DNA of 64,000 nt from Bacteroidales bacterium. GTDB lineage: Bacteria; Bacteroidota; Bacteroidia; Bacteroidales; P3. Both the position numbers and the translations under genes were made by a program. How positions within the stretch are numbered: the stretch's first letter is position 1; every line of letters begins with the position of its first letter. The notes under the pieces were generated by a model. The model worked only from the letters and a program-made list of their open reading frames with translations, did not search any database and was not told where the DNA came from. The stretch lies in contig JAFWZP010000096.1 in assembly GCA_017522255.1 (NCBI GenBank), forward strand, positions 1-64,000, read 5' to 3'. Shown here in pieces: positions 1-64,000 of the stretch.

Positions 1-6
1 CTAATA

Positions 7-3000
7 TTAGTTACGCACCACCTTGCGAACAGCCACGCCCTCGGCGGTGGTTATACGCATGGTATAATAACCTTTGGTTAGCTTGGAAATATCTATTATA
101 TGTGCGTTTTCGTATACAGCCACTGTTCTACCCACGGCATCAAGCACCTCAACCTTATTTATATCCGTGCGGTTGAAAGTGATAGTACCGCTTGTTGGGT
201 TTGGATAGAATGTAAGTTCGCTTAATATATCTATACCTTCTATGCCAATGGCTTGTATTGTAAGCATAAGTGTAACTATACTATCGCAACCGGCAGTGGT
301 TACACCTTCGTACATATATACTCCACTTTCGGTATAGGTAGCACCGTTCCATGTGTATTCATTTATGGCGGTATCCACTATGGTATCGTGTACCGAAAGA
401 TTGATAGTAAGATTGAGCGTTACCACACTGTCGCAACCATTGGCTGCTGTAAGTGTATAAGTAGGTGTGTTGGTACTCTCGGTATATGTAACACCATCTA
501 TCCATGTATAGCTGTCGCAAGATACTTGTGTATCTATGCCGGTTGCATTTGGGTTGATGGTGAGGTTGAGAGTTACCACACTGTCGCAGCCACTTACTGA
601 TGTAAATGTGTAAGTAGGAGTATTGATAGATTGTGTATAGGTGTTACCGTCTATCCATGTGTAGCTACCACATGCTACTACCGTATCGGTTACAGCTATG
701 CTATGGTTGACAGTAAGATTGAGTGTTATCACACTGTCGCAACCATTGGCTGCTGTAAGTGTATAGGTAGGTGTGTTGGTGCTCTCGGTATAAGTAACAC
801 CGTCTATCCAAGTAAAGCTATCACATACCACTTGCACATCGCTACCTGTTGTAGATTGGTTGATAGTAAGGTTTAGGGTTACTACACTATCGCAACCTGC
901 TACATTGGTCAATGTATATGTAGCAGTATTATTACCGGCAGTATAGGTGTTACCATCTATCCATGTGTAACTATCGCAAGCTGTAACTATATCTGTGTAA
1001 GTAGTACTTCTGTTGATAGTAAGGTTTAGAGTTATAACGCTGTCGCAACCTGCTGCGTTGGTCAATGTATATGTAGCAGTGTTGTTACTTTCTGTATAGG
1101 TGTTACCATCTATCCATGTGTAACTATCGCAGGCAACAATATTGTCAAAACTACCGGTTCCACTATTTACCACAAGGTTTAGCACCACTATACTGTCGCA
1201 ACCAAATATAGATGCAAGTGTATCGGCGTATGTTCCCGATTGGGTGTAGGTGTTGCCTCCAAATGTATAGCTATTGCCGGCACATATAGTGTCGTGTGTA
1301 GCCATAGTGTAATTTGGCATTACAGCCAATGACAGAAATACTATGGAATCTATACCAAGCGATGTTTGCAAAGTATCGCCATACAACCCTGCCTCTGATA
1401 CGCTGAATCCGTATTGGTTGTAGGTGTTGCCTTGACAAATGGTATCGTATATATAGTTGGTAATTACAGGTAATACCATTAGGTGTAGGGTAACAATGCT
1501 GTCGCAACCTGTAAGCGAAGCCACAAGTGTATCGTTGTAATATCCGGTTTGAGACAATACTGTTCCATTAAAGGTATAGGTATCATTATCGCCTATCACT
1601 CTCTCGATGGTGTCATATACTTTAGCTATCATCGAAAGGGATAATGTATATACGGTATCAAAATATTCTGTGCCGCTTTGGCGGTAATAGGTACCGGCAG
1701 TATTTATGGTCGTACCACCATAGTTATATACCGTTCCTTGGCAAAATACATCGTTAAACATAATACTGTCTGTCTGCATAAAATAGGCATATACCGTTGT
1801 GTCGGATATTACAGTAATGGTACGTGTAGTAGCCGTGTCGCCGTTTTCCCAACGTAGGAAACTACAATTGGTACCGGCATTAGCTGTAAGCGTTACGGTG
1901 CTACCCGAGTTGTATGTTCCCAATCCTGCAATACTACATCTGTCGTTGTTGGTATTGCCCGATATAGTAAATGATTGTACAAACGTATTCCAATGTACTA
2001 TGCTGTCGAGTGTAGTAAGTTTGTTTGTTCCATCTTGGTCGGCTACCAATACATTGCTGATATTAGCAGTATAGCTACCAACACCGGTTGGGTCTGTTGG
2101 GTGCAATGTTACGTATCCCACAATACCATCGTTGCCAACAAAAGCACTATTTTGTAGCGATAGGAATAGCACACGGAAAGTAGAATCGTTGAGCCGTGCC
2201 ACACTGGCAGTATGTCCCGAAGCACGGTTGGTCAAAGCAAAGTCCGAAGCATTTACCACATAATGGCGATGTGGATAGGTGAAATCCATCTGCACCGCGG
2301 TAATATCGGAGTAGTTTTCCAATACAAATTCTACGGTTGCGTCGGCAAAAGTAGGCACACTATCGGCTTGCATATATAGGCTGTTAGGCTCGTAGCGGTG
2401 GCAGCTTAGTGCCACATTCTTCAGTTCGTTATTGGGGTCGTTGCTATATATCTGCATGGTGGTGGAATAGTTGCCCTCTACTGTTCCGGTGTAGCGGATA
2501 TTTATGCTACGGCTATAGTTGCTGCTTATAACTATGGGCAGACTATCTACCAGCTCGAAGTGTGGATCCATAAACAACACACGGTCTATAATTAGCGGTG
2601 CATTGCCCGTATTGCTTACCACATATTGCGATGTGGGCAGCCCGGTAACAGCACTGCTACCCATATCCAACGAGGCATTGCACACTATACGCGGACTTTG
2701 AATGCTTACTCTACCTGTATATACAGCCGACAGTCCATTGCGTTCTGCCGTATCGGCAAGTACAGTGTTGCGAAGGTTTAATGTAAACGATCCATATCCG
2801 TGCAACTGCACATCAAAGTATGCCACCACACCATCGCCACCACGCAGAGGCTTGTTTTCGGTACTTACAATCATCATTGTAAGGGTGTCGCCTTGCAAAC
2901 CTGCCGTGGCTATATGGTTTTGGCTGCGACTGCTATCCACGGCAAAGCTACCGGGTACATATATAAGCGACGAGGGTAGTTTGATGGATGTTTGCAATCC

Positions 3001-3849
3001 CACTATGCTGTCCATATTGTTCATACGCAGCTGTATGCGCACTATACTGTCGGTATAGCCCGTGGCATTCAGTGGTCTCAACTCGTTTACAGCAAATGGG
3101 TCGGCGGTTATCATTATAATGCTGTCGCCTACCTTGGCATTGGTATTTACTATGGCACGTCGCTCGATGGCTCCGGCATATAGCGGATTATAGGTAATGG
3201 TGAAAGTATGCGTACTGCCGGCTTCGATATTTGCCGTTGCCGGTGTATGCGTAAGTGTGGCATCGCCGGTGGTTATTCCGTTTATAGCCAGTGGCTGATT
3301 GCCTATATTGCTGACGGTTACAGTGCGGGTGTAGGTCGATAGTATGGGTATATGTCCATAGTTGATAGCCGAGGTAGATACCGACACCTTGGGTGCCAAT
3401 ATAGTGGCAGTGCCTGCTGTGGTTTGCAGTGGCAGTGCATTGCCCGATGCGTCGGAGAGTATGGCATTGCACAGTGGCATGGTATATGTTGCCGGCTCTT
3501 GACGGGCAATAAGTTGAAAACTTAATATCTCGCCACTGTTGCCATTGTATGGTAGCAACGATAGTGAGTAGGAATATATCCTAAGGGTATCGTCGAGTAC
3601 CATTGCAGTGAGGGCATGACCATTGGCACGTGATGACAAGGTACACGAACCTTCCACGTAGCCGAACTGCCCATGTAGCGGCACCATGGCTTGCAGTGCC
3701 ACGGGGCTGTCGCTGTTAGACAGCGACAAGGAAAACGTCAGCGTGTCGGCCGGACGACCTTGAGCCTCACTCAAGGTCATCACATTATCGGCACGGCTGC
3801 CACCGTATATTGCACCAAGCAATATAAGTGTTATAAGGAGCTTTTTCAT
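7..3849 (-). CDS. T9SS-secreted cohesin-like, ASH and Cys-Asp-Ser repeat surface protein
   Basis: Large secreted protein of 1280 aa. A signal peptide (residues 1-20) is followed by alternating modules: three cohesin-like beta domains (about 22-150, 255-385, 490-620) interleaved with two choice-of-anchor-D/ASH-like domains, an InlB-B-like domain (about 635-700), a tail of about eight to nine tandem units of about 51 residues carrying the CDSYTWIDG and GCDSV motifs (about 740-1205), and a C-terminal type A T9SS sorting domain (about 1215-1280, starting FYPNPTSG). The protein should cross the outer membrane by T9SS and be attached at the surface. It starts 23 bp after the stop of the S8 protease gene, so the two are probably one operon. 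The repeats suggest an adhesin or scaffold. No catalytic motif is visible. Cohesin and ASH assignments are by pattern and should be confirmed by profile search. Confidence 0.85.
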   Translation of the reverse strand: MKKLLITLILLGAIYGGSRADNVMTLSEAQGRPADTLTFSLSLSNSDSPVALQAMVPLHGQFGYVEGSCTLSSRANGHALTAMVLDDTLRIYSYSLSLLPYNGNSGEILSFQLIARQEPATYTMPLCNAILSDASGNALPLQTTAGTATILAPKVSVSTSAINYGHIPILSTYTRTVTVSNIGNQPLAINGITTGDATLTHTPATANIEAGSTHTFTITYNPLYAGAIERRAIVNTNAKVGDSIIMITADPFAVNELRPLNATGYTDSIVRIQLRMNNMDSIVGLQTSIKLPSSLIYVPGSFAVDSSRSQNHIATAGLQGDTLTMMIVSTENKPLRGGDGVVAYFDVQLHGYGSFTLNLRNTVLADTAERNGLSAVYTGRVSIQSPRIVCNASLDMGSSAVTGLPTSQYVVSNTGNAPLIIDRVLFMDPHFELVDSLPIVISSNYSRSINIRYTGTVEGNYSTTMQIYSNDPNNELKNVALSCHRYEPNSLYMQADSVPTFADATVEFVLENYSDITAVQMDFTYPHRHYVVNASDFALTNRASGHTASVARLNDSTFRVLFLSLQNSAFVGNDGIVGYVTLHPTDPTGVGSYTANISNVLVADQDGTNKLTTLDSIVHWNTFVQSFTISGNTNNDRCSIAGLGTYNSGSTVTLTANAGTNCSFLRWENGDTATTRTITVISDTTVYAYFMQTDSIMFNDVFCQGTVYNYGGTTINTAGTYYRQSGTEYFDTVYTLSLSMIAKVYDTIERVIGDNDTYTFNGTVLSQTGYYNDTLVASLTGCDSIVTLHLMVLPVITNYIYDTICQGNTYNQYGFSVSEAGLYGDTLQTSLGIDSIVFLSLAVMPNYTMATHDTICAGNSYTFGGNTYTQSGTYADTLASIFGCDSIVVLNLVVNSGTGSFDNIVACDSYTWIDGNTYTESNNTATYTLTNAAGCDSVITLNLTINRSTTYTDIVTACDSYTWIDGNTYTAGNNTATYTLTNVAGCDSVVTLNLTINQSTTGSDVQVVCDSFTWIDGVTYTESTNTPTYTLTAANGCDSVITLNLTVNHSIAVTDTVVACGSYTWIDGNTYTQSINTPTYTFTSVSGCDSVVTLNLTINPNATGIDTQVSCDSYTWIDGVTYTESTNTPTYTLTAANGCDSVVTLNLTINLSVHDTIVDTAINEYTWNGATYTESGVYMYEGVTTAGCDSIVTLMLTIQAIGIEGIDILSELTFYPNPTSGTITFNRTDINKVEVLDAVGRTVAVYENAHIIDISKLTKGYYTMRITTAEGVAVRKVVRN
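230..1590 (-). repeat. In-gene tandem repeat, about 153 bp unit
   Basis: DNA for the Cys-Asp-Ser repeat tail of the surface protein. The complement of GCDSV recurs at about 153-bp steps (near 428, 577, 735, 889, 1043 and 1194). Five central units are nearly identical and the outer ones have diverged. Units are mosaic: the segment ending TPTYTLTAANGCDSV is almost identical in two non-adjacent units, while their neighbours carry another version. This points to unequal exchange or gene conversion, and copy number is likely to vary between strains. Confidence 0.85.
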
Positions 3850-3872
3850 TTCAAGGGTCTCCTTTCATATTA

Positions 3873-6800
3873 TTATTTCAATATCAGTTTCATTGTATGG
3901 GCTTTTTGGCCATCTACATACAATGTGGCAAAGTACATTCCGCGTTGCATTCCTTTGGCTTTCCATGTGTAGGAATATTGTCCTGCAGTGTGTATATCCA
4001 TTTCGTGTTGGTCTATTTGTCTGCCTATCACATCGGTGAACACAAGGCGGGCATTGCTTATATTATTGCTGCCCACTACAAAAGTAAGCTGTACTTCTTT
4101 CTCGAATGGATTTGGGAATGCTTTCATTATTTGTGCTTTTACCGATTCTATATCGGTTACGCCCACTTCGCCACCCTTCAAAGGTATCACATTGTGGCCT
4201 TCGGTATCGCTAAGTACTATATTACTTATTTCCTTTTCGCCTATACGCAATAGTGCGTGTTTGCCTTCGGGTATCTGCATACCGCTCATGCTGTATGCCA
4301 TCAGGGTAAGGTTGCCATCGGCAGTAGTGTTTACCAGCTCAAAGCCACTCAGTGCCGATAGTACTTCTATATCGTTCATAGTGGTGTTGCTTAGTGTAAA
4401 CTGCAATCCGCCCAATGCCACAGGGGTGTTGATGTATAGTATTCCGTCTTCGATAGTGTATATAGCGGTTTGTTGTTCATAGCTGTCTTTGGCATTGGAG
4501 TTTTCGGGATGTAGTATTATATTTATGGTACCCACCACATCCAATACGTTTATAACTCCATCGCCGTTAACGTCGGCGGCATCGAATAGGAAAGGTTGTG
4601 GGTTGTTGCCCACCACATAGTTGATGGTGGTTATAACGTCGGCTACATCTACTGCATAGCTACCGTTGGCATCGCCGCGTATGCTGCTATGAGGTACACA
4701 GCTTACCAGCTTTGAGGGCGAGTTTTCGGTTAGCGATGTGCTAAGTATCTTGTAATAATAATAGTAACGTTCGCCCGGCACTACATCAAAGTCGGTATAT
4801 ACGGTATCTTGCAATAAAGTTTTGTTTAGCAATATTGTATCGGTTACTCCCCATATTGTTGTATCGTTTATATAGTTCCAGTTTTCATCGTAATGAGCAG
4901 GTATAAATATACTATCGTATTGGAAACGATAAAGGTTAAAACCAAGGAAATCTTCGTAATTAACCTCTTGGTCGTTCCACTCAAGGTCTATCTTGCCTAT
5001 GCCTGCTGTGGCTTGGAAACCTGCCGACATACTACCTGCCGAAGATACATATACATTAAAGCGTTTGTTCTCGAACGGTATCTCGAAGTGTTCGTTGTCC
5101 TGTGCGTTGGCTACATATATACGGTTAAGCCCGTCTATGGCATCGCGGCCCGTAAGGGTAAGGTGGGCAGTCCATATTGTGCTATCGGCACTCCAATAGG
5201 CATTCTCGCCTATGGCAGTTTGAGTGTATGGCGGACGCACACCCATAGCCAGCATTGGAGTAACATTGGTATCCATGGCACGGTTGAAGTAAACCTTAAA
5301 CTCGTGAGTACCCATACCAAGTGGAGCTATGGAATCAAACTCATCTTGTGCATCATAGCCGTTTACTTCCACCTTCCATACTATACCGTGTGCCTCGGCA
5401 CTTGGGCGATTAGCTCGATTACTTAAATCTACATAATACGATGTGGTAGCACCGGGATAAAACATATCCCAAATTCCTTGACGAATAATTTCTTCTTTAC
5501 TTGAACCATAATATGTATTGTTACTATTTAGACAATCTTGATAGGAGACATGAATATTATACGGACTATTATTAAATATATTTAAATTCATTGTCGGATA
5601 TTCAAACGAAGAAACTGAGGCATCGTCATAAGAAAGGAGGTTATAGTTTTCAATTATATTATTGTGCGTAAAGTTTACATAGGACATTCCGGATAATAAA
5701 ATACTTCCATATCCATTATTGTAGAAAGTATTTTTATACGATTGACTGATTTCATATCTAAAATCAAAGGACATTATATTATTATTATAATATGATGTAT
5801 TTCTACTTATTACAGGTACATTACAATTGGGACCTCCTACATAATTAATTTCAGATATTTTGCAATAACTTACATTAACATTAGAATTAAATCCAAAACC
5901 GGACCAACCTTGTCCAAGATCTGTTTTGGTAAAAGTAATCATGCTATCAGGTTTTCCGTTTGCTATTATGCATCCCGATATTATGCATCCATCACCAATT
6001 TTTAAAGTAGTACCCGGCATAATAAATAATGTATCGCCATCGGCTACACGCAGATTTGAGGTAACAATATATTGTACATTAGGCCAAAGGGTATCATTTT
6101 GGTTTATAAGACCAAATAGTTTTACTCCATTGGTTACTTTTAGTGTAAAATCGTGCTTTAAGGTATCTGTGGCATTAGGGGCAGTGGCACAAAGGGTAAG
6201 ACATATTTTACGTCCATCCACTATATTGCTATCCACCAATATATCTATAGGATTAAGAGCTTTGGCTTTGGCGTAGCTTGATAAAGGGCGGCCAAGCATT
6301 TGCCTATCCTGCAATATTTGCAATGTATTAGTATCTTCAAATTCTTGGTATTCTATCCAATATACTATACTATCGGCAGCACCCCACATTGTGCGTATGG
6401 TAGGGTATATTTGTATATGTTCTCCCGCATCGGCATACATACCGCCATCGCCATACATAGTATCGTTTACTTCTATTGTAACAGCCTGAAATATAGCAGG
6501 CGATACACTATCGGCACTATATATTGTCATAAAATTTACAGGCATAAACTCGGTGGAATAGTTGATAAGGTCGCCAAACAATAATTCTGTAGATACATAA
6601 TCCCGTCTATCCAAAAGAGCTGCTATACCCCCTGCCACCAACGGGCACGCCATAGATGTACCATTATAGCTGCGGTATTGTCCGCCGGGCACTGTGCTCA
6701 TAATGCCTGCACCGGGAGCGGATAGTTCGTAGTTATACAGTTGTTCTTCGTTGTACTGAGAATAAGAAGGCCCATCGCAATCGTAATTAGAGAAACTCGC

Positions 6801-8045
6801 CAAACCACCTCCATCGTATGTAGCTTGTACACCAAATACAAAAGTGAAAGCACCGGGATACATCGGTGCAGGTGTAGGATTGCAGCCAGTACAACATCTT
6901 GGATCTATTGCTCTACTATCATTACCGGCAGCAGCTACAAGCACTGCTGTTTGGTATGCCTGTGCCAAGGCTTGCTCCATGGCTATAGAGTGGGCATAGG
7001 TACCTATACTCATGCTTATAATATCTGCACCGTTTTGTGCTGCATAGTTTATACCGCGTATAATGGTTGCAGCATCGCCGGTACCATCGCTTTGCATTAC
7101 TGCTACGGGCATTATCAGTGCATCGGGGTTGGCGCCTATTATACCTATACCATTGCCACCCACCGCTGCTGCTATACCTGCACAGTGTGTGCCATGGCTG
7201 TTAAAGTCGTGCATATCGCCGGTTTGGTTCACAAAGTCGTAGCCATGCACATCGTCTTTCAGTCCGTTTCCGTCGTCGTCTTGGTTTGCGGCACCGTTGG
7301 CTTCGGCGGTGTTGGTCCATATATTATCGGCTAAGTCAGCGTGGTCCACATCCACGCCGGTATCTATAATGGCAATAATCTTACGTGCGGCAGTGCTATC
7401 CAGCTTGGGTTGTTGCAGCAGTTGGTTTAGTCCTACGGCATCAAAGCCCCATTGTGTGCTATACAAAGGGTCGTTGGTTGCAAACTGGCTTTTGGCGTTC
7501 AGGTTGTTTGCGGTAGATTTATGGTCGGCTTTCAAAGCGTCGGAAAGCATCTCGCCTTCGCTTGGAGTGCCAAGGGCATAACATATATAGTTAGGTTCGG
7601 CATATTCCACCTCGGGCAGCTGTTTCAGCTCTTCTATAAGCTCGTAGTGGTTTTTGGGGCTTTCCTTGTCCAGCACTATAAGGTGCAATTGGCTCAGGTC
7701 TTTTTCCACCACGTCTTGTCCGCCATAGCTTTTGGCTTTTCGTGGTGCCTTGGGCATCACAAAGTTTGGCAACAGCTGTTCAATGCTGCTTACACCATAT
7801 TCTTTCAACACTGCATTTACACCATTGGCTTTTTTTGTTGCCGAAGTAAAGGTTTTGGCACCTTTGCCGGCAAGCTTAATGTCGCTATAATCGTTAAACT
7901 TCACCAACACCTCGTTGGGCTTACAATTGTAGCGTGTGTGTTGGTCTAATTTTACAACTTCGTCGTCGTTGTTGCGGTCCTGTCCCACGGCAGGTATTGC
8001 CAATAGCAGCGACAATACCAAGGGAATAAAATAAAATTTTCTCAT
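3873..8045 (-). CDS. T9SS-secreted subtilisin-like (S8) protease with dockerin
   Basis: Secreted serine protease of 1390 aa. Signal peptide 1-21, a propeptide-like region to about 190, then an S8 catalytic domain with Asp in AIIDTGVDVDH (about 227), His in SHGTHCAG (about 283) and Ser in NGTSMACP (about 463). Next come a parallel beta-helix-like region (about 640-870), Fn3/Ig-like regions, a dockerin type I-like double Ca2+-binding repeat (about 1123-1180, GDANGS and DVNGDG), a cohesin-like domain and a type A T9SS sorting domain (about 1310-1390, starting FPNPF). ATG at 8043-8045 gives a good signal peptide. It is the first gene of a probable two-gene operon with the cohesin-like protein. 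The beta-helix section (about 5450-6060) is visibly richer in A+T than its flanks, suggesting a domain of separate origin. The function is extracellular proteolysis; the substrate is unknown. Confidence 0.92.
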   Translation of the reverse strand: MRKFYFIPLVLSLLLAIPAVGQDRNNDDEVVKLDQHTRYNCKPNEVLVKFNDYSDIKLAGKGAKTFTSATKKANGVNAVLKEYGVSSIEQLLPNFVMPKAPRKAKSYGGQDVVEKDLSQLHLIVLDKESPKNHYELIEELKQLPEVEYAEPNYICYALGTPSEGEMLSDALKADHKSTANNLNAKSQFATNDPLYSTQWGFDAVGLNQLLQQPKLDSTAARKIIAIIDTGVDVDHADLADNIWTNTAEANGAANQDDDGNGLKDDVHGYDFVNQTGDMHDFNSHGTHCAGIAAAVGGNGIGIIGANPDALIMPVAVMQSDGTGDAATIIRGINYAAQNGADIISMSIGTYAHSIAMEQALAQAYQTAVLVAAAGNDSRAIDPRCCTGCNPTPAPMYPGAFTFVFGVQATYDGGGLASFSNYDCDGPSYSQYNEEQLYNYELSAPGAGIMSTVPGGQYRSYNGTSMACPLVAGGIAALLDRRDYVSTELLFGDLINYSTEFMPVNFMTIYSADSVSPAIFQAVTIEVNDTMYGDGGMYADAGEHIQIYPTIRTMWGAADSIVYWIEYQEFEDTNTLQILQDRQMLGRPLSSYAKAKALNPIDILVDSNIVDGRKICLTLCATAPNATDTLKHDFTLKVTNGVKLFGLINQNDTLWPNVQYIVTSNLRVADGDTLFIMPGTTLKIGDGCIISGCIIANGKPDSMITFTKTDLGQGWSGFGFNSNVNVSYCKISEINYVGGPNCNVPVISRNTSYYNNNIMSFDFRYEISQSYKNTFYNNGYGSILLSGMSYVNFTHNNIIENYNLLSYDDASVSSFEYPTMNLNIFNNSPYNIHVSYQDCLNSNNTYYGSSKEEIIRQGIWDMFYPGATTSYYVDLSNRANRPSAEAHGIVWKVEVNGYDAQDEFDSIAPLGMGTHEFKVYFNRAMDTNVTPMLAMGVRPPYTQTAIGENAYWSADSTIWTAHLTLTGRDAIDGLNRIYVANAQDNEHFEIPFENKRFNVYVSSAGSMSAGFQATAGIGKIDLEWNDQEVNYEDFLGFNLYRFQYDSIFIPAHYDENWNYINDTTIWGVTDTILLNKTLLQDTVYTDFDVVPGERYYYYYKILSTSLTENSPSKLVSCVPHSSIRGDANGSYAVDVADVITTINYVVGNNPQPFLFDAADVNGDGVINVLDVVGTINIILHPENSNAKDSYEQQTAIYTIEDGILYINTPVALGGLQFTLSNTTMNDIEVLSALSGFELVNTTADGNLTLMAYSMSGMQIPEGKHALLRIGEKEISNIVLSDTEGHNVIPLKGGEVGVTDIESVKAQIMKAFPNPFEKEVQLTFVVGSNNISNARLVFTDVIGRQIDQHEMDIHTAGQYSYTWKAKGMQRGMYFATLYVDGQKAHTMKLILK

Positions 8046-8142
8046 AAGAATTATGTTTTTATTTATTATTAATATGTTAAATTCCGTGTAATTACCTGTA
8101 TAATAATATGTATTGATATTTATAAGAAGCTCTATTCGTTAG

Positions 8143-8150
8143 CAAATATA
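8143..8150 (-). promoter_or_regulatory. Candidate -7 element for the S8 protease operon
   Basis: Read on the minus strand this is TATATTTG, matching the Bacteroidetes -7 consensus TAnnTTTG, about 100 bp before the protease ATG. No clear -33 element was seen. Confidence 0.5.
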
Positions 8151-8238
8151 CGTATTTTTTCCAATACTAATAGTTAAATATGATATTTTTTTTGCATTGG
8201 CATCCGATAGACAAGAGTATAAAAAAGGTGTGGAGTTC

Positions 8239-8415
8239 ATTCGCGTTCACGGATTGCCTGAGAAATAAACCGCCCAAAAAGAATGATATGTCCACACCAA
8301 ACGTGAACATCAACATCTTTCTTTTTGGTTGACTTACGCTACAAAAGCAATCCATGAACCAGATTATTCAAAGAGTCAAAAAAGAAGTTTCTCAGGCTTT
8401 TTCTCGAACGCGAAT
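8239..8415. repeat. Imperfect inverted repeat, possible degenerate element
   Basis: Arms at 8239-8264 and 8388-8415 share ATTCGCGTTC and GCCTGAGAAA in inverted order. Smaller inverted pairs lie inside (GGTGTGGA at 8227-8234 against TCCACACC near 8290; CCAAAAAGAA against its complement near 8320). It lies in the 1.1-kb gap between the S8 protease and the second gldN. It could be a decayed mobile element or a structured transcript. No convincing gene was seen in this gap. Confidence 0.4.
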
Positions 8416-8659
8416 AATAGTCAATGCTTATATCTTTATATGTGTTAATTTATATATTTCTGTTTCTTATCGTTTTATTATTTATTGTTACATTATTGTT
8501 TATTAATCAAATAGAGGAAGATTTATCATAAATAGTCCTCCGTCGTGTTTTGCAAAGTTACGCATATTTTTGGAATAATGGTAATATTTGAGGAAATATT
8601 TTTGCACTTATATGTAAACAGATGTAACAATACCCCTTGCCCCCACAGCAACAACAGAC

Positions 8660-8701
8660 CGGCAAACAGCCAATAGCCAACGGCAAACAGCCAACAGCCA
8701 A
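8660..8701. repeat. Two tandem 21-nt direct repeats
   Basis: Two consecutive 21-nt units, both beginning CGGCAAACAGCCAA and differing at one base. They lie about 90 bp from a palindromic array of the same 21-nt period. Confidence 0.85.
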
Positions 8702-8793
8702 CCCCAAAAGACACGTCCTACAAACTGCCTATGAACGTTCCAAAAACTGTTTATAGACGTTTCTAAAATATATTTTGCCCGTTTCAAAAGTAT

Positions 8794-8872
8794 TTTCAAG
8801 CCTTGAAAGTATATTTTCAAAGCTTGAAAGTATACTTTCATGTCTTGAAAGTATATTTTCATGTCATGAAAA
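8794..8872. repeat. Palindromic word array A (21-nt period)
   Basis: Four units start at 8794, 8815, 8836 and 8857, exactly 21 nt apart. Each holds a 15-nt near-palindrome of the form TTTCAAAGCTTGAAA followed by a 6-nt AT-rich spacer (GTATAT or similar). The array is open in several reading frames because 21 is a multiple of three, but nothing else suggests coding. It shares architecture with array B at 51412 though the word differs. Confidence 0.85.
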
Positions 8873-8874
8873 TA

Positions 8875-8917
8875 GTTTTATAGTGGGGGTAGAGAAGTTT
8901 TGTGGCGGGGGAAAAGA
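8875..8917. repeat. Conserved border of array A
   Basis: This sequence (GTTTTATAGTGGGGG, then AGAGAAGTTTTGTGG) recurs in reverse complement at 51346-51387, next to array B. By eye about 33 of 40 positions agree. The remaining 265 bp to the second gldN copy hold nothing I can identify. Confidence 0.75.
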
Positions 8918-9182
8918 GGAAATTAATCGGCTACTAAGTTTTCGAAAAGAAATCATTGGTGGTCGACAAACAAGATTCAGCCTTTGCAACATATTAAGTT
9001 ACAAAGGCTAAAGAATATTAAATCTTTGACAAGCCATTATACAGAGCATATAATCGGCTGTGCGACAAAACAAACATCAAACATGGATCGGATTGATTTT
9101 TAGCGGACACTAATAACAAGAACTACAAAACAAAAAGATTGATTTCTTTCAAATAGATATCTAAAACCCTATCCGGAAATAA

Positions 9183-10046
9183 TTAATAATCCCACATATC
9201 TATTTCCATTTCAAAAATTGTTGTTTCAATACGCTCTGCTTCTTTCAAAGCATCCATACCCAAAAGGTAATCGTTAATATACCTATTATGGATATTATCT
9301 TCTCGTATTATAAAACTATTAAAGTATCTTGTATAAAATATTTGTTCCCACGAAGGTAATACTGCAAGATTATAATCACGATAAACATAATTGTTAGCCA
9401 ACAAGTTCTTAACACTCTCCGACATAAACGGAACCCAAAACAGGGTTACATTTCCACGCAATTCGTATTCACCTTCATCATCAACTCTAATATCTTGCAT
9501 AACAAAGGCCATACCTATTATCTGTACAGATATGGTTGAAACTTCCTTATCTAAATACCAAATTTCCTTTAGTTTCAACTGATAAATATCCTCCGAATTG
9601 AAATCTTTTGGCACAATCACAGCTTGATAATCAGTTATTCCTTCCTCATCTTCAATTTCTAACCAGAGAGTATCAATCTTTGTATAACGTCTTTTCAACA
9701 ACTCATTATCTATGGGTATTTTAAATTCATCGTCTTCAAATACCGTAATCTCGCCATTCAATATAGCATTCCACACAGTATAAACAAGATTTTTTCGCTC
9801 CTCGATACCTTCTTTTTCCAAGGGATAATAAAAGAATTGATTAAAACGCTCTCTAAAATCAATCATTCTCCAAATCTTTGTTTCCCATATCACATCAGCA
9901 CCTCTCACCGGTTCACGAGATAAAACCTTACGTTCTTTGGTAAAAGAATCATCATAAAATTTCCCTACCCCATAATTATTTTGGGATAAAACAAAATTTG
10001 AACAAATGAAACAAAAGAATAATATATTTATGCTTTTTACTCTCAT
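9183..10046 (-). CDS. Second GldN/PorN-family T9SS protein (GldO-like paralog)
   Basis: 287-aa GldN-family protein with signal peptide (residues 1-22, ending FVLSQ). It shares with the upstream gldN product the order RE-PVR-DVIWETKIWRMID, FNQFFYYP and a C-terminal DYLLGMDALKEAE region. I start it at the ATG at 10044-10046; the slightly longer frame would use TTG inside a terminator hairpin. GldN/PorN is a periplasmic component of the T9SS ring with GldK. This copy comes last in the operon, separated from gldN by a strong hairpin, so it is likely expressed at a lower level or under different conditions. Flavobacterium johnsoniae has an analogous gldN-gldO tandem pair. Confidence 0.88.
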   Translation of the reverse strand: MRVKSINILFFCFICSNFVLSQNNYGVGKFYDDSFTKERKVLSREPVRGADVIWETKIWRMIDFRERFNQFFYYPLEKEGIEERKNLVYTVWNAILNGEITVFEDDEFKIPIDNELLKRRYTKIDTLWLEIEDEEGITDYQAVIVPKDFNSEDIYQLKLKEIWYLDKEVSTISVQIIGMAFVMQDIRVDDEGEYELRGNVTLFWVPFMSESVKNLLANNYVYRDYNLAVLPSWEQIFYTRYFNSFIIREDNIHNRYINDYLLGMDALKEAERIETTIFEMEIDMWDY

Positions 10047-10056
10047 ACATATACAC

Positions 10057-10093
10057 AAAAAAACTGCCTTTAATATAAAAAGGCAGTTTTTTT
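10057..10093. terminator. Bidirectional hairpin between the two gldN copies
   Basis: A-rich arm, AAACTGCCTTT, a short AT loop, AAAAGGCAGTTTTTTT. The hairpin is followed by T-runs on both strands. On the minus strand it would terminate or attenuate transcription leaving gldN before the second gldN copy. Confidence 0.8.
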
Positions 10094-10108
10094 AGCGAAA
10101 AAGTTTAA

Positions 10109-11008
10109 TTAATATTCCCACATATCCAACTCGATGTTGAATATTCTTTCTGCAATTTTTTCTGATTCAATCAAAGCATCTTGACCTGTTAAATAATCAG
10201 ATATCGAACGATTATAATCATTAGTTTCGCGAGTAATGAAACTTTCAAAATAACGTTGGATAAAGATATCATCATAAGAACGAGGCGAAGCTTGATTAAA
10301 TTCATCATAAGCATCTTGTTTTACCAACACGTCACGTACTCTCATATCATTCATAGGAATCCAAAACAAAGTTATAGGATTACATTCCAACTCCCCGTCT
10401 CTATCCTTACATTCGTTATATTTAAATGCCAAACCCACTATTCTAACATTTTGACGAGTGTCTTGCTTATTGATATACCAATATTCTTTCAACAAGATTT
10501 GATGAACATCTTCGGATTTCAACTCTTTCTCAATAAATGTCTCTACCCAAATTTCATTACCATCTTCATCTTCATCAGTATAACCTGAAGTATCAATACG
10601 AAAATACTTAGCTTTTAATACTTCAAAATCAAGTGGAGGTTTTTTAAACTCATCATCATCTGGTTCATATGCCTCTATCTGACCACTTTCCAAAGCGTCC
10701 CATATTGTATAGAACAAATTTTTACGTTGTTGAGTATTACCTTCTGCCTCAGTTTGTATTGGAAAATAGAAAAATTGATTAAATTTTTCACGCATATCAA
10801 TAGTACGCCAAATACATGTTTTCCAAACTATATCCGACTCACGAACCGGAGCAAACGGAATTGCTCTCTTTTCCGAAGATAAATGTTTCTCATAGAAACC
10901 ATCAAAATTATTTTCATTCTCTTCGGCCTCAACTATATTTTGAGCAAATACAGAATAACTCATTGCCGAAAAAATGAATAGTCCTAAACAAAACGCTATT
11001 TTTTTCAT
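10109..11008 (-). CDS. gldN: T9SS component GldN/PorN
   Basis: 299 aa, signal peptide 1-22 (ending SVFAQ), then the GldN domain with the PVRESDIVWKTCIWRTID and FNQFFYFP blocks typical of the family. It acts in the periplasm with the lipoprotein GldK/PorK to form the ring under the outer membrane that supports T9SS. Operon order is porP-gldK-gldL-gldM-gldN, 50 bp after gldM. Length is normal. A paralog follows at 9183. Confidence 0.93.
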   Translation of the reverse strand: MKKIAFCLGLFIFSAMSYSVFAQNIVEAEENENNFDGFYEKHLSSEKRAIPFAPVRESDIVWKTCIWRTIDMREKFNQFFYFPIQTEAEGNTQQRKNLFYTIWDALESGQIEAYEPDDDEFKKPPLDFEVLKAKYFRIDTSGYTDEDEDGNEIWVETFIEKELKSEDVHQILLKEYWYINKQDTRQNVRIVGLAFKYNECKDRDGELECNPITLFWIPMNDMRVRDVLVKQDAYDEFNQASPRSYDDIFIQRYFESFITRETNDYNRSISDYLTGQDALIESEKIAERIFNIELDMWEY

Positions 11009-11058
11009 CTTAATCTATTTTTAGCAGATCTTTCGATCTATATTAAACTTCATCACAA

Positions 11059-12741
11059 TTACAACATCTTTACCGTTGCATTTAAAGTATGTGTTCTTCC
11101 ATCAGGAGTTTTAACCTTCACATCATCAATATAAACTTTCTGACCTCTTCTCGCCTTATCTAGCATACTCCTAATTTCCGGATCAAAACGATCGGTATTT
11201 CTAATTTGAACATCCGATTTTCCACTACCCTGCATATTGAAAGAGAAAGAGGTTACTTTCAATGGCGGTATTTTAAATTCAAAGTCTTTCATTGCTACCT
11301 TAAAACCACCTATAGCTTTCAATTCTTCAGGTTTCATAGAACAGTTACCTTCGTTCTTACCAAATTTCAAGATTGGTGCAGGTATACTCTTGCAACGATA
11401 CTTAAATTCACCCATTTTCTTTCTCTTTCCATCAATATTAGCTTCTACAGTCATTGTAATAGGAGCAACCTTAGTTACATTAATCAAATAACTGCCACCG
11501 CTCTTATCATCAGGATTTGGACGAATAGTTCCGGCAGATGCTGTTACAAAAACATCTTTACTATTCACGCCTGGTACAGATACCGAAAAAGGATTGTCAA
11601 TACCGGCATATATCACATTCATATTAGTCAAAGATATTACAGCACTTGGCATAGTTACAAAGTATTCGCCGGAAAAAGGATAAGCTACTTCACCACTCTC
11701 CTTCTTTACATATATCTCACCTGAATACTTTTGAGCACCCAATCCACCGGTACCTACTACCCAATGCACACTACCACTGTCTGCAGCATCACCTACAATC
11801 TCTTTACCATTTACTTTCACTCTCAAGTCGGCTTTAGAATCATAAGCAGCTACAAATATATCAGCTTCATAGTTATCACCTTGCATAACTGTTGTTGCCT
11901 TAGGTATTACACGAGCTCTAACTTGGTCAAATTTAAAGTCATCAGCATTAACTGCCTTATATAACATATTAGCCAAATCAAACTCACAATTCATAATATC
12001 AGTCGTCAAACGAGTCAATAATACAACGTCTGCAACCGGAATATTACTTTCAAATATGTGACGTTCCCACGCTCCTTTTTGTGCTTTTCCATGAACATTA
12101 AGAGTGAAATTTTCTCCTTCAACATCCAATCCCGGAAATTCGACTTCAATACCTGATAAAAGGGCTCTTACATCTGCTTTGTACTTTTCGATGTGTTTAC
12201 GTATTTGAACGGATCTTAAATCTTCATTAGACGGATCAAATTCGCCACTTCCTAAGAAATGGTTTTGAGCAGCCGCATCTGCACTCAACTGTTTCATAAA
12301 ACCAACACCTACAGCACCTATTACTCCCTTAACCTTAGCAATGTCTACAACACCATCTTCTCTCAAAAGATTCTCTTTTACCTTTTCACCTGTAGCAGTA
12401 TCATGATACTCCGCTACTTTCTCTAATTGGCCTATAAAATCGTACTTTATACTATCAATGTAATCCCTTAACTCTTCAGATAATCTTTTAACTTCCAAAG
12501 CTTTCTTGTAGTGATCACCGGCTTTTTCAGGGTTAGTTGTCGCAAAATTTGCAAACTTAGTATAAGTATCTTCCACTTTTCCCATTACAGCTAAGTTTGA
12601 CTTATCCATTGTATCTGATACAGTAATAAAGCTGTTTAAAAGCATAGCTGACACATTTAACGCCAAAAGTGCCAAATACACCAAATACATCATCGATATC
12701 ATCTTCTGCCGGGGCGTCTCCGGACAATTTGTTGCACCCAT
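11059..12741 (-). CDS. gldM: T9SS motor protein GldM/PorM
   Basis: 560 aa, starting MGATNCPETPRQKMISMMY. One membrane helix (about 14-36) is followed by a long periplasmic part with the four-domain GldM layout, ending in a beta-rich C-terminus. GldM spans the periplasm and, with GldL, forms the proton-driven motor that energises secretion through the GldK/GldN ring. It lies 41 bp after gldL and 50 bp before gldN in a conserved operon. Length matches family members of about 510-560 aa. Confidence 0.95.
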   Translation of the reverse strand: MGATNCPETPRQKMISMMYLVYLALLALNVSAMLLNSFITVSDTMDKSNLAVMGKVEDTYTKFANFATTNPEKAGDHYKKALEVKRLSEELRDYIDSIKYDFIGQLEKVAEYHDTATGEKVKENLLREDGVVDIAKVKGVIGAVGVGFMKQLSADAAAQNHFLGSGEFDPSNEDLRSVQIRKHIEKYKADVRALLSGIEVEFPGLDVEGENFTLNVHGKAQKGAWERHIFESNIPVADVVLLTRLTTDIMNCEFDLANMLYKAVNADDFKFDQVRARVIPKATTVMQGDNYEADIFVAAYDSKADLRVKVNGKEIVGDAADSGSVHWVVGTGGLGAQKYSGEIYVKKESGEVAYPFSGEYFVTMPSAVISLTNMNVIYAGIDNPFSVSVPGVNSKDVFVTASAGTIRPNPDDKSGGSYLINVTKVAPITMTVEANIDGKRKKMGEFKYRCKSIPAPILKFGKNEGNCSMKPEELKAIGGFKVAMKDFEFKIPPLKVTSFSFNMQGSGKSDVQIRNTDRFDPEIRSMLDKARRGQKVYIDDVKVKTPDGRTHTLNATVKML

Positions 12742-12782
12742 ATTCTATCCTATTATTTATTCGTTAAATACAATGATTAATT

Positions 12783-13742
12783 TTAGATACGTGTTTGCAT
12801 TGCTGCCAACATATTACCATATACTTTGTTAAGTTCAGCAACTTTTCTCGACAATGCATCAACTTGTTCTTTGTACTTCAATACATCGTCTGCCGAATTT
12901 GCAAAGTTAACCACCATATTTTGAATTTTATCTTGCACTTGTTTTGTTGCTTCCAATTGAGAAGTAGAATTTTGCAACTGAATTTCATACATTGCATTAA
13001 TTGACGACAAACTAGTTGCCATTTTCTTCAATTCTTCAACATATGAAACATCTCCCTTTGCCAAAGTTTGTGCTGTTTCTTTATATATATTAGACAAAGT
13101 AGCAACAGAATTTGTAGCATCTCTCAAACTATCTAAATAAGCTTCTGATGTTTCTGAATCTTTATTTATCGAAGCTGCATTACGACGATAAGCATCTGAT
13201 AATTCTGTAACAGCATCAGCTGCACTATCCATGTTAGTTACAAACTTGTCAGTTGCAGCTACAGCTGTAGCCATACCATTCAACGAATTTGCAGAATCTG
13301 CTAAATTTTGCATTCCCTTTCCCAAACTTTCGATTAATTCAGGACCGATCTTAGCATCTTCCAACATTTTATCTAATTGTTGAGTCATTGGATTACCAGC
13401 CATAACAACATTAGTTCCTGCATTACCTCCTCTTCTTCCACTCACTGCTTCGTCAAGTTCTTCTTCGTCATCATCCGAATTATGTTCAACACCATCGTGC
13501 ATACCTGCCAATTCGGGATATACCAAACTCCAATCGTACTCAACGTGCAATGGCTCTATCGCAGAGAACAAGAAGATAATAGCTTCTGTTGACATACCAA
13601 CAACAATCATAAGGTCAGCACCAGGCCAGTGCATAATCTTAAACATCGCTCCTAAAATAACTATAGCAGCACCAATACCATACAATTTCGCCATGAAATT
13701 TTTGTAGCCCTTACTACGAACTAAATTATCAAGTTTACTCAT
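12783..13742 (-). CDS. gldL: T9SS motor protein GldL/PorL
   Basis: 319 aa with two membrane helices (about 20-37 and 44-62) and a long, helical cytoplasmic C-terminal region. Glu53 and Glu63 lie ten residues apart in or near helix 2, the same spacing as the functionally important membrane glutamates described for F. johnsoniae GldL. The motif MFKIMHWPGAD between the helices is typical. It is the inner-membrane motor partner of GldM. Residues about 95-115 are an acidic/Gly-rich linker of variable length in the family. Confidence 0.94.
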   Translation of the reverse strand: MSKLDNLVRSKGYKNFMAKLYGIGAAIVILGAMFKIMHWPGADLMIVVGMSTEAIIFLFSAIEPLHVEYDWSLVYPELAGMHDGVEHNSDDDEEELDEAVSGRRGGNAGTNVVMAGNPMTQQLDKMLEDAKIGPELIESLGKGMQNLADSANSLNGMATAVAATDKFVTNMDSAADAVTELSDAYRRNAASINKDSETSEAYLDSLRDATNSVATLSNIYKETAQTLAKGDVSYVEELKKMATSLSSINAMYEIQLQNSTSQLEATKQVQDKIQNMVVNFANSADDVLKYKEQVDALSRKVAELNKVYGNMLAAMQTRI

Positions 13743-13816
13743 AATTTGATGTTTTTTGTTTGTTTTTGTTTATGTTATTTATATTAATTACTTATTTTCA
13801 ATATGAACTATAACTC

Positions 13817-15184
13817 TTAGTATGCATATACATTAGACGCAGCCTTCAAATTGTCACCCTTAACACGTCCTAAATAAGAGTCAACACATCTGAAACCTAT
13901 ATAAGATTTTGCTGTATCTTGAAATTCGTATGTTCTTGTTTGTACTTGAATATAATACTTTTGATCTTTCCAAGAGCCACCACGGATAACTTTGCGTTTC
14001 ATTGCGGGAGGATCATCTTCAGCCGCATTATAGCTATTTGCCAACGCCAAACTATTACCTACAATATATATAGATTCGTTGTATGCATCTTCGCACCATT
14101 CAGCCACATTACCCGACATATCATACAAACCATAGTCATTTGGAGCATAGTGTCCTACCATCAATGTTCTCATACCTCCGTCATCATCATAGTGTCCACG
14201 CAACGGTTCGTAGTTAGCTAAGAAACATCCGTTTGTATTTCTTATGTAAGGCCCCCCCCAGGGATAAGGCATATCCGACATACCTCCTCTTGCTGCATAT
14301 TCCCATTCAGCTTCAGTAGGCAAACGAAAATCACACATTTCGGTATAATTTATTGATCTCAAATAATTATTCAAATAATTAGATCTCCACACACAAAATG
14401 CTTTTGCTTGCTTCCACGATATACCTACTGCAGGATAATGGTCATACGCAGGAGATGAGAAATAATGTTGCGAATAATCATCATTACTGCTGTATACATA
14501 GTCATGTATCCAACATAATGTATCAGGATATACATTGATTACTTCTCTTTTTATAAATTGAGCTCTATCATTTAAACCTTTAGGCCTGTTTGCAAACATC
14601 GAACCTTTATATTCTGTTTTTTGAGTATTGGAATAATCTGTCTTTTGAGCAGCTTGCTTATAATCTATCCAATAATATTCATAGTTAAACTTTGCAGGAT
14701 CAAAAGATCTTCTGTTGTAGAATCTATCCTTTGCTGCATAATACAATGGTTCTAAAGCTTCACGTACTTCTTGGTTTTCCCAATCAATTCTAGTTTTCCA
14801 ATTAATTATTGCTGGATCTATTGGTTCACCATACTCATCTTCTTCTATTAAAAATCCTTCTATTCCAGCTTCTCCTAACAATCGACGTGCAATAGAATCT
14901 CTCACCCAATAAACGAACTGACGATATTCGTTATTAGTTATCTCTGTTTCGTCCATAAAGAACGAACCCACTTGAACTGTTCTCAAGGGCGATGTTACTC
15001 CATAAACATTATCTTGAGTTCCACCTCCCATAATAAAATTACCTTGTTCAACAAATACCATTCCGGCAAGGTCGATGTCTTCGAATATCTGACGTTCTTT
15101 TACACCTGTCAACTCACCTTGGTCGCTAGTTGCACAGCTCCATAACAACATTACTCCACTGAGCATTAAAACTATTTTCTTCAT
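13817..15184 (-). CDS. gldK: T9SS lipoprotein GldK/PorK
   Basis: 455 aa lipoprotein. The start MKKIVLML at 15184 gives a lipobox ending LWSC. An upstream in-frame ATG at 15208 would add eight residues and spoil the signal. The body is a formylglycine-generating-enzyme-like (SUMF1) fold with RLPTEAEWEYAARGG, MSGNVAEWCED and VIRGGSWKD, used here structurally. GldK forms the periplasmic ring with GldN under the outer membrane. It lies between porP (89 bp) and gldL (74 bp). Confidence 0.94.
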   Translation of the reverse strand: MKKIVLMLSGVMLLWSCATSDQGELTGVKERQIFEDIDLAGMVFVEQGNFIMGGGTQDNVYGVTSPLRTVQVGSFFMDETEITNNEYRQFVYWVRDSIARRLLGEAGIEGFLIEEDEYGEPIDPAIINWKTRIDWENQEVREALEPLYYAAKDRFYNRRSFDPAKFNYEYYWIDYKQAAQKTDYSNTQKTEYKGSMFANRPKGLNDRAQFIKREVINVYPDTLCWIHDYVYSSNDDYSQHYFSSPAYDHYPAVGISWKQAKAFCVWRSNYLNNYLRSINYTEMCDFRLPTEAEWEYAARGGMSDMPYPWGGPYIRNTNGCFLANYEPLRGHYDDDGGMRTLMVGHYAPNDYGLYDMSGNVAEWCEDAYNESIYIVGNSLALANSYNAAEDDPPAMKRKVIRGGSWKDQKYYIQVQTRTYEFQDTAKSYIGFRCVDSYLGRVKGDNLKAASNVYAY

Positions 15185-15273
15185 ATTGATAAGAATTTTA
15201 ATATTCATAAATAAGTTTCTTTTTCTATAAATAGTCTCTTCTATAACGAGATTTTTTTTATAAGGTTACATTT

Positions 15274-16305
15274 TTACAACAAATAACGTGTATTCAAATA
15301 ACTTGATGGTGGTTTTGGAGGTATAACGATGTTGAAACAATAGCGTAAATATACTTCCATTGACCCCTTACTTCTACCTGGTTTAGAGATACCACCCAAA
15401 TCAGATATAGTAAAATCGTAAGCAAAACCGAATCGTAATTTTTTCCAGTTAACACCGGCAAGCACTGCTATAGCATCTTGATATCGATAAGACAATCCCC
15501 CCCACACTGTACGATCGTACTCTACTAAACACGAAAGATCTAATTGAAATACCGAAAAATCGGCTGTTTTCACTAGTGTGGATGGTAATATTCTAACCGA
15601 TGGCATTGCTGGAAGAACATATTCATAACCTCCCATAAAGTAGATGCATCTAGTATTTTGAAAATTCATTTCTTCAGACTTAGCAGCCAATATATTCTTC
15701 ATCGAAACACCGGCATAAAACTTACCTGCTTCCTGATAAAACAATCCAAAAGAACCATCTATCAAATTTGCACTTTCATCTTTTTGTCCTAACAAAGGGT
15801 CGTTGCTCGAATTTGTTGGATTTGAAGGATTTCCTGTCATATCATCATAGCCATATAAGTTCGAAAAATCTATACTCATCATATTCAAAGTACCTTCCAA
15901 ACCAATGGAAAGCACACCCGATCCCCAATTTACATGATAAGCATAATCAAAACTCACTTGCATCGATTCGGTATACCCTACCCTATCCATGATAAACGTT
16001 GCACCAATAGCACCATGCAAAAAAGGTATAGGACTATCGATGGTGAATAGATAATCTCGTGGTGTATACCCTCCTGCCTCTGCACTAGAACTTCCGGTAG
16101 GTCCGTCTAAAGTGAGTCCCATCCATTGATCACGATACAACCCGGTCAAACATATCGAACCAGATGTTCCTGCATAACCAGGATTGTACGAAAGTTTGTT
16201 GAACATATACTGCGTAAACTGTGCCTCTTGTTGCGCGTAGCCAAGAGACAAAAAACCCCATATCAGTGCTAAAAATGATATTTTCTTCAAGGTTTTGACT
16301 TCCAT
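15274..16305 (-). CDS. porP: T9SS outer-membrane protein PorP/SprF family
   Basis: 343 aa, N-terminal signal peptide ending LGYAQ, then the PorP/SprF signature QFTQYMFNKLSYNPGYAG and a beta-barrel-like body. PorP/SprF proteins are outer-membrane T9SS partners. It is the first gene of the T9SS operon, as in Porphyromonas (porP-K-L-M-N). The short tail ends in a hydrophobic Leu-Leu, compatible with a barrel C-terminus. Confidence 0.92.
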   Translation of the reverse strand: MEVKTLKKISFLALIWGFLSLGYAQQEAQFTQYMFNKLSYNPGYAGTSGSICLTGLYRDQWMGLTLDGPTGSSSAEAGGYTPRDYLFTIDSPIPFLHGAIGATFIMDRVGYTESMQVSFDYAYHVNWGSGVLSIGLEGTLNMMSIDFSNLYGYDDMTGNPSNPTNSSNDPLLGQKDESANLIDGSFGLFYQEAGKFYAGVSMKNILAAKSEEMNFQNTRCIYFMGGYEYVLPAMPSVRILPSTLVKTADFSVFQLDLSCLVEYDRTVWGGLSYRYQDAIAVLAGVNWKKLRFGFAYDFTISDLGGISKPGRSKGSMEVYLRYCFNIVIPPKPPSSYLNTRYLL

Positions 16306-16405
16306 AATGCAGTAGTATTTATTCTTTACAATATATTTATTTTCACTTATATAAAACTCTATTCGACCCGATTTTTATCAAAAAAACCAGTGTGAATACA
16401 ACTTG

Positions 16406-16413
16406 CAAAGATA
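16406..16413 (-). promoter_or_regulatory. Candidate promoter of the T9SS operon
   Basis: Minus-strand TATCTTTG fits TAnnTTTG, about 100 bp before the porP ATG. The divergent 596-bp gap up to 16901 holds this and the opposite promoter at 16790; otherwise it is T- and A-run rich and I see no gene. Confidence 0.6.
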
Positions 16414-16789
16414 GTAAGATTTATTCAAACAGCCTAACCATTTTTGTTTTTTTTTGACACTTTTGTGTGTTTTTCTTCTATCACCCTTTAATAACATAAT
16501 CATTTACAGCGCATTATACCACAAAACTTTTTTTTATTTTTTTTGATACACAAAAATGTGCATTTTTACAGGTTTTTATCGTATTTATCGGGGTATTTTT
16601 GAAAAGAAATCACACCAAAACATAGATTTTTTCGCAACATAAAATAGCCAACAAAACAAACTTTCCATTTTTCAACAAACCATAACTTATGCCTACAATA
16701 AAAACATGCAAAAAGACTTTTTTATCAAATAAATTGCAAAAAAAAGACAAAATCATTTTACCATTTCCAATTAAATTCATATATTTGCA

Positions 16790-16797
16790 ATCTGTTT
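16790..16797 (+). promoter_or_regulatory. Candidate promoter of the CoA-transferase/kal operon
   Basis: TATATTTG followed by CAATC fits the Bacteroidetes -7 element. It lies about 105 bp before the CoA-transferase ATG. Confidence 0.55.
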
Positions 16798-16901
16798 GTA
16801 ATAGAAAAAAAAGCAAACACTGAATATATTTTAATGATACACAATATATTAAAAACATTTGAAATAATCGAAATAGAGTAACAATAATAAGAAATATAAC
16901 G

Positions 16902-17549
16902 ATGAATAAATTTATAACAGTAGAAGAAGCCGTTGAAAAAATACATGACGGCATGACAATTATGGTTGGAGGTTTTTTGGGTGTAGGCACCCCAATGTCT
17001 GTCATTGATGCATTAGCTGCAAAAGGAGTAAAAGACCTTACACTCATCAGCAACGACACTGCTTATCCCAATATCGGTGTGGGCAAACTTATCTCGAACC
17101 ACCAAGTAAAGAAACTTATTGTATCGCACATTGGTACAAACGAAGACACTATCAATCAAATGAATGCCGGAGAACTCGATGTTGAGTTCAGTCCTCAAGG
17201 AACATTAGCAGAACGTGTACGTGCAGGCGGAGCAGGATTAGGTGGTGTGCTTACTCCTACAGGATTGGGTACTGTAGTTGAAGAAGGAAAACAAAAAGTT
17301 ACCGTTGATGGCAAAGAATATTTATTGGAAAAACCATTGAAGGCCGATGTTGCTCTTATAGGTGCCAACATCAGCGACGAAGACGGAAATCTTATATACA
17401 AAGGTACTTCGCAAAACTTCTGCCCTCTTATGGCCACTGCTGCCGAAACAGTAATAGTAGAACCACAAGAAATGGTTAAGACCGGAACATTGGCTCACGA
17501 ACATATTAAAACGCCGGGCATATTTGTTGACTATATAATAAAGAAATAA
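16902..17549 (+). CDS. atoD: Acetate/butyrate-acetoacetate CoA-transferase subunit A
   Basis: 215 aa, a class I CoA-transferase alpha subunit of normal length with [17 protein letters not shown] near the N-terminus, ISNDTA, and the C-terminal PGIFVDYI typical of AtoD/CtfA. The family moves CoA between acetoacetyl-CoA and short-chain acids, and in lysine fermenters links acetoacetyl-CoA/butyryl-CoA with acetate or butyrate. The beta subunit (AtoA/CtfB), which carries the catalytic Glu, is normally next door but is missing here: the next gene, 20 bp on, is kal. Subunit B must be elsewhere, or this is a relocated or orphan copy. Confidence 0.9.
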
Positions 17550-17569
17550 CACTAAAAAATATAAATAAC

Positions 17570-17959
17570 ATGGCAATAACATCAATGATAAGATTGAGAA
17601 TGAGTGCAAAAGATGCTCATTATGGTGGCAACTTGGTTGACGGTGCTCACATGGTACATTTGTTTGGCGACGTAGCTACCGAACTTTTAATAAAACGCGA
17701 CGGCGACGAAGGTCTTTTTGCCGGATACGAAGATATAAAATTCCTTGCCCCTGTTTATGCAGGCGATTATATCGAAGCTGTAGGCGAAATAATTTCGGAA
17801 GGCAACTCTTCTCGTAAAATGAAATTCGAAGCAAGAAAAGTAGCTGTAGCAAGACCGGATATTTCAGACTCTGCTGCCGATTTTCTTGAAGAACCTATAG
17901 TAGTTTGTACTGCAATAGGAACTTGCGTTACACCTAAAAATTGTCAACGTAAAAACTAG
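17570..17959 (+). CDS. kal: 3-aminobutyryl-CoA ammonia-lyase
   Basis: 129 aa hot-dog-fold enzyme. Motifs [38 protein letters not shown] and [16 protein letters not shown] match Kal of lysine-fermenting Fusobacteria, Cloacimonetes and Bacteroidetes. It removes ammonia from L-3-aminobutyryl-CoA to give crotonyl-CoA in the lysine-to-butyrate/acetate pathway. It is cotranscribed with the CoA-transferase subunit A and followed by a terminator. The other pathway genes (kamA, kamDE, kdd, kce) are not in this window. Confidence 0.92.
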
Positions 17960-17998
17960 CACACTCGTTACTTTAGTTTCATAACATAACGTATTGAA

Positions 17999-18028
17999 TC
18001 CTCAACTCGTCGAAGTTGGGGATTTTTT
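17999..18028 (+). terminator. Terminator of the CoA-transferase/kal operon
   Basis: TCCTCAACT, a CGTCG loop and AGTTGGGGA form a stem followed by TTTTTTAT, 40 bp after the kal stop. Confidence 0.8.
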
Positions 18029-18051
18029 ATTTAAAATATACAACAAAACTC

Positions 18052-18127
18052 CTTCGTGATGATTTTGTTGCTACATCACGAGGTTGCTGTATCAACATCA
18101 CGAGGTTATTGTAAATTCATCGCGATG
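18052..18127. repeat. Word array F (22-nt period)
   Basis: Ten-nt words start at 18052, 18074, 18096 and 18118, exactly 22 nt apart: CTTCGTGATG, CATCACGAGG, CATCACGAGG, CATCGCGATG. The first is the family word in reverse orientation and the last is a palindrome. It lies between the convergent kal and dusB. Arrays E (42912) and G (31167) use the same word family at the same period. Confidence 0.85.
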
Positions 18128-18142
18128 TATTTTCAACCATAT

Positions 18143-19123
18143 CTATTGCTTTGAATAAAAATCAACCACTGCATCAAATATTGGCAACAATTCTTCTATT
18201 GTAGTATAGGTTACCAATGGTATACGAAACTGCTTAAAGTCGGGAATACCTTTAAAGTAGCCTCCATAATGCTTACGCATCTCCATTATTGCAGTGCGTT
18301 CGCCTTTCCATTGTATGGCAGCACGCAGATGCTTTTTACACACCTCCACTCGCTCTTCGATAGTTATATCACGCTGAATTTGCCCTGACAACACTCTCTT
18401 TGTCTGTTCAAATATCCATGGATTACCTATAGCCCCTCGTCCTATCAATATACCATCTACTCCATATCTGTTTTTCATATCCAATGCTATCTCGGCCGAA
18501 GTTACATCGCCATTGCCAAAAACAGGTATCGTCATACGTGGATTTTCTTTCACCTTACCAATCAAAGTCCAGTCGGCTTCGCCTTTATACATCTGTGTTT
18601 TAGTACGTCCGTGTATACTTATGGCTTTCACACCTATGTCTTGCAAACGTTCGGCCACTTCCACTATAGGCTTATTAGTTTCTTCGTAGCCTATACGCGT
18701 TTTTACAGTGATGGGCAGTTTCGAAGCCTTAACCAATGCTTCTGTTATGGCTATCATCTTGGGAATATCCTTCAATATACCCGAACCTGCACCACGACCT
18801 GCCACCTTCTTTACCGGACACCCCCAATTGATATCTATAAAGTCGGGATTTACAGCCTCCACAAACTCCAACGACTGCAATAGCGAATCCAAATCGTGGC
18901 CAAATATCTGAACAGCAATAGGTCGCTCTGTTTCTACAAATGTCATCTTTTTACGACTTTTATCGGCTTCGCGTATTATACCATCGGCTGCTATAAACTC
19001 GGTAATAAGCATATCAACCCCATAAGGCTTACATATCGAACGAAAAGGCAAATCTGTAATATCGTCCATCGGCGATAATATAAGCGGAAACTCTCCTATC
19101 TCTATATCTGCTATTTTTACCAT
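18143..19123 (-). CDS. dusB: tRNA-dihydrouridine synthase (DusB type)
   Basis: 326 aa FMN-dependent TIM barrel. Recognised by LSPMDDITDLPFRSI at the N-terminus, DINWGCPVKKVAGRGAGSG with the catalytic Cys, VKTRIGYEE, SIHGRT and GNGDV. It reduces uridine to dihydrouridine in the D-loop of tRNAs. Length is normal. It is transcribed away from cdd from its own promoter at 19205-19212. Confidence 0.93.
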   Translation of the reverse strand: MVKIADIEIGEFPLILSPMDDITDLPFRSICKPYGVDMLITEFIAADGIIREADKSRKKMTFVETERPIAVQIFGHDLDSLLQSLEFVEAVNPDFIDINWGCPVKKVAGRGAGSGILKDIPKMIAITEALVKASKLPITVKTRIGYEETNKPIVEVAERLQDIGVKAISIHGRTKTQMYKGEADWTLIGKVKENPRMTIPVFGNGDVTSAEIALDMKNRYGVDGILIGRGAIGNPWIFEQTKRVLSGQIQRDITIEERVEVCKKHLRAAIQWKGERTAIMEMRKHYGGYFKGIPDFKQFRIPLVTYTTIEELLPIFDAVVDFYSKQ

Positions 19124-19204
19124 AATTGTTATTCTACTTTTTATTAATCAATAATACTTACTACCATACTTTTATAACACTTTCTGCGTTATAGAAAAAC
19201 ATTG

Positions 19205-19212
19205 CAAAGATA
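19205..19212 (-). promoter_or_regulatory. Candidate dusB promoter
   Basis: Minus-strand TATCTTTG fits the Bacteroidetes -7 consensus, 82 bp before the dusB ATG. Confidence 0.6.
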
Positions 19213-19238
19213 CATCATTTAATCATAATAGTAAACAA

Positions 19239-19709
19239 ATGACCAGAAAAAGTATAAAAATAGAATACGAAGAATACAATTCCATCGAAGAATTGTCTGT
19301 ATCTGACAAAGAATTGCTACTTCAAGCCATGTTGGCTGCAGATAAAGCCTACTCGCCATATAGTGGTTTTAAAGTAGGCGCCGGCGTAAAGCTAAGCAAC
19401 GGCAAGATAGTGCCGGGCAACAATCAAGAAAATATAGCATACCCATCGGGGCTATGTGCCGAACGCGTGGCACTATTTTCGGCTATGGCCAACAACCCCC
19501 ACACCACAGTGGAGGCAATAGCCGTAATAGGCAAAAACAGTAGCAACCAATGGTGTGCTGCATTGCCTTGCGGTGCTTGCAGGCAAACATTATACGAATA
19601 CGAAACACTCGGAAAACAAAAAATAAGAATAATACTATATAGTGGCAACAACAAGATAATCATACTTGAAGGTATCAATACATTGCTGCCACTGAGCTTT
19701 GAGTTTTGA
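19239..19709 (+). CDS. cdd: Cytidine deaminase
   Basis: 156 aa homotetrameric-type cytidine deaminase: AYSPYSGFKVGAG, then CAERVA with the catalytic Glu and first zinc Cys, then ALPCGACRQ with two zinc Cys. It converts cytidine and deoxycytidine to uridine forms in pyrimidine salvage. It is divergent from dusB. A porin-like gene and a membrane protein with a nucleoside-recognition fold follow on the same strand, but the porin has its own promoter. Confidence 0.94.
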   Translation: MTRKSIKIEYEEYNSIEELSVSDKELLLQAMLAADKAYSPYSGFKVGAGVKLSNGKIVPGNNQENIAYPSGLCAERVALFSAMANNPHTTVEAIAVIGKNSSNQWCAALPCGACRQTLYEYETLGKQKIRIILYSGNNKIIILEGINTLLPLSFEF

Positions 19710-19837
19710 GCGATGAGCTTTGAGCTAAACACACATAGAGGTCGTAGTTCCTAATTATAGTCTGTTTGTCTGTTGTCAATTTTACACTTTTTTATCACAA
19801 TATTTGAGAATACGACTTTTATTACACAAAAAAGTTG

Positions 19838-19845
19838 TACCTTTG
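19838..19845 (+). promoter_or_regulatory. Promoter of the porin-like gene
   Basis: TACCTTTG preceded by GTTG is a near-ideal -7 element. It lies downstream of the first in-frame ATG of the following frame, which supports the later GTG start at 19879. Confidence 0.75.
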
Positions 19846-19878
19846 CACTCACTTAGTGAATATAAAATACAATCAAAA

Positions 19879-20943
19879 GTGAACACAAAAAACAGATTAA
19901 AAGCATTTTATGCTATTATTGCAATATTTCTTACGGGAAGTGTATATGCACAAAACGAATCGAAACCTATCCTAAATACACTGCGTTTCGAAAGCAGATT
20001 CGACTACGATTGTCAATCTTACGAGGATACTACTCTAAATACCCTAGGTGGATTTTCGGGTAAGTATATCAACATTGCAATGGCCGGCAATATTACCGAT
20101 AAGTTTTCGTACAACTTCCGCCAACGTATACTACCCAACACCGGTATGAAATCGATATTCGATGGCACTGATTGGATTTATCTTACCTACGAGTTCAACA
20201 AAAACTATTCCATATCGGGAGGTAAGCAAGTGTTTCAAATAGGTGGTTTTGAATACGACGCTCCTCCTATTGATGTGTACTATTGGTCCGATTTTTGGAA
20301 CAACATCACATGCTACCAATTTGGTGTTACTGCTACTTATACCGACAATAGTGGCAACCACAACATCAGCCTACAATTTGCCAACTCCAACTATACCTCA
20401 AGTCCGTTGGAAAACCTTTATGCCTACAACCTGATATGGTTTGGCAACTTTGAGCACTTCAAAACCATATACTCGGTGAATATGGTAGAATACAAAAGAG
20501 GCAGCTACATAAACTATATAGCCTTGGGCAACAAACTTGTTCTCGACAACTTTAACTGCTATATTGACATTATGAACCGTGCCACCGACAAGCAAGAACA
20601 CTTTTTTGGCGACGACTACTCCGTTATAGCCAAAATGGAATGGAATATGAACGAGAAATGGAACCTCTTTGCTAAAGGAGGCTACGATGTAAACAAAGCA
20701 CAAACCATAGATGCAAACGGCAACCCGATATACATACCTGAATCGGAGTATTGGGACATATTTGTAACCCCCGGTACCGAATATCACTACTATGGTATAG
20801 GAGCCGAATACTTCCCCATCAACGATAGTAAAGATGTTCGCCTACACACTTTTTTTGCAGTAAAGAATGCCGGTACTAACGAGTTTCACTTTAATATGGG
20901 ACTTACTTGGCGTGTCAATTTCATGAAATACATAAAACTATAA
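19879..20943 (+). CDS. Porin-like outer-membrane beta-barrel protein
   Basis: 354 aa from GTG at 19879. The signal peptide (AFYAIIAIFLTGSVYAQ) begins directly after this start; an upstream ATG at 19804 is excluded because the promoter lies between the two. The body is rich in alternating aromatic/polar beta strands (GGKQVFQIGGFEYDAPP, YGIGAEYFPIN) and ends in strands with aromatic residues, like phosphate-selective porin (OprO/OprP)-related proteins of Bacteroidetes. The substrate is unknown. It is followed at 22 bp by a Gate-domain inner-membrane protein, and the pair may cooperate in uptake or export. Confidence 0.75.
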   Translation: MNTKNRLKAFYAIIAIFLTGSVYAQNESKPILNTLRFESRFDYDCQSYEDTTLNTLGGFSGKYINIAMAGNITDKFSYNFRQRILPNTGMKSIFDGTDWIYLTYEFNKNYSISGGKQVFQIGGFEYDAPPIDVYYWSDFWNNITCYQFGVTATYTDNSGNHNISLQFANSNYTSSPLENLYAYNLIWFGNFEHFKTIYSVNMVEYKRGSYINYIALGNKLVLDNFNCYIDIMNRATDKQEHFFGDDYSVIAKMEWNMNEKWNLFAKGGYDVNKAQTIDANGNPIYIPESEYWDIFVTPGTEYHYYGIGAEYFPINDSKDVRLHTFFAVKNAGTNEFHFNMGLTWRVNFMKYIKL

Positions 20944-20965
20944 CATAGCAAAACATTAGAGAACG

Positions 20966-22111
20966 ATGAAAAAATTAAACTTCCTCAGCAAACGCCTCAT
21001 TGAGGCAGTAATATTCTTGGCATTGTTTTTTGCCATCTTTGGCTATTTGGCTCATGAGATGTCGATGAACAATATGTTGAACACAATAATGACCACAGCC
21101 CACGATTTGTTGCTAAACACAGTGCTATACATTATGGGTATCACCGTGCTTACAGGTGCATTGGGCAAGTTGCTTACCGAATTTGGAGTAGTTCGCCTTA
21201 TCGAAGTGATACTACGTCCGTTAATGAAACCCCTATACAACCTACCCGGTGTGGCAGCGTTGGGTGCTGTGCTTACATTCCTTTCCGACAACCCCGCCAT
21301 CATATCATTATCCAAAGAAAAGAACTTCAGCCAATACTTTAAAAAATATCAAATAGTGTCGCTTACCAACTTTGGTACCGCTTTTGGTATGGGATTGGTG
21401 GTGATAGCATTTATGGCCGGCAAAGGCTTCGGCACCGGTGCCGTTATAGGTCTTATAGGCTCATTTGTGGGCAGTATAGTAAGTACACGCATGATGCAAT
21501 ACTTCACTCTTAAACACAACCCCGAACTACGCGAAGACGTGGCAGTGGGCGGTAACGAACAAGAGATATCGTTTAAAAGCGAAGGTGGTGCTTTCCTACG
21601 TGGCCTTAACGCCATACTCGACGGCGGAAAATCGGGAGTGGAAATAGGTCTTGCCATCATTCCCGGCGTGCTTATCATATCCACATTTGTAATGATACTA
21701 ACCTTTGGACCATCGGCCGACGGCACATATACAGGCAGTGCCTACGAAGGTGTGGCTCTATTGCCCTATTTGGCAGGAAAGATAAACTTTGTGTTTGAAT
21801 GGTTGTTTGGTTTCACCAACCCCGAACTTGTGGCATTCCCTATCACATCGTTGGGTGCCGTGGGTGCCGCATTGGGTTTGATACCTCGCTTTATACAAGA
21901 AGGTCTTATCGACAACAACGCCATAGCAGTGTTTACAGCCATGGGTATGTGTTGGAGCGGTTTCCTTAGCACACACACCGCCATGCTCGACTCGATGGGT
22001 TATCGCAAACTTACTTCCAAAGCCATACTATCGCACTTTATAGGTGGTTTGACTGCCGGTATTGTGGCACATTGGGCATACGTGGCAATAGCAGCCATAG
22101 CAGGTTTTTAA
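20966..22111 (+). CDS. Gate (nucleoside recognition) domain membrane protein
   Basis: 381 aa with about nine membrane helices. Glycine-rich repeated segments (LTGALGKLLTEFGVVRLIEVILRP and LTFLSDNPAIISL) resemble the Gate/nucleoside-recognition domain proteins, including the CD0519/CD1768-like family. The transported compound is not known; the nearby cytidine deaminase is suggestive only. It is followed 12 bp later by a small membrane protein that is probably its partner. Confidence 0.7.
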   Translation: MKKLNFLSKRLIEAVIFLALFFAIFGYLAHEMSMNNMLNTIMTTAHDLLLNTVLYIMGITVLTGALGKLLTEFGVVRLIEVILRPLMKPLYNLPGVAALGAVLTFLSDNPAIISLSKEKNFSQYFKKYQIVSLTNFGTAFGMGLVVIAFMAGKGFGTGAVIGLIGSFVGSIVSTRMMQYFTLKHNPELREDVAVGGNEQEISFKSEGGAFLRGLNAILDGGKSGVEIGLAIIPGVLIISTFVMILTFGPSADGTYTGSAYEGVALLPYLAGKINFVFEWLFGFTNPELVAFPITSLGAVGAALGLIPRFIQEGLIDNNAIAVFTAMGMCWSGFLSTHTAMLDSMGYRKLTSKAILSHFIGGLTAGIVAHWAYVAIAAIAGF

Positions 22112-22123
22112 TACAACAACTAT

Positions 22124-22489
22124 ATGGAAGAAAGTCAAATAATAGACATAATAATATATGTGTTGGCAGCGGGGCTCACAGTGTCGATATTCCGCTATTG
22201 GATAGCCAATCACACCCCACTTAAAACCATAAAACGCACCATGCTGTGGATAGTGGCAGCCTTTGTTGTACTCACGGCAGTGATAATAGCCATAGGCACA
22301 GGCGGTCAGCAACTGCCATTTGGCGACATGGACGTGATGTTACCTCTATTGCACAAAGCAGTAAGCCTGCCTTACTTCTCGTTTTTCTACTTTATGCTGG
22401 TAATGGGTGTGGTATACATCCTACGCGAACGTCGCAGAAAGAAAGCCGGAATAAGCACCACCGACAAAAAAACACACAAAAAGAAGTAG
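22124..22489 (+). CDS. Small three-helix membrane protein
   Basis: 121 aa with three predicted membrane segments (about 7-25, 40-60, 82-100) and a highly basic Lys-rich C-terminus. I do not recognise a family. It is spaced 12 bp after the Gate-domain protein gene and probably co-expressed; it may be a subunit or chaperone of that transporter. It ends 2 bp before the end of the convergent glgB. Confidence 0.65.
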   Translation: MEESQIIDIIIYVLAAGLTVSIFRYWIANHTPLKTIKRTMLWIVAAFVVLTAVIIAIGTGGQQLPFGDMDVMLPLLHKAVSLPYFSFFYFMLVMGVVYILRERRRKKAGISTTDKKTHKKK

Positions 22490-22490
22490 T

Positions 22491-24479
22491 TCAATCTACT
22501 CGTTCGAAGATATTGGCACTACGATTGGTATTATACACCGATATGTAGTGCCTTTTTTTGTAGGTATGCGATAGGTATTCCACCTCCTTGTTTATTCTGC
22601 CAAAGCCACCAAAACGCTCATCGTCGGTAGAAAGCACCACCCTATACTTGCCCGGCTGTTTTACAGGCACGATATACCTGGCTTCGGAAAGCATTGGATG
22701 CCAATTAAACACTGCCACCCAATGGTTTCGGCCAAAGGCTATGGTTTTGTGTTCCTCGTCGCAAAGCAAAAGGTTTGGAAAATCCAACCTCATCACATTC
22801 CTACTCTTGGCAAATTGAAGCATAGCCTTATCGAACTCCAACAAATAATCGTATTTAAGCCCACCATCTTCTATCAAATGCCACAGCCTACGGGCATAAC
22901 GGTAGCTCCAGTCATTGTCCTTTCGCGGAAAGTCTATCCAATCGGGGTGGCCAAACTCGTTGCCCATAAAGTTGAGGTAGGCCTGCCCGCCCGTCAGGAG
23001 GGTAAACAAACGTATCATCTTATGCAATGCCACTCCCCTATCCACATTAATGGTATGCACCTCCTTTTCCATGGAGTAATACATTTCATCGTTCATAAGA
23101 CGGAAAGCGATGGTTTGGTCGCCTACCATGGCTTGGTCATGGCTCTCGCAATAGGCCACCGTTTTCACATTCCATATCCTGTCGTTCATCACATTCCATA
23201 GCTTATACATATTCCAATCCTCATCACGATAATCTTTCAACAATGTTATCCAATAGTCGGGTATTGCCATTGCCATACGATAGTCGAAGCCTATGCCGCC
23301 GTCGGTTATCGGTATTGCTATTCCGGGCATACCACTCACCTCTTCGGCTATGGTGGCAGAAGCAGGTTTTATGGTATGTATAAGGTCGTTGGCAAGCATA
23401 AGATATGTAATGGCAGGCTCGTTTACCTGCGAACCGAAATAGTTGTCGTGGGTGCCAAAGTTGTCGATATAGCCATGATGATGATATATCATAGAAGTAA
23501 CACCATCGAACCTAAAGCCGTCGATGTGATATTCCTCCATCCAATACCTGATGTTGGATAGCAAAAAGCGCTGCACCTCGGGTTTTGTATAATCGAATAG
23601 TTTGGTGTCCCAAAAAGGATGATGACCTTGAGAGTCGGGAGGAGAATAAAGGTCAGCAGTACCATCTATCATATTAAGCCCCTCGTTGGTGTTTGCCACA
23701 AAATGCGAATGCACCAAATCCATCACCACCGCCAAACCGCTTTGATGAGCAGTGCGTATAAGGTGCTTAAGTTCATCGGGAGTGCCAAACCTCGACGAAG
23801 GAGCAAAAAAGTTGCTCACCTGATAGCCATAGCTGCCATAGTAAGGATGTTCGGCCAAAGCCATAATCTGCAGCACATTGTAGCCCAAGCTTTTCACATA
23901 AGGTATCATACGCTGTTCAAACTCGGCATAGCTTCCCACTGCTTCCCTTTCGGTGGCCATACCCACATGGCATTCGTAGATAAACAATTGCTTATCGGCC
24001 AACGATATTCCTCTATCGCCTTGCCAATCGAAAGGCTTTTGAGGCACATACACCTTAGCCACAAAAGCCTTGGTATCGGGGTTTTGTGTGGCATAATTGG
24101 CAAAAGCCGGTATGTGCATGCTATATCCCTGTGGTCCTTTCACATACAGCATCACCTCTTCGTTGGCCAAGTCGGCATCGGCTATTGCCACCTCCCATTC
24201 CCCACCTTCGCACCTTTTCAAAGGATAGCGACAGGGCTCCCAATGGGCAAACGACCCCGTAAGATACACCTCCGATGCACCCGGTAACCAATCTCTAAAA
24301 TACCAGCAACCATCTTCGGGGCTATAGCTAAAGCCCATCCGGTGGTGCCAACCTGCATAGTGGTAAAGGCTGCCATAATGTTCTTCTATATTCCGTTTCC
24401 TATCAACATAGGCTTGGTGCCGCGCTTCTATCTTAGCCACAACGGGCTGCAACCAAGGGTCGTTATCTACTATCTTCAT
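22491..24479 (-). CDS. glgB: 1,4-alpha-glucan branching enzyme
   Basis: 662 aa GH13 enzyme. N-terminal CBM48-like domain (WYFRDWLPGASEVYLTG, about 55-150), then a TIM barrel with MDLVHSH, DGFRFDGVTSM (nucleophile Asp), ATIAEEVSG (acid/base Glu) and CESHDQAM. It makes alpha-1,6 branches in glycogen. The short form without an extra N-terminal module is usual in Bacteroidales. No other glycogen gene is nearby. It is divergent from the M16 protease gene. Confidence 0.93.
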   Translation of the reverse strand: MKIVDNDPWLQPVVAKIEARHQAYVDRKRNIEEHYGSLYHYAGWHHRMGFSYSPEDGCWYFRDWLPGASEVYLTGSFAHWEPCRYPLKRCEGGEWEVAIADADLANEEVMLYVKGPQGYSMHIPAFANYATQNPDTKAFVAKVYVPQKPFDWQGDRGISLADKQLFIYECHVGMATEREAVGSYAEFEQRMIPYVKSLGYNVLQIMALAEHPYYGSYGYQVSNFFAPSSRFGTPDELKHLIRTAHQSGLAVVMDLVHSHFVANTNEGLNMIDGTADLYSPPDSQGHHPFWDTKLFDYTKPEVQRFLLSNIRYWMEEYHIDGFRFDGVTSMIYHHHGYIDNFGTHDNYFGSQVNEPAITYLMLANDLIHTIKPASATIAEEVSGMPGIAIPITDGGIGFDYRMAMAIPDYWITLLKDYRDEDWNMYKLWNVMNDRIWNVKTVAYCESHDQAMVGDQTIAFRLMNDEMYYSMEKEVHTINVDRGVALHKMIRLFTLLTGGQAYLNFMGNEFGHPDWIDFPRKDNDWSYRYARRLWHLIEDGGLKYDYLLEFDKAMLQFAKSRNVMRLDFPNLLLCDEEHKTIAFGRNHWVAVFNWHPMLSEARYIVPVKQPGKYRVVLSTDDERFGGFGRINKEVEYLSHTYKKRHYISVYNTNRSANIFERVD

Positions 24480-24590
24480 TATTCAGTTTTTTTTGTTTTA
24501 TGTTGTCAAATACATATCGCCTCAAATACCTCTTTGGCATTTATTTGCTCGAAACACAAAATAATTTGGACATTATCCAAAAAAAAAGTG

Positions 24591-24598
24591 TAACTTTG
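24591..24598 (+). promoter_or_regulatory. Promoter of the M16 protease gene
   Basis: TAACTTTG preceded by GTG is a good -7 element, with TTTG at 24565-24568 as a possible -33. It lies inside the longest possible frame, so translation must begin downstream. Confidence 0.7.
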
Positions 24599-24634
24599 CG
24601 TTTTATAGAAACAACATATAAATACAATAATTTG

Positions 24635-25879
24635 TTGAAAACTAATAATAAAATAATATCCGAAGCAGTGTATAACTACCACCGAATGGCCAATGGGATA
24701 GGCATAGTGTATAAAGCTACACGCAGTATGGTGGCTCATAGCGGGGTGTTTATCAACGTTGGTTCGCGCGACGAAAACAAGCACAACGAAGGTATAGCCC
24801 ATTTTATCGAACACGCCATCTTTAAAGGCACCACCCGACGCAAGACATATCACATACTGAACCGCATCGATGGCGTTGGTGGTGAGCTGAACGCCTACAC
24901 CACCAAGGAAGAAACCTGCGTGTATGCCTCGGCATTGGACAAACATTTGAACCGCTGCCTCGAGCTGTTTGCCGACATATTGTTCAACTCCACCTTTCCC
25001 GAAAAGGAGATAGAAAAAGAACGCGACGTGATACTCGACGAGATAAACTCGTATAAAGACACCCCCTCGGAACTGATATTCGACGAGTTTGAAGAACAGT
25101 TTTTTGGCACTCACAGCCTTGCCCACAACATATTGGGCAACGCCAAAAACATACGCAAAACCACAGGTAAGCACCTAAGCACATTTATAAAACAAAACTA
25201 CACCACCGATAAGATGGTGATATCGATAGTGAGCAACACGGCGTTCGAAAAAGTGGTGGCGATGTGCGAGAAACACTTTGGCCATATAGCCCCCCACACC
25301 ACTGCCGGCCAACGCACCGCCCCAAACCAATACATACAGTTTGAAATAGAAAAAAACAAACATATCCACCAAGCCCATGCCCTGATAGGCTGCCCTGCCT
25401 ACAACACCCATAGCGACAAAAAGGTGGCTTTTTCGCTGCTGAACAACATATTGGGCGGACCGGCTCTAAACTCGAGGCTGAATATGGGCATAAGAGAAAA
25501 GTATGGCTTGTGCTACAACATAGAATCGCAATACAACCCTATGAGCGACACCGGAATATTTTATATATACGCCGCCATGGATGCCGACTTTAGGGAAAGG
25601 ATAAACGAACTTATAGCCCACGAAATAAACCGACTGAAAACCCAAAAGCTATCGCCAACACAGCTAAACGCCGCCAAACAACAGCTTATAGGACAAGTGG
25701 CCATAAATGCCGAATCGGCACTAAGCGAGATGCAAAGCATGGGAAAAGCTTTTATGACTTTCGGCAAGGTGGACACCATAGAGGAGATAAACAACGATAT
25801 ACTGCAAGTAACAGCCAACCAAATTATAGAAGCAGCCAACGAGGTGTGGCACGACTTTAGCCGACTGGTTTTCTTTTAA
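24635..25879 (+). CDS. M16 (insulinase/pitrilysin-like) zinc peptidase
   Basis: About 414 aa from a TTG at 24635, the first plausible start after the promoter; a start at an ATG further in (24687) would remove the first beta strand. The zinc motif HFIEH is followed by AIFKGTTRRKT, and the third ligand Glu lies in EINSYKDTP. The C-terminal M16_C half is present (GGPALNSRLNMGIREKYGLCY). Single-domain members of about 410 aa are common in Bacteroidetes and process peptides in the cell or periplasm. No signal peptide is seen. Confidence 0.88.
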   Translation: MKTNNKIISEAVYNYHRMANGIGIVYKATRSMVAHSGVFINVGSRDENKHNEGIAHFIEHAIFKGTTRRKTYHILNRIDGVGGELNAYTTKEETCVYASALDKHLNRCLELFADILFNSTFPEKEIEKERDVILDEINSYKDTPSELIFDEFEEQFFGTHSLAHNILGNAKNIRKTTGKHLSTFIKQNYTTDKMVISIVSNTAFEKVVAMCEKHFGHIAPHTTAGQRTAPNQYIQFEIEKNKHIHQAHALIGCPAYNTHSDKKVAFSLLNNILGGPALNSRLNMGIREKYGLCYNIESQYNPMSDTGIFYIYAAMDADFRERINELIAHEINRLKTQKLSPTQLNAAKQQLIGQVAINAESALSEMQSMGKAFMTFGKVDTIEEINNDILQVTANQIIEAANEVWHDFSRLVFF

Positions 25880-25953
25880 GCGATAAGAAACGCACTATGC
25901 GTATATATTGTATGTGTGCAAATACAATGCAACCATAGAAATGCGACGTAATA

Positions 25954-26057
25954 AGAGACGTTCCGCAATAAGAGACGTGCCGCGGCGCGTCTCTACGAAC
26001 GGCACGTCTCAAAAAATCAAAAAAAAACGGTACGTCTCCCACAAACGACACATCTCC
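25954..26057. repeat. Mirror-symmetric word array H (17-nt period)
   Basis: AGAGACG at 25954 and 25971, its complement CGTCTCT at 25988 and CGTCTC at 26005, all exactly 17 nt apart and symmetric about a GC-rich centre near 25982.5. Two further CRTCTC words follow near 26033 and 26051 with looser spacing. GC content is far above the surroundings. It lies in the 980-bp gap between the M16 protease and hemW. Confidence 0.8.
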
Positions 26058-26099
26058 CTTTCAAAGCATTATTCATAAGTTGACTTAAAGAGATTTTAC

Positions 26100-26228
26100 T
26101 TTACATCAAAAAACTTTTATGTTTACATCAAAAAACTTTTGCCTTTGCGTTAAACATATAGTGTCCGATATGTTTTGTATATAGTATCGCATAAGTTATA
26201 TTATTAGTATTCGATATATTTTATTTAT
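26100..26228. repeat. Two short sub-arrays (22-nt and 23-nt periods)
   Basis: Two copies of a 22-nt unit starting TTTACATCAAAAAACTTTT begin at 26100 and 26122. Then words of the form AGTATCG/AGTATTCG start at 26160, 26183 and 26206, exactly 23 nt apart. The same AGTATC word at the same 23-nt period forms the outer part of array D at 36985. Confidence 0.75.
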
Positions 26229-26234
26229 ACTTTG

Positions 26235-26291
26235 CTCACGTCGTGAGGAGATACCGCTCACGACGTGAGAGAATGTTCCTCACGACGTGAG
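26235..26291. repeat. Palindromic word array C (22-nt period)
   Basis: Three 13-nt palindromes CTCACGNCGTGAG start at 26235, 26257 and 26279, exactly 22 nt apart. The first is inverted relative to the other two at its central base. Spacers are unrelated. From 26292 to about 26500 the sequence is AT-rich with no gene I can recognise. Confidence 0.88.
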
Positions 26292-26509
26292 GACATTTAT
26301 ATCATAACAGGTGTAACACTATATATATAATATGTAGAGTAGTATATATATAACAGTTTCGGCACTATACTTCTTACGATAACGCAATTTTGTTTTAATG
26401 CAAAGACAATGGCCTGCAAACGATGTTGCAATAAGTTTCTGAAAATTCAAGTTTTAGGATATTAAAGAAAGCAACTTTAGGATTCAGCTCTTAGCCGTTA
26501 GTTTACTTA

Positions 26510-26851
26510 GGCAATCTCTAAAAATTGACTTAATAAGTAACTTGCGGAATTTTACTAGAAAGATTTCTACTTTCTTTTGATTGAGCATAGCGGACAATGC
26601 GATTGAAAAAGAAATAGAAAGATTTCGGCAAATTTGCGATTAAGCAAGCAATAGAGTAATATTTACATTAACTATTTCGGGCTTTAGCAACTTCGCAATG
26701 CAAAAAAAACACAATGTAGAGATTATGTGAATAACGAGCAATTCCTCAGCATTAGAACTTTCGAGCGATAGCAACATCGACGAAATCAACAATGCAAAAG
26801 TTTCAAAGAAGGTTCTTCGATTATTCCAAAACATGAAATTTTGGAAATTGC
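26510..26851. mobile_element. Degenerate copy of the GGCAA MITE-like element
   Basis: The left end GGCAATCTCTAAAAATT matches the family's terminal repeat, and the inner hairpin region (GAAAGATTTCTACTTTC, GAGCATAGCGGACAATGC) is recognisable. The right end (near 26843) has decayed and no target duplication remains. At about 342 bp it is the longest copy. It ends 9 bp from the hemW stop. Confidence 0.75.
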
Positions 26852-26860
26852 AGAAAGTCT

Positions 26861-27985
26861 TTACTGAGAAATACAAAACAAATCAGCGGCTATTGCGTCG
26901 GCGAACAAAAAACCTTGCTTCGAAAGTTTGTAACCACATTCTGTTTTCAACACCATACCATTATATATATACTTTTCAAGCAACTTTTCGGCTTCCGACC
27001 AATACTGCCGATATTTTGCCAACACATCATTGTCTAATCCCTTTGCGGTACGCAATGCTGTCATTATATATTCGTTATACATATCTTTTTGAGATAGCCG
27101 TTCTGCCGAATAGATAGGATTTGCATTATTTATACCTTCTATATATGCAACTACATTATCAATATTCCACTGCCTCGAAGAGCCATCAAAAGAATGAGCA
27201 GCAGCCCCCACTCCAAGATAAGGCGTACAATCCCAATACCTACTATTGTGCTTAGCTTCAAAACCTTGCTTACAATAATTGGATATTTCGTATTGAATAA
27301 AACCATTGTTCTCAATCCATCGCTGTAAAGCATTGTAGTGCTTTATGGTTTCATCGTCGTCCACCTGTGGTATCTTAGCCTTTTGGATAAGAGTGTCCAA
27401 CATAGTACCTTGCTCCACTGTAAGTGCATAGCACGAAAGATGTTGCACATTCAAACCGGCTACTATATCCAAGTTCTTTTGCCACTGTTGCAATGTCATA
27501 CCCGGTATACCATATATAAGGTCGATGCTTATATTATTGAACCCAAGTTTTTGAGCATTCTTTATTGCTTCCAAAGCCATAGCAGAACTATGCCTGCGGT
27601 TGAGCATTTTCAGTTTGTCGTCATCGAAAGTCTGCACACCTATACTTATCCTATCCACAAAACCTAACTGCTTCAATGCTTGTAAATAATCCATAGTCAA
27701 CTGCTCAGGATTAGCCTCTATGGTAAACTCTTCCACATTAGCAATATCGTAATTACTTTGTATAGTGTGGCATATCTTACTCAGTTGTTCAATACTAAGT
27801 ATCGAAGGAGTGCCACCTCCTATGTATATAGTAGTTATCTTTCTATCCGGAAGATAATTGGTTCGGCATTCCAACTCTTTGCATAATGCATCTAGATATT
27901 TCTGCTTATCGCTAACAGTAGACACCGAGTAGAAAGCACAATATATGCAACGTTGTTTACAGAAAGGAATATGTATGTATATCAT
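26861..27985 (-). CDS. hemW: Radical SAM protein HemW (heme chaperone, CPO-like)
   Basis: 374 aa, normal for HemW. MIYIHIPFCKQRCIYCAFYS contains the CX3CX2C iron-sulfur motif with the extra aromatic residues of the HemN/HemW group. GGGTPS and the EANPEQ strand follow. The C-terminal HemN_C part is present. HemW is a heme-binding chaperone, not a true coproporphyrinogen dehydrogenase. A degenerate MITE sits right behind its stop codon. Confidence 0.9.
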   Translation of the reverse strand: MIYIHIPFCKQRCIYCAFYSVSTVSDKQKYLDALCKELECRTNYLPDRKITTIYIGGGTPSILSIEQLSKICHTIQSNYDIANVEEFTIEANPEQLTMDYLQALKQLGFVDRISIGVQTFDDDKLKMLNRRHSSAMALEAIKNAQKLGFNNISIDLIYGIPGMTLQQWQKNLDIVAGLNVQHLSCYALTVEQGTMLDTLIQKAKIPQVDDDETIKHYNALQRWIENNGFIQYEISNYCKQGFEAKHNSRYWDCTPYLGVGAAAHSFDGSSRQWNIDNVVAYIEGINNANPIYSAERLSQKDMYNEYIMTALRTAKGLDNDVLAKYRQYWSEAEKLLEKYIYNGMVLKTECGYKLSKQGFLFADAIAADLFCISQ

Positions 27986-28350
27986 AATAATAATTGTATA
28001 ATTTACCTTCGAGTTTTATTTATTGCATCTAAGCTATAAGTATCTGCAAGTATGATATGTAAGACATAAAATAGGGTTCCGGAAAAACAAATACACTGCT
28101 ATAGAACGTTTTAAGCATTCAAAGCACCCAAAAAGACACCGTATCAGCATCAACATCTTGATAGCATGATATTTAAATTTCACTCAGTTATAACAAACAA
28201 TAGAATACACACTATCAATCAGGCAATTATATTATTCAACATCCTTCGCCACAAAATTTCAAACGAACAATCAAAGTTACAGCCACCTGATAGCATGAGC
28301 TTTAGCAGAAAGCTATAAGCTGTAAGTTAGTTGTAATTCCGTAACTCCGT
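27986..28350. other. Intergenic gap, nothing recognised
   Basis: 365 bp, AT-rich. GATAGCATGA occurs twice (near 28161 and 28290), but I see no gene, terminator or array. Confidence 0.5.
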
Positions 28351-28920
28351 TTACTTTTTACGCTTAGCCACCGAAAAACCAAACGAACCCAATTTTTCGC
28401 CCAAGCCATAGTATTTGCCATGTGAATAAGCCAAAGGTTTGGCATGATTTAACTGAAATGCACCTGTCGATTTATCTATAAGTTTTTCTTCGGCATTCAC
28501 AGCTACCACTTCGGCAATAAACATATCGTGCGAGCCAAGTTCTTTTATCTCCACCACCTTGCATTCTATATTCAGTGGCGACTCTGCAATAAGAGGAGCC
28601 TTCACCACTTGCCCTTGCTGTGGGGTTAGATGCATTTCTTTAAACTTATTATAGTCGCGTCCCGACCTTACTCCACACCAATCAGTGGCCTTAGCCAATG
28701 CTTCAGTGGTGATATTTATCACAAACTCACCTGTTTCTTTTATCAAATCATGCGAATGACGCTCTTTGCGTATCGACACATAACACATAGCCGGATCGGA
28801 GCATATAGTTCCGGTCCATGCCACCGTAATTATGTTGTAATTTTCGGGACTATTGCCACAACTTACCATAATGGCTGGCAACGGATAAATCAATGTTCCC
28901 GGTTTGAATGGTACTTTCAT
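28351..28920 (-). CDS. Flavin reductase-like (FMN-binding split barrel) protein
   Basis: 189 aa from ATG at 28918-28920; a TTG two codons earlier is less likely. Motifs PLPAIMVSCG, NIITVAWTGTICSDPAMCYVS and GEFVINI are typical of the flavin reductase/FlaR-like split-barrel family common in anaerobes. It binds FMN and probably acts in redox or electron transfer. It is a single gene. The exact substrate is unknown. Confidence 0.85.
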   Translation of the reverse strand: MKVPFKPGTLIYPLPAIMVSCGNSPENYNIITVAWTGTICSDPAMCYVSIRKERHSHDLIKETGEFVINITTEALAKATDWCGVRSGRDYNKFKEMHLTPQQGQVVKAPLIAESPLNIECKVVEIKELGSHDMFIAEVVAVNAEEKLIDKSTGAFQLNHAKPLAYSHGKYYGLGEKLGSFGFSVAKRKK

Positions 28921-28941
28921 AAACAAATAGTATTAAGTTCA

Positions 28942-28974
28942 AAAAAACCTTTACCTCTGTGCAAGAGGTAAAGG
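28942..28974 (-). terminator. Terminator downstream of dnaA
   Basis: On the minus strand, CCTTTACCTC, a short loop and GAGGTAAAGG form a perfect 10-bp stem followed by TTTTTTT. It lies 35 bp after the dnaA stop. Confidence 0.88.
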
Positions 28975-29008
28975 TACAATAACAATATTATGAAAAAAAT
29001 AAAAGTAT

Positions 29009-30451
29009 CTATTGATTAAACTTCTTTTCCAACTCTTCAACCCAAAAACGAAATTGTTTATCGGTTTCGGCAAGATTAGTTACTGTTTTGCATGCGTGCA
29101 ATACTGTGGCATGGTCTTTGTTGCCACATTGCAAACCTATTATAGCCAACGATGCTTTTGTCATTTTTTTGGCAAAATACATAGCCAATTGACGAGCTTG
29201 TACTATTTCGCGTTTGCGAGTATGCGACTGTATGCTTTCTATTGGCAAATTGAAATAATCGCATATTACCTTTTGTATATAATCGATGGTTATTTCGCGA
29301 GCAGTATTTTTCACAAATTTGTCTATCATCTGTTTAGCCAAATCAATAGTTATCTGCTTTTTATTTAACGACGATTGAGCCATCAACGATATCAATGCTC
29401 CTTCGAGTTCACGAACATTGGTGTTAATATTATATGCAATGTATTCTATCACCTCGTGAGGCATTTCCACACCATCGTTGGCCAACTTTTGTTTAAGAAT
29501 AGCCATACGTGTTTCTACGTTCGGTGCTTGAATATCTGCCGACAATCCCCACTTCAAACGCGAAATCAATCTCGATTCCAACCCGGCCAAATCGGCAGGT
29601 GCTTTATCGGTAGTGATAATGATTTGTTTACCTCTTTGGTGCAAGTAGTTGAATATGTGAAAAAATGCTTCTTGAGTTTTTTGCACTCTGTTTTCCCAAA
29701 AGTGTATGTCGTCAATAATAAGCACATCTATCATTTCATAGAAGTGCATAAAGTCATTGACAGTCTGATTTGCCGATGCTTCACGAAACTGTTGCGAAAA
29801 CTGCTCGGCTGTAACATACAAAACTGTTTTGTCGGGATATTTCTCTTTTGTTTTTATACCAATGGCATGTGCCAAATGGGTTTTTCCCAATCCGGCATTA
29901 CCATATATCAAAAGAGGATTAAAACTAGTGCGACCCGGATTTTCGGCTATAGCATACCCTGCCGAACGTGCTAATCGGTTACACTCCCCTTCTACAAAAT
30001 TTTCCAATGTGTAATTACCATTTAATTGCGAATGTATTCTCACTTTTTGAATACCCGGTATGGTGAAAGGATTAGGAAAATCCTTAGCATTTTCGGTATT
30101 AATGTTGATAGGCATATCTTTTGGCAAATTATGAACGGCTTTGTATCCTGTGGAAGGCAAGACCACATTGGTTCCGGAACCAATAGTTCTTTCCATCAAA
30201 ATAGTGTAACGCAATTGTGCACCATTACCCAATTCACGACGTATGGTCTTTCGCAAAAGATCGATATAATGCTCTTCCAAATACTCGTAAAAGTAATGAC
30301 TTGGCACCTGGATAGTCAATACACTATTCTCCAATTGCAACGGAACAATAGGTCTAAACCAAGTGTTGAACAACTGTTCGTTTTGCAATATATCTCGTAT
30401 AACACCAAGACATTTATTCCAAACTATTTTACAATCTTTATTAGCAATCAT
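29009..30451 (-). CDS. dnaA: Chromosomal replication initiator DnaA
   Basis: 480 aa from ATG at 30449-30451. Domain I (WNKCLGVIRDIL to about 90), linker, AAA+ domain III with Walker A GNAGLGKTH, Walker B VLIIDDIHFW and sensor region GLESRLISRLKWG, and domain IV with the signature CGNKDHATVLHACKTV that reads DnaA boxes. It is the replication initiator. It has its own promoter and terminator. dnaN and recF are not adjacent, as is common in Bacteroidetes. Confidence 0.96.
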   Translation of the reverse strand: MIANKDCKIVWNKCLGVIRDILQNEQLFNTWFRPIVPLQLENSVLTIQVPSHYFYEYLEEHYIDLLRKTIRRELGNGAQLRYTILMERTIGSGTNVVLPSTGYKAVHNLPKDMPININTENAKDFPNPFTIPGIQKVRIHSQLNGNYTLENFVEGECNRLARSAGYAIAENPGRTSFNPLLIYGNAGLGKTHLAHAIGIKTKEKYPDKTVLYVTAEQFSQQFREASANQTVNDFMHFYEMIDVLIIDDIHFWENRVQKTQEAFFHIFNYLHQRGKQIIITTDKAPADLAGLESRLISRLKWGLSADIQAPNVETRMAILKQKLANDGVEMPHEVIEYIAYNINTNVRELEGALISLMAQSSLNKKQITIDLAKQMIDKFVKNTAREITIDYIQKVICDYFNLPIESIQSHTRKREIVQARQLAMYFAKKMTKASLAIIGLQCGNKDHATVLHACKTVTNLAETDKQFRFWVEELEKKFNQ

Positions 30452-30517
30452 TTTTTTATAGTAATATCTATATTTTAAATGTATTACGATATATTTTTCT
30501 TTTCGTATTTTCGTTTG

Positions 30518-30525
30518 CAAATTTA
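30518..30525 (-). promoter_or_regulatory. Candidate dnaA promoter
   Basis: Minus-strand TAAATTTG followed by CAAAC fits the -7 consensus, about 67 bp before the dnaA ATG. Confidence 0.6.
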
Positions 30526-31166
30526 TAAAGAAAAAAACAATTGCATGTTTGAAAAAAAATTTGCATAATTCATTTTTTTTATGTACTGAAAACAGCCTTT
30601 TTAATAGCTCTTTTTACCCAAGTAGCAACAACAATCTGATAAATAAACAAATAATAAAAACTACCACTCAAGCGGCGGAATATAATACTTTTTTTTCAAT
30701 AAAAAAAATATTTTTTACACTTTCTCACTTTTTCACCTTCTTTTTATTCAAAACCGATAAATATTACTAATAATCAAAAGCATATAAACAAGCCGTATTT
30801 GCAATTATCTATACATCAAAACATTAAACTATACTATTGATAATTAACAACATAGAAACATTCACAATAAAGATATAAAGCATTAAACATCTTATATTAC
30901 AACAATATATGACAATAAAAGCAAGCATAATTTGATTAATACCACTTATGCACATTTTTTTGTTAGAATAAAATCCAAAAAAAATCGCACAAGCAAAAAA
31001 AAACTACAGATAAGACAAATTTTATTCATTCGAGAGTTATTTTTTATACATACAAAGATTTTTTTTCGCAGTGTAAAATACAACGAAGTTTCGATGAATT
31101 GCAGAACAACAAATAATCTCTCAATATTCAAAACATATTGTTGAATAAAAAAGTGTAGACAACCTA
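30526..31166. other. AT-rich gap upstream of dnaA with one DnaA box
   Basis: About 640 bp of extreme AT content and long A or T runs, with one perfect DnaA box TTATGCACA at 30946-30954. Candidate origin or dnaA autoregulation region, but a single box is not enough to call oriC. No gene was recognised. Confidence 0.35.
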
Positions 31167-31263
31167 TGTTGCGAAGATTTTCAACAACGACGGGAGAAAA
31201 TCCAAACAACATCACGAGGAAATTCGAACAATGTCGAGAGGAATATTTATCTCCCTCCCGACT
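31167..31263. repeat. Word array G (21/22-nt period) at the rlmN 3' end
   Basis: Words at 31167 (TGTTGCGAAG), 31188 (CGACGGGAGA), 31210 (CATCACGAGG), 31232 (TGTCGAGAGG) and 31254 (CCTCCCGACT). Steps are 21, 22, 22 and 22. The family word CATCACGAGG is identical to that in array F. The array runs into the rlmN stop codon. Confidence 0.7.
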
Positions 31264-32278
31264 ATTCCATTTTACCTGCCAATAAGCCACATGCAGCCAT
31301 TATATCCTCACCTCTCGAAGCCCTTATAGTGCATATAATACCCTCGTTTGACAAATAGTCTCTAAATGCTATCATTTTATCCATATCCACTCCCTCAAGA
31401 GGCACTCCTTCAGAAACGTGAAATCTGATAAGATTGACTCTGCATTTTAAATGATGTAACAATTTTACAAGTTTTCCGGCATTCTCTTCATCGTCATTAA
31501 AATCTTTAAAAACAATATATTCAAACGACAGTCGGCGTTGACCACTCCAATCATATTTTCTAAGCATACGCACTATCTCGCTATGAGGATACGCTTTTTG
31601 CATAGGCATTATTTGTGATCGTTTGTCGCCTGTAGGAGCATGAAGACTTACTGCTAAATGACATTCTGTTTTTTCCATAAACTCTCTTATTCCGGGTATT
31701 ACGCCTACCGTAGACACCGTTATACGTCTCGGACTCATAGCTACTCCCCATTCCGAAGTAAGAACCTGTATGCTTTGAAGCACAGCATCAAAATTATCGA
31801 AAGGTTCGCCCATGCCCATATACACTATGTTGGTTAAAGACAAACTTTCAGGAATGCTGAATATTTGATTCAATATTTCCGCTGCAGTAAGATTACCCTT
31901 AAAGCCCAGCTTGCCGGTAACACAAAATTTACAGCCCATCTTACAACCTATCTGCGACGATATACACAATGTCGCCCTGTCTTTGTCAGGAATATAAACA
32001 CTTTCGACGTAATGATTTTCACCAACCGAAAAAAGATACTTCTTTGTGCCATCGACAGATGTCTGCGAATGAACAGGTTCTCTCTTTTCCAACACATATA
32101 ATTCATTAAGACGCGAACGTATTTTGAGTGAAAGATTAGTCATCTCATCAATGCTTGAGCAACGTTTCTTGTACAACCAATCGGCCATCTGCTTGGCTGT
32201 AAACTTAGGAAACTTTTCGTTTTCACAAACTTGTTGCAAATCATTTAATGTGTATCCAAATAAATTATCTTTTTTCAT
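31262..32278 (-). CDS. rlmN: 23S rRNA/tRNA adenine-C2 methyltransferase RlmN
   Basis: 338 aa radical SAM enzyme. SSQIGCKMGCKFCVTGKLG holds the CX3CX2C cluster motif. Further family blocks are NIVYMGMGEPFDN and ACGLLAGKME with the catalytic C-terminal Cys. It methylates A2503 of 23S rRNA and A37 of some tRNAs. It lies 42 bp after the 7TM-HD gene on the same strand, probably one operon. Confidence 0.95.
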   Translation of the reverse strand: MKKDNLFGYTLNDLQQVCENEKFPKFTAKQMADWLYKKRCSSIDEMTNLSLKIRSRLNELYVLEKREPVHSQTSVDGTKKYLFSVGENHYVESVYIPDKDRATLCISSQIGCKMGCKFCVTGKLGFKGNLTAAEILNQIFSIPESLSLTNIVYMGMGEPFDNFDAVLQSIQVLTSEWGVAMSPRRITVSTVGVIPGIREFMEKTECHLAVSLHAPTGDKRSQIMPMQKAYPHSEIVRMLRKYDWSGQRRLSFEYIVFKDFNDDEENAGKLVKLLHHLKCRVNLIRFHVSEGVPLEGVDMDKMIAFRDYLSNEGIICTIRASRGEDIMAACGLLAGKME

Positions 32279-32320
32279 CAGCGATATATATTTTACTATA
32301 CATTATGTATACTACTATTT

Positions 32321-34360
32321 CTACTTTCCTTTCGAGCCATCAACCACAGGATAAGCAATTCTTACATGGTATATGCTCAGCATTTTATCTTTAAGGATAC
32401 GCTTTATTGTGTCGATGTCTCTGAAAGTGATATTACAATTAGAAAATTGATTATCTCGTATCTTACCTTCAACTATTCTGTCTATTAATGAACTTATCGA
32501 TTCTTTATCATGAGTATTCAAACTCCTTACGGCGGCTTCCACCGAGTCTACGAGCATTACTACAGCTGTTTCTCTCGAATACGGTTTGGGTCCATTGTAG
32601 GCAAATAAAGCCTCATCCACCGGTTCATCGGGGTGTTCTATGATATAGCGATTATAGAAGTAGCCTGTTTTGGTTGTGCCGTGATGTGTGCGTATAAAAT
32701 CAATAACGCCTTCGGGCAAATGATATTTTTTTGCCATTTCTACACCATTTCTCACGTGTGCGATAATAATCGAAGCACTATTCTCACTTTCCAATTCGGC
32801 ATGAGGATTGAAACCCGAAGTTTGATTTTCGGTAAAATACAATGGTGCATACATCTTTCCTATATCATGATACAATGCACCTACACGTGCCAACAACGAG
32901 TCGCCACCTATTTCGTTTATCATATCTTCGGCGATATTGGCAACCTGCACCGAATGCTGAAAAGTGCCGGGTGCTTTGTTCGACAAATCTCGCAATGCCT
33001 TGGTGTTGGTACTAGAAATTTCGAGTAGTGTAAGCACCGATACAAAACCAAATATCTTTTCGAACAAATAAGTGAATGGAAATGCCATAAGCAATAGTAA
33101 AGCATTGCAAAAGAATATCAAAAATCGATTCACATTTACATTCTCCAATGTTGTATCTTGACTTAAAACTCCGGCAACATATATAGCCGAATAAGTAAGA
33201 AACACTATCAAACTAACTACAAAGAAGTTGCTCCTATGCTCGAAATTCTTTACACTGATTATGCTCATCATACCGGCTATAAGCTGATAAAAAATAAACT
33301 CGAAGCTATTTGGCACAAACGACGCTATAATTATAATGATGACTAAATGAATGTATAATGCCACTCTCATATCAAAAAATACCCTTACCAATATAGGAGC
33401 CAAACACAAAGGAGCTAACATAACCAAATCGGGATTGATACGCAACAGCATAGCCACCATAAAGCACATCAAAAATATAATAAACAACACAAAAGTTACC
33501 TTCTTATTGTCGGTAAGCAAAGGATGCTTGATAAGTGCCAAGAATAAAAACAATGCCGTAAATGCTATTATTATCAACAAATACAAGCCTATGTTTCGGT
33601 TAAGTACCGAATAGTTTACATCAAAGCGTGTCTTTTTTTCGCCTTCCAACGATTTAAGCACATTGGCTTTTTCGGGTGTTATGTACTCTCCTTTCGATAT
33701 TATAAGTTGCCCCATCGATACCATACCCGATGCCGAAGATATTTGCGACAAACGCGAATCCTCTTCCAATTTAGTTCTTATATCATCGAAAACTATATTC
33801 GGCTGCAATACATTGTTCAATAGATATATTCGCAACGAATCTGATTTACCGTAACCTTCAAGTTGCTCGTGCAACAAATCATTAATCTGTGCTTTGGAGT
33901 AAAAATCGTTATACTCCCGAGTAGTTCCCACATTTCCTTTGAGCAATACTATCGTTCTGTTTATATCCACCTTGTCGGGTAATTGTAAATAGCCACGTGA
34001 ATATATTCGAGTTACCAACCTCAGCAGTTCATTGCGTTGATAATTGGTAAGAGTCCAATCCATATTAAGCAATTGGTTTTCGACCTTACTATAAACTACC
34101 GAATCAAAATAAAAAAACAACAAAGCATCACTCTTTGCAGTTGCTATATCTCTATCTATTTCTTCTTGCGATTTTTGTACAGCAAAATCGAATGGGGCAT
34201 ATAAATCTTCGCTATTCCAAAAACCTCCTGCCACAAAATCATAGTCCGATTTTTTTTGATTGGGAAATACCAATAATATCAAAAACGAGACTAACAACAC
34301 TGCCAATACTTTGTATACCAACGAAAAATTTGTCAGCAACCAATATAATATTTTCTTCAT
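32321..34360 (-). CDS. pgpH: 7TM-HD phosphohydrolase (PgpH-like)
   Basis: 679 aa. N-terminal membrane anchor, extracellular 7TMR-HDED domain (about 45-255), seven-helix region (about 260-440), then a cytoplasmic HD domain with HSVQVANIAEDM, ALYHDIGKMYAP, HARNGVEMAKKY and RTHHGTTKTGYF. The family includes c-di-AMP phosphodiesterases, so it probably controls c-di-AMP, which in turn affects osmotic and wall homeostasis. Gene symbol is by family resemblance. It is upstream of rlmN. Confidence 0.85.
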   Translation of the reverse strand: MKKILYWLLTNFSLVYKVLAVLLVSFLILLVFPNQKKSDYDFVAGGFWNSEDLYAPFDFAVQKSQEEIDRDIATAKSDALLFFYFDSVVYSKVENQLLNMDWTLTNYQRNELLRLVTRIYSRGYLQLPDKVDINRTIVLLKGNVGTTREYNDFYSKAQINDLLHEQLEGYGKSDSLRIYLLNNVLQPNIVFDDIRTKLEEDSRLSQISSASGMVSMGQLIISKGEYITPEKANVLKSLEGEKKTRFDVNYSVLNRNIGLYLLIIIAFTALFLFLALIKHPLLTDNKKVTFVLFIIFLMCFMVAMLLRINPDLVMLAPLCLAPILVRVFFDMRVALYIHLVIIIIIASFVPNSFEFIFYQLIAGMMSIISVKNFEHRSNFFVVSLIVFLTYSAIYVAGVLSQDTTLENVNVNRFLIFFCNALLLLMAFPFTYLFEKIFGFVSVLTLLEISSTNTKALRDLSNKAPGTFQHSVQVANIAEDMINEIGGDSLLARVGALYHDIGKMYAPLYFTENQTSGFNPHAELESENSASIIIAHVRNGVEMAKKYHLPEGVIDFIRTHHGTTKTGYFYNRYIIEHPDEPVDEALFAYNGPKPYSRETAVVMLVDSVEAAVRSLNTHDKESISSLIDRIVEGKIRDNQFSNCNITFRDIDTIKRILKDKMLSIYHVRIAYPVVDGSKGK

Positions 34361-34430
34361 TATATGTATAATTTATTGAATATTGTTGAATAACGCACAA
34401 TTATCTTCTTTATTGCCCTATTTTACTAAA

Positions 34431-34696
34431 GGCAACTTCTAAAAATTCCACGTTCTGAGCAAGTATTTATCCTTCTATAAGAACTTTTGCGTTGTTGACT
34501 TCGTCGAAGTTGCTAACGCTCGAAAGAGCTAATGTGAACATTACTCTTTCTCGCTTAATCGCAACTTTGTGTTTTTTACCGAAATCTTTCTATTTCTTTT
34601 TCAATCACATAGCCCGCTATGCTCAATCAAAAGAAAGTAGAAATCTTTCTAGTAAAAAATCACAAATCACCTGCAAAGTAATTTTTAGAAATTGCC
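34431..34696. mobile_element. GGCAA MITE-like element, copy 1 (266 bp)
   Basis: Left end GGCAACTTCTAAAAATT and right end AATTTTTAGAAATTGCC are inverted repeats. The target duplication TAAA is at 34427-34430 and 34697-34700. The central hairpin is CATAGCccGCTATG. Long form, carrying an extra segment of about 75 bp with TCGAAAGAGC. It lies between the 7TM-HD and xth genes and creates a false N-terminal extension of xth. Confidence 0.88.
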
Positions 34697-34782
34697 TAAA
34701 GAAACATCACACACCTTACAATAAAAAACGAACTTCTGCGTTTAAGTTCTCAGCAAAAAAAATAAAAACGAGGTACAACAAT

Positions 34783-35547
34783 ATGAAAATAGCAACCTAC
34801 AATGTCAACGGCATACGAGCAGCTATGGGTAAGGGTTTTATGGAATGGCTTACTGTTACTTCGCCCGATGTGCTATGCCTGCAAGAAACAAAGGCACAAC
34901 CCGACCAAATACCCTCAATGGATTTTTCGATGGCCGGATATCACACATATATGCACTCTGCCGAAAAGAAGGGATATAGCGGAGTGGCAATACTTTGCAA
35001 ACAAATTCCAGATATAGTACAAGTGGGTATAGGTATTCCGGAATACGATAGAGAAGGACGCTTTTTACGCGCCGACTTTGGCGACCTTTCGGTGATAAGT
35101 GTGTATCATCCAAGTGGCACAAGTGGCGACCAACGCCAAGACTTTAAAATGAAGTGGCTCGACGATTTTCAAAATTATATCAACGACCTAAAGCATCAAC
35201 GACCCAACCTTGTTATTTGTGGCGATTTTAATATATGCCACCAAGCTATAGACATCCACGACCCGGTGCGCAATGCCAACAACTCAGGCTTTTTGCCCGA
35301 AGAAAGAGAATGGATTGGAAATTTTTTGAAATCGGGATTTATAGACACTTTCCGATACTTCAATCCTCAACCACATAACTATACGTGGTGGAGCTACCGC
35401 TTTAACGCAAGAGCCAACAACAAAGGGTGGCGTATAGATTACATAATGGTTGCCGACCATTTGCGTGAACGACTCGTTCGTTCGGTGATATTGCCCGAAG
35501 CAAAACACTCCGACCATTGCCCTATGATGACCGAAATAAATCAATAA
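34783..35547 (+). CDS. xth: Exodeoxyribonuclease III (AP endonuclease)
   Basis: 254 aa from ATG at 34783. The open frame extends 97 codons upstream, but that part is the MITE copy and not homologous. Motifs: TYNVNGIRAA, CLQETKAQ (metal Glu), GYSGVAIL, CGDFNICH and a C-terminal SDHCPM. It is a 3'-exonuclease and AP endonuclease in base excision repair. The C-terminal FNARANNKGWRIDYI block is normal. Confidence 0.95.
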   Translation: MKIATYNVNGIRAAMGKGFMEWLTVTSPDVLCLQETKAQPDQIPSMDFSMAGYHTYMHSAEKKGYSGVAILCKQIPDIVQVGIGIPEYDREGRFLRADFGDLSVISVYHPSGTSGDQRQDFKMKWLDDFQNYINDLKHQRPNLVICGDFNICHQAIDIHDPVRNANNSGFLPEEREWIGNFLKSGFIDTFRYFNPQPHNYTWWSYRFNARANNKGWRIDYIMVADHLRERLVRSVILPEAKHSDHCPMMTEINQ

Positions 35548-35580
35548 TAAAATAAACAAAAACATTTAAATAATATATCA

Positions 35581-36573
35581 ATGATGAAAAAGATATTAAT
35601 AGGAATAACAGTGCTATCAATAGTAATGACATCGTGTGTGTCGATGGAAAAGTATGCAGCATTGGAGTCGAAAAACGACAGATTGAACAAACAATACTCG
35701 ATAACCAAAGACGAATTGGCAGCCACCAATAGCGAGAATAAACGCTTGTTGGAACAAAACAAGCAACTTAGAGGCACTATAAGCAATAACGAAAAAGACA
35801 TCGAACGCCTCAACGACGAGCTAAAACAGTTGAACGCTGAATACTCTGCAGCCAAAAAGAAATACGAAGAAACCACAGCTGCATATATGGCTCAGCTTAC
35901 GGGCAAAAACAATGATTTGACATCAGCACGTCTACTATTGGAAGAACGTGAAAAAGAACTCAACGAAAAAGAAAGTCGTTTGGAAGTGCTACAAAAAGAA
36001 TACGAAGAACGCAAAGAACACATGAACGACCTTACTCGCAAACTGGAAGAGAAAGAACAAGAATTGAAAAAAGCCCTCGAAGAAAAAGAACGAGCCATAA
36101 ACGAAATACGCCAAAAAGTAGCCGACGCTTTGGTAGGGTTTGAAAACAAAGGTTTGAAGATTGAGGTAAAAGATGGTAAAGTGTATGTATCGATGGAAGA
36201 TAAATTGCTGTTTGCTTCGGGTAGTTGGACAGTATCGGCAGAAGGTATGAAAGCCATAACCGAGCTATCAAAGATATTGGAAGAAAACACTGATATAAAT
36301 GTAATGGTGGAAGGACATACCGACAATGTGGCCTATCGTGGCAAAAACGAAGTAAAAGACAATTGGGATCTAAGTGTAATGCGTGCCACAGCCATAGTGA
36401 AAGCATTACTTAAAAACTCTACCATCGCCCCAAATCGTATAACCGCATCGGGAAGAGGCGAATATGTGCCTAAGGTAGACAATAGCACCAAAGAAAATCG
36501 TGCTATAAATCGTCGCACCGAAATTATACTTACTCCAAAATACGTAGAATTATTAGACATTCTTTCAAAATAA
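35581..36573 (+). CDS. OmpA-family lipoprotein with coiled coil
   Basis: 330 aa (or 329 from the second Met). Lipobox SIVMTSC at the N-terminus, a long Lys/Glu coiled coil (about 25-185), then an OmpA C-terminal domain (about 205-325) with EGHTDNVAYRG and RRTEIIL holding the Asp/Arg pair that binds peptidoglycan. It should tether outer membrane to wall. It lies 33 bp after xth, followed by a terminator. Confidence 0.9.
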   Translation: MMKKILIGITVLSIVMTSCVSMEKYAALESKNDRLNKQYSITKDELAATNSENKRLLEQNKQLRGTISNNEKDIERLNDELKQLNAEYSAAKKKYEETTAAYMAQLTGKNNDLTSARLLLEEREKELNEKESRLEVLQKEYEERKEHMNDLTRKLEEKEQELKKALEEKERAINEIRQKVADALVGFENKGLKIEVKDGKVYVSMEDKLLFASGSWTVSAEGMKAITELSKILEENTDINVMVEGHTDNVAYRGKNEVKDNWDLSVMRATAIVKALLKNSTIAPNRITASGRGEYVPKVDNSTKENRAINRRTEIILTPKYVELLDILSK

Positions 36574-36595
36574 AACGAACAATTTCATAACTTAT

Positions 36596-36625
36596 AAAGG
36601 GATATATCTTCGAGGTATATCCCTT
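36596..36625 (+). terminator. Terminator of the OmpA lipoprotein gene
   Basis: AAAGGGATATA and TATATCCCTTT form a stem around TCTTCGAGG, followed by ATTTATTTT. Confidence 0.85.
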
Positions 36626-36636
36626 TATTTATTTTA

Positions 36637-36910
36637 GGCAACTTCTAAAAATTCCACGTTTCGGAATGATAGTAGAATATTCTTTAAACTTTTGCGTGCT
36701 TTGCGTTGTTGACTTCGTCGATGTTGCTATCGCTCGAAAGAGCTAATGCTAAAGCATTGCTCTTTACTCGCTTAATCGCAACGTTACCGAAATCTTTCTA
36801 TTTCTATTTCTTTTTCAATCGCATAGCCCGCTATGCTCAATCAAAAGAAAGTAGAAATCTTTCTGGCAAAAACTCACAAAGCACCTGCAAAGCAATTTTT
36901 AGAAATTGCC
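36637..36910. mobile_element. GGCAA MITE-like element, copy 2 (274 bp)
   Basis: Terminal inverted repeats as in copy 1. Target duplication TTTA at 36633-36636 and 36911-36914. The central hairpin GCATAGCccGCTATGC is at 36821-36836. Long form with the extra 75-bp segment. It sits just behind the OmpA gene terminator. Confidence 0.9.
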
Positions 36911-36984
36911 TTTAGGCATTTTTCGCCCACCGCCGGATTACTTTTTCAAATAGCTTGAAGCACTTTTTCGTTACCGTTGACATG

Positions 36985-37195
36985 ATAGTATCGAAACTAT
37001 TGTGTGTATAGTATCAAAAGTACTGAAATAATAGTATTGAAACCACTGAAATCATGGTCTGTAAGTGGCACTTGCTAATCATGCAAGTGCCACTTGTAAG
37101 ATGCGCAAGTGGCACTTGCAGACCATATATACAATACTTTTGATAGTATCAATACAACTGTTTTGATACTATGCTTTCAGCACTTTCGATACTAT
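36985..37195. repeat. Mirror-symmetric nested word array D
   Basis: Left words ATAGTATC(G/A) or variants start at 36985, 37008, 37031 and 37054 (exact 23-nt steps). Central palindromes AAGTGSCACTT start at 37063, 37085 and 37107 (exact 22-nt steps). Inverted right words start at 37115, 37138, 37161 and 37184 (exact 23-nt steps). All are symmetric about position 37090. The words pair across the axis but the spacers do not, so this is not a simple hairpin. It lies between the convergent OmpA and S46 genes. From 37196 to 37395 I see no gene, only a weak MITE-end-like stretch near 37330-37352. Confidence 0.9.
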
Positions 37196-37394
37196 GTGTT
37201 CAAGCACGGAGAAAAACCGGTTTAACGGATTTGAAAAAACATTTCAACGGTTGCGAAAAACTGTCGCAACACCATTGCAATTCTTTTTCGCCTATAGTTG
37301 AAAGCAACTTCAACAAAATCAACATTTCACAAATTACATGCAAAGCAATTTTCAATAGCTGCTTACAAAAATTATTTTTCCTGATTTCATACAC

Positions 37395-37431
37395 TAAAAA
37401 AAGAGAGACACGCAAAAAGCGTGTCTCTCTT
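37395..37431 (-). terminator. Terminator of the S46 peptidase gene, displaced by a MITE
   Basis: GAGAGACACGC at 37403-37413 and GCGTGTCTCTC at 37419-37429 form a strong stem. On the minus strand a run of seven T follows. It lies about 230 bp after the S46 stop, with MITE copy 3 between. Confidence 0.85.
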
Positions 37432-37442
37432 CTTAAAGTAAA

Positions 37443-37637
37443 GGCAACTTCTAAAAATTCCACGTTTCGGAATGATAGAAGGACGTTCTTTGAAACTTTT
37501 GCGTGCTTTGCATTTTTTCTTGAAATCTTTCTATTTCTTTCTCAATCGCATAGCCCGCTATGCTCAATCAAAAGAAAGTAGAAATTTTCCTAAGAAAATT
37601 CCGCAAATCACCTGCAAAGCAATTTTTAGAAATTGCC
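37443..37637. mobile_element. GGCAA MITE-like element, copy 3 (195 bp)
   Basis: Terminal repeats intact. Target duplication TAAA at 37439-37442 and 37638-37641. The hairpin core GCATAGCccGCTATGC is present. Short form without the 75-bp segment. It is inserted between the S46 stop codon and its terminator. Confidence 0.9.
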
Positions 37638-37659
37638 TAAAAAGAATAGACGTTTGTTT

Positions 37660-39831
37660 CTATTCTATTATCGTCATTTCGTTGATAAGATTCTTAGCAC
37701 CTGCAAACTTGTCGATTATGAAAAGCATATAACGCACGTCGAGGTTGATGCAACGTTGCATATTTTCTTCAAAATCAATGTCGCCACTCATGGCTTCGCT
37801 GTTTCCATCGAAAGCCAAGCCTATCAAATGACCTTCGGCATTCATAACGGGGCTACCGCTGTTGCCGCCTGTAATGTCGTTGTTGGTAATAAAACAAGTA
37901 GGCAGTTCGCCCTTCTTGTTGGCATAGCGACCGTAATCCTTTGCAGCCCAAAGTTCTTTCAATTTGGCGGGAACTATAAATTCGGGATTCATCGGGTCTT
38001 CTTTTTCCATTACACCGTCCAAAGTAGTATAGTAGCTGTAATACACACCATCTCTTGGTTCGTAGGCCAAGCAGTTGCCGTAAGTACAACGGATAGTGCT
38101 GTTTGCATCAGGAGCGATAGGTTTATTGCCGTTCATATCCAACAAGCCATAAACAAACAAGCGTTGCATTCTGTCCATATCAGGAGCAGCATTTTTAACT
38201 TTTTTAGCCACAGCCACATATTCAACATAAGCACCCAAACCGGCTACCACCATAGGGTCTTTGGCAAGCTTTTTCAAGTTGGGTTTTTCCATGAATTTAG
38301 TAAAAGTTTCTTCGTTGGCGAAGACCGATTTTTTCATAGCGTCGGCAGCATATTTTTCAAAGTTGCCTTTGTATTTCTTGTTTATTTCGGCAAGGAATTC
38401 GGGGCAATATTCAGGCTCAATGTTTTTGTAAACGTATTCAAACATTGTGGCAATAGTCTTTTCTTCAAGTGTTTGGTCGTAATCTTTGTAGAAAGTTTTT
38501 ACTTCTTTCATTATTTCGTCCAATATAGCTTGTTTGTCTTGAACCGATGTTTGTTCATCGGCTTGCGACAACATGTTATATATGCCAAAAGCCATCATCG
38601 GCAATTCAGGACCACTAAGCAAACCTTCTGCCAAGTAGGTGCGTGCAGCCATATAGGGTTTGCGAGCTGTTACCATCTTTTCTATTTCCGATAGTACGTT
38701 TTGATATTTAGCATCTTTACCTTTAGCCCATTCGTTGTAGCGGCGTTCTATATCTTGCTTTACGCCGATGGTATTCAAAGCCTTAAGAGCCTTGTTTTGT
38801 TCGTTGGAGTATTTCCAATAGTTTGAGCAGCTGGCATATTTGGAGGCGTATTTAATCTTTACAGCTTGGTCGGCGTTCATAGCTGCCTTCCATACGTTAA
38901 TCTTTTGAGTACGTATTTCGTAGCGTAGCTTGTTGGTGATGTCCATCACTTCTTCAAGGCCATAGGAAGTTACAAAACGGTTTGTAGTACCGGGGAAACC
39001 CATAATCATGGCAAAGTCGTTTTCTTCCACACCTTTAATGTTGATAGGCAGGTGATGTTTAGGTTTCAAAGGCACATTGTCCTTGGAGTATTCGGCCGGC
39101 GAGCCGTCAGGAGCAGTGTAGATACGAAACATCGAGAAGTCGGCAGTATGGCGAGGCCACATCCAGTTGTCGGTATCGCCACCGAACTTACCCATCGATG
39201 AAGGAGGAGCACCTACCAAACGAACGTCCTTGTAAATATTGTGCACAAACAAGAAGAATTGGTTTCCGTTGAACATGCTCTTTACAGTGGCTTCGTAGTT
39301 GGTGCCTTCTTTAGCCTTGTCGGATATTTTTTTCGACACGTCGGCAATAGCTTTGTTGCGTTCAACCTCTGTCATATCGTCGTTAAGGACTGCAAGCACT
39401 TCTTTTGTAACGTCTTCTACACGTACAAGAATGGAAGCAGTAAGACCTGGATTAGGAAGTTCTTCTTCCATAGTATAAGCCCAAAAACCATCACGAAGAT
39501 AGTCGTGCTCTACGGTAGAGTGTTCTTGGATTTGACCATAACCGCAGTGGTGATTGGTAGTAAGCAATCCTTTGTCCGACACAATTTCGGCAGTACAGAA
39601 ATGCCAGAAAGGCGAGCCGGCGTTGCCAAGTCCCACTATAGCGTCTTTGATACAGCTTTGGTTGATATTGTAAATATCGTCGGCTGTAAGTTTAAAACCT
39701 TTTTGTTGCATATCGCTGTAGTTTTTGCCCAAAAGCGAGAGCAACCACATACCTTCGTCGGCCTTAACCGAGCTTGGTAAAAGCATAAGCATACTCAATG
39801 CCAATGCAAAAAATTTTACCTTTATATTCAT
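37660..39831 (-). CDS. dpp7: S46 dipeptidyl-peptidase (DPP7 type)
   Basis: 723 aa with signal peptide ending SVKADEG. Catalytic His in TTNHHCGY (94/95), Asp in the GGDTDNWMWPRHTADF region, Ser in TGGNSGSPVMN (about 660). The S1-pocket position in LAFDGNSEAM is Gly, the residue that in P. gingivalis distinguishes DPP7 (hydrophobic P1) from DPP11 (Arg, acidic P1). It should act in the periplasm, releasing dipeptides from the N-terminus of peptides. It fits with PepD and PepP nearby and an amino-acid-fermenting lifestyle. It lies 51 bp after rluB on the same strand. Confidence 0.9.
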   Translation of the reverse strand: MNIKVKFFALALSMLMLLPSSVKADEGMWLLSLLGKNYSDMQQKGFKLTADDIYNINQSCIKDAIVGLGNAGSPFWHFCTAEIVSDKGLLTTNHHCGYGQIQEHSTVEHDYLRDGFWAYTMEEELPNPGLTASILVRVEDVTKEVLAVLNDDMTEVERNKAIADVSKKISDKAKEGTNYEATVKSMFNGNQFFLFVHNIYKDVRLVGAPPSSMGKFGGDTDNWMWPRHTADFSMFRIYTAPDGSPAEYSKDNVPLKPKHHLPINIKGVEENDFAMIMGFPGTTNRFVTSYGLEEVMDITNKLRYEIRTQKINVWKAAMNADQAVKIKYASKYASCSNYWKYSNEQNKALKALNTIGVKQDIERRYNEWAKGKDAKYQNVLSEIEKMVTARKPYMAARTYLAEGLLSGPELPMMAFGIYNMLSQADEQTSVQDKQAILDEIMKEVKTFYKDYDQTLEEKTIATMFEYVYKNIEPEYCPEFLAEINKKYKGNFEKYAADAMKKSVFANEETFTKFMEKPNLKKLAKDPMVVAGLGAYVEYVAVAKKVKNAAPDMDRMQRLFVYGLLDMNGNKPIAPDANSTIRCTYGNCLAYEPRDGVYYSYYTTLDGVMEKEDPMNPEFIVPAKLKELWAAKDYGRYANKKGELPTCFITNNDITGGNSGSPVMNAEGHLIGLAFDGNSEAMSGDIDFEENMQRCINLDVRYMLFIIDKFAGAKNLINEMTIIE

Positions 39832-39882
39832 CGTATTTTAGTGTTTTTGTTATTACTTTTATATTACAATATATTTTAATTA

Positions 39883-41163
39883 TTACAGCATCTTAAGGAA
39901 AGATACTTCTTTGTCCGAAAGTAGTCTCCAGCGTCCGCGAGGAAGATCTTTCTTAGTAAGCCCTGCAAAGACTACACGATCCAACTTACACACTTCATAT
40001 CCCATTGCTTCGAATATGCGGCGTACAATACGATTGCGTCCTGAGTGCAACACTACCCCTACTATGTTTTTGTGTTCGCCATTGCCCACATATTGCACAT
40101 CATCAACAGCAATCTCACCATCTTCAAGCATCAATCCGTCCACCATGCGTTGCATATCAGCATGTGTCAAGTTTTTATCAAGTTCTACATGATATATCTT
40201 TCGTGCTCCTGTAGAAGGGTGAGTAAGTTTTTTGGCCATATCGCCATCGTTTGTAAACAGAAGTACCCCTGTGGTATTTCTGTCCAAACGTCCAACAGGA
40301 TATATTCGTTCTTTGCAAGCGTTTTCTACCAACATCATCACTGTTTTGCGTTCTTGAGGGTCGTCGCTGGTTGTTATATATCCCTTAGGTTTGTTTAGTA
40401 GGACGTAACGTTTCTTTTCCGACACTAAGCGTTCACCTCCGTAGTTTACTATATCGTCTGGTTTTACTTTGTATCCCATTTGAGTTACCACTTCACCATT
40501 CACGCTTACCACACCACTGGCTATCAACACATCGGCTTCGCGACGCGAACATATACCGGCGTTGGCTATATATTTGTTTAAGCGCACCGTACCATCGTCT
40601 TTCTTTTTGTTTTCCAAAGCTTTAACAGCCGATTTGTAATTGTGTCGTTGACCGGCGCTTACTCTACGCTCTAAGTATTGCATATCATCGTCGGTGATGT
40701 CGTCGTAATCGTTGTAGCGATTGTTTCTTCCACGGCTTTCATTACGATTATTTTTGGTGCTGCGTGCTTTGTGGTCAAAACGATCGCTGCTATCCCAGTA
40801 ACCATTGTTGTCATTGTTTCGATACGAAGGTCTACGTTTTGAGCGGTCATTGTCGTTGCTACGTTCTTTTTTATCAAACGAACGAACCGATTTTTTTTGA
40901 TCTTTCATATTTTTGCTATAATTCGACGAAAGGTCGAAGGACGACGATTGCCCCATTTCGATGTCAAACCAATTGGTGTCGATATTACGTTCTTCACGTT
41001 CCCAATCGTTGCGACGAGAAGGTTTTCCAAATGTTTTGCCATCTTTTTTGTCGGCATATTTACGGTCGCCGGCATAACCTTTGCTGTTGCGATTTTTGAA
41101 GTCGTCAGACTTTTTAAATCCTTTTCCACCATCGCGGCGGTAATTGTTTCTTCTATTTTCCAT
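39883..41163 (-). CDS. rluB: 23S rRNA pseudouridine synthase RluB-like with disordered N-terminus
   Basis: 426 aa. The first 190 residues are low-complexity and very rich in Arg, Asn, Asp and Lys, probably disordered and RNA-binding. The rest is an S4 domain (RLNKYIANAGICSRREAD, about 190-250) and the RsuA/RluB catalytic domain with GRLDRNTTGVLLFTND (catalytic Asp) and HSGRNRIVRRIFEAMGY. It makes pseudouridine in 23S rRNA; the RluB versus RsuA substrate cannot be settled by eye. Long N-terminal tails are common in Bacteroidetes members. It lies downstream of recA. Confidence 0.9.
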   Translation of the reverse strand: MENRRNNYRRDGGKGFKKSDDFKNRNSKGYAGDRKYADKKDGKTFGKPSRRNDWEREERNIDTNWFDIEMGQSSSFDLSSNYSKNMKDQKKSVRSFDKKERSNDNDRSKRRPSYRNNDNNGYWDSSDRFDHKARSTKNNRNESRGRNNRYNDYDDITDDDMQYLERRVSAGQRHNYKSAVKALENKKKDDGTVRLNKYIANAGICSRREADVLIASGVVSVNGEVVTQMGYKVKPDDIVNYGGERLVSEKKRYVLLNKPKGYITTSDDPQERKTVMMLVENACKERIYPVGRLDRNTTGVLLFTNDGDMAKKLTHPSTGARKIYHVELDKNLTHADMQRMVDGLMLEDGEIAVDDVQYVGNGEHKNIVGVVLHSGRNRIVRRIFEAMGYEVCKLDRVVFAGLTKKDLPRGRWRLLSDKEVSFLKML

Positions 41164-41208
41164 AAAACTATTTAAATAGTAAGCATCACTGCTTTATTAC
41201 ATTTAATA

Positions 41209-41634
41209 TTACTGTCCAAACTTTAATCTATACCACGACACATTTTCTAATGCCTGTGTATCCAACACTATATATATCTCCTTTGCCATCATAAGAAATA
41301 TTTTCAAATCGCGTTGCGTAAGCCACTCCAGTGCTTTAGGGTCTTTTCGGCAAGCCAAGGCCAAACGTATATTCACCTCGGTAGTGTTTTTTGCTATCCA
41401 GGTTCGCGCCTCTTCTTCGCCATCTATGGCATTTGAAAGAATAGCCAACCATTCGTACTTATGCTTAAAAAGCCACAACATAGCATCTATATCGCCGCGC
41501 ACTGCATTCGAAAAAGCCGCCAATTCGGGGTAGCCATTATCCAAAAGCCAACGAAAAAAATCTTTACGTCCTTTTATAGACTCAAGCAACGCCAACAATA
41601 TTTTTATGTCATATCTCTCAATCCCGGCTATCAT
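41209..41634 (-). CDS. Unknown small helical protein
   Basis: 141 aa, all-helical, with repeated WLxxNGYPELAAFSNAVRGD and WLAILSNAIDGEE patterns that suggest an alpha-solenoid of about 35-residue repeats. No known family comes to mind. It lies between recA (16 bp) and rluB (45 bp) and is likely in their operon. Confidence 0.7.
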   Translation of the reverse strand: MIAGIERYDIKILLALLESIKGRKDFFRWLLDNGYPELAAFSNAVRGDIDAMLWLFKHKYEWLAILSNAIDGEEEARTWIAKNTTEVNIRLALACRKDPKALEWLTQRDLKIFLMMAKEIYIVLDTQALENVSWYRLKFGQ

Positions 41635-41650
41635 TGGTTAGATATTTTTG

Positions 41651-42673
41651 TTATTTTGCCTCTTTCAGTGCCTCTCGAAGTTTTTCTTCTAATTCGTCGG
41701 ATAATTCAGGGTTGTCTTTCAGCAATTGTTTTACACTTTCGCGACCTTGTCCCAACTTGGTATCGCCATAGCTAAACCACGAACCGCTTTTCTTCATCAC
41801 ACCCATCTCAACACATAAATCCACTATTTCGCCGGTTTTGGATATACCTTCACCAAACATAAGGTCAAACTCGGTAGTGCGGAATGGAGGTGCCACTTTG
41901 TTTTTCACTATCTTGACTTTTACACGATTACCGATATGGCTGTCGCCTTCTTTTATAGCCTGAGTGCGACGTATATCAATACGCACCGAAGCATAAAACT
42001 TTAATGCATTACCACCTGTAGTGGTTTCGGGGTTGCCAAACATTACTCCAATCTTTTCGCGCAATTGGTTGATGAATATACAACAACACTTTGTTTTGCT
42101 GATATTGGCAGTAAGTTTACGTAAAGCTTGCGACATCAATCGTGCTTGAAGACCCATCTTGCTGTCGCCCATCTCACCTTCTATCTCACTCTTTGGAGTA
42201 AGAGCTGCCACCGAGTCGATAACAATAATATCGATAGCACCCGAACGGATAAGATTGTCGGCTATTTCCAATGCCTGCTCGCCATTATCGGGTTGCGATA
42301 TCAAAAGATTGTCGATATCCACACCAAGTTCTTTGGCATAAAAGCTATCAAAGGCATGTTCAGCATCTATAAATGCAGCTATACCACCTTTCTTTTGAGC
42401 TTCGGCTATGGCATGTATGGCCAAAGTAGTCTTACCCGACGATTCGGGACCATAAATCTCTATAATTCTACCTTTTGGGAAACCACCTACACCCAATGCC
42501 ATATCCAATCCAACCGAACCTGTGGATATGCACTCCAACTCTTCGATAGGGGCATCGCCCAACTTCATAATTGCTCCTTTTCCGTAATTTTTTTCTATCT
42601 TATCAAGCGTACTTTGTAGTATTTTCAACTTTTCTAATTTCGACGCTTGTGCTTCATCAACTTCTTTTGCCAT
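41651..42673 (-). CDS. recA: Recombinase RecA
   Basis: 340 aa from ATG at 42671-42673 (an in-frame TTG three codons earlier is rejected). Walker [10 protein letters not shown], Walker [13 protein letters not shown], the loop 2 region [22 protein letters not shown], and the C-terminal GKE-like tail. ATP-dependent strand exchange and SOS co-protease. It heads a probable operon recA-unknown-rluB-dpp7. Confidence 0.97.
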
Positions 42674-42717
42674 AACAATCAATATTTTATTTGTATTAAA
42701 TCTTTTCTATCGGTTTA

Positions 42718-42725
42718 CAAAGATA
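42718..42725 (-). promoter_or_regulatory. recA promoter
   Basis: Minus-strand TATCTTTG with a TTTG (CAAA at 42743-42746) 17 bp upstream gives a plausible -33/-7 pair, 45 bp before the recA ATG. Confidence 0.7.
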
Positions 42726-42865
42726 CGATTTTTTTTTGAATAGCAAAAAAGTTTTGACAACAACAGAAAAAATGTATAGTTCGGTTGTGGTTGTTGTCGA
42801 TACTTAACGACTAAGCAATAGTTAGGATTTTGATTATTTATTGTGTCGAAACGAGCCAATATATT

Positions 42866-42888
42866 CAAAGCAATTTTTAGAAATTGCC
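42866..42888. mobile_element. Solo right end of the GGCAA MITE-like element
   Basis: CAAAGCAATTTTTAGAAATT followed by GCC is identical to the right end of full copies, but no left end or hairpin is nearby. It is a deletion remnant or a solo end. Confidence 0.75.
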
Positions 42889-42911
42889 TTTATAACTTAG
42901 CCTCAAATTTG

Positions 42912-42987
42912 CATCGCGATGTCATAAGATTTACATCTCGAGCTTTTTTGTGCAACGTCGCGAGACCGTTTTATTGACATCGCGAGG
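42912..42987. repeat. Word array E (22-nt period)
   Basis: Words at 42912 (CATCGCGATG), 42934 (CATCTCGAGC), 42956 (CGTCGCGAGA) and 42978 (CATCGCGAGG) are exactly 22 nt apart. They belong to the same word family as arrays F and G. The array lies between the divergent recA and pepD promoters. From 42988 to 43200 I see nothing else of note. Confidence 0.88.
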
Positions 42988-43200
42988 TAATTTTTGACAG
43001 CCATACTGAGGCAAAATTTATGGTATACCGGTATTGCTGCGAAACCCTACTGTGGAACAATTAATGATAGGGTATTTTTTAGATTGGTGATAGGTTGTTA
43101 TTAGTAATGTGTAACTATGATAGAAAAAACCGAAAACGAGAGCTGAACTCTTGCCAATGGTGAAAAGTAAGATTTTTTTTCTCAATTCAAAAAAAAGTCG

Positions 43201-43208
43201 TACCTTTG
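43201..43208 (+). promoter_or_regulatory. pepD promoter
   Basis: TACCTTTG preceded by AGTCG and followed by CAAAAC is a strong -7 element, about 68 bp before the pepD ATG. Confidence 0.75.
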
Positions 43209-43275
43209 CAAAACATAACAGTTCGTTTGCAGTTATTAGTATTAAACCCAAAGTAAAAAAATAAATATACACGAT

Positions 43276-44724
43276 ATGAATATATTAGACAAATTACAAC
43301 CCGAAAGGATATGGCATTATTTTGGCGAAATAATGCGTATTCCACGTCCTTCGAAACACGAAGAACTGATAACAAAATATCTGATTGAATTTGGCGTAAA
43401 CCACGGATTGGAAACCTTTACCGATGAGATTGGCAATGTGCTTATTCGCAAACCGGCTACCAAAGGTATGGAAGACCGCCCATGGGTGTGCCTACAATCG
43501 CATATCGACATGGTGTGCGAAAAGAACAGCGACAAAGTGTTTGATTTCCAAAAAGACGCTATTGTTCCCATTATTGATGGCGAATGGCTCAAAGCCGACG
43601 GCACTACATTGGGTGCCGACGATGGTATAGGAGTGGCCACCGAACTTGCCATTTTAGCCGCTGATGACATCGAACACGGTCCAATAGAATGCTTGTTTAC
43701 AGTGGACGAAGAAACAGGACTCTCAGGAGCTTTTGCACTTAAAAACAATTGGTTGAAAAGCCGCATACTTCTCAATCTCGATAGCGAAGATGAGGGCGAA
43801 ATATTTATAGGCTGTGCCGGCGGTATCGATACCACTGTAGACCTTGGCTACGACAAAGACAGCACAGAATCCGACACCGAAGCTTTTGTTATTAAAGTAT
43901 CGGGACTAAAAGGCGGACACTCAGGCGACGATATAAACAAAGGCCTTGGCTGTGCCAACAAGATAATAACCCGCATACTATGGCGTGCCACCAACGACAT
44001 GGGGCTACGTATTGCCAAACTCGATGGAGGCAACCTACGCAACGCCATAGCTCGCGAAGCTTATGCCATAGTAACACTACCCAAAAGCAATGCCCAAGCA
44101 TGGAAAACTGCCGTTGAACAATTCGAAAAATCGGTACAATACGAGTTCCGCACCACCGAACCGAACCTTAAGGTACAAACCGAAAGTGCCGAAATGCCTA
44201 CAGCATTGATTGACAAAAAAACACAAGTAAACCTACTTAATGCATTGTATGCTTGTGCCCATGGTGTTTTGGCAATGTCGAGAGAGATACCAAACTTTGT
44301 GGAAACATCTACCAACTTGGCATCAGTAAAGATGGACGATGAAAAAATATACATCACCACCAGCCAACGTAGCTCGGTAGAAAGTGCCAAACGTGCCGCA
44401 GCCGAAAAAATAGAAGCTACTTTCCGCCTTATAGATGCACACGTAACCCACGGCGACGGATATCCCGGTTGGACTCCAAATCCCGATAGCAAAATACTAA
44501 AGGTGGCAGTCGAAACATACAAACGACTATTTGGTAAAGAACCTATAGTGCGTGCAATACATGCCGGATTGGAATGTGGACTGATAGGCGAAAAATACGA
44601 AGGCATGGATATGATATCCTATGGCCCCACTCTCAGAGGTGTACACTCACCAGATGAACGCGTGGAAATAAAAACAGTAGAAATGTTTTGGCGACATACA
44701 TTAGAAATATTGAAATCGATTTAA
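43276..44724 (+). CDS. pepD: Aminoacyl-histidine dipeptidase (PepD)
   Basis: 482 aa M20 family zinc peptidase of the PepD branch. QSHIDMVCEKN (His/Asp ligands), LGADDGIGVA (bridging Asp), VDEETGLSG (catalytic and ligand Glu), and a C-terminal GPTLRGVHSPDERV with the last His. It hydrolyses Xaa-His and other dipeptides in the cytoplasm. Length is standard. It is followed by pepP, making a peptide-degradation pair. Confidence 0.94.
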   Translation: MNILDKLQPERIWHYFGEIMRIPRPSKHEELITKYLIEFGVNHGLETFTDEIGNVLIRKPATKGMEDRPWVCLQSHIDMVCEKNSDKVFDFQKDAIVPIIDGEWLKADGTTLGADDGIGVATELAILAADDIEHGPIECLFTVDEETGLSGAFALKNNWLKSRILLNLDSEDEGEIFIGCAGGIDTTVDLGYDKDSTESDTEAFVIKVSGLKGGHSGDDINKGLGCANKIITRILWRATNDMGLRIAKLDGGNLRNAIAREAYAIVTLPKSNAQAWKTAVEQFEKSVQYEFRTTEPNLKVQTESAEMPTALIDKKTQVNLLNALYACAHGVLAMSREIPNFVETSTNLASVKMDDEKIYITTSQRSSVESAKRAAAEKIEATFRLIDAHVTHGDGYPGWTPNPDSKILKVAVETYKRLFGKEPIVRAIHAGLECGLIGEKYEGMDMISYGPTLRGVHSPDERVEIKTVEMFWRHTLEILKSI

Positions 44725-44736
44725 TAATAAATATCC

Positions 44737-44780
44737 AAATCAAGGAAGCATGTTGTACAACAAACATACTTCCTTGATTT
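44737..44780 (+). terminator. Long hairpin between pepD and pepP
   Basis: Perfect 12-bp arms AAATCAAGGAAG (44737-44748) and CTTCCTTGATTT (44769-44780) surround a second palindrome TGTTGTACAACA. It ends 20 bp before the pepP start. No long T-run follows, so it may be a weak terminator, an attenuator or an RNA-processing site. Confidence 0.6.
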
Positions 44781-44800
44781 GCAATAAAAAACACAAAACC

Positions 44801-46189
44801 ATGTTTAGCAAAGAAACATACATATCCCGCAGAGAACAACTGCGCAAAGACGTAAAACACGGCTTGATAATAATACAAGGCAACAACGAAGCCAGCTTCA
44901 ACTATCCTTCGAATACTTATCGTTTTCGTCAAGATAGCACATTTTTATATTTTTTCGGCCTTCAACGCGAAGATCTTATAGGAGTATTGGATTGCGATAG
45001 TGGCGAAGATTGGATATATGCCAACGACTACGACCTCGACGATATAATATGGATGGGCAACCTACCATCGGTGAAAGAATTGGCGGCAAGCGTAGGAGTA
45101 GCTAACAGTGCACCCAAAGCAGCCCTTACCGATGTGGTGAACAAAGCCATAGGAGCAGGGCGCAAAATACACTACCTTCCCCCTTACCGCATGAAAAACA
45201 TGATGGAACTAAGTAATTTATTAGGCATAAACACAAGCCATGTAAACCGCTACGCTTCACTCGAACTTATACATGCCTGTGTAAAACAACGTTCGATAAA
45301 GAGTGCCGAAGAAATAGCCGAAATAGAAAAAGCCATTGCCACAGCCTACGAAATGCATACCACAGCCATGAAAATGGCTATGCCCGGACGCTACGAATAC
45401 GAGTTGGCCGGTGCCATGGAAGGCATAGCTTTGGCACATGGAGGTCCTGTATCGTTCCCTATTATAATGACCATCAACGGTCAAACCCTGCACAACCACA
45501 ACCACAGCAACCAACTAAAAGTGGGACGCATGTTGGTAATGGACGCCGGATGCGAAACAGCCATGAACTATTGTAGCGACATAACACGCTCGGTACCTGT
45601 AGGCGGAAAATTCGACGCACGCCAAAAAGCAATATACGAAATAGTGTTGGCAGCCAACATGGAAGTGATTCGCCTAACCAAACCCGGAATAACATATAAG
45701 GAAATACATACCCAAATGTCGAAAATATTGGCACAAGGATACAAAGACCTCAATATTCTTAAAGGCAATGTCGACGACATAGTAGCCAATGGTGCACATT
45801 CGATACTTATGCCTCATGGTCTCGGCCACATGATGGGACTTGATGTACACGACATGGAAAACTACGGCGAAATAAATGTAGGCTACGACGACGAAACAAT
45901 ACGTAGCGAACAATTCGGTTTAGGATTTTTGCGTCTTGGCAGAAAACTACAACCGGGTTTTGTAATGACCGATGAACCGGGATGCTACTTTATACCGGCA
46001 CTAATAGACAAATGGCACAAAGATGGCACCAATGCAGAGTTTATAAACTTTGATGAACTAGAAAAATACAAAGACTTTGGAGGCATACGTATCGAAGACG
46101 ATTTGTTGGTAACCGAAACAGGATGCCAAGTATTGGGCAAACCAATACCCAAAACAGTAGCCGAAATAGAAGAAACAATGGCACAATAA
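44801..46189 (+). CDS. pepP: Xaa-Pro aminopeptidase (PepP-like, M24)
   Basis: 462 aa from ATG at 44801. N-terminal aminopeptidase-P domain (GLIIIQGNNEAS and LYFFGLQREDL), then the pita-bread M24 domain with metal ligands Asp in MDAGCETAMNYCSDITR, His in HGLGHMMGLDVHD, Glu in TDEPGCYF and Glu in GGIRIEDD. It removes N-terminal residues before proline. An upstream in-frame ATG at 44750 falls in the preceding hairpin and is rejected. Confidence 0.93.
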   Translation: MFSKETYISRREQLRKDVKHGLIIIQGNNEASFNYPSNTYRFRQDSTFLYFFGLQREDLIGVLDCDSGEDWIYANDYDLDDIIWMGNLPSVKELAASVGVANSAPKAALTDVVNKAIGAGRKIHYLPPYRMKNMMELSNLLGINTSHVNRYASLELIHACVKQRSIKSAEEIAEIEKAIATAYEMHTTAMKMAMPGRYEYELAGAMEGIALAHGGPVSFPIIMTINGQTLHNHNHSNQLKVGRMLVMDAGCETAMNYCSDITRSVPVGGKFDARQKAIYEIVLAANMEVIRLTKPGITYKEIHTQMSKILAQGYKDLNILKGNVDDIVANGAHSILMPHGLGHMMGLDVHDMENYGEINVGYDDETIRSEQFGLGFLRLGRKLQPGFVMTDEPGCYFIPALIDKWHKDGTNAEFINFDELEKYKDFGGIRIEDDLLVTETGCQVLGKPIPKTVAEIEETMAQ

Positions 46190-46198
46190 AATAATACA

Positions 46199-46234
46199 TA
46201 AAGAGGCAACTTTTTAACAAAAGCTGCCTCTTTT
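46199..46234 (+). terminator. Terminator of pepP
   Basis: AAAGAGGCA and TGCCTCTTT form a stem, followed by TATTATC. Confidence 0.75.
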
Positions 46235-46333
46235 ATTATCGTTCACACAATATAAATTTCTCATTTCCGTTTATTGCAAAATCATCTCCAAAAAAAATAT
46301 TTCATTTATGTTGGGGAGTGTGAATTTATTTTG

Positions 46334-46341
46334 TATCTTTG
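46334..46341 (+). promoter_or_regulatory. Promoter of the SAM hydrolase gene
   Basis: TATCTTTG preceded by TTTG is a good -7 element, 46 bp before the chosen ATG. Confidence 0.7.
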
Positions 46342-46386
46342 CAAAAACAAAAACAAAAACAAATATTACATAAAAGGGTCAGTTGT

Positions 46387-47169
46387 ATGCAGATAGTAAC
46401 ATTAACTACAGATTGGGGAACCAAAGATTTCTTTTCGGGAATGGTGAAAGCAAAATTGTATTCCAACATATCCGATGTGCAAGTGGTGGACATTACCCAC
46501 GATATAGAGCCATATAATTTGTCAAGCACTGCATTTGTGGTAAAGAATGCTTGTCTTAATTTTCCAAAAGGGACAATACATATAATAGATGTAAACTCCT
46601 TTATAGGCGACAGCTACTTTGTGGTGGTGGAGTACAAAGAACAATACTTTATATGCACCGACAACAAGATGCCCTATTCGGTTTTTGGCGACGAATGCAC
46701 CAATATAATAGAAGTAGATACACATTGGGAGGCCAATTTCTATAATTTTGCAGCACACGACCTTTTTTGCAAAGTGGCAATAATGATAGCCAACGGTACC
46801 CCATTGGACGAAATAGGATACAAACACGACAGCCTGAAAAAATCACAATCTATTGGTTGTATATACGACAATAATAGCATACGTGCCAGCATTATGTATA
46901 TCGACTCCTATGGAAATGCATACCTTAACGTTACATACGAAAAATTTAAGGAAATATCGAAAGGCAGAAAATGTATTGTAAGTATACGGAGCGAAAAACA
47001 TGCTGTGGAAAAACTTTTCTCGTCGTACGACGAACAAAAGAAAGAGTCGCAAATAATACTCACTGTTTCGTCGACAGGATATATAGAGTTAGCTCTCAAA
47101 ATAGCATCAGCCGAACAGTTATTAGGCTTAAGAGTAAGAGAACAAGTGTTGATAACATTTATAGACTAA
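46387..47169 (+). CDS. SAM hydrolase / SAM-dependent halogenase family (DUF62)
   Basis: 260 aa from ATG at 46387. A longer frame starts at 46339, overlapping the promoter. TLTTDWGTKDFFSGMVK, VDITHDIEPYNL, TDNKMPYSV and a C-terminal IMYIDSYGNAYLNV (usual form IDxFGNxxTN) are typical. The bacterial members mostly split S-adenosylmethionine to adenosine and methionine using a water nucleophile. It is a single gene with terminators on both sides. Confidence 0.88.
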   Translation: MQIVTLTTDWGTKDFFSGMVKAKLYSNISDVQVVDITHDIEPYNLSSTAFVVKNACLNFPKGTIHIIDVNSFIGDSYFVVVEYKEQYFICTDNKMPYSVFGDECTNIIEVDTHWEANFYNFAAHDLFCKVAIMIANGTPLDEIGYKHDSLKKSQSIGCIYDNNSIRASIMYIDSYGNAYLNVTYEKFKEISKGRKCIVSIRSEKHAVEKLFSSYDEQKKESQIILTVSSTGYIELALKIASAEQLLGLRVREQVLITFID

Positions 47170-47173
47170 CCAT

Positions 47174-47216
47174 AAAAAAAACCGAGACTCTATCATGATA
47201 TAGTCTCGGTTTTTTA
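47174..47216. terminator. Bidirectional terminator
   Basis: AAAAAAACCGAGACT, a TATCATGATA loop and AGTCTCGGTTTTTT. It serves the convergent SAM hydrolase and the unknown lipoprotein gene. Confidence 0.9.
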
Positions 47217-47236
47217 TGTTGAATAAAATTATAGTT

Positions 47237-47857
47237 TTAACGCGATAAACCTGTCATTTTTTCTACTATTTTTAAACATTCATCGGCTGTTTTGGGGCTG
47301 GCATTCACATATTCCACAAAAGTCTTCTCGCCTTTCAAGAATATAGATACCAACTGATACTCGGCGTAAACATTGGATCTAACCTTATGGTAAGCCGACT
47401 TTTCGGAAAAACGTATTTTAAATATCAACTCCGGACGACTATTTTCCTTACCACTACAATGCGAACAAAACATAGTTTCGTCGAGTATTACATCGTAGCC
47501 CATAGCCTTTATCTCCTCCACAATAGTTCTTATACTCTTAATATTACCATTGTTATATACAGTCGAGGGTGTTTCGCTATTACATATAGGACATTGATAG
47601 TTTTCTTCAATATCGGCAGCCATAGAATAGCACATAGCCACAGGTGGCATCACTGTATCATATTCCACCACCGACAACTGTTGCAAACGCTTAACCAAAG
47701 TAGTGCTATCCAACAGCATTTGCTCGCCCGACAAACGATTATCTGACACTTCACCGGATACAACATCTACATTCTTTGTCGATTCGCACGACCCGGACAA
47801 TGCTATAATACCTCCCAAAAGTATTGCAGTATTTTTTTTATCTTGTTGCTTGCTCAT
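47237..47857 (-). CDS. Unknown lipoprotein with two CxxC pairs
   Basis: 206 aa from ATG at 47857. An N-terminal hydrophobic stretch ends GSC, so it is a probable lipoprotein, although the segment follows a polar MSKQQDKKN start that is unusual. Two CxxC pairs (YQCPICNS and MFCSHCSG, about 100 and 135) may bind zinc. I do not recognise the family. It stands alone next to tRNA-Arg. Confidence 0.65.
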   Translation of the reverse strand: MSKQQDKKNTAILLGGIIALSGSCESTKNVDVVSGEVSDNRLSGEQMLLDSTTLVKRLQQLSVVEYDTVMPPVAMCYSMAADIEENYQCPICNSETPSTVYNNGNIKSIRTIVEEIKAMGYDVILDETMFCSHCSGKENSRPELIFKIRFSEKSAYHKVRSNVYAEYQLVSIFLKGEKTFVEYVNASPKTADECLKIVEKMTGLSR

Positions 47858-48209
47858 AAGCCTTATTTTTATATCTAATTCAATATCTATCAAGAAAATA
47901 TACAATATTTAATATATCCTCAAGACTTTACAAAGATACATCTTTTATTTGTATAAACAAAAAATATACACAAATAACACTCAACGCACTAATAATAAAA
48001 AGATTACAACGTTATCAATTATTTTTGACATAAAAGAGTCTAAAAACTCGAAAATATCACCTATAAAGCATCAAAATATCATCACAAAAAGATATTTTTA
48101 CCATCTATCTAAGAAAATATTTTCACTCATAATACTCTATCATACAATGTTTTTAAGGAGAGTTCAAAAAAAAGTTTCAAAAAAAGTTTGTAGTATCAGA
48201 AAAAGTTTG

Positions 48210-48217
48210 TACCTTTG
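48210..48217 (+). promoter_or_regulatory. tRNA-Arg promoter
   Basis: TACCTTTG with TTTG at 48187-48190, 19 bp upstream, gives a complete Bacteroidetes -33/-7 promoter ending 16 bp before the tRNA. The rest of the 376-bp gap back to 47858 is AT-rich with no gene recognised. Confidence 0.82.
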
Positions 48218-48233
48218 CAATCACAAAACGAAC

Positions 48234-48307
48234 GGCTCCGTGGCTCAACTGAATAGAGCATCTGACTACGGATCAGAAGGTTACAGGTTTGAATCCTGTC
48301 GGAGTCA
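48234..48307 (+). tRNA. tRNA-Arg (anticodon ACG)
   Basis: 74 nt. Acceptor GGCTCCG pairs with CGGAGTC. D-arm GCTC...GAGC, anticodon stem TCTGA/TCAGA with loop CTACGGA (ACG), T-arm ACAGG TTTGAAT CCTGT. The discriminator is A, and CCA is not encoded. It has its own promoter and is followed directly by a terminator. Confidence 0.95.
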
Positions 48308-49471
48308 CTAAAGACTACTCAATACTGAGTGGTCTTTTTTTTGTTTGGGAAGCACCGCATTCAGCCATAAATAACCCAACACTCCGGCCAAAAACGATGC
48401 CAACAATACCGCAACTTTAGACGACGACACCAACACATTGCTATCAAACGATAGTAAAGTAATAAATATCGACATCGTAAAACCAATGCCGGCAAGAATA
48501 CTTATACCAAATATGTATTTCCATTTAAGCTCTTTGGGTTTGGTAGATATCCCTAACCAAACGGCAATAAATGCAAACAACATTATACCAATAGGCTTTC
48601 CAAACAACAATCCACACAAAGCCCCCATGCCATACGACGAAAAAACACCTCCGAGCTCACCTACACCAATAGGTATGGCAGTATTGGCCAAGGCAAACAA
48701 TGGCAACACCACAAAACCCACAGGCTTGGCAAGATAATGTTGTAATTTAAATGATGGTGCATTATCCATCTTTTGACGAAAAGGCACAGCAAAAGCCAAC
48801 AACACACCCGTCAAAGTAGGATGCACACCCGAAATAAGCATAAGATACCACATAACAACACCCCCTATAATGTAAGGATATAGGCTAAGCACATTGCACT
48901 TATTAAGCACCAAAAGAGCAGCAAACAGCAAAAGAGCCAAACCAAGAGCAAGAAAATTTATTTCTCCGGCATAAAATATGGCTATAACCAATACTGCTCC
49001 TAAATCGTCGATGACAGCCAAAGCCACCAAAAACACTTTTACCACAACAGGAACTCTTTTACCAAAAAGAGACAATACCGCCACTGCAAAAGCAATATCG
49101 GTAGCCATAGGTATACCCACCCCTGATGTGTATGGTGTAGAAGCAGTAAACATATAATACACAGCAGCAGGCACAAGCATACCTCCCAACGCCGCCAATA
49201 TAGGCAATATGGCATCGCGAAACCGACGAAGTTTGCCTACATAAATTTCGTGTTCCAACTCCAACCCTATCAACAAGAAAAACAAAGTCATAAAACCATC
49301 GTTGATAATATGCACAAGCGAAAAACCTCCCACAGAAATATGCCAAAAATCACTATACGAAAACGGCAACGACAAATTGGCCAAAAGCAACGACAAAGCC
49401 ACACATATCATAAGAATAAAACCACATGATTTTTCGCTATCCAAAAACTCTTTATATAATGCTTTAAACAT
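48308..49471 (-). CDS. nhaA: Na+/H+ antiporter NhaA
   Basis: 387 aa, about twelve membrane helices, with the NhaA core ATDIAFAVAVLSLFG and VALAVIDDLGAVLVIAIFY (paired Asp of the ion site). It exports Na+ in exchange for H+ to control pH and salt. Its last codons lie in the tRNA terminator hairpin, and the stop codon is 1 bp beyond the tRNA discriminator on the opposite strand. Confidence 0.94.
   Translation of the reverse strand: MFKALYKEFLDSEKSCGFILMICVALSLLLANLSLPFSYSDFWHISVGGFSLVHIINDGFMTLFFLLIGLELEHEIYVGKLRRFRDAILPILAALGGMLVPAAVYYMFTASTPYTSGVGIPMATDIAFAVAVLSLFGKRVPVVVKVFLVALAVIDDLGAVLVIAIFYAGEINFLALGLALLLFAALLVLNKCNVLSLYPYIIGGVVMWYLMLISGVHPTLTGVLLAFAVPFRQKMDNAPSFKLQHYLAKPVGFVVLPLFALANTAIPIGVGELGGVFSSYGMGALCGLLFGKPIGIMLFAFIAVWLGISTKPKELKWKYIFGISILAGIGFTMSIFITLLSFDSNVLVSSSKVAVLLASFLAGVLGYLWLNAVLPKQKKDHSVLSSL
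48310..48342 (+). terminator. Terminator of tRNA-Arg, inside the nhaA 3' end
   Basis: AGACTACTC, loop AATACT, GAGTGGTCT, then TTTTTTTT. The same DNA encodes the C-terminus of NhaA on the other strand. Confidence 0.88.
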
Positions 49472-49646
49472 AACAACACAAATTTAAAATACAAAAATAT
49501 AAACAACAAAATATAGTATCGGTTTAGCACAAAAAACAGAAAAACACAGGGCAAATACCGCACAGCAAAGAGCAGAAAAATTACCATAAATACATTAAAT
49601 ATAAAAAAACATCTATCCAAAGTTTCGCTATATGAAAAAAAATTTG

Positions 49647-49654
49647 TAAGTTTG
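49647..49654 (+). promoter_or_regulatory. Promoter of the DUF1015 gene
   Basis: TAAGTTTG preceded by TTTG, 36 bp before the ATG. Confidence 0.6.
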
Positions 49655-49689
49655 CAAATCAAATTTATTCATATAAAAACATAAATACG

Positions 49690-50943
49690 ATGTCTATAAT
49701 TAAAGCATTCAAAGGATTACGTCCTCCTGTAGAAATAGTAAAAGAGTTGGCATCTCGCCCATACGACGTATTAAACTCAGCCGAAGCACGCGTTGAAGCC
49801 GGCGGAAACCCACATTCGTTGTTGCACGTAACAAAAGCCGAAATCGACCTTCCTGAAGGAACCGATGAACACAGCCAAGAAGTTTACGACAAAGTAGTGG
49901 AAAACTACAATATGTTTAAAAAGAATGGTTGGCTTGTACAAGACGAAGAAGAAAAATTGTACATCTATGCTCAAACCATGGATGGTCGCACTCAATATGG
50001 TATAGTAGCTTGTGCTCATTCCGAAGACTATATGAACGGAATAATCAAAAAACACGAGCTTACTCGTAAGGATAAAGAAGAAGACCGTATGATACACGTG
50101 CGTATTACCAACGCCAACGTAGAACCCGTATTCTTTGCTTATCCTGCTCACAAAGAAATCGATGCTATCGTTGAAAACATAGTAAAGAACCAAAAACCTG
50201 TTTACGACTTTGTAGGTAAAGAAGATGGTTTTGGACACACATTGTGGGTAATCGACGACAAGAAAACTATCGACCGCTTGGTAGAAATATTCGACAAAGA
50301 TATTCCTGCTATGTACATTGCCGATGGTCACCACCGTTCGGCTGCTGCAGCTTTGATAGGTCAAGAAAAGAAAGCTCAAAATCCTAACCATACAGGAAAA
50401 GAAGAATATAACTACTTTATGACCGTTATATTCCCCGATAACCAATTGAAGATTATCGACTACAACCGCGTAGTAAAAGATTTGAACGGATTGTCGAAAG
50501 ACGAATTTTTGGCAGCTTTGAACGAAGCTTTCGTAGTAGAAAAGATGGGTGCCGAAATATACAAACCTTCTAAACTACACGAATTTAGCGTTTATATCGA
50601 TGGCGAATGGTACAAACTTAACGCTAAACCCGGAACTTACAACGACAACGATCCTATCGGAGTACTTGACGTAACTATCCTTTCTAACCTTGTTTTGGAT
50701 AAAATATTGGATATTAAAGACCTTCGCACTTCGAAACGTATCGACTTTGTAGGCGGTATACGCGGATTGGGCGAATTGAAACGTCGCGTTGATAATGGCG
50801 AAATGGTAGCTGCTTTCGCTCTATATCCTGTATCGATGCAACAACTTATCGATATAGCCGACAGTGGTAACATCATGCCTCCAAAAACAACTTGGTTTGA
50901 ACCTAAATTGCGTTCAGGTCTTGTAATCCACGAACTTGCTTAA
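49690..50943 (+). CDS. DUF1015 family protein
   Basis: 417 aa, starting with the family motif KAFKGLRPPVEIVKELASRPYDV. A central ADGHHRSAAAALIG resembles the ParB/sulfiredoxin nucleotide-binding motif, so a nucleotide-dependent (kinase-like) activity is possible. In many Bacteroidetes DUF1015 genes stand beside serA/serC; here it stands alone between its own promoter and terminator. The exact reaction cannot be deduced from the sequence. Confidence 0.85.
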   Translation: MSIIKAFKGLRPPVEIVKELASRPYDVLNSAEARVEAGGNPHSLLHVTKAEIDLPEGTDEHSQEVYDKVVENYNMFKKNGWLVQDEEEKLYIYAQTMDGRTQYGIVACAHSEDYMNGIIKKHELTRKDKEEDRMIHVRITNANVEPVFFAYPAHKEIDAIVENIVKNQKPVYDFVGKEDGFGHTLWVIDDKKTIDRLVEIFDKDIPAMYIADGHHRSAAAALIGQEKKAQNPNHTGKEEYNYFMTVIFPDNQLKIIDYNRVVKDLNGLSKDEFLAALNEAFVVEKMGAEIYKPSKLHEFSVYIDGEWYKLNAKPGTYNDNDPIGVLDVTILSNLVLDKILDIKDLRTSKRIDFVGGIRGLGELKRRVDNGEMVAAFALYPVSMQQLIDIADSGNIMPPKTTWFEPKLRSGLVIHELA

Positions 50944-50973
50944 TCCAAAAAAGCATAAAACATACATAAAGCT

Positions 50974-51006
50974 AAAAGCATCTCAAGAACTTGAGATGCT
51001 TTTTTT
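50974..51006 (+). terminator. Terminator of the DUF1015 gene
   Basis: AAAGCATCTCAAG, a two-base loop and CTTGAGATGCTTT, then TTTTT. Confidence 0.9.
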
Positions 51007-51015
51007 ATGCCTATA

Positions 51016-51145
51016 GGCAACTTCTAAAAATTACACATTCGAACCGATTTTGATATTACCTTTAGAACTTTTGCGTGCTTTACGTTTTTTGCTTTGCGAA
51101 GTCAACATCCGCAAATCACCTGCAAAGCAATTTTTAGAAATTGCC
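51016..51145. mobile_element. GGCAA MITE-like element, copy 4 (130 bp)
   Basis: Both terminal repeats are intact; target duplication TATA at 51012-51015 and 51146-51149. The whole central hairpin is missing. This shows that the ends define the element and that inner deletions occur. Confidence 0.88.
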
Positions 51146-51345
51146 TATACAAAAAAAAGAGCCCCTCCCCCACTACGGAGAGGCGGCCCCAAAAATACAT
51201 CTTTGAAATAGTAAGCACACGCTATAATAACGAACAACAATATTGTTTGTTCAAAACAACCAAAAAAATATTTTGCAATATACTCCTTTAGCGAAACAAA
51301 ATTATCACACATATTTTTAGCAACAGGTTGTAGGCAACAAAATCA

Positions 51346-51387
51346 TTTCTTCCCCATCACAAAACTTCTCTTCCCACACTATAAAAC
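51346..51387. repeat. Conserved border of array B
   Basis: Contains CACAAAACTTCTCT followed by CCCACACTATAAAAC. It is the inverse of the border of array A at 8875-8917. A shorter inverted relative (CTTTTATAGTGGGGG) closes array B on its right at 51518-51532. Confidence 0.75.
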
Positions 51388-51411
51388 TTATTTCCACCGA
51401 CTACAAAACTA

Positions 51412-51495
51412 TATCCCAAGGTTTGGGACAAATATCCCAAAGTTTGGGACGAATATTTCAAAGCTTGGGACGAATATCCCAAACTTTGGGATATA
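51412..51495. repeat. Palindromic word array B (21-nt period)
   Basis: Four units start at 51412, 51433, 51454 and 51475, exactly 21 nt apart. The words are near-palindromes such as TCCCAAAGTTTGGGA with 6-nt spacers (ACGAAT or similar). The last unit is a perfect palindrome of 21 nt. Confidence 0.9.
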
Positions 51496-51670
51496 GAAAT
51501 ATGGCGGGGTTTGACAACTTTTATAGTGGGGGTAAAATGTTTTTGCTGTAAATAATTCTTTTACACATAATGCTAAGGTTCAGACAAATTAGCTACTAAT
51601 TATAACGGCATGTTATATTTTATTTACATTAATCTTATTTTATCTGTAAAGCTAATTCAGGACAAGACAC

Positions 51671-51717
51671 CGAATTATCTCATATATGTTACTGCTGTAG
51701 CATATATGGATAATTCG
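51671..51717. repeat. Dyad with conserved loop, copy 1
   Basis: CGAATTATC and CATATATG pair with CATATATG and ATAATTCG around the loop TTACTGCTGTAG. A second dyad with a related loop (TTACCGCCGTAAG) is at 59187-59228. It may be a structured RNA or a protein-binding dyad upstream of cutC. Confidence 0.65.
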
Positions 51718-51864
51718 TTTTGGATATATACGGTATTTTGCAAGGCAACAATTTGGTATTATATAGGAAGATATACTATATGTAATTGCGTTGTTTATCA
51801 GTAATAAAACTACTACTACGATAATCTTTGGCAAAAGAAAGACCGAAATATCGAAAAAAAGTTG

Positions 51865-51872
51865 TACCTTTG
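51865..51872 (+). promoter_or_regulatory. cutC promoter
   Basis: TACCTTTG preceded by GTTG, 46 bp before the cutC ATG. Confidence 0.75.
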
Positions 51873-51917
51873 CAACACAAAACAACGAGATAAACATTAT
51901 AAAAACAACTAAATGAT

Positions 51918-52643
51918 ATGGATTTAGAAATCTGTGTAAATTCGATACAATCGGCATACAACGCTCGCCAAGGCGGAGCCACACGCATAGAATTGTGCCA
52001 AGCCCTTGAACAAGGAGGCACCACCCCATCGTATTCCACCATAAAGTACTGCACCAACGAGTTGGGGCTACGCACCTACGTGCTTATACGCCCACGCACA
52101 GGCAACTTTGTATACAATGCGTTGGAATTTGAAACAATATGTCAAGAAGTGGAACTATGCAAACAACTTGGAGCCACAGGCGTGGTAGTAGGCTTTTTGG
52201 ATAGCAACCATAATGTGGATATGCAGCAAACCAAAGAGATAGTGTCTCTTGCCGGAGATATGGAAGTAACGTTTCATAGGGCTTTCGACATCTGCAACAA
52301 TCCACTCCAAAACCTCGAACGAGTGATAGACTGCGGTTGCACACGCATACTCACTTCGGGATGCAAAGCCACAGCATACCATGGCATGGATATGCTAAAA
52401 AGCCTTGTATCTAAAGCCAATGGCAGAATAAAAATAATGGCAGGCAGTGGAGTAAATGCAGGCAATGCCATAGAAATAATAAACACAACAGGTGTAGAAG
52501 AATTGCACGCTTCGTGCAAACACGTGGTAGGCGAATGGAAAGAAACAGATGTGGAACAATTTTTGGACCCTTCCAATTCCATATATTCCGAAACCGACAG
52601 CAACGAAGTGCAACGTTTGACAACACTTATCAATCAACTATAA
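51918..52643 (+). CDS. cutC: CutC family protein
   Basis: 241 aa TIM-barrel protein. LEICVNSIQSAYNARQGGATRIELC, RPRTGNFVYN, VVGFLD, TFHRAFD and LTSGC match the CutC family. It was named for copper homeostasis, but a direct copper role is doubtful in bacteria. It is followed at 13 bp by a transporter permease gene. Confidence 0.9.
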   Translation: MDLEICVNSIQSAYNARQGGATRIELCQALEQGGTTPSYSTIKYCTNELGLRTYVLIRPRTGNFVYNALEFETICQEVELCKQLGATGVVVGFLDSNHNVDMQQTKEIVSLAGDMEVTFHRAFDICNNPLQNLERVIDCGCTRILTSGCKATAYHGMDMLKSLVSKANGRIKIMAGSGVNAGNAIEIINTTGVEELHASCKHVVGEWKETDVEQFLDPSNSIYSETDSNEVQRLTTLINQL

Positions 52644-52656
52644 ACATAACATTGCA

Positions 52657-53736
52657 ATGTTCAGATACATACGAAAACGCATACTTTATGGTCTGCTTGT
52701 AATGTTGGGAGTAGTGGTGTTGGTATTCTTTTTATTCAACATACTACCCGGCGACCCTGCAAGAATGATGCTTGGTCAGCGTGCCGACGAAGAAAGCGTG
52801 ATGATAATAAACCGCGACTTGGGTCGCGACAAACCTTTGTATCAGCAGTTTTTCAATTATCTGAACGACCTCTCACCAATATCTTTCCACAACAACAGCA
52901 ATTCCGAAAGCTATTGGTATTTGGATAGCACCAAATATTCGCCCTACTGCACATTGGCTGCCATAGGCGAAACATCGGTGGTGCTTAAATATCCCTACCT
53001 ACGACGCTCGTATCAAAGCAAACGTCCTGTAGCCGATATACTTATCGAAGCATTCCCCAAAACGGCATTGCTTGCCATAGTGGCCATGACATTTGCATTG
53101 GCTGTGGGCATAACCATAGGAATATTCTCGGCATTATATAAAGACAGCATTTTCGACAAAGTGGCGTTCTTTGTTTCGGTAATAGGAATGTCGTTGCCAT
53201 CGTTTTTTGCAGCCATACTAATAGCATGGCTGTTTGCATACGTGCTGGCCGACTACACGGGGCTGAATATGTTTGGCAACCTATTCACCGTCGACGACTA
53301 TGGCACAGGCGAATACCTCGACCTGAAAAACCTTATCTTGCCGGCTCTTACACTTGGCATTCGACCCTTGGCAGTGATAATAGAACTAACCAAAAACTCT
53401 ATGCTCGAAGTGCTTTCGCAAGACTATATACGCACAGCCAAAGCCAAAGGACTGAAGAAAGTAAAGATAATATGGCACCACGCCTTGCAAAATGCACTCA
53501 ACCCCATAGTAACATCAGCCTCAGGTTGGCTGGCAGGACTTATGGCAGGTGCTGTGTTTGTGGAATATGTGTTCGACTGGAAAGGCATGGGAATAGTGAT
53601 AGTAGACGGTTTGGAAAAATACGACTTCCCCGTAGTGATGGGTACAATACTGTTTATCTGTGTAATACTTGTGGTTATAAATATATTGGTAGACATCATA
53701 TACGGCATACTCGATCCAAGGGTACGATTGGAGTAA
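52657..53736 (+). CDS. Oligopeptide/dipeptide ABC transporter permease (DppB/OppB type)
   Basis: 359 aa, N-terminal helix after MFRYIRKRILYGLLVML, a periplasmic insert, then five helices with the BPD_transp_1 domain and an EAA-type loop (YIRTAKAKGLKKVKIIWHHAL). It imports peptides or nickel-like ligands with a partner permease, ATPases and a binding protein, none of which are in this window. It belongs with the peptide-using enzymes nearby. The orphan position is common in Bacteroidetes. Confidence 0.88.
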   Translation: MFRYIRKRILYGLLVMLGVVVLVFFLFNILPGDPARMMLGQRADEESVMIINRDLGRDKPLYQQFFNYLNDLSPISFHNNSNSESYWYLDSTKYSPYCTLAAIGETSVVLKYPYLRRSYQSKRPVADILIEAFPKTALLAIVAMTFALAVGITIGIFSALYKDSIFDKVAFFVSVIGMSLPSFFAAILIAWLFAYVLADYTGLNMFGNLFTVDDYGTGEYLDLKNLILPALTLGIRPLAVIIELTKNSMLEVLSQDYIRTAKAKGLKKVKIIWHHALQNALNPIVTSASGWLAGLMAGAVFVEYVFDWKGMGIVIVDGLEKYDFPVVMGTILFICVILVVINILVDIIYGILDPRVRLE

Positions 53737-53772
53737 TGCAAAAAAATATTATGGTATTTCAATTTTTATTTG

Positions 53773-53780
53773 TACCTTTG
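53773..53780 (+). promoter_or_regulatory. Promoter of the DUF3791/DUF3990 cassette
   Basis: TACCTTTG, preceded by TTTG and followed by CAATC, 45 bp before the first DUF3791 start. Confidence 0.75.
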
Positions 53781-53825
53781 CAATCGAAATTTGTTGTTAG
53801 TTTGTTCAACACAATAAAATAAAAT

Positions 53826-54041
53826 ATGGATTTTAATACTCTTAGTTTTACGATTTTCTGTATAGGAAATGTATCAAAACATATAGGAAAGAGCGATAAG
53901 GAGACATATCACCTCATGAACGATTGTGGCATTATCAACGATTATATAGTGCCTTGTTATGATGTTTTGCACACTTTTTCCAAGGAATACATAGTAGAAG
54001 ATTTGGTATCATTTATGCAAAAGAAAGGAGTGTTGAAATGA
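53826..54041 (+). CDS. DUF3791 protein, first copy
   Basis: 71 aa. FTIFCIGNVSKHIGKSDKE, NDYIVPCYDVLHTFSKEYIVEDL fits the DUF3791 family of about 70 residues. Its stop overlaps the next start in ATGA, so the two are translationally coupled. By position and size it is probably the partner (antitoxin-like) of the DUF3990 protein. Confidence 0.82.
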   Translation: MDFNTLSFTIFCIGNVSKHIGKSDKETYHLMNDCGIINDYIVPCYDVLHTFSKEYIVEDLVSFMQKKGVLK

Positions 54042-54508
54042 TACTATACCATACTTCAACTATAGAAATATGCGAACCTGATATATTACATTCCAGACCT
54101 CAACTAGATTTTGGAATAGGTTTTTACCTTACACCACTACGAATACAAGCCGAAAATTATGGAGAACGCTTTTTAAAAAGAGGAGAAACTGCAATACTTA
54201 ATATTTACCAATTAGATGATGAAATCAACGATTGCACATATAAACTCTTTGATGCATACAATTCCGAATGGCTCGATTTTGTAGCTGCTTGTAGAAAAGG
54301 ATTACCCCACCGAACATTCGATATAATAGAAGGTGGCATTGCTGATGACAAAGTTTTTAATACAATAGATTTATACTTTTCAGGCATATACACACGCGAA
54401 CAAGCCCTTGACCAATTACAATACAAGCAACCTAATAGGCAGATTTGTATAACTTCGCAATATGTATTAGACAAATATTTACATTTTCAATCATCTGAAC
54501 AATTATAA
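54038..54508 (+). CDS. DUF3990 protein, ADP-ribosyltransferase-like
   Basis: 156 aa. LYHTSTIEICEPDI with a conserved His, then RPQLDFGIGFYLTPLRIQAE with a conserved Tyr, match the DUF3990 family. DUF3990 is placed in the ADP-ribosyltransferase fold group, so a toxin-like activity is plausible. It overlaps the upstream DUF3791 gene by 4 bp and ends 5 bp before a second DUF3791 gene. Enzymatic activity and target are not known from the sequence. Confidence 0.82.
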   Translation: MILYHTSTIEICEPDILHSRPQLDFGIGFYLTPLRIQAENYGERFLKRGETAILNIYQLDDEINDCTYKLFDAYNSEWLDFVAACRKGLPHRTFDIIEGGIADDKVFNTIDLYFSGIYTREQALDQLQYKQPNRQICITSQYVLDKYLHFQSSEQL

Positions 54509-54513
54509 TAACC

Positions 54514-54726
54514 ATGCAAGCAGATCCAACAATACTACAAATGAAATATGCTCGAATAGTAAAGTCATTTGCCGAGCATGCAGGAATAAGTTACGAAGAA
54601 GCTTTATCCAAATTTTACGATTCCACAACATTTGAACTCATTAGTAACGGAGTTGCAGATATGCATTGTTTCAGCGATGAATATATAACCGATGAATTAC
54701 TAATTGAATTAGGCTATAAAAAATAG
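54514..54726 (+). CDS. DUF3791 protein, second copy
   Basis: 70 aa. ARIVKSFAEHAGISYEEALSKFY and SNGVADMHCFSDEYITDELL are another DUF3791 form, clearly different from the first copy. Together the three genes form DUF3791-DUF3990-DUF3791. This could mean two antitoxins for one toxin, or one inhibitor and one adapter. Confidence 0.78.
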   Translation: MQADPTILQMKYARIVKSFAEHAGISYEEALSKFYDSTTFELISNGVADMHCFSDEYITDELLIELGYKK

Positions 54727-54793
54727 TATCCGATACAAAGCTCCGTTTCGATAGATGTAGCTACCAAAATTTACACACAGCATTTTTATATTT

Positions 54794-54936
54794 CTAAACC
54801 GCTATTTGTAAGTATGCGGTTTAGCACTTAAAACTCCCATACTTAGCCACCAAAACTATGGGAGTTTTGACCCGTAAGTATGCACTTTTGATGCCTAAAC
54901 CACATGGTTATGACACCAAACCATTATGCTCGCCAA
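54794..54936. repeat. Word array I (22-nt phase) with strong hairpins
   Basis: TATG-initiated words start at 54813, 54857 and 54879 (44 then 22 nt), with related words near 54901 and 54923; the intermediate unit is inverted. Two hairpins overlap: TAAACCGC/GCGGTTTA and AAAACTCCCATA/TATGGGAGTTTT. It lies behind the DUF3791/DUF3990 cassette. Period assignment is less certain than for arrays A to F. Confidence 0.55.
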
Positions 54937-55038
54937 AGCGAAAGATATTGTCTGCTTAATCTATTGAATAATAGTTGCTTCTGTTGCTGGTGAAAAAAAA
55001 TATATAGTAAAACTCTTTGCCAATCCGAAAATAAGTTG

Positions 55039-55046
55039 TAACTTTG
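55039..55046 (+). promoter_or_regulatory. Promoter with a long leader
   Basis: TAACTTTG preceded by GTTG is a good -7 element, but the next gene starts 335 bp later at 55381. The leader contains no recognisable gene; it could hold an unannotated small RNA or peptide. Confidence 0.6.
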
Positions 55047-55380
55047 CACCCGCAAAACCACGAGTTAGGTTTTGTATTTGAAAGCGCATTTTCGTCTTAT
55101 TCCTAATCGAGAAACTAGACACTTCTTTATGATACACAATGGAATAATATGGAGATGAATGCTCCCATTGGATTGTACTCAACCCTGAGATACACAACCA
55201 TGTGGAGTTATTCATATATTTCATATTTTTGTGTAAGGGAGGTCTAGCCCATCGATTGAAATTAATGAAATAATGGATGGCTTCACTTTCTTATTATCCG
55301 TTTTTTAGTTTTTCCATCGAGCCGTGGGGAGTTTTTAATTACAATAAAGGTTGTGCCCGGCACGTATTTAGGGCGTTTTT

Positions 55381-55689
55381 ATGGCATTAGTACATTGTAG
55401 AGAATGTGGAGAAATGATTTCAGAATTCGCACCGTCATGTCCAAAATGTGGAGCATCGCAAAATCTTTCATCTGCACACACAGTGGTAAAAGATAAAGAT
55501 CCCAGTGTTATTTTGAACATTCTTTCATTTTTATTTTACAATCCAATAGGATGGATTTTGTATCTTGTTTACAAAGATAGTTCTCCAAGGCGAGCCAAAT
55601 CGTGCGGGAAATGGACTATTATCGGATTATTGGTATCTATTATTATAGGCGTTATTTTATCCATTTTATTGATTTGGCTTATGGTATAA
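55381..55689 (+). CDS. Zinc-ribbon membrane protein 1
   Basis: 102 aa. N-terminal zinc ribbon with CREC and CPKC pairs (ALVHCRECGEMISEFAP), then a hydrophobic C-terminal half with two membrane segments (about 45-60 and 78-100). Typical of small zinc_ribbon_2 membrane proteins of unknown role. The start and about 30 bp upstream are nearly the same as in the next gene, indicating duplication. Confidence 0.75.
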   Translation: MALVHCRECGEMISEFAPSCPKCGASQNLSSAHTVVKDKDPSVILNILSFLFYNPIGWILYLVYKDSSPRRAKSCGKWTIIGLLVSIIIGVILSILLIWLMV

Positions 55690-55814
55690 TCTGAATTTTT
55701 ATATTTGAAAATAAATAAACTGTAAAAATAAAATAATTCTGGTAATAGTTGTAAATAATCTTCCAGAAGAAACTTTAATAGAAGTTGCACCCGACACGTA
55801 TTAGGGGTATTGTT

Positions 55815-56162
55815 ATGGCATTGGTACATTGTAGAGAATGTGGAGAAATGATTTCAGAATCAGCACCAATATGTCCAAATTGTGGAGTTCCACAGAATAT
55901 ATCTCTTTCTAAAATATCTTCTGCAGATTCCAAAATAAGAGAAGATAACGAATCATTATATGAAATGGACGCTTTAGAGGATAATGAAAAGTCAAATACA
56001 GCATTAATTATTCTTTCCTTTTTATGTCCTTTAGTTGGTCTTATTTTATTTTTAGTTTATCTATGTAAAAGAGATATGAAACGAGTAGGGGAATATGCCA
56101 CGGCTGGATTTTGTGGTATGATGCTTTTAAAGGTACTTATTAAATTCTTTGATGTTTTTTAA
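55815..56162 (+). CDS. Zinc-ribbon membrane protein 2 (paralog)
   Basis: 115 aa from ATG at 55815. CREC and CPNC pairs, an acidic linker and two membrane segments with no clear similarity to those of the first paralog. The first 45 bp of coding DNA and the preceding ACACGTATT region are almost identical to 55381, whereas the C-terminal halves have diverged. It lies 18 bp before a lipoprotein gene. Confidence 0.75.
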   Translation: MALVHCRECGEMISESAPICPNCGVPQNISLSKISSADSKIREDNESLYEMDALEDNEKSNTALIILSFLCPLVGLILFLVYLCKRDMKRVGEYATAGFCGMMLLKVLIKFFDVF

Positions 56163-56180
56163 ATAATAAAATAATATAAT

Positions 56181-56750
56181 ATGAAAAAAATACTGTCTTT
56201 AATATCTCTAGGTATTTTGATTATCAATGGCTGCACATCTATTTTAATTTCTCCCGAACTTTATCAGGAAGAAATAGAGGATTCCGTGAAATTTAATATT
56301 GCTACATGCATGGTGTTGGGAGATAGGCATTCTTTAATTGAAAAAGAAGCAGAAAGTGTCTCATTTCTTTTTGGAGACTTTTTTAGTTCCTCTTATGAAA
56401 AAGATTGGAATAAATTTTGCGACACTATTGATGCCTTTGAAAGATATATGCTTAGATTGGTGGATCAAAGCGAATATACGAATGGCAATTATATGATTTT
56501 GAAACAAATATCGGAAGATTCGTCTAATCCATGGTGTAGAATAGCCGATATGGTACTAGAGAAATATAATGATATCGATGTTGTTATATCGGATTATTAT
56601 GAAATAGAAACTTCTTCAGATATAAGAGTATGGCAATTCACAGAGTTAAATACAGGTTTAGAGGGAACATTTGTTCTTGAAAATGATACTTATTCTTGTG
56701 GCTTGACTGATTCTTCTATGGAAGAATTATTATTAGCTCTATGTTTATAG
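56181..56750 (+). CDS. Unknown lipoprotein
   Basis: 189 aa. The lipobox LIINGC after MKKILSLISLGI is clear. The rest is acidic, with no family I recognise. It is AT-rich and T-biased compared with the core genes. It may form an operon with the zinc-ribbon gene upstream. Confidence 0.7.
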   Translation: MKKILSLISLGILIINGCTSILISPELYQEEIEDSVKFNIATCMVLGDRHSLIEKEAESVSFLFGDFFSSSYEKDWNKFCDTIDAFERYMLRLVDQSEYTNGNYMILKQISEDSSNPWCRIADMVLEKYNDIDVVISDYYEIETSSDIRVWQFTELNTGLEGTFVLENDTYSCGLTDSSMEELLLALCL

Positions 56751-56862
56751 ATCTAATAGTTGTGTAACAATTTATATGTAACAAATAAGAAACAATTTGG
56801 TTATATAGATTCGCCAAATTGCTGATATAAAATAGAATCTTATAATTTTAAAACAAGTAAAA

Positions 56863-57492
56863 ATGAAATTAGTTAAACAATTTTTTTTAGTATTTGCCTC
56901 AATGGTATTGATTGTTGGTTGTAATAACAATTCAACTGATTCGAATGATTCGAAAAGTACTTTAATGAAGCTGAAAGACAAATTAACTAACAAAACCGAA
57001 GCTGGTAACTCTACAGAAGAGGAGACACCATGGCAAGAAGAGGAACAATCATCTGCTACCTCGATTATTATGGAGTATATGTCAACTATAGATTTGTCGG
57101 GTGTAAAGAATATGAATACACTAGAGTTGGCAAAGAATCTCAACACCGCAATAAATGCCAACTGCTATGATGATGCTAAAATCAGAATACCGGAAACTCC
57201 GTATTTTGTTCAACTGACAAAACGAATTGTTACCAATCCAAATCATTGGGAGATCATGAACCTATGTACAATGGCCAGATACGAATCAATTCCTATGAAA
57301 ACAGGAACTATCACAGAAATATATTCCAGTGCTTGTGAAGCAGATGGTGGTTATAGTTATAAAGTACTTTTTAACTCTTCATATGATGAGTTATTTGATA
57401 TGGAAATTATTTTATATAATGGAACAGCTGTTGGTATGGAACCTGATTCTGCTATTTATAGATGGTCAAATATTGAAAAACAAGGATTGTAG
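56863..57492 (+). CDS. Unknown lipoprotein
   Basis: 209 aa. Lipobox VLIVGC, then an Asn/Ser/Asp/Glu-rich linker (about 20-65) and a compact domain (about 70-209). No known family recognised. It is followed 77 bp later by the chimeric secreted protein. Confidence 0.7.
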   Translation: MKLVKQFFLVFASMVLIVGCNNNSTDSNDSKSTLMKLKDKLTNKTEAGNSTEEETPWQEEEQSSATSIIMEYMSTIDLSGVKNMNTLELAKNLNTAINANCYDDAKIRIPETPYFVQLTKRIVTNPNHWEIMNLCTMARYESIPMKTGTITEIYSSACEADGGYSYKVLFNSSYDELFDMEIILYNGTAVGMEPDSAIYRWSNIEKQGL

Positions 57493-57569
57493 TAAGGTTA
57501 TTAGCCAACCCATTGGTTGCCTTAATCTATAGCAACCAATGGGTGGTAAAACATAAGATTAGTAGTAAG

Positions 57570-58877
57570 ATGAAAAAGATAGCTTTATTGTTAGTGTCGT
57601 TATTGGCAATAAACATATTATCGGCACAAGAAACAAGTGATGATTTTAGATTGGTAGTATCGTCGGAAGGAGCCACCAAAGAAGAAGCCACACATCAGGC
57701 ATTGCTAAGTGCCATAGAACAAGCCTTCGGAACTTTTGTATCGGTCAATACCACTATTATCAACAACGAAACTGTAGAAGAAGAAATAACAACAGCAGAA
57801 TTCGGAAACATCAAAGAATATGAAGTACTTAATGTTACCCAGCTAAAGAATAGCATGTATTATGTTACACTCAAAGCCACAGTATCGATAGGCAACCTTG
57901 TAAATTATGCCAAAAGCAAGGGATCGTCGTGCGAACTGGCAGGAGATATGAACACATTTGCCTATAAAGTGAAACTATATAAAGCAAGTAAAAAGGCCGC
58001 CGAAAAAACATTGGACAACTTGATTAATCAACTGTATGAAATGGGACCATATTTGTTTGATTATGAAGTTAAAGTTGGTGATCCTACTGTTTCAAATCCT
58101 GATGCACCGGAGGGTAGCCCTATTTCAGGAAGAATTCCTGCTGATGTTTATATGTATAGAACTAAGACATTCCAGGATTTTATAGTGTTATTAGCCAACA
58201 CAATGTCTGGTATATCATACGGTAAGGATATGTACCAATATTATCTTAATATGGGAATAAAATCTAATCAGATAACGGTATATGATAAATTTTCTGATGT
58301 GTATTTTGATCATGATGGTTATATAGGTGGAGGTTATACTTTAATTGATTTGGATAAATTAATGATTGCTTTAGATGATATTTTCAGCAAAGCTTTCTCT
58401 AATTTTGTAATAGAACATAACATAGGTAAATTTAATTGCAAGGAATTTGATAAGAAAAATAAAATATATGAGCTTGACATGCAAGATGTATGGTGTTTTA
58501 TGTATGATACTATCGGCAAAGTCCATTGGTACGCTGAGCATAATGGCCCTAAAAAGATAAATAATCCTAGTTATTCTGATTCCTATGATGATTATATAAT
58601 GGCTAAAAGAAGATATCGTAGTGATAATGACTATTGCTTTAATTTGATGGATATGTTCTTCTGTAAATGCAGGGGGTGGGGTGAAGTACCTGATGAGTTC
58701 GATGGAAAATTATACAATATTAATTTGTTTTATAACTGTATATTCTATAGAGATTTCAGTTTATATATATCCGACTTTAATAAATTTACGGGGGTTACAA
58801 TTAAGCCTCTCTCACAAAAATTTGAGCGAGACTACATAAAAAGAATCAATAATTATAAACTAAATAGTAAAAAATAA
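57570..58877 (+). CDS. Secreted protein with LPP20/FlgT-like N-terminal domain, compositionally chimeric
   Basis: 435 aa from ATG at 57570, signal peptide ending ILSAQ. Residues 25-150 (VVSSEGATKEEATHQALLSAIEQAFGTFVS) resemble the repeated-Ala, metal-free LPP20/FlgT-type fold seen in many Bacteroidetes secreted proteins. From about 58060 the coding style changes: it is T-rich and has different codon use from the GC-richer N-terminal part. The C-terminal region (about 170-435) matches nothing I know. This suggests replacement of the C-terminal domain by recombination. Confidence 0.7.
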   Translation: MKKIALLLVSLLAINILSAQETSDDFRLVVSSEGATKEEATHQALLSAIEQAFGTFVSVNTTIINNETVEEEITTAEFGNIKEYEVLNVTQLKNSMYYVTLKATVSIGNLVNYAKSKGSSCELAGDMNTFAYKVKLYKASKKAAEKTLDNLINQLYEMGPYLFDYEVKVGDPTVSNPDAPEGSPISGRIPADVYMYRTKTFQDFIVLLANTMSGISYGKDMYQYYLNMGIKSNQITVYDKFSDVYFDHDGYIGGGYTLIDLDKLMIALDDIFSKAFSNFVIEHNIGKFNCKEFDKKNKIYELDMQDVWCFMYDTIGKVHWYAEHNGPKKINNPSYSDSYDDYIMAKRRYRSDNDYCFNLMDMFFCKCRGWGEVPDEFDGKLYNINLFYNCIFYRDFSLYISDFNKFTGVTIKPLSQKFERDYIKRINNYKLNSKK

Positions 58878-58882
58878 TAGGT

Positions 58883-59041
58883 ATGGCTTTTACATCAAAA
58901 CTATCATTATAGGATTTCTTGGCTATTCTGCTAAGTGGGTTTCTTATTTTGGCATTGTTTATTCCAAATTCAGCATTGGAAATATGCATTTTGCAGAAAC
59001 TACGAGAAAGCTATTGTGCATTATATAAACAGAGGTTTTAA
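58883..59041 (+). pseudogene. Possible small membrane protein with an in-frame TAG
   Basis: ATG at 58883 and stop at 59039-59041 give 53 codons with one TAG at 58910. The peptide after the TAG (DFLAILLSGFLILALFIPNS) is a clean membrane segment followed by a polar tail. It could be a broken gene, or a shorter gene from an internal start. Evidence is limited to reading-frame continuity. The rest of 58878-59383 holds a hairpin and a dyad (below). Confidence 0.35.
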
Positions 59042-59113
59042 TGTAAAAGGTAAGTTCTCTATTTTGTTAGAAAGTGAATTTTTAGAATCTACCTTGATTC
59101 ATTCAATTTATTT

Positions 59114-59139
59114 AAGCGGAGCTTTTAAATGCTCCGCTT
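59114..59139. terminator. Hairpin in the 58.9-59.4 kb gap
   Basis: AAGCGGAGC and GCTCCGCTT form a 9-bp stem around TTTTAAAT. There is no strong T-run after it. Confidence 0.6.
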
Positions 59140-59186
59140 ACCTCTACGGAGTGGTCATTTTTTGAAAATGATATATATCTTAGCAG

Positions 59187-59228
59187 ATTATCCTATATAT
59201 GTTACCGCCGTAAGATATATGGGATAAT
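59187..59228. repeat. Dyad with conserved loop, copy 2
   Basis: ATTATCCTATATAT pairs with ATATATGGGATAAT around GTTACCGCCGTAAG. The loop matches the copy at 51671 at most positions, while the stem sequences differ. Confidence 0.6.
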
Positions 59229-59383
59229 TTGTTTTTTGGGCATATGCTGGTATCAAAGAATGGTGCTAAAGGGAAAATATTTTCGGTGATGGTGCGTTTA
59301 TATATTCATAACTTTCGAAGAATAACTATTTGAAATCTTACTAGAAAAAAGGATGTTGATGAGTTTATAAACAAGAAATAGAA

Positions 59384-59668
59384 ATGAAAAAGATATTTAT
59401 ATTATTAGGAATAGGCTGTTTTGTTTTATTTATTCTGTTTCCTATTAGAAACAAGTCGGTAGATATAAAGGAACCGGATTATGCCATTTTGTTCAACGAT
59501 AAGAACCGAGTACAGCTGAAAACTGCTAAAAAATTGGGAATAAAACAACCGTTGAAGGATAGGTCTGCTGCCAATGCTGTGAAAGATGGCTTGGTTAAGG
59601 CAATTTCTAAAAACTGCTTTGCAGGTGATTTGCGGAATTTTCTTGAGAAGATTTCTACTTTCTTTTGA
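59384..59668 (+). pseudogene. DUF5715-like gene truncated by a MITE
   Basis: 94 codons. An N-terminal membrane anchor (FILLGIGCFVLFILFPI), then FNDKNRVQLKTAKKLGIKQP and LKDRSAANAVKDGLVK, similar to the beginning of DUF5715-type Bacteroidetes proteins, which are normally much longer. The last 23 codons (from 59599) come entirely from the inverted MITE copy. The original 3' part is missing in this window. The DUF5715 assignment is by memory and should be checked. Confidence 0.6.
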
Positions 59669-59793
59669 TTGAGCATAGCGGGCTATGCGATTGAAAAAGA
59701 AATAGAAAGGTTTCGGTAAAAAACGTAAATCACGCAAAAGTTTAAAGAAAATTTCCTCTAACTTAATAAAACGTGGAATTTTTAGAAATTGCC
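59599..59793. mobile_element. GGCAA MITE-like element, copy 5 (195 bp), inverted
   Basis: GGCAATTTCTAAAAA at 59599 and TTTTTAGAAATTGCC ending at 59793. Hairpin core GCATAGCggGCTATGC. Flanks TTAA and TTAT match only in part. Opposite orientation to copies 1 to 4. It interrupts the preceding gene. Confidence 0.88.
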
Positions 59794-59840
59794 TTATGTT
59801 ATATATAACAAACGAGGCTACCTAATTAGCAACCTCGTTT
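59794..59840. repeat. 47-bp direct repeat, left copy
   Basis: Contains the palindrome TGTTATATATAACA and the hairpin AACGAGG...CCTCGTT. A second copy at 62150-62196 agrees at 45 of 47 positions by eye. Together they flank the Schlafen-like gene. It could be a transposition or recombination footprint, or two related terminators. Confidence 0.75.
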
Positions 59841-59987
59841 GCTCTATTGAGAATCTATTACAATATTACCTTTTAATATTTGCAATACATTTCGCATACT
59901 ATAATTTAATGATATTCCCGATTCAGCACCTCTATCGTTATCATTTCCTTCAAATTGATGATTGAGTCAATTTTTTAGTGCAAAACA

Positions 59988-62084
59988 CTATTCTATATCA
60001 TCACTTCTTTTGACTCTATATCTTTGCTTAGGATGATGTGGTACATTATATTTTTTTTCTAAAACGTTCGATAGTTTAGGTAAAACAACATTTCGAATAT
60101 ATTGGTATTTTCGCCCAATAACTGTTGCAATCTCTTCCGCAGTTCTCCAATCGGTACAATATTCAACAATAATCCGCTCCATCTCTTCTTTCGAATATCT
60201 TTTCTTTTGAAGTCCGATATTAGAACCGGAAAGTCCGATATTAGTACCAGGAAGTCCGATATTAGCATCAGGAAGTCCGATATTAGCATCGGGAAGTGCA
60301 ATATTAGCATCAGGAAGTCCGATATTAGCATCAGGAAGTCCGATATTAGTATCAGAAAGTGCAATATTAGCATCGGGAAGTGCAATATTAGCATCGGGAA
60401 GTGCAATATTAGCATCAGGAAGTCCGATATTAGCATCGGGAAGTCCGATATTAGCATCAGGAAGTCCGATATTAGCATCGGGAAGTGCAATATTAGTATC
60501 AGAAAGTGCAATATTAGCATCGAGAAGTGCAATATTAGCATCGGGAAGTGCAATATTAGCATCGGGAAGTGCAATATTAGGAAGTCCGTATATATGATAT
60601 TTTGTTCCCCTACCATATCCGTTAGATTCTAAGTACTTCTGAGCACATAATCTACTTAACATTTGTGTAATATCAGTTCTATGCATATCCAATACATACT
60701 GCAAACGCTCATTTGTAATTTCTTCTTCCGAATAAGCCAATGCGAGAGTCATCAGCAATTGTCGTGGTAGTTTTTCTATATTTTCACCAAAATGTTTCAC
60801 TAAGTTTTGCATTACGGAATCATCTAATAATGACTCCATTTGCATAGTCAAAACAACTTTATTTGGCTTGCTTTTTTCTTCTATATAAGGATTCTTCCAA
60901 TTCTGTTCTTTCCACCCATGAATGATTTTATCTGCTCCACTTCCTGCCTTTTCTGCTAAGCCAAGAAATGTAAACATTGTTTGCAGATACTTATTCCTAC
61001 ATACGCTTTCACCCCCTTTATAATATTGTTTTAGGGAGATCAGCATAGTTCCGGGATTTGCAAACACCATTTTATTTGGATATTTGTAAATATTCAACGA
61101 AGCATTTACAGTATAGTCTGCATGAACAAGAGCATTAGTCAAAGCTTCTCTTATCGACACGCTAGCTGATGTTTCAGCTTTTCGTTGGTTGCCTTCCAAT
61201 ACAAATGGCTTTGGTAAGAAGTTTTGGAGTATAGGCAATACTCTGCTATAAAATTGAAATAGATTTGATTCCCAATTACCATCGGGGCAAATGCGATTCA
61301 CCCATCTGTCTTTTGGATCTTGTATTTCTTGATAGTCCGGAAAAAAATTGGGATTTTCATCCATAATAGCACTATAGCTTCCAAACATCAAAAGTCCGGC
61401 GTATGTCAAGCCATACTCTCCGGTTTTTCGATCTCTGCGGAATACATTCAGTTTTTCCAAAAACTCATCTTCAGATAATGCGTTCCACACATGATCAGGA
61501 TTCCATTGCTCAAATCTGCGACGGTATTGTTTTATAGAATCAATATCCAAATCCTTTTTACTGAAATTCTTTAGAATACGTCCGTCTATTGGACTTGCCA
61601 AATTTGCATCGGCAAACATACTATTTACTTCTTCTCTTGTGCAATGATAGTCACCATCAAGATCCCGTCTATAAGTTCCGGTATAAGGATCAAGTCCACA
61701 ATATACGGGTTTAAAACTTCTATCTGCCTTAGGAATATAAAAGAAAACAAAATAACTCTTATCAAATTCAACAATTTCTACATCTGTCTCTTTCAGTAAT
61801 GGAATATTTATTTTCTCTTTGTTATGCATACTATTGAAAAAGTCCTTTTCGTACTTTTTCGCTTGTTCTTTCGTCAGGCCATCTAAAAAGAATTGCTCAT
61901 CTTTTTCTTTGATTCCAAATATAATTGCACCTCCATCAGTGTTGGCAAACGATGAATATGTTTCCCAAAATGAATGAGGAAAACCACCCTTGGCAGACTT
62001 AAACTCCAAATCTGCAGATTCTTTGTTCTCTAACAATTTATCTAAAACAAGTTCTATATCTTTGTATTCATATATCCTTTTCAT
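59988..62084 (-). CDS. Schlafen AlbA_2/HATPase-like ATP-binding protein with internal repeats
   Basis: 698 aa. AlbA_2 Schlafen-type N-terminal domain (about 10-140; ESADLEFKSAKGG, NTDGGAIIFGI), then the HATPase_c_4 region (about 320-430; SIREALTNALVHADY, NPGTM, GSGADKI), a first winged-helix part, a stretch of about 18 seven-residue repeats NIALPDA/NIGLPDA (about 500-625), and a C-terminal winged helix (about 640-690). Such proteins are presumed nucleic-acid-binding regulators, often of accessory character. The repeat tract is of unusual regularity. The gene is flanked by 47-bp direct repeats. Confidence 0.85.
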   Translation of the reverse strand: MKRIYEYKDIELVLDKLLENKESADLEFKSAKGGFPHSFWETYSSFANTDGGAIIFGIKEKDEQFFLDGLTKEQAKKYEKDFFNSMHNKEKINIPLLKETDVEIVEFDKSYFVFFYIPKADRSFKPVYCGLDPYTGTYRRDLDGDYHCTREEVNSMFADANLASPIDGRILKNFSKKDLDIDSIKQYRRRFEQWNPDHVWNALSEDEFLEKLNVFRRDRKTGEYGLTYAGLLMFGSYSAIMDENPNFFPDYQEIQDPKDRWVNRICPDGNWESNLFQFYSRVLPILQNFLPKPFVLEGNQRKAETSASVSIREALTNALVHADYTVNASLNIYKYPNKMVFANPGTMLISLKQYYKGGESVCRNKYLQTMFTFLGLAEKAGSGADKIIHGWKEQNWKNPYIEEKSKPNKVVLTMQMESLLDDSVMQNLVKHFGENIEKLPRQLLMTLALAYSEEEITNERLQYVLDMHRTDITQMLSRLCAQKYLESNGYGRGTKYHIYGLPNIALPDANIALPDANIALLDANIALSDTNIALPDANIGLPDANIGLPDANIGLPDANIALPDANIALPDANIALSDTNIGLPDANIGLPDANIALPDANIGLPDANIGLPGTNIGLSGSNIGLQKKRYSKEEMERIIVEYCTDWRTAEEIATVIGRKYQYIRNVVLPKLSNVLEKKYNVPHHPKQRYRVKRSDDIE
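60211..60588. repeat. 21-nt coding tandem repeat in the Schlafen-like gene
   Basis: About 18 units of 21 nt (on the plus strand around GATATTAGCATC or CAATATTAGCATC) encode NIxLPDA. Two main alleles (Ala or Gly at position 3) alternate in blocks. All six frames stay largely open through it, so false frames exist on the other strand. Copy number is likely variable. Confidence 0.9.
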
Positions 62085-62149
62085 CGTTTAATCAATTGCA
62101 ATATTTCTACAACGTTTGTTTTTCAAATATATTGCCCTACATCACTTCT

Positions 62150-62196
62150 TTATGTTATATATAACAAACGAGACCACCTAATTAGCAACCTCGTTT
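62150..62196. repeat. 47-bp direct repeat, right copy
   Basis: Second copy of the repeat at 59794-59840, with two substitutions. It lies upstream of the Schlafen-like gene. It is nested in a small inverted pair (TTGCCCTACAT near 62132 and ATGTAGGGCAA near 62218). Confidence 0.75.
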
Positions 62197-62392
62197 AGGC
62201 AATACACAGTCGTGGAATGTAGGGCAAGATATTCGGGTAATAGTTCCTTTATCAATCGAGTATATCCGGCATATGTAGTCGGGTAATTATTGCGATGCTT
62301 GTTATGGATATTTAATGCTAAGATAATAATGGTGTATTACCCCAATCTTTTTGTACTTGCAAGTAATATTTTCAAGCGAGAAATTACCTAAA

Positions 62393-62586
62393 GGCAACTT
62401 CTAAAAATTCCACGTTCTATGAACACTATTAAAAAATAAAAGAACTTTTGCGTGCTTTGCGTTTTTTTTTAAAATCTTTCTATTTCTTTTTCAATCGTGT
62501 AGCCCGCTACACTCAATCAAAAGAAAGTAGAAATCTTCCTAAGAAAATTCCGCAAATCACCTGCAAAGCAATTTTTAGAAATTGCC
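62393..62586. mobile_element. GGCAA MITE-like element, copy 6 (194 bp)
   Basis: Intact ends with target duplication TAAA at 62389-62392 and 62587-62590. The hairpin core is GTGTAGCccGCTACAC (62497-62512), a compensated variant of the GCATAGC/GCTATGC core of other copies. Confidence 0.9.
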
Positions 62587-62626
62587 TAAATCTATACGTT
62601 GCAATAGGGCATCCCTGGTCAATTCT

Positions 62627-62709
62627 GCCCCTAAAAAGGGTCAAATTATAGCAAAAACTGTCCCTAAAAAAGGGACAAAATTCAAAGAAAATTGTACCTT
62701 TTTAGGAAC
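62627..62709. repeat. Palindromic word array J (about 33-nt period)
   Basis: Three near-palindromes around CCCTAAAAAGGG have centres near 62634.5, 62668 and 62701.5, so steps of 33.5 nt. The last one has the shape GTACCTTTTTAGG and partly overlaps a promoter-like sequence. It lies between MITE copy 6 and the AAA ATPase promoter. Confidence 0.7.
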
Positions 62710-62750
62710 AATTTTTCTACAAAACTGTTATTTATATCAGAATAATTTTG

Positions 62751-62758
62751 TACCTTTG
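62751..62758 (+). promoter_or_regulatory. Promoter of the AAA ATPase gene
   Basis: TACCTTTG preceded by TTTTG and followed by CAGG, 25 bp before the ATG. Confidence 0.75.
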
Positions 62759-62783
62759 CAGGTGTAAATAAAAGAAAAAGAAA

Positions 62784-63959
62784 ATGGAAAAACTAATTCA
62801 ACGCTATAATAATCAAATTGATAAAACAAACACTAAGTTTGTTAGATACCTGCAAAATGATGTAAATTGGGATGCAAGATTGAATGCAATACTTGGTACA
62901 CGCGGTGTGGGAAAGACTACAATGATATTTCAGCATATCAAAATGACGGGACAGAGAAATGTTTCGCTAGTGGTGTTTGCCGATGATATTTATTTTTCCA
63001 AGAATACACTTTTAGACCTTGCTGACAACTTTTATAAAGGTGGAGGAAAATATCTTTATATCGATGAGGTGCATAAATACCCGAATTGGTCGACCGAAAT
63101 AAAGAATATTTACGACCAAATTCCCGATCTGAACATTGTTTATACCGGCTCTTCGATATTAGATTTGGAAAGAGGCACTGCCGATTTGTCTCGCAGACAA
63201 TTGAAAAACTATATGTATGGTATGTCGTTTAGGGAATGGCTACAGATGGACAAAGGTATTACGATACCTATATTATCTATAGAGCAGATACTTGCAGGAG
63301 ATATTCCTTTTCCATATTCCGACTATAGACCGCTGCCATTGTTTAAAGAGTATTTGGATAAAGGGTATTATCCTTTTTATCGTGATATTAATTACTTTGA
63401 ACGTCTTGTGGCAGTAGTAGATCAAACATTGGAGGTGGATATACCACAGTTTGCAGGACTTAGTGTTGGAGTTATGCGTAAGCTGAAACAATTGTTGCAG
63501 ATTATTTCACAAATATCGCCCTTTAAACCAAACTATAGCAATTTGGCTCGTGATATATCGGTAAAACGTGAAGACCTTAAAGAATATATCTTTTATATGG
63601 AGAATTCCGGAATGATACAAGGTCTTACCGCACCGGACAAAGGATTGAACTTATTGGCAAAAATAGATAAGATTTATCTTGACAACACAAATTTGATGTA
63701 TGCTTTGTGTGGTGACAATTGTGAGATTGGAAATATAAGAGAAACATTCTTTTTCAATCAAATGAAAGTAAGAAACACCGTAACATCTTCGCAGGCATCT
63801 GATTTCTATGTCAATGATAAATATACTTTTGAGGTTGGTGGTCGCAAGAAAGGCAAGAAGCAGATAAAAGATGTTGAAAATTCATACGTTGTTAAGGATG
63901 ATATAGAATATGCCTACTCTAATGTTATACCTCTTTGGGCGTTTGGGTTGAATTATTAA
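62784..63959 (+). CDS. AAA_14/DUF4143-type ATPase
   Basis: 391 aa. GTRGVGKTTM (Walker A, about 39), KYLYIDEVHKY (Walker B), YTGSSILD (sensor), and a DUF4143-like C-terminal region with a Lys-rich patch GGRKKGKKQIKD. These P-loop ATPases are common in Bacteroidetes accessory regions and have no clear cellular role. Complete; own promoter. The last 41 bp of the window contain no gene. Confidence 0.88.
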   Translation: MEKLIQRYNNQIDKTNTKFVRYLQNDVNWDARLNAILGTRGVGKTTMIFQHIKMTGQRNVSLVVFADDIYFSKNTLLDLADNFYKGGGKYLYIDEVHKYPNWSTEIKNIYDQIPDLNIVYTGSSILDLERGTADLSRRQLKNYMYGMSFREWLQMDKGITIPILSIEQILAGDIPFPYSDYRPLPLFKEYLDKGYYPFYRDINYFERLVAVVDQTLEVDIPQFAGLSVGVMRKLKQLLQIISQISPFKPNYSNLARDISVKREDLKEYIFYMENSGMIQGLTAPDKGLNLLAKIDKIYLDNTNLMYALCGDNCEIGNIRETFFFNQMKVRNTVTSSQASDFYVNDKYTFEVGGRKKGKKQIKDVENSYVVKDDIEYAYSNVIPLWAFGLNY

Positions 63960-64000
63960 TTAGCTAATAATATATTATACGAAATAATAAAAATGCGGAG

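Follow-up and report, generated by a model that had tools for sequence, protein, structure and literature searches.

What kind of element is an intergenic DNA segment in which short words are repeated at a fixed step and every word has an exactly placed mirror partner on the other side? This question is raised by a 211-bp array in the window analysed here, a stretch of 64,000 nucleotides of a Bacteroidales bacterium (assembly GCA_017522255.1, contig JAFWZP010000096.1, positions 1 to 64,000). The array lies between ompA and a peptidase S46 gene (Table 1) and was described in a first-pass annotation as four left words and four inverted right words in 23-nt steps, placed symmetrically around three central palindromes in 22-nt steps, with spacers that do not pair. 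We find that it belongs to a large and apparently undescribed class of nested mirror arrays in gut Bacteroidales, built from short words repeated every 21–23 bases, members of which sit directly upstream of genes for HU-type DNA-binding proteins of the HU-HIG family (PF18291), in front of nearly every gene of one such family. The arrays are most likely multi-site landing platforms for those proteins, although binding is inferred from sequence and genome context alone.

Architecture of the array and its relatives

The mirror array is real, and the observation is confirmed. The two 105-nt arms are 71% complementary, and the inverted repeat has a score of 10.25 against 3.3 +/- 0.46 (maximum 5.25) in 200 first-order shuffles. 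The words mirror to the base, with left words beginning at 36985, 37008, 37031 and 37054 matched by right words ending at 37195, 37172, 37149 and 37126, and in this copy the 8-nt words are 92% mirror-identical and the 15-nt spacers 51%. The 23-nt units (ATAGTATCgAAAGTrCTGAAAt) flank three odd palindromes (GCAAGTGSCACTTGC). There are, however, three corrections to the first-pass annotation. First, the four words per side are three full 23-nt units plus a junction half-word, and the 3+3 arrangement holds in the full-length relatives. Second, across the family the spacers are not free, as A10, T14, T17 and A20 are nearly invariant, so that the putative recognised unit spans about 20 of 23 nt. Third, Array H, which had been taken as a second, smaller mirror-symmetric case, is real but of another kind; it lacks the 22-nt pitch (lag 17) and is part of a longer GAGACGTGCCG tandem repeat that is expanded in genus-mate G005.

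Table 1. Coordinates of features in the 64,000-nt window (M, 23-nt unit; I, inner palindrome; O, outer word)
Positions	Strand	Feature	Sequence or relationship
ends 36573	+	ompA	
36637-36914 and 37443-37640		separate MITE-like repeat flanking the array on both sides	AGGCAACTTCTAAAAATTCCACG ... AAAGCAATTTTTAGAAATTGCCT; often directly beside arrays, also near the C16, C29, C10 and C74 arrays
36941-36984	+	outer layer, left	decayed O words (ACTTTTTCAAATAGCTTGAAGCACTTTTTCG...), about 22-nt steps; homology of flanks among elements
36985-37089 and 37091-37195		arms of the inverted repeat	
36985-37007	+	M unit L1 (23 nt)	ATAGTATCGAAACTATTGTGTGT
37008-37030	+	M unit L2	ATAGTATCAAAAGTACTGAAATA
37031-37053	+	M unit L3	ATAGTATTGAAACCACTGAAATC
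37054-37060	+	junction half-word	ATGGTCT (half-word ATGGTCTG at 37054)
37061-37075	.	inner palindrome I1, centre 37068	GTAAGTGGCACTTGC
37083-37097	.	inner palindrome I2, centre 37090 (centre of the mirror)	GCAAGTGCCACTTGT
37105-37119	.	inner palindrome I3, centre 37112	GCAAGTGGCACTTGC
37120-37126	-	mirrored junction half-word	AGACCAT
37127-37149	-	M unit R3 (inverted)	
37150-37172	-	M unit R2 (inverted)	
37173-37195	-	M unit R1 (inverted)	
37196-37290	-	outer layer, right	decayed inverted O words (GGAGAAAAACCGGTTTAACGG...); whole 351-bp stretch 78% identical to the array before an HU-HIG operon in G005
37660-39831	-	peptidase S46 gene	
8622-8912	.	orphan array of the 21-nt family	inner TTGAAAGTATACTTTCAA; 83% identical over 117 nt to the array before the single HU-HIG gene at C104
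18043-18152	.	short 22-nt array	ACATCACGAGG
25954-26010		Array H	GAGACGTGCCG inverted repeats (25954-26060)
26085-26398	.	second orphan nested mirror array	ATAGT-type words, inner CTCACGACGTGAG x3, 22-nt steps; homologous to the array before the HU-HIG triad at G000 C44:18620
51335-51513	.	orphan array of the same 21-nt family	inner CCCAAASTTTGGG, outer CCCACACTATAAAACTT mirrored; related to the array before HU-HIG at C58:37601
60189-60612		21-nt (7-codon) tandem repeat, in frame in the SLFN/AlbA ORF 59988-62084	same pitch as the intergenic arrays

DNA similarity identifies relatives only within the genus (5 of 61 genomes, all genus g1), where the array is one of at least 13 copies. Twelve full-length elements read side by side have the same plan, with decayed outer words (about ATGCCTGAAACACTTTTTACAG, 22-nt steps), three M units on the left and three on the right (the right inner unit of the C74 element is decayed), and three to seven inner 22-nt palindrome positions; one locus (G1C3) is smaller, with a 2+2 arrangement and one palindrome. 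The inner words differ by locus (GCAAGTGSCACTTGC, AAAGTCGGCAACTTT, GAAAAAGGCTTTTTC). Total lengths are 211, 233, 277 and 299, that is 145+22n, in 10 of the 12 elements, and the other two are 1 nt short. Mirrored M units of the same element are 69.7% identical and those of different elements 68.8% (permutation p=0.28), whereas T5 and A10 are invariant and A1, T2 and T17 are 97% conserved on both sides. Neither compensatory change nor arm-to-arm copying is thus needed to explain the symmetry, which is explained by a motif conserved at fixed spacing and in opposite orientation. With units 22% diverged from consensus, the near absence of indels points to selection on spacing, although this is an inference. 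In one orthologous pair, C29 in genome G000 and C3 in genus-mate G001 (same left neighbour and similar left flank, aligned by eye), the array is 3M-4I-3M in one and 2M-1I-2M in the other, so the change kept the symmetry.

The first-pass interpretation, that this is not a plain hairpin and that selection or copying acts on words and distance, is partly supported. Its core survives the comparisons above, and also a test proposed with it, the inspection of the orthologous gap in related genomes: in the gap after the S46 gene, genus-mate G004 has a complete mirror array with entirely different words (GATAGTCGACAAACTTCGGC, inner CTAACGSCGTTAG), and G003 has none. It is not correct in treating the spacers as unconserved, in the word count, or in its reading of Array H, and the link to HU-HIG genes could not be seen from the window. 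In the gap after the M16 gene, G001 shares the array at 26085–26398, G005 lacks it, and G003 has a different one; array position turns over quickly.

An unbiased lag scan of the window identified 18 periodic stretches, nearly all at lag 21–23 or the double, against 0.2 in shuffles. In the 850 kb of the genome included in the census, 47 of 59 non-coding periodic stretches have a lag of 20–24, mostly 22. They occur in convergent (8), divergent (8) and tandem (18) gaps, and a role as terminators between convergent genes is rejected. A search against Rfam covariance models found only a tRNA in the window, and the arrays do not resemble CRISPRs, as on inspection the palindromes are in direct 22-nt steps without unique spacers. 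A pattern scan of viral sequences gave five hits.

Association with HU-HIG genes

The genome has 39 matches to HU-HIG, none of them on this contig, and the window copy is thus an orphan; its 78% homologue in G005, however, is upstream of a triad (three HU-HIG genes in a row). Triads and some single-gene classes in the genome have a nested array directly upstream, each with its own palindrome, whereas another HU-HIG class in the same genome (loci L055, L059, L066 and L068) has none. In four genus-mates, 20 of 20 type-1 HU-HIG loci carry a 22/23-nt array within 450 nt upstream, against 26 of 588 (4.4%) control genes (Fisher p=4e-25), or 19 of 130 genes with at least 250 nt of free upstream DNA (p=2e-14). 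Some of the 20 are duplicates or paralogs (L376 and L380 look identical), so the p-values overstate independence. At one locus (L036, C30 of G003) a DpnII-like restriction-modification gene set, named by eye from translations, appears divergent from the triad, with the array between them.

All 26 HU-HIG arrays tested are mirror-symmetric. They contain 54 perfect odd 13-mer palindromes (4.7 expected), of which 43 have a central GNC, and all 23 centre-to-centre spacings between 15 and 30 nt are 22. The arms vary freely by locus (CTTATG, CTAACG, CTCACG, CCCAAA, CAAGTG and others) while pitch and centre stay. Most multi-copy array families of the genome include an HU-HIG-linked member: the window arrays at 8622 and 51335 group with those before the C104 and C58 HU-HIG genes, 26085–26398 with that before the C44:18620 triad, and 36985–37195 with those before the C44:40482 and C103 HU-HIG genes. 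A family of seven arrays (C19_16758 and others) has no HU-HIG member in the sample, and about 4 of 43 merged noncoding arrays in the 850 kb lie next to HU-HIG, so that orphans far outnumber HU-HIG-linked arrays.

Arrays with a lag of 21–23 also lie next to HU-HIG genes in other genera of the family and in two other families, although many HU-HIG genes in genome G059 show none at this threshold. Five relatives with only 2–3 HU-HIG hits had one such array in 383 kb, and five HU-HIG-rich relatives had 17 in 286 kb, although one of these (G024, 23 hits) had none in a 68-kb sample. A wider scan for ATAVTATY x3 at 23 nt gave many chance hits in AT-rich genomes, and only multi-hit Bacteroidales and HU-HIG-adjacent hits were used; in named genomes found only by this word pattern, HU-HIG genes lie immediately beside the array in Porphyromonas gulae, Segatella maculosa and Bacteroidales RUG429. 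We note that a yak-rumen Bacteroidaceae (L089 and other RGIG10229 loci) has 23-nt ATASTATT words next to a block of CTGGCGCCAG palindromes, a similar two-layer design with another vocabulary.

Possible roles and related systems

The explanation we favour, with moderate confidence, is that the arrays are protein-DNA platforms. In this view words at a 21–23-bp pitch (about two DNA turns) would be recognised by dimeric HU/IHF-fold proteins of the HU-HIG family, with the odd palindromes (N6-GNC-N6', 22-bp pitch) being symmetric sites for a homodimer, and the asymmetric 23-bp M units, inverted on the two sides, being sites for another dimer or paralog combination, such that a two-fold symmetric nucleoprotein structure would assemble outward from the centre. 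The copies upstream of HU-HIG operons would be autoregulatory operators, and orphans, including the window copy, further binding sites used for local control or nucleoid organisation in any gene arrangement. The protein matches solved HU and IHF structures; HU/IHF proteins are dimers, and homodimers suit palindromes whereas IHF-like heterodimers suit asymmetric sites. The architecture, the quantized pitch, the absence of mirror covariation, the palindrome rules and the association with HU-HIG genes are established by the sequence comparisons, while binding of the arrays by HU-HIG proteins, the assignment of paralogs to layers, and any regulatory outcome are inferred. The variation in palindrome arms is as expected of evolving dimer specificity, but the inner words (A, B and C) differ between operons whose type-1 proteins are 71–91% identical, so type 1 alone cannot set their specificity, and we reject the idea that the inner word is set by the type-1 protein. 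Moreover, HU homologues studied so far mostly bind with little sequence specificity, and P. gingivalis HU PG0121 was non-discriminatory in vitro (PMC3969353).

A second explanation, which seems unlikely, is that the arrays are non-autonomous mobile elements that multiply in the genome, with HU-HIG operons as carriers or beneficiaries and the words as transposition signals. There are near-identical arrays at unrelated loci (C41_14839 and window 8551–8903, 93% over 355 bp; C74 and C44, 83% over 706 bp), which show duplication, as well as presence, absence or replacement at orthologous gaps, the words are family-specific, and some copies begin and end at TTAA, although this is seen in one family only and the boundaries of repeated copies are unlike between families. 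However, no consistent terminal inverted repeats or target duplications were seen. In addition, different families share pitch and architecture but not sequence, the C74–C44 homology runs to just before the HU-HIG start codon as in a segmental duplication, and strict 22-nt quantization is not needed for a MITE.

It is less likely still that a long RNA stem-loop or DNA cruciform is the functional form. The arm complementarity and the mirroring of all arrays tested are consistent with this, a perfect palindrome (CACTTTTTGTTTTTGCCTGCAGGCAAAAACAAAAAGTG) at the edge of an array in G001 C3 (L040, about 3040–3110) looks by eye like hairpin-templated copying, and P. gingivalis HU has been linked to a 77-bp inverted repeat before the capsule operon (PMC3969353). 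However, mirrored partners do not covary, a few positions are invariant on both sides whatever the partner does, and indels that a stem would tolerate are almost absent. A neutral copying process such as slippage or template switching, with HU-HIG genes merely sitting where arrays survive, is very unlikely, because although arrays are frequent and dynamic between species, it does not fit the HU-HIG association, the fixed 3+3 layout, the exact 22-nt pitch, the invariant motif positions, or the design shared by several families.

No report of nested mirror arrays or of their link to HU-HIG was found in the literature searched, although there are several related systems. The BrickBuilt element of Porphyromonas gingivalis (PMC4596501), described as a species-restricted minisatellite/MITE, is intergenic with 23-nt steps, and its consensus AGAYCATARTATCCTCTCRTRTG contains the same ATARTATC word; in P. 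gulae an array of this unit lies directly upstream of an HU-HIG gene. It was described as a plain direct repeat with leader and tail, and in the parts of that description consulted there are no nested mirror layers or link to HU-HIG. The window M unit shares ATAGTATC and the 23-nt pitch with BrickBuilt but differs in the other 15 nt, and the IS5-like terminal inverted repeat GAGACCTTTGCA is not present in the flanks (window 36400–37800). PG0121 and the 77-bp inverted repeat are a functional precedent, linking an HU-fold protein to a long imperfect inverted repeat in a Bacteroidales genome, and loss of PG0121 lowers capsule-gene transcription; PG0121 is described as similar to E. coli HU, and no iterated words or quantized pitch are described (PMC3969353). 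The BIME/REP elements of enterobacteria are intergenic mosaics of palindromes in many copies, bound in some BIMEs by the nucleoid protein IHF, but they are not known to have a conserved 21–23-nt pitch or nested mirror layers, or to be placed before the gene of the binding protein. Iteron arrays and multi-site operators have direct repeats of about 22 nt next to the gene of the protein that binds them, with helical phasing, but iterons are direct repeats at replication origins, whereas here the layers are mirrored, the vocabulary changes by locus, and copies are dispersed.

A more speculative and doubtful possibility is that Bacteroidales genomes carry a combinatorial, evolving code in which paralogous HU-HIG proteins recognise locus-specific palindromes at fixed two-turn pitch and build symmetric nested complexes, which would make a lineage-specific chromosome-organising or silencing system with about a hundred sites per genome. 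Three HU-HIG paralogs per operon would match the three nested layers (O, M and I), but this is only a suggestion, and some operons with layered arrays show only the type-1 gene in the stretch read. HU and IHF proteins are usually treated as weakly specific DNA benders, and if an expanded HU family binds locus-specific palindromes at fixed pitch, this would be a new kind of sequence-coded nucleoid or regulatory system in dominant gut and oral bacteria. It would also suggest a function for the 22–23-nt minisatellites of Porphyromonas, and it makes the question of what the many HU-HIG paralogs do directly testable, as each operon of these classes appears to carry its own candidate binding site.
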